Shown one piece after another: positions 1 to 64,000 of a stretch of DNA of 64,000 nt. The DNA is from Coriobacteriia bacterium (GTDB lineage Bacteria; Actinomycetota; Coriobacteriia; Anaerosomatales; Anaerosomataceae), in the NCBI GenBank assembly GCA_030651765.1, contig JAUSBY010000005.1, positions 248,001 through 312,000 on the forward strand. The letters are read 5' to 3'. The notes beneath the pieces were generated by a model. The model made no database searches and had not been told where the DNA came from. It was given only the letters and a program-made list of their open reading frames with translations. The first letter of the stretch is position 1. Every line of letters starts with the position of its first letter. The position numbers were made by a program, and so were the translations under genes.

Positions 1-904
1 GCACCTTGCGCTGACGCATCTCGACGAGCAGCTCGTCGACGGGCTTGGTCTCGGGCACGAAATACGGCTCGCGAGCGAGGAACGCGACCTCTGTCGGACA
101 GGCGTCGGCCGCCATGCAGACGAGCAGGTCCTTGGCGTACAGCACGCCGCGGATGTCGTCGAGCGTGTCGTGGTAGACAGGGAGGCGCGAGCAGCCTGAT
201 GCCCGAACCACGGACACCGCCTCGGTGACGTCGGCGGAGTCTTCCAGGCAGATCATATCGGTGCGAGGAACCATGACCTCGCGCACGATCTTGGAGGCGA
301 ACGCGACCACGGCATCGATGAACGCCGCCTCGGCGCCGTCGGCGTCAGGAGACTCCTCGGCACGGGTCTCCGGCCTGTACTCGTCTCCGGTGAGCCACGG
401 GTCCGTCACGGTGTCCTCGGCTACAAGCGACACGATCTTGACCCAGCCCGCGCCCAACGCCCGGGCCACGGGGGCCGCCACCGATGTGAGACTCGCCGCC
501 AGAGGAGCGGATGCCAGCCCGACCCGCTCGGGGTTGTGCACCGCAAGGGTCCGTGGCAGCGCCTCACCGAGTGAGAACACCGCGATCCCGGCCACCGCGA
601 CGGCAGTGGGAATCGCCCACCACTCGGCCCCGTCCCCCGCGATGCGTGTGGCAGCCCATGCGGCGACAACTGCGCACATGACGTAGGCGAACGCGCGCCA
701 CAGGGCAGATGCCGCAGCAAGGCGGCTCGGCCACTCGGCAAGCGCATCAAGTGCGGTCGCACCGGGACGCACTGCCTCGACGAGCCGTCGTGTGCGCGAA
801 CGGGGCAGGAGTCGAACGGCCCCTTCGGCGGCCGACAGCACGGCTACCACGACTATGGACACGATGAGTGTGGCGGCTGCCACGAGCAGAGTGACGGCGG
901 TCAT
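1..904 (-). CDS. CBS-domain membrane protein, HlyC/CorC (hemolysin-like) family, C-terminus cut by window edge
   Basis: Open minus-strand frame that runs off the left edge. The N-terminal part has several hydrophobic segments of the DUF21/CNNM type. It is followed by a CBS-pair start with the family-typical stretch reading MVPRTDMICLEDSADVTE and then SGCSRLPVYHDTLDDIRGVL. These proteins are membrane-bound and are usually linked to Mg or Co ion transport or envelope functions; the old name hemolysin is misleading. The start is ATG at 904. A purine-rich SD-like AAGGGAGG lies about 15 bases upstream, a little far. It is the last visible gene of the phoH-yqfF-ybeY-dgkA run. The C-terminal CorC_HlyC domain cannot be checked. 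Confidence 0.85.
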   Translation of the reverse strand, partial: MTAVTLLVAAATLIVSIVVVAVLSAAEGAVRLLPRSRTRRLVEAVRPGATALDALAEWPSRLAAASALWRAFAYVMCAVVAAWAATRIAGDGAEWWAIPTAVAVAGIAVFSLGEALPRTLAVHNPERVGLASAPLAASLTSVAAPVARALGAGWVKIVSLVAEDTVTDPWLTGDEYRPETRAEESPDADGAEAAFIDAVVAFASKIVREVMVPRTDMICLEDSADVTEAVSVVRASGCSRLPVYHDTLDDIRGVLYAKDLLVCMAADACPTEVAFLAREPYFVPETKPVDELLVEMRQRKV

Positions 905-932
905 GACCGGGGTGCGAAGCCTCCCTTATGCG

Positions 933-1634
933 TCAGAACCAGGATACCTGAAACACCAGCGTGGCGATGAGGAAACCCAGCAGTCCACCGACAACGACCT
1001 GCGGCCAGGTGTGCGCACCGTTCTCTACCCGACTCTGGCCGACAAGAAACGCGATGAACGTGGCGAGGACCGCCGCGCCGGCACTCTCGGTCACGTAGGC
1101 GATCGCGGTGGCCGACGCGGCTGCTGTCGCGGTATGACCCGAGGGCCAGCCTCCGCGCACGTACGTTCCCGAGCGGGTGATCGCCTTGCCTACGAGCACG
1201 GCAAGCGAGGTCAGCAGCAGCGTGACGATCGTGATGTGTGCCGGCGTATGCCGGACGCGGTTGAGCAGCAGGTCGGCCACATCCCCGATGCGTGCGAAGA
1301 AGACGACATAGCCGACGATCACCGCATTCAAGGCCGCGACGAACACGGCCCCGGCGGCGACGTCCTTGGCTACCTTGGCAAGCGGGTCGAAACTCTGCGT
1401 GGCCACATCCACGGCGGCCTCGAGCGCGGTGTTGGCGAGTTCGGTGACGAAGACGAACGAGATCGCGAAGACGATCGCGATGAACTCCACGCGGCCGATA
1501 CGGAAGAAGAGCGAGGCCGCGAGCACCGCGATCGCGACGACGGCATGCAGCCGCATGTTGCGCTGGGTCCTGAGCGCATAGACGACGCCCTCGATCGCGT
1601 AGTTGAAGCTCCACAGAAGCGAACGGCTGCGCAC
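933..1634 (-). CDS. dgkA: Undecaprenol/diacylglycerol kinase (DgkA-type) fused to a PAP2-like phosphatase domain
   Basis: 233 residues. Residues 1 to about 120 are a small multi-helix DgkA domain with the motif ELANTALEAAVD, which matches the prokaryotic lipid kinase signature. The remainder is a PAP2-like domain with GGWPSGHTATAAASAT and SRVENGAHTWPQ. Such kinases recycle undecaprenol for cell-wall synthesis. In the PAP2 half the usual catalytic pattern SRxxxxxHxxxD ends in Q instead of D, and the first KxxxxxxRP motif is not recognisable, so phosphatase activity is doubtful. The start is GTG at 1634. The gene lies 7 bases downstream of ybeY, as expected for the conserved ybeY-dgkA order. 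Confidence 0.85.
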   Translation of the reverse strand: MRSRSLLWSFNYAIEGVVYALRTQRNMRLHAVVAIAVLAASLFFRIGRVEFIAIVFAISFVFVTELANTALEAAVDVATQSFDPLAKVAKDVAAGAVFVAALNAVIVGYVVFFARIGDVADLLLNRVRHTPAHITIVTLLLTSLAVLVGKAITRSGTYVRGGWPSGHTATAAASATAIAYVTESAGAAVLATFIAFLVGQSRVENGAHTWPQVVVGGLLGFLIATLVFQVSWF

Positions 1635-1641
1635 GTGCGCC

Positions 1642-2085
1642 CTACCCGCCCGCGTACGCGTCGAGGATGGCCGTCTCGCGTGCGGCCATCGCTCCCGCGT
1701 CGGTCTCGGCCTCGTGATCGTAACCGAGCAGGTGCAGGATCCCGTGGACGAGCAGAACGTCGAGTTCTTGCTCCACGCTGTGTCCGAGTTCGGCAGCCTG
1801 ACGTTCGGCCACCGCAGGCGCGATCACGACATCGCCGAGCGTGAGCGGCTCGCCGCCGGGCGTCGGGCACGGGTCGTCGCACCCGAACGACAGCACGTCG
1901 GTAGGATCCGCGATGCCGCGATACTGCTCGTTCAGGCGCGCCATCTCATCCTCGTCCACGAGCGCGATCGACAGCTCGGACTCGTCAGGCACCGCCTCCA
2001 TGGTCAGCGCGAAGTGCGCGAGGCGCTCGAACGCCGCTGTGTCGAGCGGTTCAGGCTCTCTGTGGCTCACGATGCTGATCAGCAC
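1642..2085 (-). CDS. ybeY: Endoribonuclease YbeY (rRNA maturation and ribosome quality control)
   Basis: 147 residues, with the metal-binding signature HGILHLLGYDH near the C-terminus that defines the YbeY/UPF0054 metalloendoribonuclease. Family members process the 16S rRNA 3' end and help degrade defective ribosomes. A longer open frame extends to 2187, but GTG at 2085 is preferred: a strong GGGGGAGG ribosome site sits 4 to 5 bases upstream and the homologous region starts here. The gene overlaps the end of yqfF by 35 bases, so translational coupling is likely. Its neighbours (phoH, yqfF, dgkA) follow the conserved order. Confidence 0.93.
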   Translation of the reverse strand: MLISIVSHREPEPLDTAAFERLAHFALTMEAVPDESELSIALVDEDEMARLNEQYRGIADPTDVLSFGCDDPCPTPGGEPLTLGDVVIAPAVAERQAAELGHSVEQELDVLLVHGILHLLGYDHEAETDAGAMAARETAILDAYAGG

Positions 2086-4177
2086 GGGCCTCCCCCTCGT
2101 CCTTCGGCTCCGGATACTCGACACGAGGATGATAGATGCTCGAGAGCATCCGTGTGTAGACCATGACGACCGTCTCGATGTCGGCAAGCGTGAGCTCGGT
2201 CTCGTCGAGTTGGTGATCGGCGATCTTCCCCTGGACGATCTTGCGCAACATCGTCTCGATCTTCTGCGGTGTCGGCTTCACGAGCGTCCGTACCGCCGCC
2301 TCTGCGGCGTCTGCCATCATCACGAGCGCCGCTTCCCTCGACGACGGACGACGCCCGTCGTAGCGGAAGTCGGCCTCGAGCAGCGGGCCGCCCTTCTTGG
2401 ATGCCTTGTCGTAGAAGTACGCCACGACCGACGTGCCGTGATGCTGCCGCACGATGTCCACGACCTCCGGCGGCAGCCGGTACTCGGTGGCGATCTCGAC
2501 ACCCTCACGCACGTGAGCCGTGATGATCCGTGCCGAGAGCGACGGTGACGTAGTGTCGTGCGGGTTCGTCCCGCCCGCCTGATTCTCGACGAAGAAAGCC
2601 GGCCGGCGGATCTTTCCCACGTCATGGAAGTACGCACCGGCGCGCGCCAGCAGCGGATTGGCGCCGATGGCCTCGGCGGCGGTCTCGGCCAGGTTGGCGG
2701 CCATCACCGAGTGCGAGTAGGTGCCCGGCGCCTCGGTCATGAGCCGTCGCAGCAGCGGGTGGCCGGGGCTGCCGAGTTCCAGCAGCGTTATGTCGGTGGT
2801 CACACCAAAGGCGAATTCGAAGAATGGGAGAAGGCCGAGCATGAGGACCGACGTTATGAGTCCGCCTCCGAGCCCGTAGATGCCCGCCACCGCCGACTGG
2901 CCGAGCGGATTGCCCGACGCGAGCGAAGAGCCGAACGACGCGACGCCGAGCAGGCCCATCATGAGCGCGCCGGCGATGAACAGGTGGCTGCGCTGGGTGA
3001 GGCCCTTGAGCATCACGATCGCGGCGAGGCTGGAGAGCAGCGTCGCGACGACCTGCACGCCACCGGAGAAGCCGAGCAGGAGTCCTGCGACGGTCGTCAG
3101 AACGGTCAGCACGAGAGCCGATCGAGCTCCGACGAGCAACGTGGCAAGGACAGCGGCGAGCGGAACCGGCATGAGATACGGCGATACCTCGGGCGCGAAG
3201 ATGGTCATCGCGCGGGTCACGTACGCCATACCGAGCAGAAGTGACGACAGGAGCAGCAAGTCGCGCAGACGCTGCCACACGTGCGGGACGTAGACCGCCT
3301 GGTACGCGCCACCGGCGACGATCAGCAGCGCCATCAGCACGATTCCGGCGATGACCGACAGCGCGTCGACGCCCTGTTCCAGACCACCGAGACTCCGGAC
3401 GAGGTCGATGGTGCGCGCCGTGACGATGTCGCCGCGCTCGGCGATGTTCTCGCCCTCCTGGACGACCACGACGACGGGCGACACGCGCTCGATGGCCTCC
3501 TGCCGGGCGCGTTCGGTGGCAGCCTCGTCCACCGAGAGCGTCGGCTCGAGGAACACGTTGCCGACGCTGATGACTGCATACCGCTCGGGGATGGTCAGAC
3601 CGATGAGATCGGCACTACGCGCGAGCTGGTTGCGCGCGCCGAAGAGGTCACCTTCCAGGATCCGGGCTGACATGATGCCGGTGACGAGTGTCTCGACGTT
3701 GCGGGCGACGGTCTCCATCGAGCCGTCGGGCAGGGCGACCACCGCTTCGATCGTCGCGGTGTCCATCTTCGAGGCGTATCGCCCGCTCAGGAACGCCACC
3801 TGCGCGGTGGTGTCCTCACTGTGGGAGGCACGAGACGAGGACACCGACGAGAAGAACTCGACGATATTGCTGCGCGTCGCGCTTTGCGCCTGCTGATTGA
3901 AGACCATGACCGGCGCAACAGCGTCGGCAGCGGTCTGACGCAGCGCATCGGTGGCATTCTGGTCCACGTACTGGATGGAGCGCGGCGCCCGGAACGTACG
4001 CGGAGCCGGTTCCCCCTCCTCGTAACCGAGTGGCACGACGCGGACTGCAAGGGGGATCGACATGAGTCCGATGACGACCACCCCGAGCAGTACCCGCTTA
4101 CCCAGGTCACTGGCAAGCGGCCCCGACTTGGGCCAGATGCGGCCGACGTTGGCGATGAGGAAGCGTCTAGGCATCAC
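2051..4177 (-). CDS. 7TMR-HD family c-di-AMP-type phosphodiesterase (YqfF/PgpH-like)
   Basis: About 708 residues. An N-terminal membrane segment is followed by an extracytoplasmic 7TMR-HDED domain, a block of seven hydrophobic helices (about residues 270-460) and a C-terminal HDIG domain with YFHDVGKIRRPAFFVENQ and a later IVRQHHGTS. In Firmicutes the PgpH branch of this family hydrolyses cyclic di-AMP; the same activity here is inferred. The start is GTG at 4177 or ATG at 4174; both overlap the phoH stop by about 8 to 11 bases. The phoH-yqfF-ybeY cluster is characteristic of Firmicutes and anaerobic Actinomycetota. Confidence 0.92.
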   Translation of the reverse strand: MMPRRFLIANVGRIWPKSGPLASDLGKRVLLGVVVIGLMSIPLAVRVVPLGYEEGEPAPRTFRAPRSIQYVDQNATDALRQTAADAVAPVMVFNQQAQSATRSNIVEFFSSVSSSRASHSEDTTAQVAFLSGRYASKMDTATIEAVVALPDGSMETVARNVETLVTGIMSARILEGDLFGARNQLARSADLIGLTIPERYAVISVGNVFLEPTLSVDEAATERARQEAIERVSPVVVVVQEGENIAERGDIVTARTIDLVRSLGGLEQGVDALSVIAGIVLMALLIVAGGAYQAVYVPHVWQRLRDLLLLSSLLLGMAYVTRAMTIFAPEVSPYLMPVPLAAVLATLLVGARSALVLTVLTTVAGLLLGFSGGVQVVATLLSSLAAIVMLKGLTQRSHLFIAGALMMGLLGVASFGSSLASGNPLGQSAVAGIYGLGGGLITSVLMLGLLPFFEFAFGVTTDITLLELGSPGHPLLRRLMTEAPGTYSHSVMAANLAETAAEAIGANPLLARAGAYFHDVGKIRRPAFFVENQAGGTNPHDTTSPSLSARIITAHVREGVEIATEYRLPPEVVDIVRQHHGTSVVAYFYDKASKKGGPLLEADFRYDGRRPSSREAALVMMADAAEAAVRTLVKPTPQKIETMLRKIVQGKIADHQLDETELTLADIETVVMVYTRMLSSIYHPRVEYPEPKDEGEARADQHREPQRA

Positions 4178-5150
4178 GTGAGGCCTGATTGCGGCCGCCG
4201 GCCTCCTCGTACTCGTGGTACGCGGTGACGATCCTTTGCACCAGGCGGTGGCGCACGACGTCGCGCGGCTGCAGCTCGACGAAGGAGATGTCCGTCACAT
4301 CGGTCAGGATGTCTCGCACCTGCTTGAGTCCGGACGCCCCGGCGGGAAGGTCGATCTGCGTGACATCGCCTGTGATGACGACTTTGGACCCGAACCCGAG
4401 ACGGGTGAGGAACATCTTCATCTGCTCCGGGGATGTGTTCTGCGCCTCGTCGAGGATGACGAACGAGTCGTTGAGCGTTCGGCCACGCATGAACGCAAGT
4501 GGTGCGACCTCGATCACGCCGCGCTCGGTGAGAGCGTTGGACTTCTCGATATCCATCATGTCGAACAGCGCATCGTACAGCGGGCGCAGGTACGGATCGA
4601 CCTTGTCGTAGAGGGTCCCCGGCAGGTACCCGAGCTTCTCCCCCGCCTCAACAGCCGGCCGGGTGAGTATGATCCGCCCGACCTCCTTCTTCTTGAGCGC
4701 GTCAACGGCCATCGCCATCGCAAGGTACGTCTTGCCGGTACCGGCGGGACCGATGCCGAAGGTCACGGTGTTCGCTCGTATCGCATCCACGTACCGCTTC
4801 TGACCTGCGGTCTTGGGTCGGATGGTCTTGCCCCGATGCGTGAGGATGACGTCGGAGAAGACGCTGGAAGGCGAACACTCGTCACGCTTGAGCATGTCGA
4901 TCGCCCGGTCGATGCTGTCAGGCGTGAGCGGCTCATGCCCGCGCACGAGCGTGAACAGTTCCGTGAACAGCGCCGAGACGGCTCGTGCCTCGGCCTCGTC
5001 GCCGGAGATGGATATCTCGTTGCCGCGCACGGATATGTCCGACTCGAACTGGTTCTCGATGAGCTTGAGCAGGTGGTCTCCCTCGCCGAGGAGTTCGACC
5101 ATGTCCACGTCGGACGGTGCCACGACGCGCACCTGTGTGGGATTCGACAC
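4167..5150 (-). CDS. PhoH-like ATPase (PhoL type)
   Basis: 327 residues. An N-terminal KH-like RNA-binding region (about residues 10-75) precedes the PhoH P-loop ATPase domain, with Walker A GPAGTGKT at residues 134-141 and Walker B SFVILDEAQN. The C-terminus ends in the conserved VQRIVTAYHEYEE. Family members located beside ybeY are thought to act in RNA metabolism and rRNA maturation. The gene probably leads the operon phoH-yqfF-ybeY-dgkA, because 125 bases separate it from mtaB and a promoter-like -10 sequence lies in that gap. Confidence 0.93.
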   Translation of the reverse strand: MSNPTQVRVVAPSDVDMVELLGEGDHLLKLIENQFESDISVRGNEISISGDEAEARAVSALFTELFTLVRGHEPLTPDSIDRAIDMLKRDECSPSSVFSDVILTHRGKTIRPKTAGQKRYVDAIRANTVTFGIGPAGTGKTYLAMAMAVDALKKKEVGRIILTRPAVEAGEKLGYLPGTLYDKVDPYLRPLYDALFDMMDIEKSNALTERGVIEVAPLAFMRGRTLNDSFVILDEAQNTSPEQMKMFLTRLGFGSKVVITGDVTQIDLPAGASGLKQVRDILTDVTDISFVELQPRDVVRHRLVQRIVTAYHEYEEAGGRNQASRDA

Positions 5151-5220
5151 GTCAGCGATACCTTCGCTTCCCTCGGCCGGTCAAACGACCGCCCGGCTGG
5201 ATTCGGCCCATACCAGCAGG

Positions 5221-5229
5221 ATTCTAGCA
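5221..5229 (-). promoter_or_regulatory. Candidate extended -10 element for the phoH operon
   Basis: On the minus strand the phoH-mtaB gap contains TGCTAGAAT, an extended -10 (TGn + TAGAAT). No good -35 hexamer stands 16 to 18 bases upstream. The predicted transcript start would lie about 65 bases before the phoH start. Confidence 0.4.
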
Positions 5230-5275
5230 CGCACGGTGCTACGAAACGCTGTTTGCGGACACCGGCGGCATAGCG

Positions 5276-6550
5276 TCACACGACGATGCGGCCCCGCACG
5301 ACGCCGTCGCATGCCGGGCCCTCGATCGCCACCGCCAGCAGATCGCCCGGCCGCGCAGACTCCGACGAGGTTCTCACACGCAGGTACTCCCGCGTGACTC
5401 CCTCGGCAACCAGCGTGGCATCGCGGTCGCCGGTGACCACGCGTTCGACCAGCATCTCGACGTGCGAACCGACCGCGCATGCAAGGAATCGCGCTGCACC
5501 GGCGGTGCCAGTGGCGCGCATCGCCGAGGCTCGCTCGGCCTTGACCGACGCCGGAACCTGGTCCGCTCGTTCGGCCGCAGGTGTACCCGCCCTCGCCGAG
5601 TAGCGGAAGACATGCAGGCGCGCGAAGCCGACAGAATCGACGAACGCGCGCGACTCTTCGTCATCGGATGGTGACTCTCCGGGAAACCCGACCATGACGT
5701 CGGAGGACAGCGCCACGCCGGGGAGAACAGCGCGCACCCGCGCGAGCACCTCGGCGTACGTTCCGGCGTCGTACGGACGGGCCATCGCGGCAAGCGTAAC
5801 GTCCGAGCCCGACTGCAACGGAATGTGTAGGTGCCGGCAGAACGCCGACGTCGAGGCGGCCACAGCAAGCAACTCCTCGGACACATCGCCCGGCTCGATG
5901 CTCGACAACCGAAGGCGAGGCACGCCCGTCGAAGCCACCGCCTCCACAAGCCCCGGCAGCGTGACCCCGTCCGCGTCGTAGCGGCCGATGTTGATGCCGG
6001 TGAGCACGACCTCCGCGACACCCGCTTCCACGAGCTCGCGGACCCGGCCGACAACCTCGGCTGCCGGAACCGAGCGCGGAACGCCGCGAGCGTACGGCAC
6101 GATGCAGTACGCGCAGAACGTGTCGCAGCCGTCCTGCACCTTGACCTGGACGCGCGTGCGGGACAGTCCGCTCGCGCCGCCTCGCGTCACGACCTGCAGA
6201 TCCGTCGTTCCGAGGATCGCCGCCACGCGCGCTGCCACCCGGTCCTTCGCAGGCTCGACGATCACGCGATCGCCGAGTGAGGCGACGCCGACCGGGTCTA
6301 TCGCCGCCAGGCAACCGGTGACGACGACGGTCGGCGCCCCGGGAAGACCGAGCGCGTGCCTGATGGCCTTGCGGGCCTTGTGGTCGGCTTCGCCGGTTAC
6401 CGTGCACGTGTTGATGACCACGACGCGCGCGTCGTCCTCGGCAGCGGCAATCGTCCCTGACGCGGCGAGCGCGGACGCGATGGCGTCAGACTCGGCCTGA
6501 TTCACCTTGCAGCCGAGTGTCCTCACCGCGACGCCGAGAGTCTCACCCAC
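5276..6550 (-). CDS. mtaB: tRNA t6A37 methylthiotransferase MtaB
   Basis: 424 residues with the preferred GTG start at 6550 (overlaps rsmE by 8 bases; an upstream in-frame start at 6586 is less likely). The N-terminal MTTase domain has the cluster cysteines C14 (TLGCKVNQAESD), C49 and C80. The radical SAM motif CDTFCAYC is at 142-149, and a TRAM-like RNA-binding domain lies at the C-terminus. The TLGCKVNQ start separates MtaB from MiaB and RimO. The enzyme adds a methylthio group to t6A at position 37 of ANN-decoding tRNAs. It sits directly after rsmE, as in many Firmicutes. Confidence 0.93.
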   Translation of the reverse strand: MGETLGVAVRTLGCKVNQAESDAIASALAASGTIAAAEDDARVVVINTCTVTGEADHKARKAIRHALGLPGAPTVVVTGCLAAIDPVGVASLGDRVIVEPAKDRVAARVAAILGTTDLQVVTRGGASGLSRTRVQVKVQDGCDTFCAYCIVPYARGVPRSVPAAEVVGRVRELVEAGVAEVVLTGINIGRYDADGVTLPGLVEAVASTGVPRLRLSSIEPGDVSEELLAVAASTSAFCRHLHIPLQSGSDVTLAAMARPYDAGTYAEVLARVRAVLPGVALSSDVMVGFPGESPSDDEESRAFVDSVGFARLHVFRYSARAGTPAAERADQVPASVKAERASAMRATGTAGAARFLACAVGSHVEMLVERVVTGDRDATLVAEGVTREYLRVRTSSESARPGDLLAVAIEGPACDGVVRGRIVV

Positions 6551-7295
6551 GGGACGCGCCCAGCCCGCCGAGGGCGTGGATGGCAAGGGCTGTCGCGATC
6601 ACCCCGGCGGTCTCAGTCCGCAAGATCATCGGGCCGAGTGAGACGCGGACCGCGCCGGCACTCTCGAGCAGCGCGATCTCGGGAGCCGAGAGTCCCCCCT
6701 CCGGCCCGACGATAACCGAGACCTGCGCATCCGGAGACCCGGACGTCGCGAGAGCTGCCTCGACGCCCGGAGCATCAGAGGCGTCCTCCCACGCCACGAG
6801 CATCGTCGTGCCGCTCAACGCCTCCGGCAGCTCGTCGAGCGAGAGCATCTCCACGATCTGCGGCACGTCGAGCCGGTGCGCCTGCTTGGCCGCTCCTTGC
6901 GCGATCCGGCGCCACCTGTCGGTTCGTGCGGCGGCTTTCAAGGCGTCCAGCTTGACGACGCTACGCGCCGAGGAGAACGGGACGATCCGTTCGACGCCGA
7001 GCTCGGTCGCCTGACGCACGACGGTGTCCATCTTCTCGCCCTTGGCGAGTCCCTGCGCGAGCGTCACATGTGGCAGGGGCGCAAACGGTGGCACAACGCC
7101 CTCACGCACGCCGCGCACCGTGTCGGCCACCTGCTCAAGTCGCACGGTCCACGCCGCGCCGTCACCGACGACCTCGATCGTGTCACCGGCGCCGAGCCGT
7201 AGGACATCGCGGAGATGGTGCACGTCATCGGCCGACAGGGGCAGCGTGCCGCTCTCGGGCACGGGGCCCAGGGCGAAGAAGCGGCTCGCACCCAT
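6543..7295 (-). CDS. rsmE: 16S rRNA m3U1498 methyltransferase RsmE
   Basis: 250 residues. A PUA-like N-terminus is followed by a SPOUT methyltransferase knot, with VIVGPEGGLSAPE and the C-terminal LGPMILRTETAGV that bind S-adenosylmethionine in this family. The enzyme methylates N3 of U1498 in 16S rRNA. ATG at 7295 abuts the dnaJ stop at 7296, so the gene is in the hrcA-dnaJ-rsmE-mtaB transcript. The prmA gene that often lies between dnaJ and rsmE is absent. Confidence 0.94.
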   Translation of the reverse strand: MGASRFFALGPVPESGTLPLSADDVHHLRDVLRLGAGDTIEVVGDGAAWTVRLEQVADTVRGVREGVVPPFAPLPHVTLAQGLAKGEKMDTVVRQATELGVERIVPFSSARSVVKLDALKAAARTDRWRRIAQGAAKQAHRLDVPQIVEMLSLDELPEALSGTTMLVAWEDASDAPGVEAALATSGSPDAQVSVIVGPEGGLSAPEIALLESAGAVRVSLGPMILRTETAGVIATALAIHALGGLGASRG

Positions 7296-8411
7296 CTAGC
7301 CGACCAGCCAGTCCTTGAGTTTGGACAGCGGCGTGCCTCCGTGACCCTTGCCCGTCCCGAGGCTCTCACCGAGCTCCTCGAGAAGCTCCTTCTGGCGCTT
7401 GGAGAGCTTCTTAGGCGCGAGCACGTCCAGATGCACGATGAAGTCGCCGGCGCCTCCGGACATCCGGGGCATACCGCGGCCGCGCACGCGCACCGTGTCG
7501 CCGGTGTGGACGCCGCCCGAGAACGCAACGGTCACGTCATCGCCGAGTCCCGGCACGACCATCTCGCCACCCAGAGCCGCCTGGGCGATGTTGACGGCCG
7601 CCATCGCATGCAGATCGTCCCCTTCACGGTGCAGATACTCATGCGGAAGCACGCGCACGGTCACGAGCAGATCGCCCGCGCGTGCGCCCCTGACCCCCGC
7701 TTCGCCCTTGCCCGGCACGCGCAACGTGAGCCCGTCCGCGATCCCGGCGGGAACCTCGATGGTCACCGACTCAGTCTCGCTGACGCGCCCGTCACCGCCG
7801 CACTCCTGACAGGGGTCGTCGATCAGCACACCCGTCGCACCACAGCGGTCGCACGGCGATGCGGTCTCCATGACGCCGAGGATGGTCCGCCGCTGCGTCC
7901 GACGCTGACCGGTCCCGGCGCACGCCACGCACGGATGAGCCGACCCGCCCGGCGCCGCACCACTCCCGTCGCATCTCGTACACGTGACCGGGTGCGTCAC
8001 GCTGACGTCCTTCTCGACCCCTTTGGCCGCGTCCTCAAGCGTCACGGCGACCTGCACACGCATGTCGCGTCCGTCCGGGCTCGGCCGCGCAGGACCTGCT
8101 CCACCACGCATGCCGCCGAAGAACACGCTGAAGATGTCGTCCATGCCGAAGAAGTCCCCGCCGACGTCGGCACCGTAGCCGCCGGCTGCACGCGGGTCGG
8201 CCGTCCCGTACTGGTCGTATCGCGCGCGCTTCTCGGGATCCGACAAGACCTCGTACGCCTCGTTGATCCGCTTGAACGTCTCCTCGGCCTCGTGCCCGTC
8301 GTTGACGTCCGGATGCGTCTCCCGCGCCTTTCGGCGGAACGCCTTCTTGATGTCGTCGCCGCTCGCGTCGCGACCGACGCCGAGCAACTCGTAGTAGTCC
8401 ACAGGTGTCAC
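7296..8411 (-). CDS. dnaJ: Molecular chaperone DnaJ (Hsp40)
   Basis: 371 residues, the normal DnaJ length. The J-domain starts at [11 protein letters not shown] and carries the HPD tripeptide (ETHPDVNDG). A short Gly/Phe region follows ([16 protein letters not shown]). Four zinc repeats are present: [24 protein letters not shown] and CQECGGDG. DnaJ stimulates DnaK ATPase and delivers substrates. GTG at 8411 is chosen because AGGAAAGG lies 7 bases upstream; a GTG at 8417 is too close to it. The gene follows hrcA by 19 bases with no grpE or dnaK between, so the DnaK partner must be encoded elsewhere. Confidence 0.96.
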
Positions 8412-8430
8412 GCTCACGCCTTTCCTGGCC

Positions 8431-9453
8431 TCATGATCCGAGCACGTCGGACAGCGAGTCCGACACGGACCGAACGGTGGAGATCGCACGCCGGTAGTCC
8501 ATGCGGGTCGGACCGATGACGCCCACGATACCGCCTGTATCGCCCTGACCGTACCGCGCCGCGACGAAACTCGCGTGCTCGAGCGCCCCGACGGGGTTCT
8601 CGTGACCGATGCGTATCTCAACGGCGGGCGCACGCATGACATCCGAGAGAACCTTCAGCATCGAAAGCCCGTCCTCGAGCAAGCCCACCAGCGGTCTGAC
8701 CATACCGGGATCGTTGAACTCCGGGTGTGCGAGCAACGCCGAGACGCCGCCGGTCAGCACGCGGTCCTCATCGGCCTCGGCAAGGCAGTCCAGCACCACG
8801 TCGAGGGCACGGAGTGCGATCGCGGCCTCGTGACCCGGCACGCCGTCGATGGCGATGCGAAGGTCAGCCGCCTCGTCCCCGATCGCGCCGTCAAGCGTAC
8901 GCCCAAGGTACGCCTCCACGCTCGTGAGCGTGTCGGCCGGGACATCCTCGGCGAAGTCGATGGTCCGGTTGGCGACCTGCCCCGAATCCGTGACGACGAC
9001 CACCGACGCGCGGCGCGGCCCGAGCGATACGAGCGTCACGCGCACGATGCGCGCTCGTCTGAGCGTGGGAGCCGCTACCACGGCTACGTAGGAGGTCAGC
9101 CGGGAGAGCAGCGCCGACGTCTCGCGCAGGATATCGGTCAGTTCGTGCTCTGCCTCGGCATAGAAGCGTCGCACGCCGTCGGCCTCGGACACCTCCAAGG
9201 CGCTGGAGCCGGGGGCGACGATATCGTCCACATAGGCCCGATACCCCGTGTCTGTGGGCACCCGACCCGCAGAGACGTGCGGCTGGAACACGTAGCCGGT
9301 CTCCTCGAGCGCCGCGAGCTCGCTGCGAACGGTCGCGGCGCTGCAGCCGAGACCGTAGCGCTCGACGAGCACCTTCGATCCCACCGGCTGGACGCTGGCG
9401 ACATATTCGTTGACCAGGGCGGCGAGTACGACTCTCCGCCGTTCGCTGAGCAT
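8431..9453 (-). CDS. hrcA: Heat-inducible transcription repressor HrcA
   Basis: 340 residues. The N-terminal winged helix ([18 protein letters not shown], then [19 protein letters not shown]) and the [14 protein letters not shown] segment are family signatures. The C-terminal GAF-like domain ends with [18 protein letters not shown]. HrcA binds CIRCE operators and represses chaperone genes until heat stress. ATG at 9453 is preferred over the upstream GTG at 9474 because GGAGG is 6 bases ahead of it. A perfect CIRCE lies in its own leader, so autorepression of hrcA-dnaJ is strongly indicated. Confidence 0.96.
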
Positions 9454-9463
9454 AGGATTCCTC

Positions 9464-9490
9464 CTGGCACTCACGGGGGCCGAGTGCCAG
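9464..9490. promoter_or_regulatory. CIRCE operator (HrcA binding site)
   Basis: Perfect 9-bp inverted repeat CTGGCACTC and GAGTGCCAG with a 9-base spacer. It differs from the consensus TTAGCACTC-N9-GAGTGCTAA only at the outer positions. It lies immediately downstream of the -10 hexamer and just before the hrcA SD, covering the predicted transcript start. Confidence 0.95.
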
Positions 9491-9493
9491 ACG

Positions 9494-9523
9494 ATGATAG
9501 GGCCGGAGCAGCGGGAAGGTCAA
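9494..9523 (-). promoter_or_regulatory. Sigma-70-type promoter of hrcA-dnaJ
   Basis: Minus strand: -35 TTGACC (9518-9523), 18-base spacer, -10 TATCAT (9494-9499). The start point would fall at the first bases of the CIRCE operator, the classical arrangement for HrcA repression. Confidence 0.8.
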
Positions 9524-9551
9524 ACACACACGGCTGGTGACCGCCTTCGGC

Positions 9552-10719
9552 TCACTCCCCCGCCCACACGCGCGAGAAGACCTCGTTGCCGAGCAGCCAT
9601 CCCCGCTCAGTCGTGGCCCAACGACCGTCGGCATGGACGACGAGCCCGTCGGCAGCAAGGCCCTCGAGCACCTCCGTCACGCCCGCACGGGACGCGAGCC
9701 CTTCATCGATCCCCCGCGTCAGACGCAGGCCGAGCATCGCATCCTCCCGGGCACTCTCTCCTTCATCGAGCAGCTCGACCGTCACCTCCGGCATGATGCC
9801 GAGTCCGGTCTCGACGCTGCATGCGATCGCGTAGCGCACCCGGTCGACCCCGTCGGCAACGATGAAGCCGGCCTCCCGGGCGGTGGCGGCGGTGAGCATG
9901 CCGTGCGCGCCCGGTCCGACGCCGAGGTATGGCGCTCCGGTCCAGTACGCGGTGTTGTGGCGTGACTCATGTCCCGGACGCGCGTAGTTGGCCGTCTCGT
10001 AGCGGAGGAGTCCCGACGTCTTGAGAACCGCCGCTGCCTCCAGGAGCATGTCTGCGACCACATCGGGGTCGGGCTCCGGCGCGTCACCGATCGCAACAGC
10101 GGCGGCCAGTGGCGTGCCTGCTTCCAGCGACAGCGGGTAGATGGACGTGTGGCCCGCGTTGGTGGCGACCGCACGGTCGAGCGTCCGGCGCCAGTCGGCT
10201 ACGCTCTGACCCGGTAGCCCGCACATCACGTCGACGCTCAGGTCGAGACCGGCCTCGGTCACCCACCTCGCCGCGTCGATCGCCCGCGACGCAACGTGCG
10301 CCCGTCCGAGCATGGCCAACTCGGCGTCATCGAGACTCTGGACACCGAGGCTCACCCGCGTGACGCCGGCCATCGCGAGCAGTTCGAGCATCTCAGGCGT
10401 GACCGACTCGGGGTTCGCCTCGATGGTGATCTCGGCGTCCGGCTCCGCGCCGGCCCAGATGGCAAGCGCCGACACGAGCGTGGCAAGGCCCTCGCCGAGC
10501 ATCGTCGGGGTTCCACCGCCCACGTACAGGGTGTCGATGCCGGCAGGCGCCACCCCCCGCTCGGTCCACACGCGCGCCTGGTTGAAGAGCGCATCGACGA
10601 GCGCCTCCGGCGTGACGGGCAGCCGATCGGGCGTTAGCGAGAAGAAGTCGCAGTAGGAGCACTTCGAGCGGCACAAAGGGACGTGCACGTACACGTGACG
10701 CGGGAGTGTCGCACCGGCG

Positions 10720-10727
<8 letters not shown>
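9552..10727 (-). CDS. hemW: Heme chaperone HemW (radical SAM, coproporphyrinogen-oxidase-like)
   Basis: 391 residues from ATG at 10727. The radical SAM motif [11 protein letters not shown] (C19, C23, C26) is followed by [13 protein letters not shown]. The usual HemN_C region is at the C-terminus (TRGIDEG... and [22 protein letters not shown]). A C-x3-C-x2-C-D-F-F signature rather than CxxxCxxCxC marks it as HemW, which inserts heme into respiratory proteins, rather than HemN. The start overlaps the lepA stop by 8 bases; the lepA-hemW-hrcA order is conserved. A heme chaperone fits an organism with multiheme cytochromes, but this gene is widespread. Confidence 0.92.
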
Positions 10728-12522
<1,795 letters not shown>

Positions 12523-12531
12523 CGGAGCGTA

Positions 12532-12540
12532 AGTCTAGCA
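12532..12540 (-). promoter_or_regulatory. Candidate extended -10 for lepA-hemW
   Basis: Minus-strand TGCTAGACT (extended -10). With the usual 6 to 8 base gap, transcription would begin within a few bases of the lepA ATG. No clear -35 is seen. Confidence 0.35.
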
Positions 12541-12616
12541 GGGCACCGCGCCGTGCGCGACAGGGCTCCGTGCCGGTCCGCCGAACGGCGCGGCGGAGGC
12601 GGTTCTCACTCGGCGC

Positions 12617-12645
12617 TTGGCCGTCCCTCACCCGTGTGCTATCCT
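12617..12645 (+). promoter_or_regulatory. Promoter of rpsT
   Basis: Plus strand: -35 TTGGCC (12617-12622), 17-base spacer ending in TGc, -10 TATCCT (12640-12645). It gives a leader of about 50 bases to rpsT. Confidence 0.6.
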
Positions 12646-12701
12646 CGTCCGGTTCGTCAGCACCCCACTGCGACGGGCACGAGCATCGGAAGGACGAGAA
12701 C

Positions 12702-12968
12702 GTGGCCAACATCAAGAGCCAGAAGAAGCGCATTCGCACGAACGAGAAGGCGCGCCTGCGGAACAAGGCCGTGAAGTCGGCGCTCAAGACCGCGACCAAG
12801 AAGGTCGACGCTGCTGTCGCCGCCGGCGACCGTGACGCCGCCCTCGAAGCCGGTCGCGCTGCGTCGCGCGCGCTCGACAAGGCTGCCAGCAAGGGTGTCA
12901 TCCACCCCAACCAGGCCGCCAATCGCAAGTCGGGCATCATGACCCGCGTCAACGGGATGGAAGCCTAG
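12702..12968 (+). CDS. rpsT: Small ribosomal subunit protein bS20
   Basis: 88 residues, beginning [20 protein letters not shown] and ending [24 protein letters not shown], the typical S20 pattern: basic, helical and binding 16S rRNA. GTG at 12702 follows GGAAGGA by 7 bases; the open frame upstream to 12570 has no similar start site. It is the only housekeeping gene on the plus strand, inserted between divergent lepA and convergent holA, with its own promoter and a strong terminator. Confidence 0.96.
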
Positions 12969-12996
12969 AGCATCCGCCCCATCACGCGACCGCTCA

Positions 12997-13026
12997 ACAA
13001 AGGACCGGGGATTCCCGGTCCTTTGT
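12997..13026. terminator. Terminator between convergent rpsT and holA
   Basis: Perfect 13-bp stem (ACAAAGGACCGGG / CCCGGTCCTTTGT) with a GATT loop. A- and T-rich stem ends allow action in both directions. It starts 28 bases after the rpsT stop and ends 6 bases from the holA stop. Confidence 0.85.
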
Positions 13027-13032
13027 GCGTCT

Positions 13033-14013
13033 TCACACCCGAGCGCGACACAGTCCGGCGAGCCAGACCTCCCACAGGACCCGGGAGTCTCCCTGCCCCG
13101 ACTTGAGACGGCCCTCGAGTTCCGCGGCATCGCGCAGCGCTCGAGAAAGCTCGGCCGCTCCGAAACGCGCCGCCTGCTCGATCGCCGCGGATGCCTGCCA
13201 GCTCTGCAACCCCACCTCGCGCTGTATCGTCGCCCGGTCCGCGCCGCGGTCCAGCATGGCCTTCACGCTCACAAGCATCCGCAGGTGCCGCACGGTCATC
13301 GCATGGATGCCGAGGAGCTGCTCCCCGCTGCCGAGGAGGTCGTCGAGCCGCTCGAGCGCCGTCGCACACTCGCGTGCGCCGATGGCGTTCAGCAGATCGA
13401 AGACCGACACCGGCGCTGTCTCGGCAACCATCGCCTCCACGTCGGCGCGCTCGATGGCCGAAGCATCCCCGGCGTACGCGATGATCTTGTCGGCCTCGGT
13501 CTCGAGCCTGCGCAGATCACGGCCGACGGCGCGCACGAGCGCCTCTGCGCCATCACGCGACACGCGCTTGCCCTTCGACGCGAAGAGCTCGACCACCCAT
13601 CCGGGCAGCTCGTGCTTGCGAGGAGACCGGTACTCGGCCACGCCGCCCGACCCGTCGACGGCCTTGTACAGCCGCGAGTTCTTGGGCATCTTCACCGCTA
13701 CGAGCACCACGCAGGCGGTCGGCGCCGGGTCTTTAGCGTACTCGGCGAGTATCGCCTGATCGGCAGCGCGCATCCGATCGACGTTGCGCACGACCACGAG
13801 CCGCCGCTCGGAGGCGAACGGCAACGTATTGGCGGCGGCGACAACGGCGGTGGCATCGGCCGAGTCTCCGTCGAACATATCGAAGTTGAAATCGAGGTCG
13901 GCCACCTCGCCGACGCGCTGACGCAAACGGTGGAGCGCGCGCTCCAGCAGCAGCTCCTCGTCGCCAAAGATGAGGTAGACCGGCTTCAGATCCTCGATGC
14001 TCTTGACCGCCAC
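13033..14013 (-). CDS. holA: DNA polymerase III subunit delta
   Basis: 326 residues from GTG at 14013, starting with KSIEDLKPVYLIFGDEELLLERAL, the hallmark start of the delta subunit. Later segments LVVVRNVDRM, RDLRRLETEADKI and APVSVFDLLNAI are family-typical. The subunit opens the beta clamp during loading. The 5' part overlaps the comEC frame by 281 bases, which is abnormal. An in-frame start further upstream (14112) would only lengthen the overlap and adds unrelated residues. Confidence 0.92.
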   Translation of the reverse strand: MAVKSIEDLKPVYLIFGDEELLLERALHRLRQRVGEVADLDFNFDMFDGDSADATAVVAAANTLPFASERRLVVVRNVDRMRAADQAILAEYAKDPAPTACVVLVAVKMPKNSRLYKAVDGSGGVAEYRSPRKHELPGWVVELFASKGKRVSRDGAEALVRAVGRDLRRLETEADKIIAYAGDASAIERADVEAMVAETAPVSVFDLLNAIGARECATALERLDDLLGSGEQLLGIHAMTVRHLRMLVSVKAMLDRGADRATIQREVGLQSWQASAAIEQAARFGAAELSRALRDAAELEGRLKSGQGDSRVLWEVWLAGLCRARV

Positions 14014-16411
14014 AAGACCCACTTCCGACTGTGTGCCGATAGCCGTGCGCGTCGGCACAGGCCGGCGCGCACGTTCTCCCGATTCTCGCACGAACGGCCG
14101 TCTTGTCTCCACGCCGACTTCCCGTGACCCGATACCCGGGTCCCGCGGGCCGCACCGTCAGATCGCCGCTGTGGTCGGTGCGCATGATGACGACCGCGTG
14201 CTCTTTCAGCATGCTCATCGTCGAGGCGCTCGGGTGGTTGAACCGGTTTCCCTCCCCCACGCTCACGAGTGCGATGTCGGGGTCCCACATCGCAAGAGCC
14301 TCGGCTGTCAGTCCGTTGGAACTGCCGTGATGTGGCACCTTGAGTACTTCGATGGGGGACAGGGCGCCGTCCTCGATCATTCCGGCCTGTGCTGCGGCCT
14401 CGGCATCTCCCGTGAGGACGACGTCCAACTCCCCCACCGAGAGGTGAAGTACCACGCTCGTATCGTTCGTTTCGAGCTTTTCGGCAGGCTCGGCCGGAGG
14501 CCACAGGACCGAGACGCGCATCTGTCCGATCAGCCACGAGTCGCCTGCGGCGAGCGGTCTCACGGGCGTGTCCGGCCCAAGCCACACCTCGTCTTCCGAC
14601 ACGCACGCTGACCCTACCCCCGGTACGCCGACCCACCCCACGGTGGCGATACCCGACAGGCCCGCCGCGCCACCCGTGTGATCCTCGTGCGCGTGCGTCA
14701 TGACCAGCGCATCAATCCTGCGTATTCCGTGTCGTGAGAGTGCACGCCGCAGGACGGTCTCGTCAGCACCGACGTCAACAAGCATCGTTCGCCCGCCGTC
14801 ACACACGAGCACCGCGTCGCCCTGTCCGACGTCGAGCACGACCACGCTGCTCTCCCGGGCCGGAGCCGGGCCGATAGCGAGCGCCATGCACACACCGACC
14901 GCCGCCGCCGTCAGACGTCGTGCGGTGGTGGTGGTGGCAGGGCGCGGCCACCACACCCATACCCCGACCGCGCCTGCCGCCGGGACCGCGACCAAGAGCG
15001 GTCCCGCACCAACGGCCACGGCCGCGCCGGGGAGCTGAGCCGCGTGGTGTGACAGCCACGCCGTTGCGGCCAGAACCGCACCTCCCGCCTCCGCGAGCAG
15101 GTTGCCAGCAGCGGGCACAACCGACCCGGCAAGTGCCCCGACCAGCCCGAGGAACATCGCTGCTGACACCAGGGGCGCGGCGTAGGCGTTCGCTACCGGT
15201 GCGAGAACCGAGACCATCCCGAACGTTGAGGCGACCACCGGCACGGTGAGCACCTGGGCCACGCACGTGAGGGCGAGCGTACCGGCCACCAGACGGCCGG
15301 GGCCCCGGACCCCGGTGACCGCCCACTCGGTGGCAAGCCCGCCAAAGAGCAGAAGACCTCCGACCGCCAGGACCGAGAGCTGGAAGCCGAGATCGAACAC
15401 CGACCACGGCTCGATCGTCAGCACCGCCACCACGGAGCACGACAGCGCCGACAGCCCATCCGGTCGTCGGCCAACCAGAACGGCACCTCCGCCGACGGCA
15501 AGCATGAGCAGCGACCGCAGCGCCGAGTACGGCATCCCGGTCACGACCGCATACGAGGCACCCGCGGCTATCGTCGCCAGCACGAGAGGCCGACGCGTCA
15601 TCCCGAGGGCACGCCCGACGAGCGCCACCGCGCCGCAGGCCAGGGCCAGATGGGACCCCGATACCGCGACCAGATGCGACAGCCCGAGTATCCGGAACTC
15701 CTCGTCGGTGGCAGTGCCGAGCAGACGTCGCCGATCACCGAGCACGATGCCTTCGAGAAGGTCGCCCCCGACACCGGGGACACCGTGCATCCGCTCGAGC
15801 GACCCGGCCCGCCACGCGAGCAGCCACCCCATCGCGCCGGACCGCCACGCCCCCACCTCCGCACGCCACGCGCTCCCGGTGGCGCATGCGCCTCCCCGGG
15901 CCGTCCTGCGGGCCCACGGCTCGCCCGCCGGTAGCGGCTTCAGGATCGCGGCGAATCTCACCGTCCTGCCGAGTTCCGGTACCTCCTGACCCTCGGGCCA
16001 GCCGACGCGCACCCGAGCTGCGGGCAGCGGCTCGCCGATGAGTCTGATCCGCACGACCGTCCCGTACGAGCCGGGGGTGGGATCGGCCTCGACGATCCCC
16101 GTCCACTCACGCGCCCCACAGTCCTCGACGCGCGCGGCCTCACGATGCCACACCAGTCCCTGCAGACCCGAAGCGCACAGCCCGGCTATCACGCCGAACG
16201 CCAGAAGGACGATGACGGTGCGCAACACCGACACCCGCCTCGCGGCTACCGCGACGCAGACCGCCGCAAGCGCCGCCACGACGAGCCCGGTGGCGGGCGA
16301 CCGCCCACCCCACGCCGCCCAGGAGGCCCGCTCGGCCGCCAGGCATCCCGCCCACATCCCGACGGCCATCCATCCCGCGTGCGGGATCGACGGCCGGATC
16401 GCCGCGCTCAT
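13733..16411 (-). CDS. comEC: DNA uptake channel ComEC/Rec2
   Basis: The frame encodes 892 residues. An N-terminal DUF4131 region is followed by the Competence domain with many membrane helices (LGLSHLVAVSGSHLALACG motif). A metallo-beta-lactamase-like domain follows, starting VVLDVGQGDAVLV with MTHAHEDHTGG and later VLKVPHHGSSNGL. ComEC carries single-stranded DNA across the cytoplasmic membrane. Recognisable homology ends near RTDHSGDLTVRPAGPGYRV. The last 130 or so residues are Arg/Ala-rich and lie over holA, so the true end may be earlier (a frameshift) or this tail may be unselected read-through. The start overlaps the comEA stop as ATGA. Confidence 0.9.
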   Translation of the reverse strand: MSAAIRPSIPHAGWMAVGMWAGCLAAERASWAAWGGRSPATGLVVAALAAVCVAVAARRVSVLRTVIVLLAFGVIAGLCASGLQGLVWHREAARVEDCGAREWTGIVEADPTPGSYGTVVRIRLIGEPLPAARVRVGWPEGQEVPELGRTVRFAAILKPLPAGEPWARRTARGGACATGSAWRAEVGAWRSGAMGWLLAWRAGSLERMHGVPGVGGDLLEGIVLGDRRRLLGTATDEEFRILGLSHLVAVSGSHLALACGAVALVGRALGMTRRPLVLATIAAGASYAVVTGMPYSALRSLLMLAVGGGAVLVGRRPDGLSALSCSVVAVLTIEPWSVFDLGFQLSVLAVGGLLLFGGLATEWAVTGVRGPGRLVAGTLALTCVAQVLTVPVVASTFGMVSVLAPVANAYAAPLVSAAMFLGLVGALAGSVVPAAGNLLAEAGGAVLAATAWLSHHAAQLPGAAVAVGAGPLLVAVPAAGAVGVWVWWPRPATTTTARRLTAAAVGVCMALAIGPAPARESSVVVLDVGQGDAVLVCDGGRTMLVDVGADETVLRRALSRHGIRRIDALVMTHAHEDHTGGAAGLSGIATVGWVGVPGVGSACVSEDEVWLGPDTPVRPLAAGDSWLIGQMRVSVLWPPAEPAEKLETNDTSVVLHLSVGELDVVLTGDAEAAAQAGMIEDGALSPIEVLKVPHHGSSNGLTAEALAMWDPDIALVSVGEGNRFNHPSASTMSMLKEHAVVIMRTDHSGDLTVRPAGPGYRVTGSRRGDKTAVRARIGRTCAPACADAHGYRHTVGSGSCGGQEHRGSEAGLPHLWRRGAAAGARAPPFASARRRGGRPRFQLRYVRRRLGRCHRRCRRRQYVAVRLRAAARGRAQRRSDARCRSGDTRRVR

Positions 16412-17082
16412 CCGGTCGTCACCAGGTCCGCAAGCGCTTCGAACTTCTTCGGCCCGATGCCTGGTACGCGCATCAGGTCTTCAGGCGCCGCGAACGGTCC
16501 GTTCTTCTCACGGTCGTCCACAATCTTCTGCGCGGTCGCCGGGCCGACTCCCGGCAAAGCCTCGAGCTCCGTCGCGCTCGCGGCGTTGATGTTCACCGTA
16601 CCGGCGGCAGCCGCAGACCCCGCGTGTGCGCCCGCTGGCGCAGCGGCCGCCGGTCCGCCTCCCGCAGCCTCTTCTTCAGACGGCAGGTACACCTGCTCTC
16701 CATCCGAAAGAAGGCGCGCCAGATTCACGGAATCGGTGGCCGCGCCGTCGAGAACACCGCCTGCTGCGGCGACGGCGTCGGCGACACGCGCCCCTGCGGG
16801 GAGGTCGTAGACGCCGGGGCGTGCGACGCACCCCGCCACGTGCACGACGAGCACCGGCGGCGGTGCATCCGTCACATCCGCCGACGCAGCGACTTCGGGT
16901 GCGGCGGACCCGGTCTCGAACGCGACTTCGGGACCGGGCGACGTCGGCCAGAATCGCCACAGTCCGATGCCGATGACGAGCACCACGAGCGCCGCCACGC
17001 CACGAAGTGCTCCCGGCCCAAGCTGGGCTAGCCCCGCCCGGCGCGTAAGCTCGCTCACGCGTTCGGAGTCCAGAAACGACAC
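16408..17082 (-). CDS. comEA: Competence protein ComEA (DNA receptor, SLBB + helix-hairpin-helix)
   Basis: 224 residues. One N-terminal membrane anchor (about 28-46, GVAALVVLVIGIGLWRF), an SLBB domain (VVHVAGCVARPGVYDLPAG...), a Gly/Ala-rich linker and a C-terminal double HhH (NINAASATELEALPGVGPATAQKIV, then MRVPGIGPKKFEAL). ComEA binds double-stranded DNA outside the membrane and hands it to ComEC, encoded next with an ATGA overlap. GTG at 17082 follows GGGAGGGG by 7 to 9 bases. The ribosome site lies in the arm of a perfect hairpin. Confidence 0.94.
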   Translation of the reverse strand: MSFLDSERVSELTRRAGLAQLGPGALRGVAALVVLVIGIGLWRFWPTSPGPEVAFETGSAAPEVAASADVTDAPPPVLVVHVAGCVARPGVYDLPAGARVADAVAAAGGVLDGAATDSVNLARLLSDGEQVYLPSEEEAAGGGPAAAAPAGAHAGSAAAAGTVNINAASATELEALPGVGPATAQKIVDDREKNGPFAAPEDLMRVPGIGPKKFEALADLVTTG

Positions 17083-17083
17083 A

Positions 17084-17115
17084 GACGCCCCTCCCTGTTC
17101 GGGACGAGGGGCGTC
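17084..17115 (-). promoter_or_regulatory. Hairpin that covers the comEA ribosome-binding site
   Basis: Perfect 10-bp inverted repeat (GACGCCCCTC / GAGGGGCGTC) with a 12-base loop, directly ahead of the comEA GTG. In the minus-strand mRNA the 3' arm contains the comEA SD, so folding would hide it. It could alternatively attenuate read-through from leuS, but no U-run follows. Confidence 0.5.
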
Positions 17116-17189
17116 CGCGGATCGTCAGCGTAGGCGGGCGGTCTTAACAGCAGCCCAACCGGTTATGAGAACTCGCTGACCTCGCTCGG

Positions 17190-19718
<2,529 letters not shown>

Positions 19719-19753
19719 GCGGGCCTCCGCACCTCGCTCGGAACGTGCGCCTT

Positions 19754-19759
19754 ATTGTA
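19754..19759 (-). promoter_or_regulatory. Candidate -10 for leuS
   Basis: Minus-strand TACAAT, a near-consensus -10, 35 bases before the leuS GTG. The -35 region is poor. Confidence 0.4.
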
Positions 19760-19792
19760 GCGGAACGTCCCTCGCCTTCGGCCACCCGAACC

Positions 19793-22700
19793 CTACATCG
19801 TCCGGGCGTAGGTGAGGCCGATGTGGCAGTGCCCGCAGGCGTTGGTCGGATGAGTCCACGCGGTCCCGTGCTTGTGGCAGCTCGCACAACTGCTCGACTC
19901 GTTCGGCAGCAGGTACGTGATGTCGTCGTAGTGGTCATACTCGCCGTAGTGACACGCGGTGGCGCATCCCTCGTGCATCGCCCGCACCGTGCCTTCGTGG
20001 CACGAGGAGCACAAAGCGGTCCAGTTGCCGGTGGTGATCGCAGGGACGACCGATCCGTTGACGCTTGACGGGAAGTGGTACACGCTCCCCGTTCCATGCG
20101 TATCGTGGCAAGTCACGCAGGGGATCGCTCCCTGTCCGCGCGCGTACGGCTTCTTGAGCGTGCTACCGAAGCCGCTGCCCGCGCGAGCACCGTGGAAGTC
20201 GCCGGTCGTCGCGTTCGTCCACGACGGTCCGACATTCACTACGCCCGGCGGGAAGACGACGCCCTCGGGAGGCGTGCCGTCGTGGCACCGCAGGCAGAAG
20301 GTCGACGCAACGGCCTGGCCGCTCGTTCCCACGGTCGTGTCGGTGCGCATGTCCGCCCTCCTGAGAAGCGTCCACGACTTCGCCACGGGACTCCATACGT
20401 ACACGGCGGTGTTGTAGGTCGTTGTGGGCTCACCGTGCCCGTTCCAGCTCAGAGACAGGCCCTTGGTGCCGGTGAGAGCCGAGGCGCCGAGGTCATACCT
20501 GATGACCTGCCAGTTCCAGGTGCGGTCCGCCACCGCAAGGTCTGTCGACCAGTACACCGAGTCGTCCGCCGAGATCGCTGCCAACACCGTCGCGTCTACG
20601 GGGTCGCCCGGCGAGGCAGGAGTGGGCAACGACGTGGCCGCACCCTGACTCTCCCATCCGGCGGTGGGCCCGACCGGGGTCACGGTGCCGTCGTGCGCCT
20701 CCGCTGTGACGAGCACGTGATCGGTGCCGAGCGAGAACACGTCCGGGCCCACGACCGTACCCGTGGCCCACACGTCGGTGTGGTAGACGCGCCACGCGAT
20801 CTCACCGCGAGTCGACGACTCGGTCACTCGCGCAACGGATGCGTCATAGACGCCAGCCTCGTACCGAGTGTTCCACTCCGCACGGTAGGTTTCGTGGAGT
20901 TCATCGCCGGGATACTGCTCAGTCTCAGGGTACGGATAGGTGCTCATGTCGTTAAACGGCAACGGTTCGACCGTCTCGCTCAAGCCCACTTTCGCGTCCT
21001 TGTAGTAGCCCTGGGTGAACATCAGGTAGCGCCGCGAGAAACCCCCGGACATCTCACGCTCGGCCTCGGCGTCGAATCGCAGCGCGAGCTCGTCGCCCCC
21101 GCCGAAGATCACGAACCGGTCGTCCGTCTGTTTGAGCAGGGGCGCCACCTCGCCGAACCTGGTGTGGTAGCCCTCGAAGTACGCGGTGCGATCGTTGGGC
21201 TCACCGTACACGTACTCGTAGACCTCGGGAGTGCCCTCCTTGAGGTCCATCCCCTTGGCGCGGAGTTCCGCCGAGATGAGCGGCACTTCGCCGATGCTGA
21301 CCTCGACCGCCTCCGACGTATCCACAGCGATCCAGTCGACGAGGGTCTTGAACAGAAACGTCATGCGCACCCGTCGGCTGTCACTGAGCCATATGTCCGA
21401 GACATCGAATGCGTACGGCCGGCTGAACTCGGGCGGCTTGGGCAGCATCAAGGTGCTTGCGGGAACCTGGACCCACGCGCCGGAGGCGTCCTGAACCTCG
21501 ATCCTGGTACGGGCGCCGAACTTGGACGCCTGCACCGCGCCCTCGTCGGTCGTCGGGAACAGGCTGATGGCGTCCATCACGATCGTGGTTCGCGGCGCAC
21601 CTGCGATGTCTCCAAGATCCAGCTCGATCGTCTGATACTCGAAGCCGTCGTTGCGGTCCTCGTTCAGCACCAATCGGTCTCCGTCGCGCGCAGTAAGCAG
21701 ACCGGTGACATCCTCGCCCGTCTGCACATGCGTCGCGCCGAGCGCACTGCCAAGCGGCAGCCTCACCGTGTGAAGCGCGTCCGTAAGGCCGGGATACGCA
21801 GCACCGCCTGCCTGGTACTTCTCGGCATAGACGTCGTATCCCTCGGGTACGTCGATCGTGTGGAGCCTCAGTTCGTCAAGGTAGTCGGTCTCGTACCGCT
21901 CCTCGACGAGTCGGAACTCGTACGAACCGTCGATGAGCGCGGGCTTTGTCTCGAGCAGATACGGGTCCTGCGGCACCGGCGGCAGATAGCCGGTCTTCGT
22001 CCGGGTGGCCAGCTTGCCCGAGCCGAACAGATCCGCCTCGAACACGAACTTCGTGCCGTCCCAGGTGAACAGGAACGGACACGAGCCTGAGTCCGGCGCG
22101 TTGGTCACGGTGAACGATACGGGCGCCGACCAGTCAGAGACCGCGTACGTCCATACGGAGTCACGTGCACGGACACGCACCTGGAAGGTCCCGTCGTAGA
22201 AGTACAGGCTCCCCGAGGGGCTCGGCATCCAGCTCGAAGATGTGCCGCCGAGTATCTGATATTGGTACTGCACCGGGTTGCCGTCAGGCGCACTCACCGC
22301 TGAACTCGAGACGGTAACGAGTATCGGGCCGCTTCCCGGTCCGGTCTGGTTGGGAACCGCGTTCATCACCGGGGGCGGCGGAGCGGCGACGGCCTTGTAC
22401 AGACGGTCGGCCGAAGTGGCGGTGTTCCCGAGCGCGTCTGCGCTGCGCACACGGTAGTGGTACAGCGTCCCAATCTCGAGTCCACTCATCGACACCGAGT
22501 GCGACGTGACGGGCGTATCGTTGCCGAACGGGGTGCCGACGGACTCGTTGCCGAGCTCGTACTCGGTGGTCGTACCCCAGTCGATCCACGATGTCGACCG
22601 CTCGTTGGTGGTCCACGTCACGATCGGTGATGTGTTGGTGCCAACCGTCGTCACGAGATTGATCGAGGAGATCACCGGCGGGCCACCGTCGTGGTCGGCG

Positions 22701-25700
22701 CCCACGAGCAAGAACACCGCACCGTCGGTGGCGATCAGGGACTCGAGCCCTGATGCGACGGTCGCCGAGATATCGTCGGGGTCCGCATACCGCACGGTCT
22801 CGTTGTCCCGGTGCGGATTGTGGCAGTCGGCGCACGCAGTTCGACCGCCGGTGGCCAACTGGTCGGCGGGCATCACATCGTGCCGGTAGCGAGCGTCGAC
22901 TCCGGCTGTGAACGCGGTGTGGATGTTGACTCCCGAGGCGGAGTTGGCCGCATTCGAGTGACATGCGCCTCCACCGCTGCCGGTGCACGTCCTTCCATCC
23001 GATGCGGCACGACCGCCCGTCAGAAGGACGCCGGACTCCATCGCCCCGTGCGGCGCGTGGCACGCGGCACACTGGCCTTCCGGCGCATCGCCGCTCGTGG
23101 TCACCTCGAGTGCAACGATGTCGGTGTTCAAAGACCGATGCACATACGCCGCATCCGGGGAGTCCTCAGCCGCAGCGAGTACCGCCTCGTCGGGCGAGAC
23201 GACCCCGACGAGCCACTGCGCGAACGAGCCGAGTGCTCCGACGAAACGATCCCAGGCACCGGGCGCGGCCGCCTCGGAGACCGTGATCTCCTCGGAGAGC
23301 TCGCCTTCGAATCGGGTGTTCCACTCGGCCAGGTACCGTGTGTGGACCTCGTCGGTCGGGTAACTCTCGTCGCTGCCGTACGGATAGTTGCTCATCGCCG
23401 CAAACGGCAGCGGATCCACCACGTGCTCGGTATCGGACTTCAGGTCCTTGTAGTAGCCGTTGGTATGGACCGCGTAGCGGCGGGTCACGCCGGAACCGGC
23501 TGGCGTTGGCGGCTGGAACGACAGTGCGATCTCGTCGCCCCCGCCATAGACCACGAACCGGTCGTCCGTTTCCTCCAGGAGCTCGGTGACCACGCCAAGC
23601 TTCGTGTAGTTGCCGGGCAGATACGCCGTGCGGCCGGTGTTCTCCGCATAGACGTACTCGTAGATCTCGTCGGTGGATGACTGCGCGCTGAACCCGCGGA
23701 CGCTCAAGTCGGCCGAGACGAGCGGCACCTCCGTCACGGTCACCGGCAGGTCGGCGGTGGTGTCCACGGCGATCCAGTCGACGTACGTCTTGAACAGGAA
23801 CGTGAGACGTACCTTGCGGCTGTCGCTCGCCCATATGTCGGAGATATCGAACACGAACGGACGGCTGAACTCCGGCGCCTTGGGAAGCGCTCCCTGGGCC
23901 GCCGCAACGGTGACCCATGCACCGTCCGCATCCTGCACCTCGAGCTTCGTCCTCGGACCAAACGTCGCAGCCCGCGCTGCGCCCTCGGCGTTCGAGGGAT
24001 ACATCGACACCGCATCCATCACGAGTTTCACCTGCGGCGCACCGGTGAGATCGCCGAGGTCGAGTTCGATGGTCTGGTAGTCGAAGTCGGTGTTGCGGTC
24101 CTCGCTCAGCACGACGTAGGATTCGTCGTCTGCCGCGATGAGCGACCGCACGTCGTCACCGGTTTCCACATGGACTGCCGCACGCGGTGAGGCCATGCTC
24201 GTAGAGACCGTGTGTAAGACGCTGTCCACACCCGGAAACGGCGCGCCTCCGGCCTCCCGCTTCTCGGCGTATACGTCCCGGTTGGCAGGCACGTCAACGG
24301 TGTAGAGCTTGAGTTCGTCGAGATAGTCCGCCTCGAACCGCTCCTCAACGAGCCTCAGATCGAAGAGTCCGTCCCTGATCGCGGGTTCGTTGGCCAGGAT
24401 GTAGACGTCATCGGGCGTGGGCCGCGCGAAGCCGGTCTTCGTCTTCAGTCCGAGCTTGCCCGGACCGTACAGATCGGCCTCGAACGCGTACTCCTCGCCA
24501 TCCCAGGTGTACAGGTATGGACACGTACCCGTGTTGTCGTAGATGAAGAACGTGTCCCAGGGCGAGTAGCCGTACCAGTGCCCGGCCGCATCTCTCGCCT
24601 CCACCCTCCACGTATACGAGCCGAGACCCATGACCGCGCTGTAGCTGGTCACGGGCCCCCACCCTGTGGTCACGTACGACACGCCGTCCTTCTGCAGGTG
24701 CATCCTCATCTCGAACGGGCCACCCGGCGCCAGCGCCGGGGCCGCCCACTGCAGCGTGACAGTGGGATCGGTGCCCATCCACGCGTAGTCGATCTCGGCG
24801 GTACGCGTCGGGCCCGGGATGCCCTGCTCGATGTCGGACGATACGTACGTGCCGCCGTCAGCAGCGACCGAACGCGCGCGGAAGTGCCACACACCCGGAG
24901 ACAGGCCGGTCACCGTGACGGAGTGACTCTGCGTCCGGGTGGCCGAGCCTACCGTCGAACCGTACGACGCGGTAGGTCCGTAGTCGACCCAGCTATCGGC
25001 CAGTCCGGATGTGACCCAGTCCACGCGCGCGCTCGTGCCGCTGAGCGCGGTGACCACGGGACCCGAGATCACATTCTGATCGAACGAGTACCGCGCCTTG
25101 GCCATCAGGTAGACCGAACCGTCATCGGCTATGTGGTCTGCCGGGCGCAGCGGCAGGTTGACAACGGTCTGGTTCACCATCTGCGCGCTTCTGAGCTGCT
25201 CCCACGAGTCAGTGGCAGGAACCCATACGGAGATCACGACCGGGAAGCCGGGGGCTTCCTCGCCGTAGCCCTCCCAGTGCACCCGAACAGAGACCACGGC
25301 GGACTTCACAACCGGCATGGTGAACCGGTACATCTGGTGATCGTAGCTGCCATCCACCGTCTGAAGCGCGGTTATCAGGCGCTTTCCATCGCGCAAAGCC
25401 AGCTTGCCGATCTCACTTGGCGGAACCGGAGTCCCCGGCTCCCATGGGCTCGGAACCGACGTGCTCGCCCATGCCGAGAACTCGGCGCCGTCTGCGACAA
25501 CGGTCAGGTACTCGATCGCAGGACCGGCGATGTCGTTGTGTCCAGACGATGAGAATGTGGCGTCACCGCGATACGAGTAGTCGACCGGATAGGTCAGCGT
25601 GGCCGCTGCGTGACATGTCTCGCACAGCTCGTCGCCCGCTACACGCGTGTACCGCTCACCAGAACCCGCGCCATGAGGCTCGTGACACCCGTCGCAGCCG

Positions 25701-26446
25701 CCGGACTCCCCGGCGGATCCCGGCCACGAGCTCAGGGCCCGCGTAGACGACGTGACGGTGGTATGCAGCTGGGCGGCAGCAACCACGCCGCCGCTGTAGA
25801 GACTCGCACTACTCTGGTGGCAGGCCAGGCACAGACTCGGCTCGCCACTCACGGTCACCGTCTCGCCGACAGACGATCGGACCTGCGTTCTGATAAGACT
25901 CCTATTGGCCGAAGCGTGAGGCGCATGACATCCGCGACAGCCGATCCCCGCAGGACTGTCCGATGGGACGACGTCCGCATGTGGCGTCCCCGTGATCGGG
26001 CCGGTCAGGTCGCCCCCCGCCAGGCTTGATCCCGAACCGTGACACGCGGCGCAGACCGCAATGCCCGTAGTCGCGGTCGTCTCACCTGGACGAAGCGAAC
26101 TCGGATTGCCCTCGGCGGGACCCTCGTGTGGGGTGTGGCATGAACCGCAGCGCAGGACGTCAGACTCGACGGGGTGAGACGAACCCGTACCCTCGTTGAA
26201 CTCACGCCAGATGTCGACCGTGCTGCCTGAGCCGTCATGGCACGACAGACACAGTGCGCGCTCGGTCTCCGCGACCGTCTGAGAAGGTCCGTCGGCTTCG
26301 TGTGGTACGTGACACAGGCCACATCGCGCCGTGTCCGGGCCGAACTCGCCGTGCGGACTCAACGCCGCCGCCACGCCCTGAGAACCCGCAGCAGCTGTCA
26401 GCGCTATCAGATACGCAACGATTCGTAGCGACGACGGTAGCCGCAT
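19793..26446 (-). CDS. Giant exported multiheme c-type cytochrome with fibronectin-like and duplicated modules
   Basis: About 2217 residues from ATG at 26446 (GGAG 7 bases upstream; an ATG at 26467 lacks an SD). It has a signal peptide (LRIVAYLIALTAAAGSQGVAA). There are fifteen CxxCH heme sites in three clusters: eight at residues 42-279, two at 1126-1209 and five at 2051-2208. Two unusual spacings are C-x7-CH (1154-1163) and C-x3-CH (2161-2166). Fibronectin-III-like stretches lie near 462-545 and 1258-1350, each ahead of one copy of a duplicated module of about 410 residues (641-1050 and 1455-1865). Several heme sites read CHxPH, as in NrfH/doubled-CXXCH families. No C-terminal anchor or sorting signal is visible. 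A role in extracellular electron transfer is inferred. Confidence 0.88.
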   Translation of the reverse strand: MRLPSSLRIVAYLIALTAAAGSQGVAAALSPHGEFGPDTARCGLCHVPHEADGPSQTVAETERALCLSCHDGSGSTVDIWREFNEGTGSSHPVESDVLRCGSCHTPHEGPAEGNPSSLRPGETTATTGIAVCAACHGSGSSLAGGDLTGPITGTPHADVVPSDSPAGIGCRGCHAPHASANRSLIRTQVRSSVGETVTVSGEPSLCLACHQSSASLYSGGVVAAAQLHTTVTSSTRALSSWPGSAGESGGCDGCHEPHGAGSGERYTRVAGDELCETCHAAATLTYPVDYSYRGDATFSSSGHNDIAGPAIEYLTVVADGAEFSAWASTSVPSPWEPGTPVPPSEIGKLALRDGKRLITALQTVDGSYDHQMYRFTMPVVKSAVVSVRVHWEGYGEEAPGFPVVISVWVPATDSWEQLRSAQMVNQTVVNLPLRPADHIADDGSVYLMAKARYSFDQNVISGPVVTALSGTSARVDWVTSGLADSWVDYGPTASYGSTVGSATRTQSHSVTVTGLSPGVWHFRARSVAADGGTYVSSDIEQGIPGPTRTAEIDYAWMGTDPTVTLQWAAPALAPGGPFEMRMHLQKDGVSYVTTGWGPVTSYSAVMGLGSYTWRVEARDAAGHWYGYSPWDTFFIYDNTGTCPYLYTWDGEEYAFEADLYGPGKLGLKTKTGFARPTPDDVYILANEPAIRDGLFDLRLVEERFEADYLDELKLYTVDVPANRDVYAEKREAGGAPFPGVDSVLHTVSTSMASPRAAVHVETGDDVRSLIAADDESYVVLSEDRNTDFDYQTIELDLGDLTGAPQVKLVMDAVSMYPSNAEGAARAATFGPRTKLEVQDADGAWVTVAAAQGALPKAPEFSRPFVFDISDIWASDSRKVRLTFLFKTYVDWIAVDTTADLPVTVTEVPLVSADLSVRGFSAQSSTDEIYEYVYAENTGRTAYLPGNYTKLGVVTELLEETDDRFVVYGGGDEIALSFQPPTPAGSGVTRRYAVHTNGYYKDLKSDTEHVVDPLPFAAMSNYPYGSDESYPTDEVHTRYLAEWNTRFEGELSEEITVSEAAAPGAWDRFVGALGSFAQWLVGVVSPDEAVLAAAEDSPDAAYVHRSLNTDIVALEVTTSGDAPEGQCAACHAPHGAMESGVLLTGGRAASDGRTCTGSGGGACHSNAANSASGVNIHTAFTAGVDARYRHDVMPADQLATGGRTACADCHNPHRDNETVRYADPDDISATVASGLESLIATDGAVFLLVGADHDGGPPVISSINLVTTVGTNTSPIVTWTTNERSTSWIDWGTTTEYELGNESVGTPFGNDTPVTSHSVSMSGLEIGTLYHYRVRSADALGNTATSADRLYKAVAAPPPPVMNAVPNQTGPGSGPILVTVSSSAVSAPDGNPVQYQYQILGGTSSSWMPSPSGSLYFYDGTFQVRVRARDSVWTYAVSDWSAPVSFTVTNAPDSGSCPFLFTWDGTKFVFEADLFGSGKLATRTKTGYLPPVPQDPYLLETKPALIDGSYEFRLVEERYETDYLDELRLHTIDVPEGYDVYAEKYQAGGAAYPGLTDALHTVRLPLGSALGATHVQTGEDVTGLLTARDGDRLVLNEDRNDGFEYQTIELDLGDIAGAPRTTIVMDAISLFPTTDEGAVQASKFGARTRIEVQDASGAWVQVPASTLMLPKPPEFSRPYAFDVSDIWLSDSRRVRMTFLFKTLVDWIAVDTSEAVEVSIGEVPLISAELRAKGMDLKEGTPEVYEYVYGEPNDRTAYFEGYHTRFGEVAPLLKQTDDRFVIFGGGDELALRFDAEAEREMSGGFSRRYLMFTQGYYKDAKVGLSETVEPLPFNDMSTYPYPETEQYPGDELHETYRAEWNTRYEAGVYDASVARVTESSTRGEIAWRVYHTDVWATGTVVGPDVFSLGTDHVLVTAEAHDGTVTPVGPTAGWESQGAATSLPTPASPGDPVDATVLAAISADDSVYWSTDLAVADRTWNWQVIRYDLGASALTGTKGLSLSWNGHGEPTTTYNTAVYVWSPVAKSWTLLRRADMRTDTTVGTSGQAVASTFCLRCHDGTPPEGVVFPPGVVNVGPSWTNATTGDFHGARAGSGFGSTLKKPYARGQGAIPCVTCHDTHGTGSVYHFPSSVNGSVVPAITTGNWTALCSSCHEGTVRAMHEGCATACHYGEYDHYDDITYLLPNESSSCASCHKHGTAWTHPTNACGHCHIGLTYARTM
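20852..22084 (-). repeat. Internal module copy 2 of the giant cytochrome
   Basis: Encodes residues about 1455-1865. It begins SCPFLFTWDGTKFVFEADLF and includes LVEERYETDYLDELRLHTIDVP, EFSRPYAFDVSDIWLSDSRR and FLFKTLVDWIAVDT. It ends near YRAEWNTRYEAG. The strong but imperfect match to copy 1 points to an old duplication kept under selection. Confidence 0.85.
23297..24526 (-). repeat. Internal module copy 1 of the giant cytochrome
   Basis: Encodes residues about 641-1050. It begins TCPYLYTWDGEEYAFEADLY and includes LVEERFEADYLDELKLYTVDVP, EFSRPFVFDISDIWASDSRK and FLFKTYVDWIAVDT. It ends near YLAEWNTRFEGE. It aligns along its whole length with copy 2 without heme sites inside. Confidence 0.85.
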
Positions 26447-26570
26447 CACGCCTCTCCGGCCAGTCATGTGCCGCAGAAGGATTAAGGTGCGGCGCCCGTT
26501 TCAGGTCGTCGCGCCTTAGTCGCACACTGCATTGTTGCGCACGCTTATCCAGCGTTAAGTAGTATGCGGC

Positions 26571-26963
26571 CTACCGCGCAGTGATGTCGAGTGTGAAGGT
26601 CTCGCGGGCCGGCGCCTCGGACTCCCAGGGACGGCGATACTCGAGCAGCAACACACCGCTGCCTGCCCCCGTCACCTCGAACCGAAGCATCTCAGTGCCG
26701 CCGGCGCCAACAACGTCATCATCCTCCGGGGCCTCGAACACCGACTCACCTGACTGCGTCAGGAACGCCGGAACCTCCACGACCTGCCATGAGTAGCCAG
26801 TGGTAGCGTTCGAGGGAAGCGCCACCTCGAGAACCTGCCCGACCCCGACGCGGACACTCTCTCCGTCGTCTGGCTGCCCGAACATCGCCCGGGACTCAGA
26901 ACATCCCGTTGCCGCCACGAAAGCGACCAGCACCACAACCGTGACCAACGTGCGCCGCACCAT
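26571..26963 (-). CDS. Chagasin-type (I42) cysteine-protease inhibitor lipoprotein
   Basis: About 130 residues from ATG at 26963. The lipoprotein signal peptide ends in the lipobox VAATGC. The mature part shows the three loops of the chagasin/I42 fold: LPSNATTGYSWQV, GAGGTEMLRFEVTGAGSG and LLLEYRRPWE. These inhibitors block papain-like cysteine proteases outside the membrane. It is 124 bases upstream of the giant cytochrome on the same strand, so it may protect exported proteins; that link is inference. A longer open frame to 27014 adds residues without signal-peptide character. Confidence 0.85.
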   Translation of the reverse strand: MVRRTLVTVVVLVAFVAATGCSESRAMFGQPDDGESVRVGVGQVLEVALPSNATTGYSWQVVEVPAFLTQSGESVFEAPEDDDVVGAGGTEMLRFEVTGAGSGVLLLEYRRPWESEAPARETFTLDITAR

Positions 26964-27012
26964 CGTCGACACCCCCGTTTCGCGCCTTCCCCACTTCCAC
27001 CTCTCAGACGCC

Positions 27013-27047
27013 ACGACGCCCGCCGCGGTTCACGCGACGGGCGTCGT
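27013..27047 (-). terminator. Hairpin next to attL, probably the original tRNA-Ala terminator
   Basis: 10-bp stem ACGACGCCCG / CGGGCGTCGT with an inner CGCG/CGCG stem. It lies 9 bases beyond the displaced tRNA 3' end at attL, in the sense expected for termination of minus-strand tRNA transcription before the element inserted. It also lies just upstream of the I42 gene start. Confidence 0.6.
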
Positions 27048-27055
27048 CATCTGCG

Positions 27056-27079
27056 TTGGTGGAGCCAAGGGGGATCGAA
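27056..27079. repeat. attL: displaced 3' end of tRNA-Ala
   Basis: 24 bases identical to 35482-35505. They correspond to the CCA end, acceptor 3' strand and T-arm part of the intact tRNA-Ala on the other side of the element. The match stops inside the T-arm, so this copy is only a tRNA fragment. Confidence 0.92.
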
Positions 27080-27104
27080 TTCCCGAAGTGCCCACTCGTG
27101 CGGC

Positions 27105-27200
27105 GTCTCAACGTGTGTCAAACCGTCCACAACGCGAGTCCTTTCCGCAGGTCAGACTATCTATTCCCGTCCGTCCGTGTCTCAAAGCGTGTCAGACCGT
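27105..27200 (+). repeat. Pair of imperfect 22-bp direct repeats near attL
   Basis: Copies at 27105-27126 and 27179-27200 share 19 of 22 bases (GTCTCAA...GTGTCA.ACCGT), 52 bases apart. They sit 25 to 120 bases inside attL, where arm-type integrase or excisionase sites are often found. Function is not shown. Confidence 0.5.
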
Positions 27201-27319
27201 TTCGGTGCGGTTCTCGTGCATTCCGTTGCGATTACGTGTACGGACCGCGCGCCACCGGCCCTCTGGTAGTACCGTCCGAAGGGTGTTCCCGCGGCACGAC
27301 GAAACGAAGGGATGGAGCG

Positions 27320-27499
27320 ATGTACATCTACGAAGAGGCACAGGCACGGTACGCAGGGCCGCACGTCACCGACGAGATCGAGTCGGCGATGGTCCGGGTG
27401 CAGGAGAAGCACCACGATCGGCTCGTGAACGAGGTCGTAGGGCTGTTGCACGAGGAGATCATGGGCGCGCGCCTCACGTCTGAGGAGGAAGTCGCCTAA
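27320..27499 (+). CDS. Small acidic hypothetical protein at the left end of the element
   Basis: 59 residues, starting MYIYEEAQARYAGPHVTDEI and ending LTSEEEVA; charged and probably helical. ATG at 27320 has a weak GGAG site 4 bases upstream. A perfect terminator hairpin starts 27 bases after the stop, which supports it as a real transcription unit. It is the only plus-strand gene in the left half of the element. No family recognised. Confidence 0.5.
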   Translation: MYIYEEAQARYAGPHVTDEIESAMVRVQEKHHDRLVNEVVGLLHEEIMGARLTSEEEVA

Positions 27500-27526
27500 A
27501 TCGCGGCTAGGTCACGTACAACGCGC

Positions 27527-27552
27527 GGGGCCGACCCTTCGGGGTCGGCCCC
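27527..27552. terminator. Strong hairpin terminator between convergent element genes
   Basis: Perfect 11-bp GC-rich stem (GGGGCCGACCC / GGGTCGGCCCC) with a TTCG tetraloop. It lies between the plus-strand 59-residue gene and the end of the minus-strand zinc-ribbon gene, and can serve both. Confidence 0.8.
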
Positions 27553-27560
27553 TCTCGCCG

Positions 27561-27980
27561 TCACCTGCTCGACCGAGCCTTACTCCGAGGCAGTGGTAGG
27601 CCGAGCTCCTCGCGCCGGCGATGAACCTGCTGCTTGATTCGTGCGGCGTCACGCCGGGCATCGAGCTCGGCGAGAACCTGCTCACCGGCCACGTTGAGCG
27701 CCCTACGCACGCACCGGGCACAGAGGCCGAGCCGTGCGTACCGCGGGCTGATCGGGAAGGCTGCGCACCTCGGGCAGAGCTCCTGATCGTGCGACCTCGT
27801 GACCCGTTCGACTAGCGCCTCGAGCGACACGTCACCGCGGGCGACGGCCGCTTGCTGGGCGGGACTGAGCAGGGGCCACAAGTCGTCATACGGCCCGTCT
27901 GGATCGTCCTGCACCGGGCGTCCGTCCCGCGTCACGTCGTCACGTAGAGCTTGCCATTGGTCGTTCCCGAGTCGTGCCAC
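27561..27980 (-). CDS. Hypothetical zinc-ribbon protein of the element
   Basis: 139 residues with GTG at 27980, which has AAGGGGG 5 bases upstream; an upstream TTG at 28013 would have its SD too close. Two CxxC pairs, CPRCAAFPIS... and LCARCV, form a likely zinc ribbon in the middle. A basic, arginine-rich helix fills the C-terminus (ARRDAARIKQQVHRRREELG). It follows the tape-measure gene by 36 bases on the same strand. No family recognised; a nucleic-acid-binding role is possible. Confidence 0.6.
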   Translation of the reverse strand: MARLGNDQWQALRDDVTRDGRPVQDDPDGPYDDLWPLLSPAQQAAVARGDVSLEALVERVTRSHDQELCPRCAAFPISPRYARLGLCARCVRRALNVAGEQVLAELDARRDAARIKQQVHRRREELGLPLPRSKARSSR

Positions 27981-28016
27981 CGCAGCCCCCTTCAGGTCGG
28001 CCCTGCGATCCAACTC

Positions 28017-29765
28017 CTAATCGACGAGTCCCGGACGGGCCGAGAGCGCGAGCGAGTCTGAGAGCACGCGCCGTACCGCGGCCTCGAGGAAAGTCGCATC
28101 CTGGCGCGACCCGCTTATCTGGAACACCTGCGAACCGCCTGCGCCCGCAACCAACGGTGCTGCATACCCGGGCACGCCTGCGGAAACGCTACCGATGCGC
28201 GGCCCCTCGACCGCCATCCCGGACAAGCCGGAGTACGCGTCGCCTATCAGGCCCACGCCCCGGAGCACGTTATCCACAAGCGACGGGCTCTCGCGATGGA
28301 ACGGGTTGAGCTTGTCGAGAAGGTTCTTGGCGTCGTGGATCGGCTTGCTGATCTTGGACAGCATCTCTTTCAGGAAGCTGACCACCTTGTCCTTCATCTG
28401 CCGGAACCACTCTGGGATCTCTTTGACGACCGCAAAGACCCGGTGCGTGACCTGACCGATCGGCATGCCCTTGATGAAGTCGACTATGCCGTTGAAGGTG
28501 GTCTTGATGCCCTCCCAAGCCGCGCCCCAGTCGCCACGGATGACCGCCATGACGGTACGGATCACGCCGGAGATGACCTTCATCACGCCGGAGATCCTGT
28601 TCACGACCGCGACCATGATCGGTTCGATCGCCTTCTTGATGGCCGGCCAGTTCTCGGCTACGAAGTCGACGATGGCCTTGATGGTCGGCATGACCTCTTT
28701 CGCCATGTCACCGAACGCCTGCTTGATCTCGGTCATCGCGGGCTCGATGTATGCGGTGTACCACTCCTTGATCGTGGGCATGACGTTGGTGGAGAGGTTC
28801 TGTAGCGATGCGGTCAGCGCTCCGGCCTGCTCGGTGACCCACGGCGGGATGAGGCCGCCGGAGCTCCCCAGCGAGGACGCGAACTCCATCACGTCGGTCA
28901 GTAGGTCGCCGACCCACCCGCCGAGCGCGGCCGCGGCCGGACCGAGATTGTCTATCGCGCCGATGAGACCGTCGAGGCCGCCTTTGATGTTCGGGATGAT
29001 GCCTTCGCTGAACTGGGCGCCGGTCCGGCCGAGAGCGGCCATCATGTTCGCCCACGCGCCCCTGGTGGTGTCACCGGCAGAGAGCGCGGCCCCGCCGACG
29101 TTGCTCGATATGGCCTGCTGGAACATGGCCGCATCGACCTCGCCACGCGATACCATGTCGCGCATCGCATCCGCGGTCACGCCGTACTCGTCGGCTAGCC
29201 ACTGGAGGACCGGGATACCGCGCTCGCCGGTCTGTTGCAGGATCTCGCCGGTCACCTTGCCGACGCCCGTCACCTTGTTGAAGATGGCCGCCATGTCGGT
29301 GAACGGCACCTTGGCGACGAACGCAGCGTCGCCGACCGCCGTCAGGTACCCGGTCAACGCCTCACCCTCGGCCACGCCTGCAGCGAGAGCGGAGACAGCG
29401 GCACCCATGGCGTCGTTCAGCGCGTAGGGAGTTCCGAGGACCGACTTGAGGACGTCATCGGTGATGGCGCCGACCTGCTGCACGGTGTAGCCGAGCGCGC
29501 CGAGGGTGGCCTTGGCGTCCTCGATGTCGAGCGCCCGGTCGATGCCCTTCTTGAGCGTGAACGCGGCGGCCCCGGTGATAGCGGCGGCAGCTGCGACGGC
29601 TCCGGCCTTGGCGAACTTCCCGATGGAGGCCGACATGCGCGAGCCGATCGACTTGCCCGCGCCGTCACCGATGTTGGCGAACTGGGAACTAGAGAGCTCG
29701 GCCGCCAGCTTGCGGGTGTCCGGCACGATGCTAATATAGGCAGTTGCAATTTCGATTCCGGCCAT
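28017..29765 (-). CDS. Phage tail tape-measure protein
   Basis: 582 residues. The N-terminus AGIEIATAYISIVPDTRKLA and the conserved tape-measure core (IEDAKATLGALGYTVQQV, PFTDMAAIFNKVTGVGKVTGEILQQTGERGIPVLQWLA) are followed by a hydrophobic segment. Long helical stretches and repeated short motifs come next (MPTIKEWYTAYIEPAMTEI, VMPTIKAIVDFVAENWPAIKKAI). In phages this protein sets tail length and helps DNA ejection. The length would suit only a short tail. ATG at 29765 follows GGGAG by 6 bases. No tail-tube, chaperone or baseplate gene lies nearby, which is odd for a functional prophage. Confidence 0.88.
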   Translation of the reverse strand: MAGIEIATAYISIVPDTRKLAAELSSSQFANIGDGAGKSIGSRMSASIGKFAKAGAVAAAAAITGAAAFTLKKGIDRALDIEDAKATLGALGYTVQQVGAITDDVLKSVLGTPYALNDAMGAAVSALAAGVAEGEALTGYLTAVGDAAFVAKVPFTDMAAIFNKVTGVGKVTGEILQQTGERGIPVLQWLADEYGVTADAMRDMVSRGEVDAAMFQQAISSNVGGAALSAGDTTRGAWANMMAALGRTGAQFSEGIIPNIKGGLDGLIGAIDNLGPAAAALGGWVGDLLTDVMEFASSLGSSGGLIPPWVTEQAGALTASLQNLSTNVMPTIKEWYTAYIEPAMTEIKQAFGDMAKEVMPTIKAIVDFVAENWPAIKKAIEPIMVAVVNRISGVMKVISGVIRTVMAVIRGDWGAAWEGIKTTFNGIVDFIKGMPIGQVTHRVFAVVKEIPEWFRQMKDKVVSFLKEMLSKISKPIHDAKNLLDKLNPFHRESPSLVDNVLRGVGLIGDAYSGLSGMAVEGPRIGSVSAGVPGYAAPLVAGAGGSQVFQISGSRQDATFLEAAVRRVLSDSLALSARPGLVD

Positions 29766-30110
29766 ATCAGGCTCCCTTTCGGCGTTATCAGAATCGTCCT
29801 CTGGTGGTCACTTAGCACCCCGGAACGAACCATCGACGGCGCACTGGGGCCGAAGTCCCAGAGTCGTACACACCCTGAGCCACAGCACCTAGCCGGTCGA
29901 AAAGGGCGCCGGGGAGGAGATTGGTGGCCTACCTCTGGCCCTGGGTACGGTGCAGGCGAGCGTTTCGCCGTCTGCCGCTTGGGGTTGCCGATCTCGTACA
30001 CACAGTCAGCCACAGCACCTAGCCGGGGCTACCCCCGGGTGGGACGGGATGGATGGCGTGGGTAGCGGTGACGGACGCCAGGCCCGCCACCGCCAGGGGT
30101 AGCGGCCGCG
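29766..30110. other. Non-coding stretch upstream of the tape-measure gene
   Basis: 345 bases with no convincing gene; short frames here lack ribosome sites and family features. It contains two near-identical 33-base direct repeats at 29864-29896 and 29994-30026, and the SD of the tape-measure gene at its left end. It may be a regulatory region or the scar of a deletion that removed other tail genes. Confidence 0.6.
29864..30026 (-). repeat. Two 33-bp direct repeats, 130 bases apart
   Basis: Copies at 29864-29896 and 29994-30026 match at 30 of 33 positions. They share TCGTACACAC at the left and AGCCACAGCACCTAGCCGG at the right; the three differences cluster in the centre. Confidence 0.85.
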
Positions 30111-30851
30111 TCACTCAGCGAACCCGAGCGGCACAGCCGTTGCCGCCGTCGGCCAGGTCGGTGTCGGTCCGGTGCTCGGCACGTCGGGCGCTTGCACCGG
30201 CGCGAGGGCGTCGGCCTCGGCAGCCCGTAGCGTGGCACCTGCGGCCGTCAACGAGCCCCAGACGCCCGCTCTGCCGTGGGCCGCACGCGGGGCCGTCCAA
30301 GCCTTCAGCGCGGCCTCTGCGTTCTCAGGCGGCACCGAGGCGACGAGTCCGAGTCCGTGGCCGGGATTGCTCGGCACGTACCTCGGCATGGCGATGGTGG
30401 CGACTTCGGCAAGCAGCTTCGCCGCGGCGTTGAGATCGTGGGCAAGCGCAGGGAGCGCGGCGTATGCGTCACGAGACGGCTTCGGCGCGGACAGGATGGT
30501 CTCGGCGTCGGTGTTCGGGTCGGTGGCCTTGAGCGCCCGCGTGAACGCTCTTGCGGCCTCGTCGAAAGCCTTGGCGGCGAAGGCGTAGCCCTCGGCCCAC
30601 GGGTAGGACTCACGCAGCGCGGGCTCCACGGCGTTCGAGATCGCGGCTGCGGCCTCACGGCGTGACGCCAGCGCGACGCCGGCGGCGACCGCGGCGTCCA
30701 CGTCACCTGCGGCGAGCGCGGCTGCGAGCTCGTCTGCAGCGAGGTCGACCCGGCGCACAGCGGCTTGCGCCGTGGCCGAGATGGTGGCGGTCGCCTCCGG
30801 GCTGAAACCTGCACGGGCGAGCTGGTCGGCGAGTCTTGTGCTCTCGTTCAC
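30111..30851 (-). CDS. Helical hypothetical protein of the element
   Basis: 246 residues, strongly Ala-rich and helical, with a low-complexity Pro/Thr C-terminus (VPSTGPTPTWPTAATAVPLG). GTG at 30851 follows AAAGGA by 7 bases. It lies between the SWIM-finger gene (38 bases upstream) and the non-coding stretch before the tape-measure gene. Position and composition would suit a scaffold-like or structural accessory protein, but no family is recognised. Confidence 0.6.
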   Translation of the reverse strand: MNESTRLADQLARAGFSPEATATISATAQAAVRRVDLAADELAAALAAGDVDAAVAAGVALASRREAAAAISNAVEPALRESYPWAEGYAFAAKAFDEAARAFTRALKATDPNTDAETILSAPKPSRDAYAALPALAHDLNAAAKLLAEVATIAMPRYVPSNPGHGLGLVASVPPENAEAALKAWTAPRAAHGRAGVWGSLTAAGATLRAAEADALAPVQAPDVPSTGPTPTWPTAATAVPLGFAE

Positions 30852-30888
30852 GTTGGATCCTTTCGTTGGGCGCCCGCAGGCGCGTCGA

Positions 30889-31188
30889 TCACCGAATGGT
30901 CGCCGCCGGCGACAGGCCGGCCGGCTCGGGCTTCGTCACGTGCGTCTTGCCTCGCCATAGCGCACGCGCAAGTGCGACGTGGCGGCAGGTCTGGTGATGC
31001 TCGCAGGTGCAGAACACGCGGACCTCTCGCTCAGGGTCGAGCCAGATCATCGCGCGGTGCGCGATCGGCGACTTGCGGGTTCCTTCTACGAAATCGAGCG
31101 CCAGGAGCTCGGGGGTTGCGGAGAGCACCCACACCCGGCCTTCAGCGAGCGCGAGCATGATGTGAATGGCTTGCTTCGTGGTGATCAC
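30889..31188 (-). CDS. Small SWIM-type zinc-finger protein
   Basis: 99 residues. The segment VFCTCEHHQTCRHVALARAL contains CxCx5CxH, the SWIM zinc-finger pattern, which binds DNA or proteins. The N-terminus MITTKQAIHIMLALAEGRVW is helical. Its start overlaps the ATPase stop by 4 bases, so the two are probably translationally coupled. It may be an accessory factor of the ATPase. Function otherwise unknown. Confidence 0.65.
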   Translation of the reverse strand: MITTKQAIHIMLALAEGRVWVLSATPELLALDFVEGTRKSPIAHRAMIWLDPEREVRVFCTCEHHQTCRHVALARALWRGKTHVTKPEPAGLSPAATIR

Positions 31189-32387
31189 GAGCCCTCCTCG
31201 TCGTCATCGAACGGGATGGTCTCCGAGGTCAGTGTGCCAGCACTCCTAGGGCCGTTTTCCTGGCACTGTGGCACGGTGGCATTCTGGGGGTGGGTGGGTT
31301 GGTCAGTGTGCCAGGTTGCCAGGTTGCCAGGGTTTTGGTCCTGGGAAGATGGCAATGTGGGCAGCGACCACACCCATCCTGAGTGGTGCCCGAGTTGCCG
31401 CGACTCGACCTTGAGCTCACGCTTCGCCCGTGCGAGGGTTCGCTCGGCGATGTCTGCCTCGCGCGCCAGTCGCTTCACGTCGCGTGCCGGCATCTCACCG
31501 TCGGCAAGGATCTCGCGCAGGAACGCGGCCGCCTCGTCGCGCGCGGTCCGCTCCTCCTCATTCCCGAGACTGAGCACGTCTGCTGCTGACGAGTCGCTCA
31601 CACCGTCCCAGCGGATGACGCTGGCCTCGGCGACCGTCTCGATGTGGAATGCGAGAGAGGGCGGCTCGGGGGCAAGGTTGCACTTGGTAGACGCCAGGAC
31701 ACGCCGCGTAGGATCCGCCGGGTCGCGTCCGACCACGAGCCCGGACCGTGCAGCACCGACGATGCCGATACTGCCGCCGCCGCGATACAAGGGGTTGCCA
31801 CCGACTGCTTTATTCAGGTGCCGTACGAGCAACACGGCGGCGCCGGTCTCAGCGGCGAGGAGCGCGAGCAGGTGCAGGCCGCGGCGGACCTCCTGGTCTT
31901 TGTGCGAGTCGATCGCGCCGGACAGGAAGGCCATGAGCGGGTCGACGATGACCAGACGTGCGTCCACGCGACTGATCGCCGCACGCACCCATGACAGATC
32001 GTCGGGCAGCACCGGGGGCCGGCGTCCGTCACCGTCGTCGATCTCGGACAAGGCGACGATGCGCTCGAGGTCCGCACCGGCGGCGTCGAGCCTCGGCCGG
32101 ATGGTATCGGCGATGTCGTCCTCCGCGCTCAGCAACACCACGCCGGCGGGGCCTATCCGGACGCGGTCGTCGGGCATCGGAAGACCGCACGACACCCGAG
32201 CCGCAAGATCCAGGGTAAGCGTGCTCTTGCCGAGACCAGGGTCGCCGTCGATCACGGAGACCTTGCCGGCGGGGATGCGTCCGTACCAGAGCCACTGAAC
32301 GGCCTCAGGAGCCACGTCGGCGACGATGATGCCTACTTGGACCGAAGCGTCGTCGGGTTCGGAGTCGTAGCCGTCCAGAATGCTCAC
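31185..32387 (-). CDS. RecA-like P-loop ATPase (AAA_25/RepA type) with C-terminal winged-helix region
   Basis: About 400 residues from GTG at 32387, with GGAGG 8 bases upstream. The domain has GKVSVIDGDPGLGKST (Walker A at about 48-55), VVLLSAEDD, a Walker B ARLVIVDPLMAF, and AVLLVRHLNKAVGG with a GSIGIVGAAR segment. This is the DnaB/RepA-like hexameric helicase fold common in phage and satellite replication. A HTH-like region (GEMPARDVKRLAREADIAERTLARAKREL) precedes a variable tail. It is likely the replication ATPase of the element. The longer frame to 32444 overlaps the previous gene further. Confidence 0.85.
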   Translation of the reverse strand: MSILDGYDSEPDDASVQVGIIVADVAPEAVQWLWYGRIPAGKVSVIDGDPGLGKSTLTLDLAARVSCGLPMPDDRVRIGPAGVVLLSAEDDIADTIRPRLDAAGADLERIVALSEIDDGDGRRPPVLPDDLSWVRAAISRVDARLVIVDPLMAFLSGAIDSHKDQEVRRGLHLLALLAAETGAAVLLVRHLNKAVGGNPLYRGGGSIGIVGAARSGLVVGRDPADPTRRVLASTKCNLAPEPPSLAFHIETVAEASVIRWDGVSDSSAADVLSLGNEEERTARDEAAAFLREILADGEMPARDVKRLAREADIAERTLARAKRELKVESRQLGHHSGWVWSLPTLPSSQDQNPGNLATWHTDQPTHPQNATVPQCQENGPRSAGTLTSETIPFDDDEEGS

Positions 32388-32707
32388 CGGCGCCGCCTCC
32401 TTCCGATCTCGGCGTTGACGGTCTTCAGGCGCTCGATCGCCCATGTCACCGCGTCGATGAAACCTCGCGCGTCGCAGACCGGGATGGGGAACCGACGGCC
32501 GTGAGCGGCGTGATGGCGCAGCGCAACAAGAAGGTGCTCTACGCCGACGCGCTCGACGACTAGCGCCGAGTCAGACAGTGCCCCGATGTCGCGGCCGCGG
32601 ACGCGGTCGTAGTCCGCCTGGTTGTCCAAGGGGTTCGGCAGCCGGTAGCCGCCCACCACGACCGGCTTGATCGTCGAGCCCGGGAGCCAGGCGATTGTCG
32701 AGGTCAC
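32384..32707 (-). CDS. Hypothetical protein in the element's replication operon
   Basis: 107 residues. A central stretch ADYDRVRGRDIGALSDSALVVERVGVEHLLVALRHH is followed by a basic tail ending RRRRR. The start overlaps the previous gene and the end overlaps the ATPase gene, both by 4 bases, so expression must be coupled. No family recognised. Its place between two HTH proteins and a replication ATPase suggests a replication or regulatory role. Confidence 0.6.
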   Translation of the reverse strand: MTSTIAWLPGSTIKPVVVGGYRLPNPLDNQADYDRVRGRDIGALSDSALVVERVGVEHLLVALRHHAAHGRRFPIPVCDARGFIDAVTWAIERLKTVNAEIGRRRRR

Positions 32708-32931
32708 CGCGCCACCTCCTCAGTGTCGCCCACTACCTCGAACGGGATGCCGTACCGCTCGAGCAACGTGGGCATCGAGACGAACCGCGACGATGGCGGG
32801 CCGACGAGGGGCCAGTCGTCCGCCTCTGCCATGCGGTAGGAGGTCGGCCGCGTGAGGCCGCACACCGCACCGGCGGTGGCGATTCGCTCGAGGAATCGGA
32901 CACGGCGACCGGCGACTATGATCCCGCTCAT
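32704..32931 (-). CDS. Small HTH-like protein of the element
   Basis: 75 residues from ATG at 32931, which overlaps the previous stop as ATGA. The body AGAVCGLTRPTSYRMAEADDWP and SSRFVSMPTLLERYGIPF follows the layout of a MerR-like/HTH_17 excisionase domain: a helix-turn-helix, then a strand pair with the arginine and serine/proline pattern. The sequence diverges from the standard family. It may be a second DNA-binding factor alongside the upstream excisionase-like protein. Confidence 0.6.
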   Translation of the reverse strand: MSGIIVAGRRVRFLERIATAGAVCGLTRPTSYRMAEADDWPLVGPPSSRFVSMPTLLERYGIPFEVVGDTEEVAR

Positions 32932-33125
32932 CTCTCTTCGCTCCCCGAGAGCGCACTCTCGATCCCCCGCTCGATCGCGCTGCGCGGGATCCGCCATTGC
33001 CCGAAGAACTTGTGTGCCGGAAGGCTCCCGGCCGCGATGTGCCGGTGTATCGTGCGCTCGCTTACCTGGAGCAGGTTCGCGGCCTGGGCCACGGTCAGAA
33101 GCTCCGGCTCGTCATGGATTCCCAC
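32928..33125 (-). CDS. Excisionase-like HTH protein (HTH_17, MerR superfamily)
   Basis: 65 residues. It contains LLTVAQAANLLQVSERTIHRHIAAGSLPAHKFFGQWRIPRSAIE, a textbook HTH_17/excisionase domain. GTG at 33125 follows GAAGGGAG by 6 bases; an ATG at 33158 has no ribosome site. It is the first gene of a five-gene operon and is divergent from the integrase operon, the usual place for Xis or a control protein. Confidence 0.85.
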   Translation of the reverse strand: MGIHDEPELLTVAQAANLLQVSERTIHRHIAAGSLPAHKFFGQWRIPRSAIERGIESALSGSEER

Positions 33126-33138
33126 CGTTGACTCCCTT

Positions 33139-33214
33139 CGATAACTGTTCGTTGACATCTGCGGCTATCGGAGTAGAATTCTAGACAACCGCATACAGCC
33201 GACAGGAGTTATCG
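33139..33214. promoter_or_regulatory. Divergent control region of the element with paired half-sites
   Basis: Between the excisionase-like gene and the integrase operon lie an inverted pair CGATAACT (33139-33146) and AGTTATCG (33207-33214), each touching a translation start region. A perfect palindrome TAGAATTCTA lies at 33174-33183 in between. The palindrome supplies a -10-like TAGAAT on both strands. This resembles a small lysogeny or excision switch. Confidence 0.55.
33152..33179 (+). promoter_or_regulatory. Promoter for the 304-residue gene and integrase
   Basis: Plus strand: -35 TTGACA (33152-33157), 16-base spacer, -10 TAGAAT (33174-33179). The transcript would have a leader of about 30 bases. 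Confidence 0.7.
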
Positions 33215-34129
33215 GTGAAAAGGACCAGCGAGCAGGCCGAATCGAGCGTCATCCGAGACCTGCTTGCAGCCCGGCTCCGAGCAGGGGGCGACTGGCCGGA
33301 GTCCTGGGGAGATGCCGCTCTACCGATCGAGGCATTCGACCGGTGGGTGAACGTCTCGAGCCTGAGCGATTGGGCGCTCCACGCCACGAGTCAGAGCGCG
33401 CAGGATCTTATCGACTGGTGGCGTGACGCGTACCCCGGGGCCAGGCACTACGTGCTCAACGGCGCGGCGATCAGCGAGGAGACTGTCGAGGCTGACGCTC
33501 CGGCGTGGTGGCCGGTCTACGAGCGCACACTGAGCGATGCGGTCAAGCCGTGGACTCACCGAACGCTTGAGGCGGCTCTCCGCGGCCTCGGGCCGAATGC
33601 AGACGACGAGGACACGTATGAGGCCGCTCTTGCCGTGGCGCAGGACCTCAGCAAGCGGACGGGCGCGCGCGTGGCCGATTCTCTCGCCTACATCATGGAG
33701 GGAACACCGCTGCGGATAGCACCGCTCAAGGGCCGGATCGTCCCGGGCGGCGGCGGGGTGCCGCGCATCGAGATCACCGTAGCCTCGCCTCTCGTGGACT
33801 CGCGCGCGGTTGCGAGCCTGTACGAGCGCCTGGCGCAGTCGGTCCGGCCCCTGTACGGGACTCCACCCAACGTCGAGCCGGAATCGGTTCGGTTCTACCT
33901 GGCCTACGAGGATCTCGAGCGCGCAGGTATCCGGCGCAAAGCGGATCGGCTCGAGGCGCTCCCCGCCGATCTGCGCAAGGGACGCAATCCCAACAGCGCG
34001 GCAGCGTACTTCGGCAAGCTTCGGAAGGCGTTCCGCCAGGCGTTCACGTTCGGTGGCGGACTGGATCGGGACTTCATCGACTGGTTCACGACCGGCAGTG
34101 ACTCCAAGGAGGACGGCGACAATGCCTAG
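33215..34129 (+). CDS. Hypothetical protein co-transcribed with the integrase
   Basis: 304 residues, rich in Trp and Ala (DWPESWGDAALPIEAFDRW, LIDWWRDAYPG, EADAPAWWPVYERTL). The C-terminal half has an alpha/beta look (VPRIEITVASPLVDSRAVASLYERLA and SVRFYLAYEDLERAG), which somewhat resembles helper proteins found beside integrases in actinobacterial elements. GTG at 33215 follows GGAG by 7 to 8 bases. Its end overlaps the integrase start by 8 bases. No family recognised with confidence. Confidence 0.65.
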   Translation: MKRTSEQAESSVIRDLLAARLRAGGDWPESWGDAALPIEAFDRWVNVSSLSDWALHATSQSAQDLIDWWRDAYPGARHYVLNGAAISEETVEADAPAWWPVYERTLSDAVKPWTHRTLEAALRGLGPNADDEDTYEAALAVAQDLSKRTGARVADSLAYIMEGTPLRIAPLKGRIVPGGGGVPRIEITVASPLVDSRAVASLYERLAQSVRPLYGTPPNVEPESVRFYLAYEDLERAGIRRKADRLEALPADLRKGRNPNSAAAYFGKLRKAFRQAFTFGGGLDRDFIDWFTTGSDSKEDGDNA

Positions 34130-35348
34130 GCGATTCGAGGGACAGCGGCTCGTCACGCAGTACGAGGAAGAGTCACGCGGCCGGTGGACGTGCAAGGCCC
34201 GCGCGATCCTCGGCACGCACCCGGACGGCCGGCGAAACGAACCGCGGACCACGTTCCGAGGGACCAAGGCCGAGTGCGCGGCCAAGGCTCGCGCATGGTA
34301 CGAGGCGCTGCTCGTGACTCCTGAGAAGGACCTACTCGGCAAGCAGCAGCAGACGGTGAAGACGTACCTCGAGACGTGGCTTGCCACCAAGAAGGCGACC
34401 GTGAAGCTCACGACCTGGAAGCGGTACGACTCGCTGATCCGCACGTCGATAGAGCCCGCGCTCGGTCCCGTGCGCTTGTGCGACCTCTCTCGGGACCACA
34501 TCGAGCGTTACATGGCCTCGTGCTACGAGGAGCAGTCCACGCGCCACACGGATGCCAAGGTCTCCCCGAAGACGATCAGGAACCGGCTCGGCGTTCTCGC
34601 TTCGGCAATGCGTCGGGCCGAGCGGGACGGACTGATCGCCCGGAGCCCTCTTGAAGGTGTCGACCTGCCGAAGCGGCGGCGCCCCGAGCTCGTGGTCATG
34701 CGCGAAGAGGACGCGGCGGCGCTCCTCGAGGCCGTGGAGGGCTCCGATATCGAAGTCCTGGCCTGGACGGCACTCCACACCGGCGCGCGCTTAGGCGAGC
34801 TCCTGGCGCTCCGCTGGCGCGACGTGGACCTCTCGGCCGACACGATCCACATCGCCCGTACTCTCGTGGAGGACAAGACGAGCGGAGACGACTGGTACTA
34901 CTTCACGTCCCCGAAGAGCGGCCGCACCCGGACGATCGAGCTCGATCCCGAGACCGTCGCGCGGCTCAAGGCGCACAAGAAGACAGTCGCCGAGCAGCGC
35001 CTCAAGGTCGGAGCGGCGTGGCGGACGCTAGACCTCGTGTTCCCGAACGTCTGGCAGCAGCGGCAGGTCGCTCCCGGCACTCCCCTACGCCCCACGACGG
35101 CCACACGGATCTTCCGACGCATCGCGGACGATGCCGAGCTCGAGGGCGTCCGCTTCCATGACTTGCGGCACGCGCACGCGACGTTCGCACTCCGGGCCGG
35201 CCAGAATCCGCTTGTGGTCTCGAGAAGGCTCGGACACGCCGACGTGCAGACGACCCTCAGCATCTACGCGCACGTTCTCCCCGGTGACGATATGAGCGCC
35301 GCGGTGGCGGTAGCAGACGTGATCCAGAAGGCGCGGGCTGCACGATGA
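34122..35348 (+). CDS. int: Tyrosine-type site-specific integrase
   Basis: 408 residues from ATG at 34122 (AAGGAGG about 9 bases upstream). An N-terminal arm-binding/AP2-like part is followed by a SAM-like core-binding domain (about 75-180) and the catalytic domain. The visible catalytic set is R in TGARLGELLALRWRDV, HDLRH, and LGHADVQTTLSIYAH with its Tyr nucleophile. The gene ends 134 bases from the tRNA-Ala 3' end, the usual orientation for integration into tRNA genes. The reaction would join attP to the tRNA 3' end. Confidence 0.95.
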   Translation: MPRRFEGQRLVTQYEEESRGRWTCKARAILGTHPDGRRNEPRTTFRGTKAECAAKARAWYEALLVTPEKDLLGKQQQTVKTYLETWLATKKATVKLTTWKRYDSLIRTSIEPALGPVRLCDLSRDHIERYMASCYEEQSTRHTDAKVSPKTIRNRLGVLASAMRRAERDGLIARSPLEGVDLPKRRRPELVVMREEDAAALLEAVEGSDIEVLAWTALHTGARLGELLALRWRDVDLSADTIHIARTLVEDKTSGDDWYYFTSPKSGRTRTIELDPETVARLKAHKKTVAEQRLKVGAAWRTLDLVFPNVWQQRQVAPGTPLRPTTATRIFRRIADDAELEGVRFHDLRHAHATFALRAGQNPLVVSRRLGHADVQTTLSIYAHVLPGDDMSAAVAVADVIQKARAAR

Positions 35349-35439
35349 GCACGCATTCCGTGTCCATTCCGTTGCCGTCGGCCGTTTCGGCGTCCGCGGG
35401 GCTCCCCTGGTCGGCTCCCGCTCCGAGCCTGAACACGCA

Positions 35440-35471
35440 GGTAGGACCCGGTATCTCTACCGAGCCCTACC
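35440..35471. terminator. Hairpin between integrase and tRNA-Ala
   Basis: GGTAGG / CCTACC outer stem, 3-base internal loop on each side, CGGTA / TACCG inner stem and a TCTC loop. It can end integrase transcription or act as a replacement terminator for the tRNA, whose native one was displaced to 27013-27047. Confidence 0.55.
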
Positions 35472-35481
35472 GTCTCTGGCT

Positions 35482-35505
35482 TTGGTGGAGCCAAGGGGGA
35501 TCGAA
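35482..35505. repeat. attR: 24-bp repeat inside the 3' end of the intact tRNA-Ala
   Basis: Identical to 27056-27079. It covers the CCA, acceptor 3' strand and part of the T-arm. Because the tRNA is complete on this side, the element carries a copy that restores the gene on insertion. Confidence 0.92.
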
Positions 35506-35558
35506 CCCCTGACCTCATGGCTGCCAGCCATGCGCTCTCCCAGCTGAGCTATGGCCCC
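35483..35558 (-). tRNA. tRNA-Ala, anticodon GGC
   Basis: 76 bases with encoded CCA. Acceptor GGGGCCA pairs with TGGCTCC (one G-U); D-arm GCTC...GAGC; anticodon stem CATGG/CCATG with loop CTGGCAG, giving anticodon GGC for GCC/GCU codons; T-arm AGGGG-TTCGATC-CCCCT. It is the integration target of the element to its left. Confidence 0.97.
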
Positions 35559-35600
35559 ACATCATGCGCCCACAGGCGCGAGCGACAGTATAGCATCCCG

Positions 35601-36533
35601 TCACGTCCGGTCAACGCCACGCCCTGTCGGCACAGGCGGCCCTTCGATCGCCGGCTCGAAGCCACCATCGCCAGTGCGCGACCCCATCACCTCAGCGAGC
35701 ACCATGCCGCCGAGGATCAGCGCACTTCCGACAAGGCCACCAACGCCGAGCCGCTCACCGGCCCACCAGCCGAACAGTCCACCGAACGCGGGCTCGGAGA
35801 TCAAAATCAGTGCCGTCTTGGACGGTGACAGGGACCGCTGTGCGTACGTCTGGATCGCAAACGCTGCTGCCGACCCGAGAACACCGGTGATCGCAAGAGC
35901 CCACCACACGCTCGCCTCGCGCGGCAGTGCGATCGGCTCGATGGCCAGCGACACGACGCCGCACGCAACGGCGACGGTCGCCAGCTGCACCAGCGTCAGT
36001 GGTCTGACGTCGTGCGCACGCCCGAGGCTACCGAGCACGATCAGGTGGCCAGAGTATGCGAACGCGCACAGCAGCACCCTGGTGTCCCCGACGTTCCATC
36101 CGGCGGCATCACCACCGGACAGGAGCCAGAGACCCGCCACCGCAAGCACAACGCCCGCGACGGTGAACGCCCGTGGGGGCAAGCGCAGCAGCAGCGCCTG
36201 GAGCGCGGGAGTGATCACCACGAACATGCCCGTGATGAACGCGGCCTTCGACGCCGACGTGTCCTGCAGGCCCCACGTCTGGAAGATGTACCCGGCCGTC
36301 AGAAACGCGCCGGCCAGCACCCCGACACCGAGGACCGGACGGCGCAGCATGCGCACTGACGACGGAACGATGAGCACGAATGCGACGACCGCGATCGCGA
36401 AGCGAAGTCCCAGGAACGCGTAGAGCGGATAGCGGCTCACCGCGTCCTTGACCACGACGAACGTGGCTCCCCACACCGCGGCCACGCCGATGAGCGCCAG
36501 CTGGATCCCGTAACGCCTGAGAGCGGTGGTCAC
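35601..36533 (-). CDS. EamA/DMT-family permease
   Basis: 310 residues from GTG at 36533, with about ten hydrophobic helices in two EamA repeats. The first starts [20 protein letters not shown] and the second has [33 protein letters not shown], the typical ALxxxxEPVF-like signature. Substrate unknown; relatives export amino acids or metabolites. The start overlaps rsfS as GTGA, so it is at the end of the obg-to-rsfS operon. It is followed by tRNA-Ala. Confidence 0.88.
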
Positions 36534-36937
36534 CCGGTGCGCTCCCCGGCGGCGGTAGCACCGGTCACCGACTCCGGCAGCGCCACTCTCGGAGAATCGG
36601 ACCACAACTTCTCGAGACGGTAGAACTCCCGCTCGTCGGGCTGGAACACGTGCACGACGACTTCACCGAAGTCGAGGAGCACCCACCGGCCCTCGCGCTG
36701 GCCCTCCCGGCCGATAGGCTTGACGCCGGCGCCCTCGCGTACGGCGTCCTCGACCTCGTCGGCGATCGTGCGAACCTGCCGGTCACTCCGGCCGGTGGCT
36801 ACCACGAAGTAGGACGTGATGACCAGCGTTGCAGCCACATCGAGGACGACGATGTCCTCGGCCTTCTTCTCGGCCGCGGCCGACGCGGCCAGAACGGCGA
36901 TATCTCTGGGCTCCAGTGCGGGCACTCCCTTCGTCAC
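36530..36937 (-). CDS. rsfS: Ribosomal silencing factor RsfS
   Basis: 135 residues. The Iojap/RsfS core is visible: KKAEDIVVLDVAATLVITSYFVVATGRSDRQV, then GREGQREGRWVLLDFGEVVVHVF and REFYRLEKLW. RsfS binds uL14 on the large subunit and blocks subunit joining during starvation. GTG at 36937 overlaps the upstream stop by 4 bases. The nadD-yqeK-lytR-rsfS order is conserved in Firmicutes and Actinomycetota. Confidence 0.95.
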   Translation of the reverse strand: MTKGVPALEPRDIAVLAASAAAEKKAEDIVVLDVAATLVITSYFVVATGRSDRQVRTIADEVEDAVREGAGVKPIGREGQREGRWVLLDFGEVVVHVFQPDEREFYRLEKLWSDSPRVALPESVTGATAAGERTG

Positions 36938-38118
36938 GAGCCACCCCCTTCGGGTGGCGTGTAGTCCTCGCCGATGATCACGATGACATCGGCCACATCC
37001 TGATCGGACGGCTGGTCGATCACATCGCCGACACCGAGGACGGACTTGACCTGCTCGCCCTGTGCAAGATCGCCGTCCTGGACGACGATGAGCGTCGTGG
37101 CGTAATCGAACCGATCGGCGTTCTTCGTATCGATCACGCGCATGCCGCTCGTGATCAGCTGCTGAGCGGCGATTCCGGCGACCCCGGGCGCGCCGACACC
37201 GTTGTAGAGGATCACTCTGACCGCACCATCATCCCCGCCGACGCGCACGTCCCACCACTGCAGCAACAGATCCGCGATCTGCTCGCGCTGCGGTTCGAAG
37301 AACGTCTGTCCGCCGAGGTCGATCGGCTTGACCGGCAACGGAACGAGTGCCGTCCGGTCCCCGGTGACGGTCCCGATGAACGCTGCGATGCGGTCACGGT
37401 CCTCCTGCCCCAGATCGCTGTCCTGCACGTTGGGCATGACGTCACGGAGGCTTTGGTTGGTGAGCGCGTCTTGATAGACACTCACATCCACGACGACGTA
37501 GTGCTCGAACGGGACCGAAAGGTAGTTCGAGACGGCAGCGGCCGAGACCGCCGGGCCTGCGCTGTAGCTGTCGCCTACGCGCTCGAATCCCTGCCCCGGG
37601 ACCTCCATGAACGCACCACTCGGTATCGCGATGCCGAGCACCTGATCGTTGGCCTCATCCAGGCGCACCGCGAGGAAGTCGGCACTACCTGTCCCGTTCA
37701 CGCCGATGATGAGGAGGTTCTCGCGCGCCTTCTCGGCCTGCGCCTCGGGGCTTGCCGCCTGCTGCGCATCCCGCCGGGCCAACCATCGCGCACCCGCGTT
37801 CACCGCGGTGGCCACGAGGAGTAGTACGAGCCCGAGGGCGACGACGCTCACGAGCGCCATGCCGATCAGCTGCATCACGCCGACGAACCTGCTACCGGCG
37901 GTCTTCACGCCGGCATCGAACCTCTGCCGCACCGCCTGTGACTTTGCTTCGCGACGACGCTGCTTTCCGAGCTTGGATGACCGCTTCGACCCCCGCCAGC
38001 CTTCCGACCGCTCCGGCGGACTAGCCGCGGCGCGCCGCCGTGGATACTCGGCACCAGAGCGCGAGCGCTCCGGCAGCTCGCCTCCTGCGCGCGGACGTGA
38101 CCTCCGCCGGGCGCTCAC
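36934..38118 (-). CDS. Membrane-anchored LCP/LytR_C-domain protein
   Basis: 394 residues. A long basic cytoplasmic N-terminus (about 1-80) precedes one membrane helix (LIGMALVSVVALGLVLLLVATAV). An extracytoplasmic LCP-like domain follows (ENLLIIGVNGTGSADFLAVRLDEANDQVLGIAIP), then a LytR_C domain (RVILYNGVGAPGVAGIAAQQLITSGMRVI). LCP enzymes attach polymers to peptidoglycan, but several arginines of catalytic LCP domains are not evident here, so this may be a non-catalytic relative. It overlaps yqeK and rsfS by 4 bases each. Confidence 0.8.
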   Translation of the reverse strand: MSARRRSRPRAGGELPERSRSGAEYPRRRAAASPPERSEGWRGSKRSSKLGKQRRREAKSQAVRQRFDAGVKTAGSRFVGVMQLIGMALVSVVALGLVLLLVATAVNAGARWLARRDAQQAASPEAQAEKARENLLIIGVNGTGSADFLAVRLDEANDQVLGIAIPSGAFMEVPGQGFERVGDSYSAGPAVSAAAVSNYLSVPFEHYVVVDVSVYQDALTNQSLRDVMPNVQDSDLGQEDRDRIAAFIGTVTGDRTALVPLPVKPIDLGGQTFFEPQREQIADLLLQWWDVRVGGDDGAVRVILYNGVGAPGVAGIAAQQLITSGMRVIDTKNADRFDYATTLIVVQDGDLAQGEQVKSVLGVGDVIDQPSDQDVADVIVIIGEDYTPPEGGGS

Positions 38119-38693
38119 GGTCGGACCCCCGCGACGTGCAGGTTGTAGACCTCGAGCGTGACGGGGTGGAGCATGCGCCTCGTCTCGATCAGGTGACCCA
38201 GCGATGCCGAGTAGGCACGGGCGAACAGTTCTCCGAGCGTCACATCGCCGACGACACCGCGCAACTCGCTGGCGCGGGCGTATCGGCGCCGGGGCTCTAT
38301 GATGTCCGAGATGTACACGGTCATGGCCAGGGCCGACATCACGGGTGCACCGCAGGTATGTGCGGCGACCGCTTCGAGCACATCGCCGCCGATACCCGGA
38401 TACTCCCGGGCAAGGTCATGCGCGGCCACCGGCCCGTGCAGCAGATACGGCACCGCCCTGTCGACCTCGGTGACGGCCACATCGCTTGCCTCCGCCTGAC
38501 GGAGCAGCTCGCCTACGTCGGTCTCGCGATGCCAGTCGTGCAACACCCCTGCGAGGCGCGCGGCGGCGGGATCGACACCGTACACAGACGCTATCCCGGC
38601 GGCCATCTCGGCGACCCGCTCACAGTGTGCCGCGCCATCTGCCGAGAGCCGTGCGACCACGGCCTCGCGAGCAAGTTCGTAGGTCACAGGCAT
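38115..38693 (-). CDS. yqeK: HD-domain hydrolase YqeK (predicted Ap4A hydrolase)
   Basis: 192 residues. The HD-domain residues are visible as AAHCERVAEMA, LAGVLHDWHRE and LHGPVAAH, followed by AVAAHTCGAPVMSALAMTVYISDIIEPRRRY, the YqeK-specific segment. Firmicute YqeK cleaves diadenosine tetraphosphate symmetrically; the same reaction is inferred. It lies 1 base after nadD and overlaps the LCP-like gene by 4, within the standard operon. Confidence 0.92.
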   Translation of the reverse strand: MPVTYELAREAVVARLSADGAAHCERVAEMAAGIASVYGVDPAAARLAGVLHDWHRETDVGELLRQAEASDVAVTEVDRAVPYLLHGPVAAHDLAREYPGIGGDVLEAVAAHTCGAPVMSALAMTVYISDIIEPRRRYARASELRGVVGDVTLGELFARAYSASLGHLIETRRMLHPVTLEVYNLHVAGVRP

Positions 38694-38694
38694 C

Positions 38695-39306
38695 TCACGA
38701 GCTCCCCCGATACAGGCCGTTCTTGTGCGCGTACGCGGCGACGGCCTCGGGAAGGAGGTACCGCACGGGCTGACGGCCTGCGATCCTGGTACGTATGTCC
38801 GAAGAGGATATCGCGAGCGCCGGAACCTCCATGAGCTCCACCCTCAGGTTCGCCGCGGTCGCCCTGTCGCTGAAATCGGAGATGTCATGCCCCGGGCGCG
38901 TGGCGGCGATGAACGTGCACACATCGGCCAGAGAACCCGAGTCCTTCCACGTGACGATATCGAGCACCGCGTCTGCCCCGGTGATGAAGTACAGCTCCGC
39001 CTCGGGCCCGTGCATGCGCCTGAGCTCGAGCACGGTGTCCACCGTGTAGGTGACGCCCGGGCGGTCGACCTCGATGCGGCTCACGATGAAGTCGGGGTTG
39101 CTCGCAGTGGCGATCACGGTCATCAGGTAGCGGTGCTCCGCCGACGAGACCTCGCGTCCGGACTTACGCGCGGGCCGACCGGTAGGCATGAACACCACTC
39201 GGTCCAGGTTGAACTGGACGAGCGCTTCTTCTGCGGTGACGAGGTGACCGTAGTGGATCGGGTCGAACGTCCCGCCCATTATGCCGAGTCGGAGTCGTTT
39301 CCTCAC
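38695..39306 (-). CDS. nadD: Nicotinate-nucleotide adenylyltransferase
   Basis: 203 residues. The nucleotidyltransferase start is RLGIMGGTFDPIHYGHL (HxGH motif), with FMPTGRPARKSGREVSSAEHRY in the middle and the C-terminal ISSSDIRTRIAGRQPVRYLLPEAV signature. It makes deamido-NAD from nicotinate mononucleotide and ATP. GTG at 39306 overlaps the proA stop by 4 bases. Confidence 0.95.
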   Translation of the reverse strand: MRKRLRLGIMGGTFDPIHYGHLVTAEEALVQFNLDRVVFMPTGRPARKSGREVSSAEHRYLMTVIATASNPDFIVSRIEVDRPGVTYTVDTVLELRRMHGPEAELYFITGADAVLDIVTWKDSGSLADVCTFIAATRPGHDISDFSDRATAANLRVELMEVPALAISSSDIRTRIAGRQPVRYLLPEAVAAYAHKNGLYRGSS

Positions 39307-40556
39307 TCGCGTATCTGACCGCTTCCCATCGCCACGTACTTGGTGGTCGTCAGCGCCGCAAGCCCCATCGGGCCACGTGCGTGAAGCTTCTGAGTCGAGA
39401 TGCCGATCTCCGCGCCGAGGCCGAACTCCCCGCCGTCGGTGAAACGCGTCGACGCATTGACGTAGACGGCGGCCGCGTCCACCTCGTTCAGGAACCTCAC
39501 CGCAGCCGAGTACTCCTCGGTGACGATCGCCTCACTGTGCTTGGTACCGTACGTGTTGATGTGCGCGATGGCCTCGTCCAGGCCCGCGACGACCTTGCAC
39601 GCGATCTGGAGGTCGAGGTACTCGGTGGCCCAGTCCTCCTCCGTGGCTGGCACGACCCGCATGATCGCGCCGAGCGCGCGCGTCTTGTCATCGGCGTGTA
39701 CGGTCACACCGGCTTGCTCGAGCGCCCTCAGGATCGGCGGAAGCACGACCTCGTAGATCGACTCGTCGATCAGCAGCGTCTCGGCGGCGTTACACACACC
39801 AGGACGCTGACACTTGGCGTTGACGACTATCCGCTCGGCCATGCGCGGGTCGGCGGACTCGTGGACGTAGATGTGGCAGTTGCCGGTCCCGGTCTCGATG
39901 ACCGGTACGGTGGCGTTCTCGACGACGCTCTTGATGAGCCCGGCGCCACCACGCGGGATGAGCACGTCGATGACACCGTGAAGTCTCATCAACTCCTCGG
40001 CAGCCTCGCGATCGATGGACGAGACAGTCGCGATACAGCCCTCGGGCAGCCCCGCGCCGACAGCCGCCGCCGCGAGCACCTTGGTGATAGCGAGATTGGA
40101 CTCGACTGCGAGTGACCCGCCACGCAGTACCACCGCGTTGCCGGTCTTGATGCACAGCCCCGCCGCGTCAGCGGTCACGTTCGGCCGGGCCTCGTAGATG
40201 ATCGCCACAACGCCTATCGGCACGCGCACCTGCTGGAGCCAGATGCCGTTGCCGAGCCTGCCCCCACTGACGACCTCGCCGATCGGGTCGGGCAGCACCG
40301 AAAGACTCTTGAGAGCCTCGGATATCGCCTTGATGCGCATCGGGTTGAGCTCGAGCCGGTCGAGCAGCGAGGCTCCGGTGTTCTTGGCCCGGGCAGCCTC
40401 CATATCCCGGGCATTGGCCTCGAGGATCTCGTCCTGCCTGGAGACGAGGGCGTGCGCCATGGCAAGCAGCGCGCGGTTGCGCTGGTCTGTGGACGTGTTG
40501 GCTAATGCCACGGCCGCCTTCTGCGCCCGTCCGGCCAGTTCGCGGACCTCCGACAT
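39303..40556 (-). CDS. proA: Gamma-glutamyl phosphate reductase
   Basis: 417 residues of the aldehyde-dehydrogenase superfamily. The catalytic cysteine sits in VNAKCQRPGVCNAAETLLID. The cofactor region includes VPIGVVAIIYEARPNVTADAAGLCIKTGNAVVLRGG, and the end has ASTRFTDGGEFGLGAEIGISTQKLHARGPMGL. It is the second step of proline synthesis from glutamate, encoded 31 bases after proB. Confidence 0.96.
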   Translation of the reverse strand: MSEVRELAGRAQKAAVALANTSTDQRNRALLAMAHALVSRQDEILEANARDMEAARAKNTGASLLDRLELNPMRIKAISEALKSLSVLPDPIGEVVSGGRLGNGIWLQQVRVPIGVVAIIYEARPNVTADAAGLCIKTGNAVVLRGGSLAVESNLAITKVLAAAAVGAGLPEGCIATVSSIDREAAEELMRLHGVIDVLIPRGGAGLIKSVVENATVPVIETGTGNCHIYVHESADPRMAERIVVNAKCQRPGVCNAAETLLIDESIYEVVLPPILRALEQAGVTVHADDKTRALGAIMRVVPATEEDWATEYLDLQIACKVVAGLDEAIAHINTYGTKHSEAIVTEEYSAAVRFLNEVDAAAVYVNASTRFTDGGEFGLGAEIGISTQKLHARGPMGLAALTTTKYVAMGSGQIRE

Positions 40557-40587
40557 CAGATGAGTCCCTTCGCTCGGCTGCGCTTGC

Positions 40588-41691
40588 TTAGAAGATCACG
40601 AGATGGTCGCGGTGGACGACCTCAGAACCGTCCCATCCGGGGAGCACGCCACCGATATCTGCCGAGCGAAGACCCCGCACCTTCTTGAGGTCTTCGGCCG
40701 ACATCCCGGCGAGTCCCCTGCCCAGTTCCCGGCCCCCGGCGTCAGTGAGCGAGATCGGATCACCTATGACAAAGCTCCCGGTCACGTCAACGACACCGGC
40801 CGGGAGCAAGCTCTTGCCCCGCAAGCATAGGGCCTCTTTCGCGCCATCGTCAATCGCGACAGAACCGCGTGGGTGGCCGGCGTAGGCGAGCCACAGCTTG
40901 CGGCCCTTGACCGCCGCCGCACCTCCGGCGAACAGCGTTCCCACCGGTCTACCGGCTGCGGCATCCACCACGACGTCCGTCCTGCGACCATCGGCGACCA
41001 CGAGTGGGATCCCCGCGCGCATGAGCGCCCGGGCGGCCTCGAGCTTGGTCGCCATGCCCCCGCTACCGGCAGCCGAACCGGGGCCTCCCGCCGAAGCGAG
41101 GTGCTCGTCGGTGACTGCCTCGACCCGCTCGACGAGCTGCGCTTCGGCATCACACCGCGGATCTGCCGAGTAGAGTCCGTCGATATCGGTCAGGATCACC
41201 ACGAGGTCCGCGTGGACCATCATGCCGACGAGCGCCGCGAGATTGTCATTGTCGCCGAACCTGATCTCCTCGACCGCCGTCGTGTCGTTCTCATTCACGA
41301 TGGGAACGATGCCGAGATCGAGCAGCCGCTCGAGCGTGTGACAGGCGTTCACGTACTGCTGGCGATGGGAGACATCGTGACGTGTGACAAGCACCTGCCC
41401 CACCATGACGCCGCGGGCGTTGAGTAGCTGCCGGTAGGCGTCGACGAGCCTCACCTGGCCCACCGCCGCGGTCGCCTGCAGTGTCGGGATGTCGGTGGGT
41501 CTGGTCTTCAGGCCCAGTGCCTCTATCCCGGCCGCGATCGCCCCGCTCGTCACGACGACCGTCCTGTCCCCGGCCTCTCTGAGCACCGCGACCTGATCGG
41601 CGAGCTCGGACAGATACTCGTGGTCGATCCGACCATCACACCCGGTGACGGTCGAACTCCCCACTTTGACCACTATCGTGCGCTTTGCCAC
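40588..41691 (-). CDS. proB: Glutamate 5-kinase with C-terminal PUA domain
   Basis: 367 residues. The amino-acid kinase domain runs from RTIVVKVGSSTVTG through VTSGAIAAGIEAL, PIVNENDTTAVEEIRFGDNDNLAALVG and GSGGMATKLEAARALM. A PUA domain fills the last 85 or so residues (KGRKLWLAYAGHPRGSVAIDDGA, RGKSLLPAGVVDVTGSF). It makes gamma-glutamyl phosphate, with feedback inhibition by proline known for this family. GTG at 41691 starts 1 base beyond the obg stop. Confidence 0.96.
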   Translation of the reverse strand: MAKRTIVVKVGSSTVTGCDGRIDHEYLSELADQVAVLREAGDRTVVVTSGAIAAGIEALGLKTRPTDIPTLQATAAVGQVRLVDAYRQLLNARGVMVGQVLVTRHDVSHRQQYVNACHTLERLLDLGIVPIVNENDTTAVEEIRFGDNDNLAALVGMMVHADLVVILTDIDGLYSADPRCDAEAQLVERVEAVTDEHLASAGGPGSAAGSGGMATKLEAARALMRAGIPLVVADGRRTDVVVDAAAGRPVGTLFAGGAAAVKGRKLWLAYAGHPRGSVAIDDGAKEALCLRGKSLLPAGVVDVTGSFVIGDPISLTDAGGRELGRGLAGMSAEDLKKVRGLRSADIGGVLPGWDGSEVVHRDHLVIF

Positions 41692-41692
41692 G

Positions 41693-43039
<1,347 letters not shown>

Positions 43040-43058
43040 TCATCGCCGCATGCACAAA

Positions 43059-43083
43059 GGCCCCCCGCAGGTCGCGGGAGGCC
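43059..43083 (-). terminator. Terminator after rpmA
   Basis: Minus-strand stem GGCCTCCCGC / GCGGGGGGCC (one mismatch) with a GACCT loop, followed by TTTG. It starts 27 bases after the rpmA stop. Confidence 0.7.
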
Positions 43084-43110
43084 CTCACGGTTGCGTATGT
43101 GCGTACAGGC

Positions 43111-43362
43111 TCAGACCTGCGGCAGCACGTGCACCCGCCGGTCCTTGCCGTGCGTGAAGTCCACAACGCCGTCGATCTTGGCGAACAGCGTATCGTCCCG
43201 GCCGAGACCGACGTTCTGGCCCGGCTTCAGCCGCGTCCCGCGCTGACGCACCAGGATCGAGCCGGCGGTCACGGTCTGACCCGCGAACCGCTTGACGCCG
43301 AGCCGCTTCGACTGGGAGTCACGACCGTTCCTGGTCGACCCCATACCCTTTTTGTGAGCCAT
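43111..43362 (-). CDS. rpmA: Large ribosomal subunit protein bL27
   Basis: 83 residues, [29 protein letters not shown] followed by [18 protein letters not shown]. This is a standard bL27 that reaches the peptidyl-transferase centre. There is no cleavable N-terminal extension of the Firmicute type: the protein begins directly with the mature AHKKG end. Located 50 bases after rplU. Confidence 0.97.
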
Positions 43363-43412
43363 CCTCGATCACCTTCTCGTCGTCCGTGAGTTGCGCTCGT
43401 GCGCTAGACTTC

Positions 43413-43934
43413 CTACTTCTTGGCGTGGACTCCGCAGTACTCCGAGCCGTCCTTCGCCTTGTTGGTGCACGGCGAACCATCCGCCTTCACCGCGGCACAC
43501 AGCCGGGCTTCGTCGGTGGCAGCCTCGACAGGTGCGGGCTTCTCGGCCTTGGGTGCGGGCTTCTTAGCCTTGGGTGCGGGCTTCTCGGCCTTGGGTGCGG
43601 GCTTCTTAGCCTTGGCCGGCTCGCCGTCGAGTGAGATGTCGGTCACGCGAAGGCTCGTGAGCGTCTGGCGATGACCCTTGGTGCGCTTGTAGCCCTTGCG
43701 CTTCTTGAACTTGAAGACGATCTGCTTCTCGCCCTTGAAGTGCTCGAGTACCAGGGCCGTCACGCTCGCGCCGGCAAGTTCGGCGGCCGTGGCGTAGATC
43801 GTGTCACCGTCGGCGACGAAGATGACGGGCAGCGATACGGTGTCGCCGACCTCGGCAGAAAGACGCTCGACGGCGACGATCGTGCCCTGCTCGACCTTCG
43901 CCTGCTTACCGCCGCTGTTTATGACTGCATACAT
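43413..43934 (-). CDS. rplU: Ribosomal protein bL21 fused to a KAxKPAP repeat linker and C-terminal zinc finger
   Basis: 173 residues, about 70 longer than normal bL21. Residues 1-103 are a complete L21 (YAVINSGGKQAKVEQG, KRKGYKRTKGHRQTLTSLRV). Residues 108-135 are four perfect heptads alternating KAKKPAP and KAEKPAP. The end has C146, C156, C167 and H170, a C-x9-C-x10-C-x2-H finger (LCAAVKADGSPCTNKAKDGS, then EYCGVH), which resembles small zinc-binding tails seen on other bacterial proteins. The L21 part binds 23S rRNA; the tail would project from the ribosome or bind nucleic acid. Start ATG at 43934. Confidence 0.93.
   Translation of the reverse strand: MYAVINSGGKQAKVEQGTIVAVERLSAEVGDTVSLPVIFVADGDTIYATAAELAGASVTALVLEHFKGEKQIVFKFKKRKGYKRTKGHRQTLTSLRVTDISLDGEPAKAKKPAPKAEKPAPKAKKPAPKAEKPAPVEAATDEARLCAAVKADGSPCTNKAKDGSEYCGVHAKK
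43530..43613 (-). repeat. Four 21-bp tandem repeats in rplU (two 42-bp units)
   Basis: Encodes KAKKPAP-KAEKPAP twice. The alternation at codon three of each heptad repeats exactly, which indicates duplication of a 42-bp unit. Such repeats may vary in copy number between strains. Confidence 0.9.
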
Positions 43935-43975
43935 GGATTGTTGCTCCAGTCAGGTGGGAGTACACGCGAGGAGAA

Positions 43976-44005
43976 AGACTAGCAGAGCCGCACGCCGAGC
44001 GTCAA
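43976..44005 (-). promoter_or_regulatory. Promoter of rplU-rpmA
   Basis: Minus strand: -35 TTGACG (44000-44005), 18-base spacer ending TGC, extended -10 TAGTCT (43976-43981). It leaves a leader of about 35 bases. Confidence 0.65.
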
Positions 44006-44022
44006 CGCCCACGCGACACCGG

Positions 44023-45510
44023 TCACTCGATATCAAGGCCGAGAGCGCCGACCTTTCCCTCGATGAGCACGCGCACCTCGGTGGGCGCGACGTCCGGGTC
44101 CGGCATCACGCTCACCTGTTTGCCGGTCTCGGCACGCAGGAGCGCGACGGTGTTATGACCCGGCGCGTTCACCAGCGCGTACGTCGTGGGGTTCAATCCT
44201 ACGAGGTATGCAGGAGAGCGGCCGGTGACGAGGATCTCCCGCAGCCGACGCTCGACCGTTATGCGGCGCGTCGCCTCGGACAGCACGCGGCCCTCACCGT
44301 TGCACGTCGTGCACGGCTCGGTCAGCACACCGTAGAGGCCATCCGTCACGTTCTTGCGCGTCATCTCCACCAGGCCGAGGCGGGACATCTCGGACACGCG
44401 TGTCTTCGTACGGTCTCGTTCGAGTGCGCTGGAGAGCCGCGCGGTGACCAGACTCCGGTTCGCCGGACTCTCCATGTCGATGAAGTCGATCACGATGATG
44501 CCACCGATGTCGCGCAACCGAAGCTGGCGCACCACCTCGGTGGCCGCTTCCAGGTTGGTGCGCACGACGGTGTCTTCCAGGTTCTTGCGACCCACGTAGC
44601 TGCCGGTGTTGACGTCGATAGCCGTGAGCGCCTCCGTGCGGTCGATGGTGATGTGCCCGCCCGATGGGAGGGGCACGACACGCAGCACCGCCGCGTCGAT
44701 GTCGTCCTGGAGTCCGTACGACTCGAACAGCGCCCGGCGCTCCTTGTGGAGCTGCACGCGTTTGCTGAGCCTGGGCGCCGTCTTCCTGAGAAACGACGTG
44801 ACCTTCTCGTAGACGCGCTTATCGTCGATCACGAGGCGCCGGAAGTCCTCACCGAATGCGTCGCGCACGAGCCGCAGAGCCACGTCCATCTCGGTGTAGA
44901 CCACCTCAGGCGCAAGCCCCTCCCTACCTTGATGCTGCACGCGACGCCACAGACGCAGAAGGAACTCCAGGTCGCCTTCGAGCTCCTTATCCGTGGCGCC
45001 AACCGCCGCGGTCCTGATGATCACACCGATGCCCTCGGGGACGAGCGGCTCGATGATCGAAGTGAGCCGGTCGCGCTCCTCATCGGGGATCTTGCGCGAC
45101 ACACCCACGAACGGCGAGAAGGGCATGAGCACGAGGAACCTGCCGGGCAGCGTGATCTCCGTGGTCACCCGGGCGCCTTTGGTGCCCATCGGGTCCTTGA
45201 GCACCTGAACCATGAGTTGCTGCCCCTGCCTGAGGAGCGACTGGATGTCCCGGCGCGGCGCGCCCGCGACGCCTTCCGGGGAGACGACCTCGTCCACGTA
45301 CAGGAAGGCGTTCTTCTCGAGTCCGATGTCGATGAACGCCGCCTGCATACCCGGAAGCACGTCCCGCACCTTACCCAAGTAGACGTTGCCGACGACGCTT
45401 CTCTTCGGCCGCTCGACGTACAGCTCTACGAGACGCCGGTCTTCCAGAATGGCGACCCTCGTCTCGTGCGTATCGTGCGAGATCAACATCTCGCGTGTCG
45501 TGTCTGTCAC
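44023..45510 (-). CDS. rng: Ribonuclease E/G family endoribonuclease
   Basis: 495 residues, RNase G length. An S1 RNA-binding domain is embedded near residues 38-115 (GNVYLGKVRDVLPGMQAAFIDIG). The catalytic DNase-I-like region contains TAIDVNTGSYVGR and GGIIVIDFIDM with the metal aspartates, and the zinc-link is CTTCNGEGR. It processes rRNA and starts mRNA decay. GTG start at 45510. It lies upstream of rplU-rpmA, the conserved order, but rplU has its own promoter. Confidence 0.95.
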   Translation of the reverse strand: MTDTTREMLISHDTHETRVAILEDRRLVELYVERPKRSVVGNVYLGKVRDVLPGMQAAFIDIGLEKNAFLYVDEVVSPEGVAGAPRRDIQSLLRQGQQLMVQVLKDPMGTKGARVTTEITLPGRFLVLMPFSPFVGVSRKIPDEERDRLTSIIEPLVPEGIGVIIRTAAVGATDKELEGDLEFLLRLWRRVQHQGREGLAPEVVYTEMDVALRLVRDAFGEDFRRLVIDDKRVYEKVTSFLRKTAPRLSKRVQLHKERRALFESYGLQDDIDAAVLRVVPLPSGGHITIDRTEALTAIDVNTGSYVGRKNLEDTVVRTNLEAATEVVRQLRLRDIGGIIVIDFIDMESPANRSLVTARLSSALERDRTKTRVSEMSRLGLVEMTRKNVTDGLYGVLTEPCTTCNGEGRVLSEATRRITVERRLREILVTGRSPAYLVGLNPTTYALVNAPGHNTVALLRAETGKQVSVMPDPDVAPTEVRVLIEGKVGALGLDIE

Positions 45511-45521
45511 TGCCCGCCCCG

Positions 45522-46202
45522 CTACAGGGGTCGGCGCCAGACTCCCTTGTCCTCGATGAAGAGGTCCGTCCGGGTCACGATCGTCCGGGCATGAGCGCCG
45601 AGTGCTGCGTCAATAAGCGCCTCGGGCCGGATGGAGCCCCGTTCTCCCATGCGCACCCAGATGCGGGCGACGGGCTGTCCATCCTGTGTCGTCACGTCGG
45701 GCTCCTTCGGGAGCGCCTCGGTGAGATCGAAAACCTTGTGTTTGCCCTTATGGTCGATACCAAGCGTGCCGGTCTCCACGATTCGAGCGAGCGCTCGCCC
45801 GATCTCCTCGTGCGGGATCCCCCCTTCCACAGTCACGTCGTAGGCCGCGATGGTCAACGCGGCACCTAGCGACCTCTCTTTGACGGGCACATACCCGCAC
45901 AGGTGCGGTGCAATCTCCACCGCGCTCACACCCTCCAGGGAGCGGCACGCCTCATCCGGCGGTACGAAGCTTGCGAGCATCAAGTCGTAGTACTCCCGCT
46001 CACCCGCTGTCCCGACAGGCAGCGCCGGGCCGAACGCCATCTTCATCCGCGGCGTGAATCCCTGGCTGACAGCATACGGCAATCCTGCCCGTCGCGCAGC
46101 GCGCTCACACGCACGCATCGTCTCGAGGTGCGACAGATGCCTCAGGCGACCGGCCTTGCGGAAGCACACCCGGAGACGGAATCCCTCAGCCACAGCGCTC
46201 AC
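45522..46202 (-). CDS. Radical-SAM-associated DUF2344 (TIGR03936-type) protein
   Basis: 226 residues. The family start is LRVCFRKAGRLRHLSHLETMRACERAARRAGLPYAVSQGF, followed by PRMKMAFGPALPVGTAGEREYYDL. It regularly accompanies, or is fused to, the radical SAM protein encoded immediately upstream; here they are separate genes overlapping by 17 bases. The exact reaction is not known. Its position between the radical SAM gene and rng is conserved, which suggests a role in RNA or ribosome modification. Confidence 0.88.
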   Translation of the reverse strand: MSAVAEGFRLRVCFRKAGRLRHLSHLETMRACERAARRAGLPYAVSQGFTPRMKMAFGPALPVGTAGEREYYDLMLASFVPPDEACRSLEGVSAVEIAPHLCGYVPVKERSLGAALTIAAYDVTVEGGIPHEEIGRALARIVETGTLGIDHKGKHKVFDLTEALPKEPDVTTQDGQPVARIWVRMGERGSIRPEALIDAALGAHARTIVTRTDLFIEDKGVWRRPL

Positions 46203-48033
46203 CTGCCAGAACGATATCCGTCCCGAGCGCCCCGCAGACGCCGCAGCCCGTACACTCGCCGAAGGTGCAGTCGTCGGTGGTCACGCCCGCCAGCGCCCGC
46301 TCACGCTCATCGAGCAGGAACCGCTCCGAAAGGCCGCTGTCGATGTGCGCCCATGGCAGGGGCGCGTCGAGCGGGCGCGGGGTCGTGGCGAGGGCGGCGG
46401 CATCGAGGCCGACCTCCTCGAACGCCCGGAGCCACCGCGCGAACGAGTACCGCTCGGTCCATGCGTCAAACGACGCCCCCGAGCGCCACGCCGCCTCGAT
46501 CGCATCGGCCACCGAACGGTCGCCCGCCGCAAGCACGGCCTCGAGCGCCGAGACCTCGGCGTCGTGCCACGACAGCTCCACGCCTTTGCGTGGCATCACT
46601 CCGCGGAGAAGCGACTGACGACGCCTCACCTCCGGCAGCGGGATCTGCCCCTCCCACTGGAACGGCGTGTGCGCTTTCGGAACGAACGTCGATACCGAGA
46701 CCGCGACGCGCAGACCGCCCCTCTCGGCAGGCGGTGTAGCTGCGCGGGCCTCTGCCAGTACCCGGTCGACCAGCGCACCTATTGCGATCACGTCGTCGTC
46801 AGTCTCTGTGGGCAGGCCGATCATGAAGTACAGCTTCACCCGACGCCAGCCGGCTGCAAACGCGGACCGCACCGTGGTGATGAGCTCCTCCTCGGCGACG
46901 TTCTTGTTGATGACGTCACGCAGACGCTGCGAACCGGCCTCGGGGGCGAAGGTCAGGCCCGTCTTGTGACCACCGCCGAGGAGCCGGGCAAGCGTCAGCG
47001 TGAACGAGTCGACACGCAGCGACGGTACCGACACCGAGACGGCCGTGCCCTCGAGGCGTCGCGACAGTCTCCTGAGGATGTCGGCGAGCGCCGAGTGGTC
47101 CGCGGTGGACAACGATGTGAGCGACAGTTCCTCGTAGCCGGTGCACCGAAGCGACGCCACCGCGTCCCGGACGATCGAGTCGGCCGAACGCTCGCGCACC
47201 GGCCGGTAGACCATGCCGGCCTGGCAGAACCGGCACCCTCTCGAGCAGCCCCTGAGCACCTCGATGGTGGACCTGTCGTGTACGACATCTGCGTACGGGA
47301 CCACAGGACACCGCGGACTCTCATACGCGTCGAGGTCCGTCACCACTCGGCGCCTGACCCGCGCTGGAGCATCGCCGAGCGGTACAAGCGCCCCATCGGG
47401 GCCCGCTTCGTACAGCGACGGCACGTAGACGCCGCCGATGGCGCAGAGATCACGCAGGGTCTCGGCGCGGGTCGCACCGCGCTCGCGCGCAGCCCGGTGG
47501 GCGCTCACGATCTCGAGCACCGCATCCTCTCCGTCGCCGACGAGGATCGCGTCGAAGAACGGGGCCATCGGCTCGGGGTTGTGGGAACACGGTCCGCCAC
47601 CGATGACGAAGGCATCGGCGTCGCCCCGCTCAGCCGCCCGGAGTGGGATCCCGGCGAGGTCGAGCGCCTCGAGGATGTTGCTGTACGTGAGCTCGTAGGG
47701 CAGCGTGATGCCGAGAAGATCACACTCGGCCACCGGGGTACACGACTCAAGGGTGAACAACGGCACTCCCTGGGCGCGCATCGCCGAGATCATGTCGAGC
47801 CACGGCAGGAAGACGCGCTCTACACCCACACCATCCAGAGCACCCAGGCGCGCGGCAAGCACCTGGAGAGCCTGGTTGGCCATGCCCACCTCGTACGTGT
47901 CCGGATACATCAGAGCGACCCGGTACGCCTCATGAGCGCCGGAGCGGGCACCCCACTCACGATCTATGTAGCGCGACGGTCGCTCGACACCTGCGAGCAG
48001 CGGTTCGACAAGCCCCCAGAGGTCACCCGTCAC
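46186..48033 (-). CDS. B12-binding-like radical SAM protein (TIGR03960 family)
   Basis: About 615 residues from GTG at 48033; the longer frame to 48210 overlaps the upstream gene and lacks homology. An N-terminal cobalamin-binding-like Rossmann domain (VALMYPDTYEVGMANQALQVL, FVIGGGPCSHNPEPMAPFFDAILVGDGEDAV) precedes a radical SAM core with the cluster motif CSRGCRFCQAG and YFMIGLPTETDDDV. A C-terminal cysteine group (CTFGECTGCGVC) could hold another cluster. Substrate unknown. It pairs with the DUF2344 protein. Confidence 0.9.
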   Translation of the reverse strand: MTGDLWGLVEPLLAGVERPSRYIDREWGARSGAHEAYRVALMYPDTYEVGMANQALQVLAARLGALDGVGVERVFLPWLDMISAMRAQGVPLFTLESCTPVAECDLLGITLPYELTYSNILEALDLAGIPLRAAERGDADAFVIGGGPCSHNPEPMAPFFDAILVGDGEDAVLEIVSAHRAARERGATRAETLRDLCAIGGVYVPSLYEAGPDGALVPLGDAPARVRRRVVTDLDAYESPRCPVVPYADVVHDRSTIEVLRGCSRGCRFCQAGMVYRPVRERSADSIVRDAVASLRCTGYEELSLTSLSTADHSALADILRRLSRRLEGTAVSVSVPSLRVDSFTLTLARLLGGGHKTGLTFAPEAGSQRLRDVINKNVAEEELITTVRSAFAAGWRRVKLYFMIGLPTETDDDVIAIGALVDRVLAEARAATPPAERGGLRVAVSVSTFVPKAHTPFQWEGQIPLPEVRRRQSLLRGVMPRKGVELSWHDAEVSALEAVLAAGDRSVADAIEAAWRSGASFDAWTERYSFARWLRAFEEVGLDAAALATTPRPLDAPLPWAHIDSGLSERFLLDERERALAGVTTDDCTFGECTGCGVCGALGTDIVLAGERCG

Positions 48034-48985
48034 TCGGGCCGCCTCCGGTCTCGGGCAGTGCGAGCTGCTGGTCTTGCCCCGGCAACGACGCGGACTTCCG
48101 CCGGGGCAGACTCTCGACAGCGCGGGCGCGGAGTCGCTTGAGACGGGCGGTGACCTGTTGGAAGTCCGCGCCGTCCTCGAAGTAGGCGATCGCGGCCTTG
48201 CCCATAGCAACGGTGCCGGTGTAGCCGATGCCGCCCTTCACGGCCCAGCCGAGCACGGGCACCACGACCAGCAGCTGGCGCGCCACGGTGCGCAACGCGA
48301 ACCCGCCGCCGAGTATGGCAGCGAGTTCCTTGATGCGATCCACGCCCAGCGGCTCGCCGTACGCGGCGGCGATCTGAAGAAGCATCTTCGCCTGGTTGGC
48401 GGTCATGATCGGCATGTCGGCCCCGGGGATGAGCGACACGGCACCGATCACGCCGTTCTGCCACGCCGTGGTCTTCACGGCATCCTCGGCAACCGGCCGC
48501 CTCATGAATACGAAGTTGTGCGCGAGCGCCAGGCGCTTGCTGCCGAGTGCATCGGCGAGCCAATCGCCCAGCGACGCGACGGCCTCCTCGGGACTCTCGG
48601 CTACGACCAGGTCACCCGTCGGCTGGGACAGCGCGTCAGCGATCGCGTCGGCCCAACCCTCGGCACCGAGCGAGACGGCGACCACCTGCATCTGCATGCG
48701 CCGGGGTCCCTCGAGCGCCTCTATGAGCCCCGCACCGCCACCGCCGACCAGCGCTATGACGACATCGGTGCCCGGAGCGAGCGCAGGAGGTTTGCCGGGC
48801 TCGGCAAGCTCGATCTGCAGCGTGGCCGCGGCGGTCTTCGGGCGCAGCGCGGTCTGTACGGCGGATATGAGCTCGTCGGCAGCGTCGACCTCGACGAACA
48901 CGGCGAGTCTCACGGGCCGCTCGCGCTCCTCGACGAGGCGCGTACCGGACTTCATCAGATCACGTACATCCATCGGAAGCGGCAT
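48023..48985 (-). CDS. DUF697 membrane protein without a GTPase domain
   Basis: 320 residues. An N-terminal soluble Rossmann-like part (RLAVFVEVDAADELISAV, TDVVIALVGGGGAGLIEAL) is followed by a DUF697 region with hydrophobic segments (NGVIGAVSLIPGADMPIMTANQAKMLLQIAAAYGE, then LLVVVPVLGWAVKGGIGYTGTVAMGKAA). DUF697 often follows Era-like GTPases, but no P-loop is seen here. Function unknown. It overlaps the radical SAM gene by 11 bases and follows rodA by 27. Confidence 0.82.
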   Translation of the reverse strand: MPLPMDVRDLMKSGTRLVEERERPVRLAVFVEVDAADELISAVQTALRPKTAAATLQIELAEPGKPPALAPGTDVVIALVGGGGAGLIEALEGPRRMQMQVVAVSLGAEGWADAIADALSQPTGDLVVAESPEEAVASLGDWLADALGSKRLALAHNFVFMRRPVAEDAVKTTAWQNGVIGAVSLIPGADMPIMTANQAKMLLQIAAAYGEPLGVDRIKELAAILGGGFALRTVARQLLVVVPVLGWAVKGGIGYTGTVAMGKAAIAYFEDGADFQQVTARLKRLRARAVESLPRRKSASLPGQDQQLALPETGGGPSDG

Positions 48986-49012
48986 GAGCCGTCCTCCCCT
49001 CTCGCGGTGATC

Positions 49013-50143
49013 TCAGGTGCCGTAGCGCCTGGACCACACGGACAACAGCAGACCGACAGCGGCGAGGTTGGTCACCATCGACGAACTGCCGAAACTCATA
49101 AACGGTAGCGGAATGCCTGTAATAGGCATCATACCCACGGTCATCCCGATGTTCTCCAGTATCTGGAACAGCCACATCCCGATGATGCCCGCCGAGATGA
49201 GCGCACCGTACAGATCCCGCGACGATGTCGATATCGCAAGCGCGGTCACCAGCAGCGCGAGGAACAGGCCGAGAAGTAGCACCGCGCCGAGGAACCCAAG
49301 CTCCTCACCGAGTACCGAGAAGATGAAGTCGGTATGGCGCGCGGGGATGAAGTGGAGGTTGGACTGCGTGCCCGCTCCGAGCCCCTTGCCCGCCAGACCG
49401 CCGGAGCCGATAGCGATCTTGGACTGAGCCAGATTGTACCCGGCACCCGTCGGATCGCGCTCGGGCTCGACGAACACCAACAGGCGGTCCTCCTGGTAGT
49501 CGGCGAGCAGGCCGAACTGCAGCACTGCGGCCGTGGCAAGCACCGCAACGAGCACCGCATAGGCGAAGTACCGGCCCTTCATCCCGCCGACGATCAGCAT
49601 GACGAACGTGATCGCGATGAACACGAGGCCGGTTCCGAGGTCGGGCTGCAGCAGGATGAGCACGAGTGCGACGGCCACGTACGCCATGACTTTGAAGACC
49701 TCGGCTGGCGTGTCGATCCGGCCTTTGAACGACGAGATCACGGCCGCGACGACCACGATGAAGATGAGCTTGGCGGGCTCGGACGGTTGGAACAGGCGCA
49801 CGCCGAACACGGCTAGCCACGACGTCGCGCCGCCAGCCGTGTAGCCAAGCCCGGGAATACGAGGACTCAGCAGCAGGAACGCCCCGAGCGCGATCAGGGG
49901 TCCCTGCCAACCGCGCAAGCGCGTGTAGTCGTAGGCCCAGGCGAGGGCGAGCGGAACCAGCCCGACGCCGATGCCCACCGCGTGGCGGAGGAGCATCCCC
50001 TCCCCGCCGTCCATACCGAGTGTCGCCGATGCCACCATGACCGATCCATAGACCACGAGCGCAAGCGTCCATAGTAGAAGCGGCATGTGGACGGCATCGA
50101 AGAACCGCCTGGACGTCGACCTGTGCGTGCGCGACCTAGCCAC
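49013..50143 (-). CDS. rodA: SEDS peptidoglycan glycosyltransferase RodA
   Basis: 376 residues with about ten membrane helices. SEDS signatures: LFQPSEPAKLIFIVVVAAV, LILLQPDLGTGLVFIAI (with the catalytic-site Asp), GTQSNLHFIPARHTDFIFSVLGEELGFLGA, and a C-terminal PLPFMSFGSSSMVTNLAAVGLLLSV. RodA polymerises glycan strands with the class B PBP encoded 6 bases upstream. The mreBCD-mrdA-rodA operon predicts a rod-shaped cell with lateral wall growth, unlike tip-growing Actinomycetota. Confidence 0.95.
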   Translation of the reverse strand: MARSRTHRSTSRRFFDAVHMPLLLWTLALVVYGSVMVASATLGMDGGEGMLLRHAVGIGVGLVPLALAWAYDYTRLRGWQGPLIALGAFLLLSPRIPGLGYTAGGATSWLAVFGVRLFQPSEPAKLIFIVVVAAVISSFKGRIDTPAEVFKVMAYVAVALVLILLQPDLGTGLVFIAITFVMLIVGGMKGRYFAYAVLVAVLATAAVLQFGLLADYQEDRLLVFVEPERDPTGAGYNLAQSKIAIGSGGLAGKGLGAGTQSNLHFIPARHTDFIFSVLGEELGFLGAVLLLGLFLALLVTALAISTSSRDLYGALISAGIIGMWLFQILENIGMTVGMMPITGIPLPFMSFGSSSMVTNLAAVGLLLSVWSRRYGT

Positions 50144-50149
50144 GGGCGA

Positions 50150-52072
50150 TCACCTCGACACGTCCGTAGTGCGGATCGTCACGATCGGACGGCCGAGCAA
50201 CTGGGCCAGGATGTTGCGCGCAGCGGGACCGGTCACTGAGCCGCCATGCCCGCCCTGCTCGACGAGAACGGCAACGGCGTACTTGGGGGCGTCGGCCGGC
50301 GCGTACGCGCAGAACACCGCGTAGTCGTCCTTGCCCTTCACCTCGGCCGTGCCTGTCTTGCCTGCCACGGGGATGCCGAACCCGGAAAACGCGCCCTTGG
50401 CAGTGCCCTCGCGAGTCACGTCAACAAGCGAACGCGCTATCACGCCGAGCGACGCCTCCGAGGCACCGCTCGCGGCGAACACTTCGGGCTCGACCTCACG
50501 CACGACCGCGCCCGAGCTGTCGAGCACCGCCTCGAGCACGTGCGGTCGCATGACGGTACCGTCATTGGCGATCCCGGCGTAGAGTGCCGCCATCTGAAGA
50601 GGCGACGCGAGAGTGTCGCCCTGGCCGATCGCCATGTTGACGGTGTCACCGGGCAGCCACATCTGATACTCGGGATAGTTGCGGTTGAACTCCTTCTTCC
50701 ACTCGGCGTCCGGGATCCTGCCGGCCACCTCACCCGGAAGGTCGATCCCCGTCTTCTGTCCGAGCCCGAACGCGCGCGCCTCAGCCTGCAACTCCTCAGC
50801 CTTGCGCTTGTACAGCTCGTAGCCGATCTCATAGAACACCGTGTCGCAGGAGTGCTTCATGCCCGCCCGCAACGACAGCGTGCCGTGACCCGTGCGCTTC
50901 CAGCAGCGCTTCGGCCACTGCTTCCCCATGTCGGTCCACGTGCCCGTGCATACGTACGTGGTGCCCTCCGATGCGATACCGGTCTCGAGTCCCGCGAGCG
51001 CGGTCACGACTTTGAACGTCGAAGCAGGTGGATAGGCCGCCATGATCGCGCGGTTGTTGAGCGGATACTCGCTCGACTTGGCGTTCAGGGCCTCCCACTC
51101 GGCGGTGCTGATGCCGCCGAGGAACGCCGAGGGATCGTAGGTCGGCGCGCTCGCCATAGCGATGACCTCGCCGGTCGCGACATCGAGGACGACGGCTGCG
51201 CCGGCCTTGGTGCTGGTGTATCCCTGTCGGCGGGCTTCAGCGATGGCGGCGGCAAGCTGCTCCTCCGCCACCCGCTGGACCTCGATGTCGATGGTGAGCC
51301 GGATGTCGTTGCCCGGACGGGCGGGCTGCTCGTCCAGGGTCCCTTGCGGACGACCGGAGGCGTTCACCTCGATCCGTCGCCAGCCCTTGTCGCCCTGCAG
51401 CACGCTTTCGTACTGCCGCTCAGCACCGGTCTTGCCGACCGTGTCGCCAAGCTCATAGCCGGCGTAGACGTCCGAGCTCGCATACTCGTTCTCGGAGATG
51501 GCGCCCGTGTAACCGAGCAGGTGTGCGCCGACGCTGCCGTTCGGGTACTCCCGGACCGCGATCTCCTCGACCCTCACCCAGGGAAAGTCGGTCTGCCGCT
51601 CGAGCAGCTGACCCACGACCTCCATCGGCGCATCGAGCGCGATCACCCGTGGACGCAGAGCCTCCTGCTTCACATCCGCAACGCGCTCGAACACCTCCGC
51701 CGGCGTCATCTCAAGCATCGTCGCGACCTCGCCGAAGATGTCGTCGAGCTCGCGACGCGTAGGATCGTCAGCGGTATCGTCGTTGCGCGAGCGATTGAGT
51801 AGCGCGCGGACGTCCTCGTGAGACGGATCGATGCTCACCGCGAGAGCGGACCGGTTGGTCACAAGCTCAACGCCGTTGCGGTCGTAGATCCGCCCGCGCG
51901 GCGCGTCGAGTGAGATCTCGCGAACACGGTTGTTCTCCGCAAGCGCCGCGAACGAGTCGCTGGTGAGCACCTGCATCATCCACAGGCGAAGCAGCAACGC
52001 CGTCAGCACGACGACGATGACGATGCCGAGGGTCGCGAACCGCGACTTGAGTTCTTGCCGGTACGTGGACAT
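50150..52072 (-). CDS. mrdA: Penicillin-binding protein 2 (class B transpeptidase of the elongasome)
   Basis: 640 residues. One N-terminal membrane helix (about 12-32), the PBP dimerisation domain starting at VREISLDAPRGRIYDRNGVELVTN, then the transpeptidase with the active serine S351 in YPPASTFKVVTALAG, SCD at 408-410 and GKTGTAEV near the C-terminus. It crosslinks new peptidoglycan with RodA. ATG at 52072, 39 bases after mreD. Confidence 0.95.
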   Translation of the reverse strand: MSTYRQELKSRFATLGIVIVVVLTALLLRLWMMQVLTSDSFAALAENNRVREISLDAPRGRIYDRNGVELVTNRSALAVSIDPSHEDVRALLNRSRNDDTADDPTRRELDDIFGEVATMLEMTPAEVFERVADVKQEALRPRVIALDAPMEVVGQLLERQTDFPWVRVEEIAVREYPNGSVGAHLLGYTGAISENEYASSDVYAGYELGDTVGKTGAERQYESVLQGDKGWRRIEVNASGRPQGTLDEQPARPGNDIRLTIDIEVQRVAEEQLAAAIAEARRQGYTSTKAGAAVVLDVATGEVIAMASAPTYDPSAFLGGISTAEWEALNAKSSEYPLNNRAIMAAYPPASTFKVVTALAGLETGIASEGTTYVCTGTWTDMGKQWPKRCWKRTGHGTLSLRAGMKHSCDTVFYEIGYELYKRKAEELQAEARAFGLGQKTGIDLPGEVAGRIPDAEWKKEFNRNYPEYQMWLPGDTVNMAIGQGDTLASPLQMAALYAGIANDGTVMRPHVLEAVLDSSGAVVREVEPEVFAASGASEASLGVIARSLVDVTREGTAKGAFSGFGIPVAGKTGTAEVKGKDDYAVFCAYAPADAPKYAVAVLVEQGGHGGSVTGPAARNILAQLLGRPIVTIRTTDVSR

Positions 52073-52111
52073 GGGTGAGCGGGGCTCCCGAATGGCCGCA
52101 GCCGCGTGCTA

Positions 52112-52624
52112 TCAGGCGACGCGCTTGAACGACTTCATCGTACGGTCGGAGCGCAAGAAGCGCGCCAACCACGGGTAGGCGAGCAGGACCAGCATCGCAT
52201 TGTACACCGCACGCGGCAGCACGACCTGCACGAGCGAGGCCCAGAACTCAGGACCCGCGCCTACGACTGCAAGGACGATCAGGTAGAACGTGTCGGCCAC
52301 CAGGCCGGCGATCACCGCCACGGTCACCGGCGCCAGCCAGCCCTCGGCGAAGAGGTTCTCCTGCAGCATGCCCCCGGTGTAGCCCGTCACCGCCAGTACG
52401 AGCGCCCACGCACCCACCGGTGCCGTGCCGAGCAGGTCCAGCAGCAGCCCCGCACCGAACCCGGCGATGGCGCCTGCCGAGGGGCCTTCGACGAATGCCA
52501 GAGTGATCACGACGAGTAGCAGCAGGTTGGGCACCACCCCAAAGATAGCAAGGTGGGGGGCGAGCATCACCTGCAGCACGAATGCCGCGGCCAGCGCACC
52601 CACCGTTGTCCACGACCGCCTCAC
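52112..52624 (-). CDS. mreD: Rod-shape-determining protein MreD
   Basis: 170 residues, about five membrane helices (LAAAFVLQVMLAPHLAIFGVVPNLLLLVVITLAFVEG). MreD is poorly conserved, but the FGVVPNLLLLVVI segment and the position after mreC (4-base overlap) are diagnostic. It is a membrane partner in the elongasome. Confidence 0.9.
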   Translation of the reverse strand: MRRSWTTVGALAAAFVLQVMLAPHLAIFGVVPNLLLLVVITLAFVEGPSAGAIAGFGAGLLLDLLGTAPVGAWALVLAVTGYTGGMLQENLFAEGWLAPVTVAVIAGLVADTFYLIVLAVVGAGPEFWASLVQVVLPRAVYNAMLVLLAYPWLARFLRSDRTMKSFKRVA

Positions 52625-53478
52625 TCGATCTCCCCCGCATCGGTCTCGGTGGACGATCCCACCAGCACGAACACCTCTTCGAGGAGGTTCACGGGAACCC
52701 TGGAGGTCACGCCGATGCGCGGGTAGAGTTCCCCACGCCTGTCGTCGACGGAGACGACGTCGCCAACCACGATGCCTTTGGGATAGACCCCGCCGAGTCC
52801 GCTCGTGAGTACGACGTCCCCCTCCTGCGGCAGCGTGGCGCGGTCCACGAAGTCCAACGAGAGTGCGCCGCCGACCGAGCCACGCATGACACCGAGTGCG
52901 CGGGTCGACTGGATCATCGCGGCAACACCGCTCTGCTGGTCCGTGATCAGCCGCACGGTCGATGACCTCGCGGAGACCTCGGCTACCTGCCCGACGAGAC
53001 CCTGGGCCGCGATGATGGGCATACCCGGTTCAACGCCGTCCTCAGAACCCCGATCGATGACTACCACGCCCTCCCAGGAACTCAGGGGGCGCTGGATGAC
53101 CCTCGCGCCGAGCTTGGCTAGGTTCCGCTCCTCGGCGAACTCGACCAGGGCGCGCAGCCGCTCGTTCTCCTGCCGAGCTTCCTCGAGCTCCGCCAGGCGG
53201 GCGCGCAGCTCATCGTTCTGTTCCTCGAGCGCATCGAGACGCTCCCGGGAGGCTCCGATTCCCCCGAAGAACGAACCCACAGCGCGCACGGGGCTCGTGA
53301 TAGCCGTCCCGGCACTCGCGATGGGCGCGCTCACCGCAAGGGTCGCGCGTCGGGCCGAGTGGAGGATTCCTCGGTCACCTTCACGGAAGTACACGGTGAG
53401 CAACACGAGGGATGCGACGATCAGGACCACCAACAGCGTGGTGTTCGCTCTCTTCGGTTCAGGCTGACCGATGCGCAT
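52621..53478 (-). CDS. mreC: Rod-shape-determining protein MreC
   Basis: 285 residues. One membrane helix near the N-terminus (NTTLLVVLIVASLVLLTVYF), a coiled coil about 78-118 (RERLDALEEQNDELRARLAELEEARQENERL), then the beta-rich MreC core (GLVGQVAEVSARSSTVRLITDQQSGVAAMI, EGDVVLTSGLGGVYPKGIVVGDV). It links MreB to the outside synthesis enzymes. It follows mreB by 20 bases. Confidence 0.95.
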   Translation of the reverse strand: MRIGQPEPKRANTTLLVVLIVASLVLLTVYFREGDRGILHSARRATLAVSAPIASAGTAITSPVRAVGSFFGGIGASRERLDALEEQNDELRARLAELEEARQENERLRALVEFAEERNLAKLGARVIQRPLSSWEGVVVIDRGSEDGVEPGMPIIAAQGLVGQVAEVSARSSTVRLITDQQSGVAAMIQSTRALGVMRGSVGGALSLDFVDRATLPQEGDVVLTSGLGGVYPKGIVVGDVVSVDDRRGELYPRIGVTSRVPVNLLEEVFVLVGSSTETDAGEIE

Positions 53479-53498
53479 CGTAAGAATCGGCCTCCGCC

Positions 53499-54539
53499 CT
53501 ACCGCGAGACCGTCAGGACCTTCTTGAGGACGTCGATCTCCTCGAGGGCCTGAGCCGATCCGAGCACGACGTTGATGAGCGCATTCTCAGACACATGCAC
53601 GGGCATCCCGGTCTCGAAACGGAGCCGGTCGTCGAGAGCGCGCAGGAGCGCGCCGCCGCCGGTCAGGACGATGCCATACTCCATGATGTCGCTCGATAGC
53701 TCGGGCGGGGTCTTCTCAAGCGTGCCCTTGATCGCCGAGATGATCGCCAGAGTGGGCTCCTCGATCGCGATCCTGACCTCCTCCGAGGAGACCTGGAACG
53801 TGCGCGGCAGGCCGGTGAGAAGGTCACGGCCGCGAACCTCGACGTCGAGTTCTTCGGTGAGCGGGTGCGCCGATCCTATCTCGAACTTGATCTCCTCGGC
53901 GGTTCGCTCACCGATGAGTACGTTGTACTCCTTCTTGATGTGGGCGATGATCGCCTCGTCGAACTCGTCTCCGCCGATGCGGATGGACTGCGCCACGACG
54001 ATCCCGCCGAGCGAGATGACCGCCACCTCGGTGGTGCCTCCGCCGATGTCGACGACCATGTTACCGGTGGGCTCCTGGATAGGAAGACCCGCACCGATAG
54101 CCGCGGCCATCGGCTCCTCGATGAGGTACGCGCTCCGCGCCCCCGCCTGCATCGTCGCCTCGAACACCGCGCGCTTCTCGACTTCCGTGACTCCCGACGG
54201 CACGCACACGACCACGCGCGGCTTGGGCTGCCACGGAAAACGCTTGATGCGCGTCTTGTTGATGAAGTACCGAAGCATCGCCTCGGTGACCTCGAAGTCC
54301 GCGATGACGCCATCTTTGAGCGGACGGATTGCGACGATGCTGCCGGGCGTACGCCCGAGCATCCGCTTGGCGTCGATGCCGACTGCCAACACACGCTTGG
54401 TGTCACGTTCGACCGCAACGACGGACGGCTCGATAAGCACGATGCCCCGACCCCGCACGGACACAAGAGTATTGGCGGTGCCGAGATCGACCGCCATGTC
54501 TCCGCCCCACGAGTCGAAGAACATATCGATAAGCGACAA
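53499..54539 (-). CDS. mreB: Actin-like cell-shape protein MreB
   Basis: 346 residues. Actin-fold nucleotide motifs are [47 protein letters not shown] and [15 protein letters not shown]. The start is probably TTG at 54539, 10 bases after AAAGGAG; ATG at 54524 is the alternative. MreB filaments guide lateral wall synthesis. It is first in the mreBCD-mrdA-rodA operon, with a long structured leader. Confidence 0.95.
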
Positions 54540-54558
54540 GAGCGCTTCTCTCCTTTCG

Positions 54559-54598
54559 GTGCGCCCCTACGGGCGCACGCGTGCGTCCCACGACGCAC
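54559..54598 (-). promoter_or_regulatory. Two tandem hairpins in the mreB leader
   Basis: Perfect stems GTGCGCCC/GGGCGCAC (loop CTAC, 54559-54578) and GTGCGT/ACGCAC (loop CCCACG, 54581-54598), separated by two bases, just upstream of the mreB SD. No U-run follows. They could end radC transcription or regulate mreB. Confidence 0.55.
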
Positions 54599-54652
54599 AA
54601 AAGACGCGCGGCGAACGCTCCCACCGCGCGGGTAAGTCCGCACATCGCGAGA

Positions 54653-54661
54653 AGTGTAGCA
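54653..54661 (-). promoter_or_regulatory. Candidate extended -10 for the mre operon
   Basis: Minus-strand TGCTACACT. It would give a leader of roughly 105 bases that contains the two hairpins. The -35 is weak. Confidence 0.35.
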
Positions 54662-54731
54662 GATGAGCGCCTGACAAACACGCGATGATGGCGTACTGAC
54701 GTGGCAACGGCGCAGGTAGATGAGGGTGTCG

Positions 54732-55394
54732 TCACATGAGCCCGAGGTCTCGGAGGCTGGTATGCCCGTCCCCCTCGCCGATGATCACATGGTCGAGTAC
54801 CTCGATGCCGAGCACGTCTCCCGCCTTCACGAGACGCCTCGTGAGTTGGATGTCGGCACCCGACGGGGTGGGATCGCCGCTCGGGTGATTGTGCACGACC
54901 ACCACCGAGGCGGCCGAGACCTTCACCGCCTCTTTGAACAGCTCTCGCGGGTGAACGATCGACGCGTTCAAGCTACCAACGGACACCTCGATGGTCCGCA
55001 GAAGCTGATTCTTGGTGTTGAGCGCGAGCGCCCAGAAGTGCTCCCGGTCCGATCCCCGCAACTGCGGTGCGCAGAGCCTGACGACGTCTTCTGGTCGCGT
55101 GACGACGGGCTTGGCGGCGCCGCGTGGAAGCACCGAGCGTCGGCCGAGTTCGAGCGAGCCGAGCAGTCTGGCCGCAGCCGCAGGTCCGACTCCGTCGAGG
55201 CACACCAGATCATCCGCGCTCAGGCGCCAGATACCATCGGGGACCGGGTGGCGCGCTATGATCCCCTCGCCGAGTGCGCCGGTGCAGTCGCCGAGCACCA
55301 GTGACAGCAGCGCGGCGTCAGACACGGCACCACACTGCCCGAACAACACGAGATCGCGCGCGGATCCCTGCACCCCTACCAGGCGCGGCGCCAT
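54732..55394 (-). CDS. radC: RadC-family JAB-domain protein
   Basis: 220 residues. An HhH-like N-terminus (LSADDLVCLDGVGPAAAARLLGSLELGRR) precedes the JAB metalloprotease-like domain, with the zinc motif VVVHNHPSGDPTPSGADIQLTRRL and ALNTKNQLLRTIEVSVGSLNASIVHPRELF. The role is uncertain; older DNA-repair claims are not well supported. Its place just before mreB is common in bacteria. Confidence 0.93.
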   Translation of the reverse strand: MAPRLVGVQGSARDLVLFGQCGAVSDAALLSLVLGDCTGALGEGIIARHPVPDGIWRLSADDLVCLDGVGPAAAARLLGSLELGRRSVLPRGAAKPVVTRPEDVVRLCAPQLRGSDREHFWALALNTKNQLLRTIEVSVGSLNASIVHPRELFKEAVKVSAASVVVVHNHPSGDPTPSGADIQLTRRLVKAGDVLGIEVLDHVIIGEGDGHTSLRDLGLM

Positions 55395-55414
55395 GCCGTC
55401 CTCCCCCCGTTCGT

Positions 55415-55969
55415 CTACCGCTTCGTGATGCGGGAGACCACGCTACCGGCCACCAGGCCGGTAGCCGCGCCCACGGCGAGCGCGACGAGCACCGAGGGAG
55501 GTGCGAGGACGAACACCGAACTACTGCCCAGCACGAGCGCGGCCACCAGGAACTGCCCGAACATGTGACCGACTGAACCGGCCGCAGAGAGTCCGACCGG
55601 GGAAAGCGACGGCAGGCTCCGCTGTAGCACGACCATGACGCCGAGGGAGAGCGCCGCCCCGGTAGCCGCCATCGCGAACACCGGAGACGCGATCGTTCCG
55701 GTGAGAAGGCCGATCACGACGACACGGCCACCGCTGACGAGCGCGGCCACGCGCGCACCGCACAGCAGCAGGGCCACGACCACGGCGATGTTTGCCAGGC
55801 CGATACGAAGCCAGGGCAGAAGCGCGACCGGCGGCAGGGACGACTCTACGAGCCCGAGCACGACCGCGGTCGCAAGAAGCGCCGAGGCGTATGCCACGCG
55901 CAGGGTCGCTGAGCGCAAGCCGGGCTGCGCCCCGCGTAGTTCATCAGCGAACGCGTGCGTCGAGCTCAT
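55415..55969 (-). CDS. Gx transporter-family membrane protein (heptaprenyl diphosphate synthase component I-like)
   Basis: 184 residues from ATG at 55969 (GGGGGG 8 bases upstream), with about five membrane helices. Segments LVESSLPPVALLPWLRIGLANIAVVVALLLCGA and GVMVVLQRSLPSLSPVGLSAAGSVGHMFGQFLVAALV match the PF07456 pattern. Despite the family name, it resembles small-molecule transporters, and in anaerobes it often sits beside the NusG-II protein and Rnf genes, as here. Substrate unknown. Confidence 0.85.
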   Translation of the reverse strand: MSSTHAFADELRGAQPGLRSATLRVAYASALLATAVVLGLVESSLPPVALLPWLRIGLANIAVVVALLLCGARVAALVSGGRVVVIGLLTGTIASPVFAMAATGAALSLGVMVVLQRSLPSLSPVGLSAAGSVGHMFGQFLVAALVLGSSSVFVLAPPSVLVALAVGAATGLVAGSVVSRITKR

Positions 55970-56306
55970 CGAGGCCACCCCCCTCGATGCGAACGATCAC
56001 TCCGTTGGGGACACATGCGATCACCGAACCGGGAGCAGATATGCGACCTGTGCGCACGCACGTGTGATCGGGGCAGTCCGCTTCTGTGACAGCGACGGCT
56101 CCGTCGGCGATACGCACCACCACTTCACCCCGCGCACCGACGATCGCGAGCTCCTCGTTTGAGTCCAGATTCCGCGTCGTCACCCCGCCCGGTCCGGCTA
56201 TCGCGACGCGCGTGGCATCAGCTGCCCCGGCGGATACCACGACCGGCCAACTGACGACCGCCACCACAGCGATGACGGCGATGACGATGCGGTCGGCCCG
56301 GGTCAT
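55944..56306 (-). CDS. NusG domain II-containing protein
   Basis: 120 residues from ATG at 56306. One N-terminal membrane helix (IVIAVIAVVAVVSWPVVVSA) precedes a NusG-II fold: VTTRNLDSNEELAIVGARGEVVVRI, EADCPDHTCVRTGRISAPGSVIACVPNGVIVRI. The CPDHxCVxxGxIxxxGxxIxCxPN pattern is the family signature. Found beside Rnf and Gx genes in many anaerobes; function unknown. Only 4 bases after rnfB, and overlapping the Gx gene by 26. Confidence 0.88.
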   Translation of the reverse strand: MTRADRIVIAVIAVVAVVSWPVVVSAGAADATRVAIAGPGGVTTRNLDSNEELAIVGARGEVVVRIADGAVAVTEADCPDHTCVRTGRISAPGSVIACVPNGVIVRIEGGGLDELDARVR

Positions 56307-56310
56307 GTCT

Positions 56311-57198
56311 CTACGCTTCCTGAGCGACGTTCGCCGGAGTCTCGACGTCGGGGCCGACACCATCGGCTGCCACCGCATCGACGCCCGGCCGGTGACCGTA
56401 GAAGTCGATGCATTTCTGCGGGCACACCTCGACGCAGGCGCCACACCCGGTGCACTTCTCGTAGTCGACGACCGCAAGCATATCGATCACGTGAATGGCA
56501 TCGTGCGGACACTCCCGCTCGCACTTCTTGCACGCGATGCAGCAGGCTGTGCAGTTGGCTCTTCGCGCCTTGACTTTGTCTCGCGCGTTGCACCGCATGA
56601 CGATGGGGGCCGCCTCGGGCACGAGTTCGAGCAGCGTCAGATGGCCGCGCGGACATTCGCGTACGCAGATGCCGCATCCCGTGCACTTCACCGGATCGAT
56701 CACCGGAAGGCCACGCGCATCCATGCTGATGGCATCGAACGGACACGCTCGCTCGCAGTCTGCGAAACCGATGCATCCCCAGGCACAAGCGAGCGGCCCT
56801 CCCGCGAGCCGATTGGCCGCAGCGCATGACGGCACACCCGCGTAATCGTAGACGCGCACGGCCTTATCGCCGCCACCGCAACCGCGAGCACAGATCACCG
56901 ATGCCATCTCGCATGCGGCTGCACCCATGATCGCGGCGACCGCATCGGCGACCGACTGTCCCCCCGCAACGCATGCGTTCGGTGGAACGTCGCCAGCGAC
57001 AATGCCCTCGGCGACTGCGAAACACGAGGGTCGTCCACACGCTCCACAGTTCGATCCCGGAAGTGCCCCCACGACCGCACCGACCCGAGGATCGACCTCT
57101 ACGTGGAACTTCTTGGCAGCGGTCGACAGCACTGCCGACGTGATGAGCCCGATGAGGCTCAACGCACCGACCGCTTTGGCTATGAGTACGAGATCCAC
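56311..57198 (-). CDS. rnfB: Rnf complex subunit B (multi-cluster ferredoxin)
   Basis: 295 residues. An N-terminal membrane helix, then NCGACGRPSC with a following cysteine for the Fes domain, and several 4Fe-4S motifs: CAWGCIGFADCERACP, CTGCGICVRECP, CTACCIACKKCERECP and CTGCGACVEVCP. RnfB takes electrons from reduced ferredoxin. It closes the gene order rnfCDGEAB, typical of anaerobes. The start at 57198 lies 9 bases beyond the rnfA stop. Confidence 0.95.
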   Translation of the reverse strand: MDLVLIAKAVGALSLIGLITSAVLSTAAKKFHVEVDPRVGAVVGALPGSNCGACGRPSCFAVAEGIVAGDVPPNACVAGGQSVADAVAAIMGAAACEMASVICARGCGGGDKAVRVYDYAGVPSCAAANRLAGGPLACAWGCIGFADCERACPFDAISMDARGLPVIDPVKCTGCGICVRECPRGHLTLLELVPEAAPIVMRCNARDKVKARRANCTACCIACKKCERECPHDAIHVIDMLAVVDYEKCTGCGACVEVCPQKCIDFYGHRPGVDAVAADGVGPDVETPANVAQEA

Positions 57199-57207
57199 GC
57201 AGTCACC

Positions 57208-57834
57208 TCACAGTCCGAACCAGCCGGAGAACCCTACGTACGCGAGCGAAAGCAGCCCGGCGGTGATGAACGCGATCGGAGAGCCCTTGAATGCACGTGG
57301 CACGGCCGCCAGTTCGAGTCGTTCCCGAAGTGCCGCGAACGTGATGAGCGCGAACCCGAAGCCGATCGAGACGCCGAGCGTATAGATGAGCGCCTGCCCG
57401 AGGCTGAGCGATGCGCCTACCGGGATGTTGAGCTTGAAGAACCCGGGCTTGGCCGCCTCGGTCGCCGTGGCGAGCACGGCGCAGTTCGTCGTGATCAGCG
57501 GCAAAAAGATGCCCATCGCACGATAGAGCACAGGGCTGGCCTTGCGCAGGTACATCTCCACGAACTGCACGAGCGAGGCGATGATCAGGATGAACGCCGG
57601 AATATACAGGAACTCACCGACACCGAGTGGCGCGAGCACGAACTCCCAGACCACCCATGTAGCCGTCGACGCCATCATCATCACGAAGACGACCGCAAGG
57701 CTCATCCCCATCGACGTCTCCATGTTGCCCGAGACACCGAAGAACGGGCACAGACCGATGAACCGCGTCAGCAGGATGTTGTTGATGAGCGCGCCACCGA
57801 TGAACAGCAGCGCGAACTGGCTTATCGTCGACAT
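57208..57834 (-). CDS. rnfA: Rnf complex subunit A
   Basis: 208 residues from ATG at 57834, about six membrane helices. Signatures: NNILLTRFIGLCPFFGVSGNMETSMGMS, VGEFLYIPAFILIIASLVQFVEMYLRK, and GIFLPLITTNCAVLATA. RnfA and RnfE form the ion-channel core and share a 2Fe-2S site between their half-channel cysteines. It overlaps rnfE by 13 bases. Confidence 0.96.
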   Translation of the reverse strand: MSTISQFALLFIGGALINNILLTRFIGLCPFFGVSGNMETSMGMSLAVVFVMMMASTATWVVWEFVLAPLGVGEFLYIPAFILIIASLVQFVEMYLRKASPVLYRAMGIFLPLITTNCAVLATATEAAKPGFFKLNIPVGASLSLGQALIYTLGVSIGFGFALITFAALRERLELAAVPRAFKGSPIAFITAGLLSLAYVGFSGWFGL

Positions 57835-58460
57835 GCGCGCGCCTCCGCTCGTGCCGCCGAGCGTTCGCCGAGCCACCGAGTACCGGCGATCATGAAACCG
57901 AACACGAGGAACGCTCCGGGAAACAGGAGAAGGAGGCTCGGAGGGGCGTATCCCGCAGGCAGCCGGACCAGCGTCGTCTCGAACCACACGATCGCTCCGG
58001 TGCCGAACAGCTCGCGGATTGTGGCGAGCACGACCATGACCAGCCAGAAGCCGATACCCATGCCCAGTCCGTCAGCGATCGCGAGCAGCGGCTTGTTGTG
58101 GTAGGCGAAAGCCTCGGCGCGACCGAGGATCATGCAGTTGACCACGATCAGCGGGATCCAGATGCCCAGCACCTGGTAGATCCCGGGGACGAACGCCTTC
58201 ATGACGAGATCCACGATCGTGACGAACGAGGCGATCACGACGATGAAGATGGGTATGCGGACCTCACTCGGAATCGCGTTTCGGAACACGGAGACGAGGA
58301 CGTTGCTCATCGTCACGACGAACACCACCGCGAGCCCCATGAACAGCGCGTTCTGCACCTGCGTGGACACCGCGAGGGTGGCGCACAGGCCGATCATGAG
58401 AACGGTGAGCGGGTTCTCGATGCCGATGCCCTGCCGGAACGTCCGTATCCACTCGTTCAC
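57822..58460 (-). CDS. rnfE: Rnf complex subunit E
   Basis: 212 residues, about six membrane helices. It starts NEWIRTFRQGIGIENPLTVLMIGLCATLAVSTQVQNALFMG and has GIWIPLIVVNCMILGRAEAFA, the RnfE match to the RnfA cysteine helix. GTG at 58460 overlaps the rnfG stop by 4. Confidence 0.96.
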   Translation of the reverse strand: MNEWIRTFRQGIGIENPLTVLMIGLCATLAVSTQVQNALFMGLAVVFVVTMSNVLVSVFRNAIPSEVRIPIFIVVIASFVTIVDLVMKAFVPGIYQVLGIWIPLIVVNCMILGRAEAFAYHNKPLLAIADGLGMGIGFWLVMVVLATIRELFGTGAIVWFETTLVRLPAGYAPPSLLLLFPGAFLVFGFMIAGTRWLGERSAARAEARACRR

Positions 58461-59044
58461 TGCGCCCCTCCCTCCTCGCCGTCCAGCGCCTCGGCGTACA
58501 CGCGTCCCGCCGCCGCGACACCGTTCCTGACACCGTTTGCCGAGCGCGTCGAGCCGCTGATCGAATCGAGCGCCCTGACATCGGCGTCACCGAAGCCTGC
58601 CCGAAGCGTGACGAACTGCTCGATGAACCACGACTCTGTGAGTACCTTCGTACCGAGGCCCGGCGTTTCGTTCATCGTCAGGATGCTGACACCTGTGACT
58701 GAACCAGATGTGTCCAAACCTATAACCAGCTGCATAGGCCCGCCGTAGCCCCGTGAGGCGAGCTTGATCGCCCACCCGGCGTGCGTGCCCGCCTCACTCG
58801 CCCGGTACACATCCTTGAGGTCCGTCGGGCCGGCAGCGACCGCCGCAGCCTCCAGCAGTGCCGCGTCTGCGACTTTCTCGAAGTCGTCGGCATCGGGCAA
58901 GACCGCCTGGAGCGAACGCTCCTCGGCCAGCCGGTTCTGCTCCGCGATGCGCGGGGCGGTGACGGCGTAAGTGAGCGAGAGCCCGAGGGCCGCGGTGACG
59001 CAGGCGGCGAGGACGGCGATGACGAGACGGATGGACTTAAGCAT
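58457..59044 (-). CDS. rnfG: Rnf complex subunit G (covalent FMN protein)
   Basis: 195 residues. An N-terminal membrane helix (LVIAVLAACVTAALGLSLTYAV) and an FMN_bind domain ending DSISGSTRSANGVRNGV, where the Thr is the expected covalent FMN site; GST replaces the more usual GAT. It sits outside the membrane and passes electrons between RnfD and the other subunits. It overlaps rnfD by 8 bases. Confidence 0.95.
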   Translation of the reverse strand: MLKSIRLVIAVLAACVTAALGLSLTYAVTAPRIAEQNRLAEERSLQAVLPDADDFEKVADAALLEAAAVAAGPTDLKDVYRASEAGTHAGWAIKLASRGYGGPMQLVIGLDTSGSVTGVSILTMNETPGLGTKVLTESWFIEQFVTLRAGFGDADVRALDSISGSTRSANGVRNGVAAAGRVYAEALDGEEGGAQ

Positions 59045-60035
59045 CGCGCTTCACCCACCCGAACGTCCGCGGCCGGGTCATCCGGTCGATCAGCGGCGCA
59101 AGCCCGTTCATGAACAGGATCGCGAACGTCGTCGACTCGGGCATGGCCCCCACGAACCGACCGACTGCATTGAACAGCCCACAGCCGACGCCGTAGGCGA
59201 AGCGTCCGGTCTTGGACATCGGGGAAGAGACATAGTCGGTCGCCATGAAAAACGCGCCGAGCATCACGCCACCCGCCAGGATGTGGAACAGAGCATCGGC
59301 GCCAAAGGCCCACGACACGAGCGCCATCGTCCCGATGTAGCCCGCCGGGATACGCCAGTCGATGATGCCCCTGACGATGAGGAGCAACCCGCCGGCGATC
59401 AACAGTGCGGCCGAGATCTCGCCGAGCGACCCCTCGAGGTTGCGCCACAGCAGCGGTTGGTACTGCGCAGCCAGGTCGAACCCGTAGGCGCCCGACGCGG
59501 CTCGATCGGCGGCGGCGACAGCCAGGCGCGTGGCACCCGAGATCGCGTCGAATCCCTCGGCGGTCACCTCGGGCAGTGTCTGGAACCAGCCGCGGCTCGG
59601 CGCCGCTGCAAAGACCCCGGCCCACGAGACCGCAACGAACGCGCGACCCACCAAAGCCGGGTTGAACAGATTGTGTCCGAGTCCGCCGAACAGCTGCTTG
59701 GCCAGGCCGATCGCGACGAGCGCGGCCGCCGCAGCCACCCACCAGGGTGTTCGCGGCGGTAGGCTCATCGCCAACAGAAGCCCTGTCACGAGAGCGCTCC
59801 CGTCGGTGAGCGTCTGAGGTCGGCGTGCGATCGCATTCCATACATACTCGGTCGCGAGTGCAACGCCTATGCAGATCAGGAGAAGCTGGGCGGCGACCCA
59901 GCCCATCGTCACGACCGCCCACAGCGCCGACGGCGCGAGCGCCGCGACGACCCAGAGCATGATGTGCGTGCAGGTCGTCGGCGCTGCGATATGCGGCGAT
60001 GGACCGACTACCCGGCTCTCGATGGCATCGTCCAT
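59037..60035 (-). CDS. rnfD: Rnf complex subunit D (covalent FMN membrane protein)
   Basis: 332 residues from ATG at 60035, about nine to ten membrane helices. Signatures: LGHNLFNPALVGRAFVAVSWA, FDAISGATRLAVA (Thr for covalent FMN) and a later MATDYVSSPMSKTGRFAYGVGCGLF. A longer open frame reaches 60257 inside rnfC and is rejected. The start shares one base with the rnfC stop. Confidence 0.95.
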   Translation of the reverse strand: MDDAIESRVVGPSPHIAAPTTCTHIMLWVVAALAPSALWAVVTMGWVAAQLLLICIGVALATEYVWNAIARRPQTLTDGSALVTGLLLAMSLPPRTPWWVAAAAALVAIGLAKQLFGGLGHNLFNPALVGRAFVAVSWAGVFAAAPSRGWFQTLPEVTAEGFDAISGATRLAVAAADRAASGAYGFDLAAQYQPLLWRNLEGSLGEISAALLIAGGLLLIVRGIIDWRIPAGYIGTMALVSWAFGADALFHILAGGVMLGAFFMATDYVSSPMSKTGRFAYGVGCGLFNAVGRFVGAMPESTTFAILFMNGLAPLIDRMTRPRTFGWVKRDA

Positions 60036-61330
60036 CAGCTCACCCCCTTCGCAAGCGCGGCAGCCTTGGCGAGCTTGATGAGCTGGAGCAACGGACGTCG
60101 CGTGGGACAGACGTACGAACAGACGCCACACTCGATGCAGTCGATCGGGCGCCGTGCCGCGGCCGACTCCCACATGCGGCGGTTGGCGTAGTTGGCGATC
60201 GCGTAGGGCTCCAGGCCCATCGGGCAGCCCACGGTGCACCTTCCACACCTGATGCACGGCTGGTCGCCGACTATGGCAGGTGCGGCGACTCCCGGCGCGA
60301 GGGCGACGATCCCGGACGTGCCCTTTGTCACTGGCACGTCGAGCGAGGCGAGCGCCTGTCCCGTCATCGGACCGCCCGCGATCACGCGCTCCACCGGCCC
60401 GGAGAACCCGCCGGCAACCTCTAAGAGATCACTCACGAGTGTGCCCAGGACGACGCGATAGTTGCCGGGTCTGGCGACCTCCCCGGTCACGGTGACGATA
60501 CGCTCCGTGAGCGGCTTGCCGTGCTCGAGCGCATCGGCGATGGCGGCAGCAGTGGCCACGTTGTGGACGAGCGCACCGGTCGCGGCCGGGAGCTTCCCGT
60601 GCGGCACCTCGGCGCCGAGCAAGGCGTAGATCAACTGCTTCTCGGCGCCTTGGGGGTAGCGTGTCGGGAGCACCTGGACCTCGACGTCGTCGCCGGCCTC
60701 GGCACGCAGCGCCTCGACCGCGTCGGGCTTGTTGGACTCCACAGCGATGACGACCCGCTTCGCGCCCACGATCCGGCCGATGTGGCGAGCGCCGGCTACG
60801 ACCCTCTCCGGCTGCTCGACCATGAGCCGGTGATCGCACGTGAGGAACGGCTCGCATTCGCAGCCGTTCAAGATGACGACCTCGATGTGCATGTCCTTGG
60901 GTGGGGTCAGCTTCACCACACTCGGGAAGGTCGCCCCACCCAGGCCGACGATACCCGCGGCCCGGATGCGACCGCGTTCGTCGTCGGCCGTCACTTTCAG
61001 GTAGCCCTCAAGGTCCTGCTCGGCGTCGGGCTCGATCGTGACTGCAGCGACCCGGGCGCCACCGGTCGTGAGGGTGTCGCTGATCCCGGTGACCGTACCG
61101 GCAACAGGACTGTGAATCGGGGCGCTGACCATCGCATCGACCGATCCGATGACCTGGCCTCGCGCAACACGATCGCCGACAGCCACCGTGGGAACGCAGG
61201 GGGCGCCAAGGTGCTGACTCATCGGAAGCACAAGCTGGGCAGGCACGGGCGCCCATTGGATCGCGGACGCCGACGTCGCCTCCTTGTGCTCAGGCGGGTG
61301 GACACCACCCCTGAACACCTGTCTTGCCAC
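60035..61330 (-). CDS. rnfC: Rnf complex subunit C (NADH/FMN and 4Fe-4S subunit)
   Basis: 431 residues from GTG at 61330 (GGAGG 7 bases upstream). Start VARQVFRGGVHPPEHK, then IRAAGIVGLGGATFPSVVKL, LNGCECEPFLTCDHRL, a Complex1_51K-like flavin/NAD region, an SLBB segment, and two 4Fe-4S motifs CIRCGRCTVGCPMGL and CIECGVCSYVCPTRRPL. RnfC transfers electrons to NAD+. It follows ndk by 52 bases and likely shares its transcript. Confidence 0.95.
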   Translation of the reverse strand: MARQVFRGGVHPPEHKEATSASAIQWAPVPAQLVLPMSQHLGAPCVPTVAVGDRVARGQVIGSVDAMVSAPIHSPVAGTVTGISDTLTTGGARVAAVTIEPDAEQDLEGYLKVTADDERGRIRAAGIVGLGGATFPSVVKLTPPKDMHIEVVILNGCECEPFLTCDHRLMVEQPERVVAGARHIGRIVGAKRVVIAVESNKPDAVEALRAEAGDDVEVQVLPTRYPQGAEKQLIYALLGAEVPHGKLPAATGALVHNVATAAAIADALEHGKPLTERIVTVTGEVARPGNYRVVLGTLVSDLLEVAGGFSGPVERVIAGGPMTGQALASLDVPVTKGTSGIVALAPGVAAPAIVGDQPCIRCGRCTVGCPMGLEPYAIANYANRRMWESAAARRPIDCIECGVCSYVCPTRRPLLQLIKLAKAAALAKGVS

Positions 61331-61382
61331 AAGCACCCCTCCCCATCCGCCACTGCAGCATCCAGCCGTCCCGACCGCCACC

Positions 61383-61784
61383 CTACGAGAAGAAGATCGC
61401 AATCTCCCGCTCGGCGCTCTCGGGAGAGTCGGAGCCGTGCACGATGTTCGCGTCGAGCGACAGCCCAAAGTCACCACGGATCGTCCCGGGAGCAGCGACC
61501 TTCGGGTCGGTCGCACCGATGAGCTTGCGGACCACAGCCACCGCCTCGGGACCTGAGAGCACCATCTTGACGACCGGGCCCGACGTTATGTACGCGACGA
61601 GTCCGTCGTAGAACGGTTTGCCCTGGTGCTCGACGTAGTTGGCTGCGGCCTGCTCCGCACTGACCTGGCCGAGTTCAAGGCGCTCGACAGTAAGACCCAC
61701 ACCCTCGAATCTGGCGACGATCTTCCCGACAAGCCCTCGCGCGACCGCGTCAGGCTTGATCATGCAGTAGGTCTTCTGGCTCAC
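61383..61784 (-). CDS. ndk: Nucleoside diphosphate kinase
   Basis: 133 residues from GTG at 61784 (GAAGGAG 5 bases upstream). Start SQKTYCMIKPDAVARGLVGKIVARFE; catalytic His in GLSLDANIVHGSDSPESAEREIAIFF. It balances NTP pools. It leads the apparent ndk-rnfCDGEAB transcript. Confidence 0.96.
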   Translation of the reverse strand: MSQKTYCMIKPDAVARGLVGKIVARFEGVGLTVERLELGQVSAEQAAANYVEHQGKPFYDGLVAYITSGPVVKMVLSGPEAVAVVRKLIGATDPKVAAPGTIRGDFGLSLDANIVHGSDSPESAEREIAIFFS

Positions 61785-61825
61785 GCGAACTCCTTCAGTC
61801 TTGATGGATGAGTTGGTTTCGTGCC

Positions 61826-61854
61826 ATTTAGCAGCACCTCGGCACATGATGCAA
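61826..61854 (-). promoter_or_regulatory. Candidate promoter for ndk-rnf
   Basis: Minus strand: -35 TTGCAT (61849-61854), 17-base spacer, -10 CTAAAT (61826-61831), giving a leader of about 35 bases to ndk. Confidence 0.5.
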
Positions 61855-61907
61855 GAGGGCGGATACGCGGCGTCGCCAAAGATACGCACTCCGGCGGCGA
61901 GGAGGTC

Positions 61908-63194
61908 CTAGAGACCACCGTCCATGGAACTGAATGAGCTGGCGACACCCGAGACCTTCCACCCAACACCCTCGCGCGCCAGCGAGATCTCGTACGTGAC
62001 GGTCCCTCCCTGCTCCAGGACCACGGCCACGTCGGCCTTCGATGTGCGTGCCGCCCGCACCACGCGCACGATCTCGTACGACGTCCACGCTGGTGGAAGG
62101 CTCGACATCGCCTTGTCGACATCGCGAGCAGGCACGGCGACCCAGTAGGAGTCCACCGCCTCGCCCGCACCGTACGCCTCCATCATCCCCAGCACGGTCA
62201 TCTGCTGGGTGGGATAGCCGACGCCGTACAGGTACGCGCCCACGAGGATCCCGGCGATGACCACGACCACGGATCCCCACGTCACGAGCGTCAGCCACAG
62301 CGGACGCGCCTGCCGCTCATCGAGTCGCTCGCGCCGCCGCGCATCCCGATCGGCCGCGCGCATCTCGGCATCGGTGATCGTGAAGAATCGCGACACGTCC
62401 TCGGACTCATCGGCGTCGGGAACGGACGCGTTGCGCTCAGCTGGTTCGGAGAACGCCGGCGACATCTCCCCGGTAGACCACCCCTCGACACGATCTGAGC
62501 CGCGATCCACCTTGAGACTCGACCGGTACGCGGCCTCCATCGCGGTCGTCAGGCTGTACCCGAACTCATCCCGCGCGCGCTCGAACGACGCGATCGCCAG
62601 ATCGTGCATCCCGAGCGCTGCGTACGCCATGCCGAGGTTGGCCGCGGCGCGTCCACGACCCTTGTACCCGGGCATGTCGAGCGCCGCCCGGTACGCGCCG
62701 ACGGCGTCTTCAGGACGCTCGAGGGCGATGAAGCACAGGCCGAGGTTGTTGAGGGCCTTGCCCGGATCGGGGTTCCGGTCGTCGAGCGCCGCCTTCCGGT
62801 ACGCATCGGCCGCTTCCTCGAGCCGGCCCATCTGGTAGAACGCGCCCGCAAGCCCCTGCAGGGCCTTGTACCTGCCTGCGTAATCCCCATCGGTCAGCGC
62901 GCGCTCGAACGCCGGAGCCGCCTCGGAAAACGAGCCGAGTGTCGCCCGTGCGGTCCCGAGGTTACACGCGACAGCGGACTCATCGCTGTACGTACCATCC
63001 TCCAGCGCGCGCTCGTACACAGCGCACGCGTCGTCAAAGCGCCTGAGCTTCATGAGCGCGTTGCCGGCCCGGTGGAACCCGTAGCCGCTGCCCTCGCTCC
63101 GGCCGGCTGTCGCGGCCAGGTACTCCCGTGCAGCCGTCGTCCAGTCTCCCGCCGCGTATGCGGCGTCGGCAGCGGCGATGCGCGTATCGTCCAC
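61908..63194 (-). CDS. TPR-repeat protein with single membrane helix
   Basis: 428 residues. Residues 1 to about 210 carry around six TPR-like repeats (GYGFHRAGNALMKLRRFDDACAVYERAL, ALNNLGLCFIALERPEDAVGAYRAAL, AAANLGMAYAALGMHDLAIASFERA). An acidic linker, one membrane helix (about 300-322, LVTWGSVVVVIAGILVGAYL) and an extracytoplasmic beta-rich domain follow. It may be a scaffold or sensor across the membrane. No specific family recognised for the outer domain. Located 12 bases downstream of the cyclophilin gene. Confidence 0.75.
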   Translation of the reverse strand: MDDTRIAAADAAYAAGDWTTAAREYLAATAGRSEGSGYGFHRAGNALMKLRRFDDACAVYERALEDGTYSDESAVACNLGTARATLGSFSEAAPAFERALTDGDYAGRYKALQGLAGAFYQMGRLEEAADAYRKAALDDRNPDPGKALNNLGLCFIALERPEDAVGAYRAALDMPGYKGRGRAAANLGMAYAALGMHDLAIASFERARDEFGYSLTTAMEAAYRSSLKVDRGSDRVEGWSTGEMSPAFSEPAERNASVPDADESEDVSRFFTITDAEMRAADRDARRRERLDERQARPLWLTLVTWGSVVVVIAGILVGAYLYGVGYPTQQMTVLGMMEAYGAGEAVDSYWVAVPARDVDKAMSSLPPAWTSYEIVRVVRAARTSKADVAVVLEQGGTVTYEISLAREGVGWKVSGVASSFSSMDGGL

Positions 63195-63206
63195 GGTCAG
63201 CCCCTT

Positions 63207-63887
63207 CTATCGCTGGATGGTGATGGACTCGATCACGTCGCCGACCTGGATCGTGTCCACGACTTCCATCCCTGAGACGACCTGTCCGAACACCGTGTAC
63301 TGTCCGTCGAGGTGTGGCTGCGCCTCGAAGCAGATGTAGAACTGGGAACCTGCCGAGTCAACGGCCTGTGACCTGGCCATGGCGAGCGTTCCGCGCTCGT
63401 GAGTCCGGTCGTTGAACTCCGCCTTCTGCTTCCAGCCCGGTCCGCCCGTCCCCACTCCGGGGGCTCCGGCCATGACGTCGGCGGAAGTCAGATCACGTGT
63501 GAGCGGGTCGCCGCCCTGCGCCATGAAGCCGGGGATGACCCGGTGGAACTTGAGGCCGTCGTAGAACCCGTCGTCGGCCAGTTCTATGAAGCTCGCAACA
63601 GTGTTTGGGGCCACATCGGCGAAGAACTCGAGGGTGACCACACCCTTCGATGTCGTCATGACGGCAACTTCGGAACCGGTGACCTGGACGTCAGAGACGT
63701 GCATGGAATCCTCCTCGGGTGTGGGCTGGGGCTCGCTCACGGCGGCCGAGCCAAGCGGCGCATCGCCGTGCATCTGATCCGGCTCGCCTGCGTCTCGCGA
63801 TCCGGTCGAACAGCCGGCGATCGCCATCATGCCGACCAGAGCGAGCATGCCAAGAACGATCGGGCGGCGCATGGCAGACGACTTCAT
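63207..63887 (-). CDS. Cyclophilin-type peptidyl-prolyl isomerase lipoprotein
   Basis: 226 residues from ATG at 63887 (GAGAGGAAG 2 to 5 bases upstream). The lipoprotein signal peptide ends in the lipobox MAIAGC, and an acidic linker precedes the cyclophilin domain: FFADVAPNTVASFIELADDGFYDGLKFHRVIPGFMAQGGDP, with FYICFEAQPHLDGQYTVFGQVVSGMEVVD. The FHRVIPGFMxQGGDP motif holds the catalytic Arg. It aids folding of exported proteins. Confidence 0.93.
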   Translation of the reverse strand: MKSSAMRRPIVLGMLALVGMMAIAGCSTGSRDAGEPDQMHGDAPLGSAAVSEPQPTPEEDSMHVSDVQVTGSEVAVMTTSKGVVTLEFFADVAPNTVASFIELADDGFYDGLKFHRVIPGFMAQGGDPLTRDLTSADVMAGAPGVGTGGPGWKQKAEFNDRTHERGTLAMARSQAVDSAGSQFYICFEAQPHLDGQYTVFGQVVSGMEVVDTIQVGDVIESITIQR

Positions 63888-63942
63888 GGCTTCCTCTCGA
63901 GACCTGCACGAGCAAGCGGATGTCCGCGTGTCGGACCGCCCC

Positions 63943-63971
63943 ATTCTAACAGTGGGGTCGGACCGCGTCAG
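63943..63971 (-). promoter_or_regulatory. Candidate promoter for the cyclophilin-TPR operon
   Basis: Minus strand: -35 CTGACG (63966-63971), 17-base spacer, -10 TAGAAT (63943-63948), with a leader of about 50 bases. Nothing is seen in the last 29 bases of the window. Confidence 0.5.
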
Positions 63972-64000
63972 CGTTCGTCGCACGGAGCCGGAAGAGCGTG

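Follow-up and report, generated by a model that had tools for sequence, protein, structure and literature searches.

A predicted giant multiheme cytochrome of a Coriobacteriia bacterium, with three heme groups set apart by long beta-domain spacers and a probable role in extracellular electron transfer

The window, by which is meant the whole 64 kb stretch of DNA analysed (66.8% G+C), forms part of a 2.26-Mb draft genome of 15 contigs and encodes on its minus strand, at 19793-26446, a predicted giant multiheme cytochrome of 2217 amino acids. This length and these coordinates were given by an earlier sequence-only reading, which left the strand unstated, and are exact when translation begins at the ATG at 26446, the second in-frame ATG, which has a Shine-Dalgarno sequence (GGAGAGG) upstream at 26457-26451. 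The longest open frame (19793-26467, minus strand) begins at an in-frame ATG at 26467 and comprises 2224 residues, and all residue numbers below refer to this 2224-residue frame, not to the 2217-residue protein. A plus-strand reading was rejected, as the first plus-strand frame of the interval is interrupted by many stops. 'Actinobacteria bacterium UBA2272' has an orthologue of 94% identity, and the dN/dS of about 0.13 between the two indicates a gene under selection rather than a chance open reading frame, which is also ruled out by shuffles of the same composition, where CxxCH motifs numbered 0.017 on average and one at most. The mature protein has a predicted mass of about 234 kDa and a predicted pI of 4.7. 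Its N-terminus resembles a signal peptide (residues 8-36; 26360-26446, minus strand) and contains the sole hydrophobic segment detected in a hydropathy scan; the export proposed earlier is predicted from this N-terminus.

A recount recovered all fifteen canonical CxxCH motifs of the earlier reading, in three clusters of eight, two and five. The eight motifs of heme group I (residues 39-310; 25538-26353) span residues 49-286 and begin at residues 49, 73, 107, 139, 177, 213, 258 and 282. Group II (residues 1133-1219; 22778-23086) has CxxCH at 1133 and 1212, and group III (residues 2058-2215; 19817-20302) at 2058, 2117, 2153, 2194 and 2211, all on the minus strand. As a count of canonical motifs fifteen is correct, but as a total of hemes it is probably two too low by homology. 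Group II also contains a CX7CH site, CTGSGGGACH (residue 1161; 22958-22987, minus strand), while group III contains a CX3CH site, CATACH (residue 2168; 19949-19966, minus strand), and once both are counted there are likely seventeen sites, grouped 8-3-6. Only two of the 36 cysteines in the protein, C649 and C1463, then lie outside heme motifs.

The two additional sites might instead be disulfides or non-functional remnants, leaving only fifteen hemes; the CX7CH spacing is unusual, and a text search of the literature for a heme site of this kind returned no paper. Against this, both cysteines and the histidine of CTGSGGGACH are retained in every aligned relative that covers the site, including two in which the spacing is CX6CH. 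An hhalign comparison furthermore pairs group II with hemes 5-7 of group I as homologues (probability 97, E 1.2e-10); in this alignment the CX7CH site falls on the canonical heme 6, with its distal histidine, and His1140, 1196 and 1219 fall on His184, 235 and 265. The CX3CH position is likewise occupied by a canonical CxxCH in several relatives. A total of only fifteen hemes is unlikely. At the same position of group III, five relatives (L040, L041, L043, L044 and L047) have CWCH, with a single residue between the cysteines.

When relatives from several families are aligned, the heme cysteines prove to be retained, with the exception of the last site, where the first cysteine shifts; the spacing of the first site in group I also varies, being CX3CH or CX5CH in the long-form relatives described below. 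Eight histidines outside the motifs are invariant or nearly so in group I (39, 98, 114, 163, 184, 235, 265 and 310). Group II has three conserved non-motif histidines, plus 1110 and 1259, and group III has five, plus one present in 10 of 14 sequences. These distal-type histidines fit in number what eight, three and six bis-His hemes would need, and the hemes, if attached as the motifs predict, would be mostly bis-His ligated.

Between successive heme groups lie several beta domains, in each case amounting to about 820-840 residues, and the fibronectin type III (fn3) and other beta domains make up about 70% of the chain. Group I is followed by a first beta-sandwich (about residues 319-460; 25088-25513), a first fn3-like pair (about residues 461-646; 24530-25087), which is matched in two stretches by the Pfam model Pur_ac_phosph_N, and a first copy of a beta-rich module with a jelly-roll-like part (about residues 647-1075; 23243-24529), here termed the TWDG module after its motif CP-x-L/F-x-TWDG, this copy beginning with CPYLYTWDG. 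Group II is followed by the second fn3-like pair (about residues 1260-1458; 22094-22690), the second TWDG module (about residues 1459-1870; 20858-22093) and a second beta-sandwich resembling the first (about residues 1917-2051; 20315-20719), all features being on the minus strand. The spacers are thus built from two copies of one unit, an fn3-fn3 pair with a TWDG module of approximately 430 amino acids (residues 446-1054 and 1245-1870, 47% identical), and the two beta-sandwiches match at 29%. Pfam models above cut-off were Paired_CXXCH_1, Cytochrom_c3_2 and MtrC-MtrF II/IV, all three matching group I, and Pur_ac_phosph_N; the fn3 model itself scored below cut-off, and no Pfam family was found for the TWDG module. 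A search of 296 sampled genomes at E 1e-8 did not find this module in Actinomycetota outside the order.

AlphaFold2 was run on two overlapping pieces (pTM 0.37 and 0.42), in which only the beta parts reached fair confidence, the pLDDT of the heme groups being mostly below 50. The fold matches of the spacers are to fn3 and beta-sandwich domains of kinds that characterise surface proteins, with fn3 dominating the searches, and tandem fn3 structures align to residues 461-646 at a Z-score of about 10, so that tandem fn3-fold domains, as in fibronectin-III surface proteins, are present. Pfam and predicted fold therefore agree on the fibronectin-like and beta-rich spacers that had been proposed from the sequence. 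Part of the TWDG module (about residues 752-904) aligns with 9efk_M, a phage tail protein (Z 10.4, 125 residues, 2.8 A), and the residues from about 319 onwards with 9euf_H (Z 13.0, 152 residues, 3.0 A); these likenesses of fold carry no evidence of function.

Of 69 genomes of the host's order, probably Anaerosomatales (OPB41), many of them incomplete drafts, 17 have strong relatives (E up to 1e-60). Some of the 52 genomes without a match nevertheless encode many multiheme proteins, suggesting that such a mode of life can do without the giant cytochrome. The relatives occur in two recurring gene settings. The short form, as in the window, is flanked by a DMT-type transporter gene and leuS, and no electron-transfer gene was found among its neighbours. 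The long form is found immediately ahead of lepA, downstream of a comEC-holA stretch, and in several copies directly follows the gene for a 7-heme cytochrome. The 7-heme cytochromes constitute a separate family, with at least four copies in the present genome and ten in one relative. Long-form proteins have about 400 extra residues ahead of the first heme, comprising one membrane segment, a linker composed of up to 70-76% Pro/Asp/Glu and a beta part, and this stretch looks like a tether that would span the wall. The short form showed no known wall anchor; its signal-peptide-like N-terminus and surface-type domains would imply a location at the cell surface or cell wall.

The sequence-only reading had named absence of a cytochrome c maturation system as a finding that would speak against it. 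Adjacent genes for ResB (C6:378056) and CcsA (C6:377001) are present in the genome, among genes with 10, 12, 18, 11 and 14 CxxCH motifs, and four further CcsA-like genes are encoded. A cluster of three CcsA-like genes, one of which also has a ResB-like part in its frame, lies at C6:440433-445716 (L059), and these may possibly code for dedicated lyases for unusual heme sites. At the DNA level the genome contains 526 matches of the CxxCH type, against 134 for a reversed-pattern control, in keeping with many other multiheme proteins. Adjacent genes with 6, 12 and 20 CxxCH motifs at about 173.3-177.2 kb of contig C1 (L063 3348-7200, plus strand) likely represent a separate electron-transfer operon. 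Another member of the order has a frame of 3153 codons (L091 1699-11157, plus strand) with 48 CxxCH motifs, a Big_5 domain and internal repeats. Giant cytochromes of a second class (L084 5469-10001, minus strand; also L085-L090) have repeated propellers of the YCF48/BNR type, together with fn3, and end in a decaheme part that is related to heme groups I-III. With propellers in some giant cytochromes and fn3/TWDG spacers in others, the mounting of hemes on large beta scaffolds appears to be a habit of the order. The host belongs to a little-known, probably iron-reducing branch of the Actinomycetota. The assignment to Anaerosomatales (OPB41) is a probable one, drawn from the size and composition of the genome, its richness in cytochrome genes and the matching Actinomycetota records; public taxonomy places UBA2272 no lower than the phylum.

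No full-length relative was found among solved structures, and no characterised homologue; a homologue with a different function was the second finding that had been named as adverse. The giant cytochrome belongs to none of the MtrC/OmcA, DmsE/MtrA and ANME MHC-A/B families; it is a new architecture and family, yet a known type of machine, and the conserved combination of three heme groups with long chains of beta domains was not found described before. The MtrC/OmcA decahemes have ten hemes in about 700 residues, arranged as two pentaheme and two split-barrel domains, and are lipoproteins in a porin complex of the Gram-negative outer membrane. As in these proteins, heme domains alternate with beta domains, and group I matches the MtrC-MtrF II/IV model. 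The MtrC/OmcA layout as a whole is not reproduced, however; domain II/IV is matched only locally, and the giant cytochrome has seventeen sites in three groups (8-3-6), more than 2200 residues (2217) and no porin, which bears out the earlier view that its size and architecture differ from OmcA/MtrC. The DmsE/MtrA decaheme family was rejected, TIGR03508 scoring 56.7 bits against a cut-off of 192.2. A profile match to PDB entry 6r2q_A, labelled 'Cystathionine beta-synthase' in the results table, was taken as MtrA-like, the entry presumably being the MtrCAB complex, and a weak local match (E 3.4e-5) was obtained to 7tfs, labelled Cytochrome c, which we take to be OmcE.

Closer in cell type are OcwA of Thermincola potens and OmhA of Carboxydothermus ferrireducens, which are likewise Gram-positive surface multihemes passing electrons to solids (PMC6703420, PMC7829351). 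They differ in having nine and eleven hemes, respectively, in far smaller proteins that lack long beta spacers, and OcwA is of the NrfA type, with open-site hemes. The ANME proteins MHC-A, -B and -C, with 20-86 hemes and S-layer, peptidase-M6-like or pectin-lyase-like domains, resemble the giant cytochrome as very large exported multihemes that combine stretches of hemes with large surface domains free of heme, and have been proposed to carry electrons across a proteinaceous envelope or S-layer without an outer-membrane porin (PMC9012536). They are archaeal, however, and lack the combination of fn3, TWDG and beta-sandwich spacers; MHC-A and -B have an S-layer domain and, at the C-terminus, a membrane helix, and membership of these two types was rejected, with no S-layer family found in Pfam (E up to 1) and no C-terminal hydrophobic segment. 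OetF, a multiheme with fibronectin domains that is supposed to be extracellular, is likened here by description and not by sequence, and differs as part of a porin conduit in the Gram-negative partners of ANME (PMC10553843). The cultured Anaerosomatales Anaerosoma tenue and Parvivirga hydrogeniphila, which are probably of the same order and include one obligate Fe(III) reducer with 17 multihemes, carry 17-18 multihemes with likeness to MtrA, OmcH and OcwA, while the main text of the paper describes no giant fn3-spaced cytochrome (PMC9686372).

These features together point, with reasonable probability, to an exported multiheme c-type cytochrome of the Coriobacteriia with about seventeen hemes (8/3/6), acting at the surface or in the wall in extracellular electron transfer. 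In such a protein the ResB-CcsA system would attach the hemes in their three groups, and mostly bis-His ligation would make them better suited to electron transfer than to catalysis. The heme groups would be kept apart by the fn3, TWDG and beta-sandwich domains, which would probably also attach the protein to wall, matrix, mineral or partner, while electrons from smaller wall-associated multihemes could enter one heme group and leave through another; the redox role and the direction of electron flow are those we infer. A single fn3 domain is 3.5-4 nm long and electrons do not tunnel between cofactors more than about 1.4 nm apart, so that spacers of 820-840 residues would, in a fully extended chain, place the groups far beyond tunnelling range as three isolated islands. 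The relay of hemes along an extended protein that had been suggested earlier is consequently not supported in that form, as the groups would be electrically separate, while the other part of that interpretation, an exported giant cytochrome in which heme groups alternate with fn3 and beta modules, stands. The islands must either contact partners or copies or fold together, and transfer between groups would need other cytochromes (for example the 7-heme type encoded beside the long form), other copies of the protein, or packed heme groups.

The last of these routes raises the tentative possibility, rather less probable than not in our estimation, that the three groups fold into one core, as do domains II and IV of MtrC, with the beta modules as protruding insertions and the whole serving as a compact conduit or terminal reductase. 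The score of group I above the cut-off of MtrC-MtrF II/IV is consistent with such a core, as are the origin of group II as a copy of hemes 5-7 of group I and the finding that, in other giant cytochromes of the order, a single contiguous decaheme domain is hit by the regions of groups I, II and III. In those giants, however, the group II matches overlap those of group I and may reflect a shared repeat rather than an ancestral order, and the heme parts have no confident model. It is unlikely that the protein is mainly an adhesin or matrix scaffold bearing hemes, which would store electrons or bind minerals or cytochromes and not itself be a conduit. The predominance of fn3 and other beta domains would suit this role, and OetF has been suggested to interact with a conductive matrix or to serve as a recognition site (PMC10553843), but the heme cysteines and the matching distal histidines are strictly conserved, which indicates strong selection on the redox sites. 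It is very improbable that the protein is a redox enzyme, reducing nitrite, sulfite or the like, that is carried on a large scaffold and has an open-site heme in one of its groups: the profile matches to NrfB and an NrfA-type chain are weak, OcwA does offer a Gram-positive precedent with two open-site hemes acting on soluble and insoluble substrates (PMC6703420), and the terminal site of group III varies with one candidate distal histidine not invariant, but there is no CxxCK in the giant cytochrome, and conserved spare histidines, available for most hemes and about equal to the hemes in each group, leave little room for open sites in heme parts that are modelled with low confidence.

Within the preferred reading of a surface cytochrome for extracellular electron transfer, a more specific picture may be advanced as speculation that we consider improbable as a whole. 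The protein would represent an order-specific Gram-positive class in which rigid beta spacers keep three bis-His islands, with 8, 3 and 6 hemes, about 20 nm from one another, distances between heme groups being taken from residue counts only. Current would flow only when the islands are bridged by 7-heme cytochromes or neighbouring copies, the protein would serve as the scaffold on which a network of cytochromes passes through the wall, and its maturation would accept one to seven residues between the cysteines. The outward passage of electrons in thick-walled bacteria without an outer-membrane porin is poorly known, and the Actinomycetota are among the least studied in this respect; a conserved and selected cytochrome of 234 kDa makes it testable whether the heme groups form a single path or depend on other cytochromes to bridge them. 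The differences in cysteine spacing, with CXCH, CX2CH and CX3CH at one position and CX7CH and CX6CH at another that is homologous to CxxCH, also provide natural material for the study of heme lyase tolerance in the ResB-CcsA system.

Directly upstream of the giant cytochrome, a gene for a chagasin-type peptidase inhibitor (Inhibitor_I42; 26571-27014, minus strand) is encoded; a frame at the same place in UBA2272 appears to be its counterpart, and the gene is apparently missing from other genera. Beyond it, an integrated element occupies 27057-35505 in tRNA-Ala(GGC), a position that is an empty site in the sister genome UBA2272. The element is bounded by 23-bp direct repeats (27057-27079 and 35483-35505) and encodes a tyrosine integrase (33810-35348, plus strand), an AAA_25 ATPase (31185-32444, minus strand) and a tape-measure-like protein (28017-29765, minus strand).
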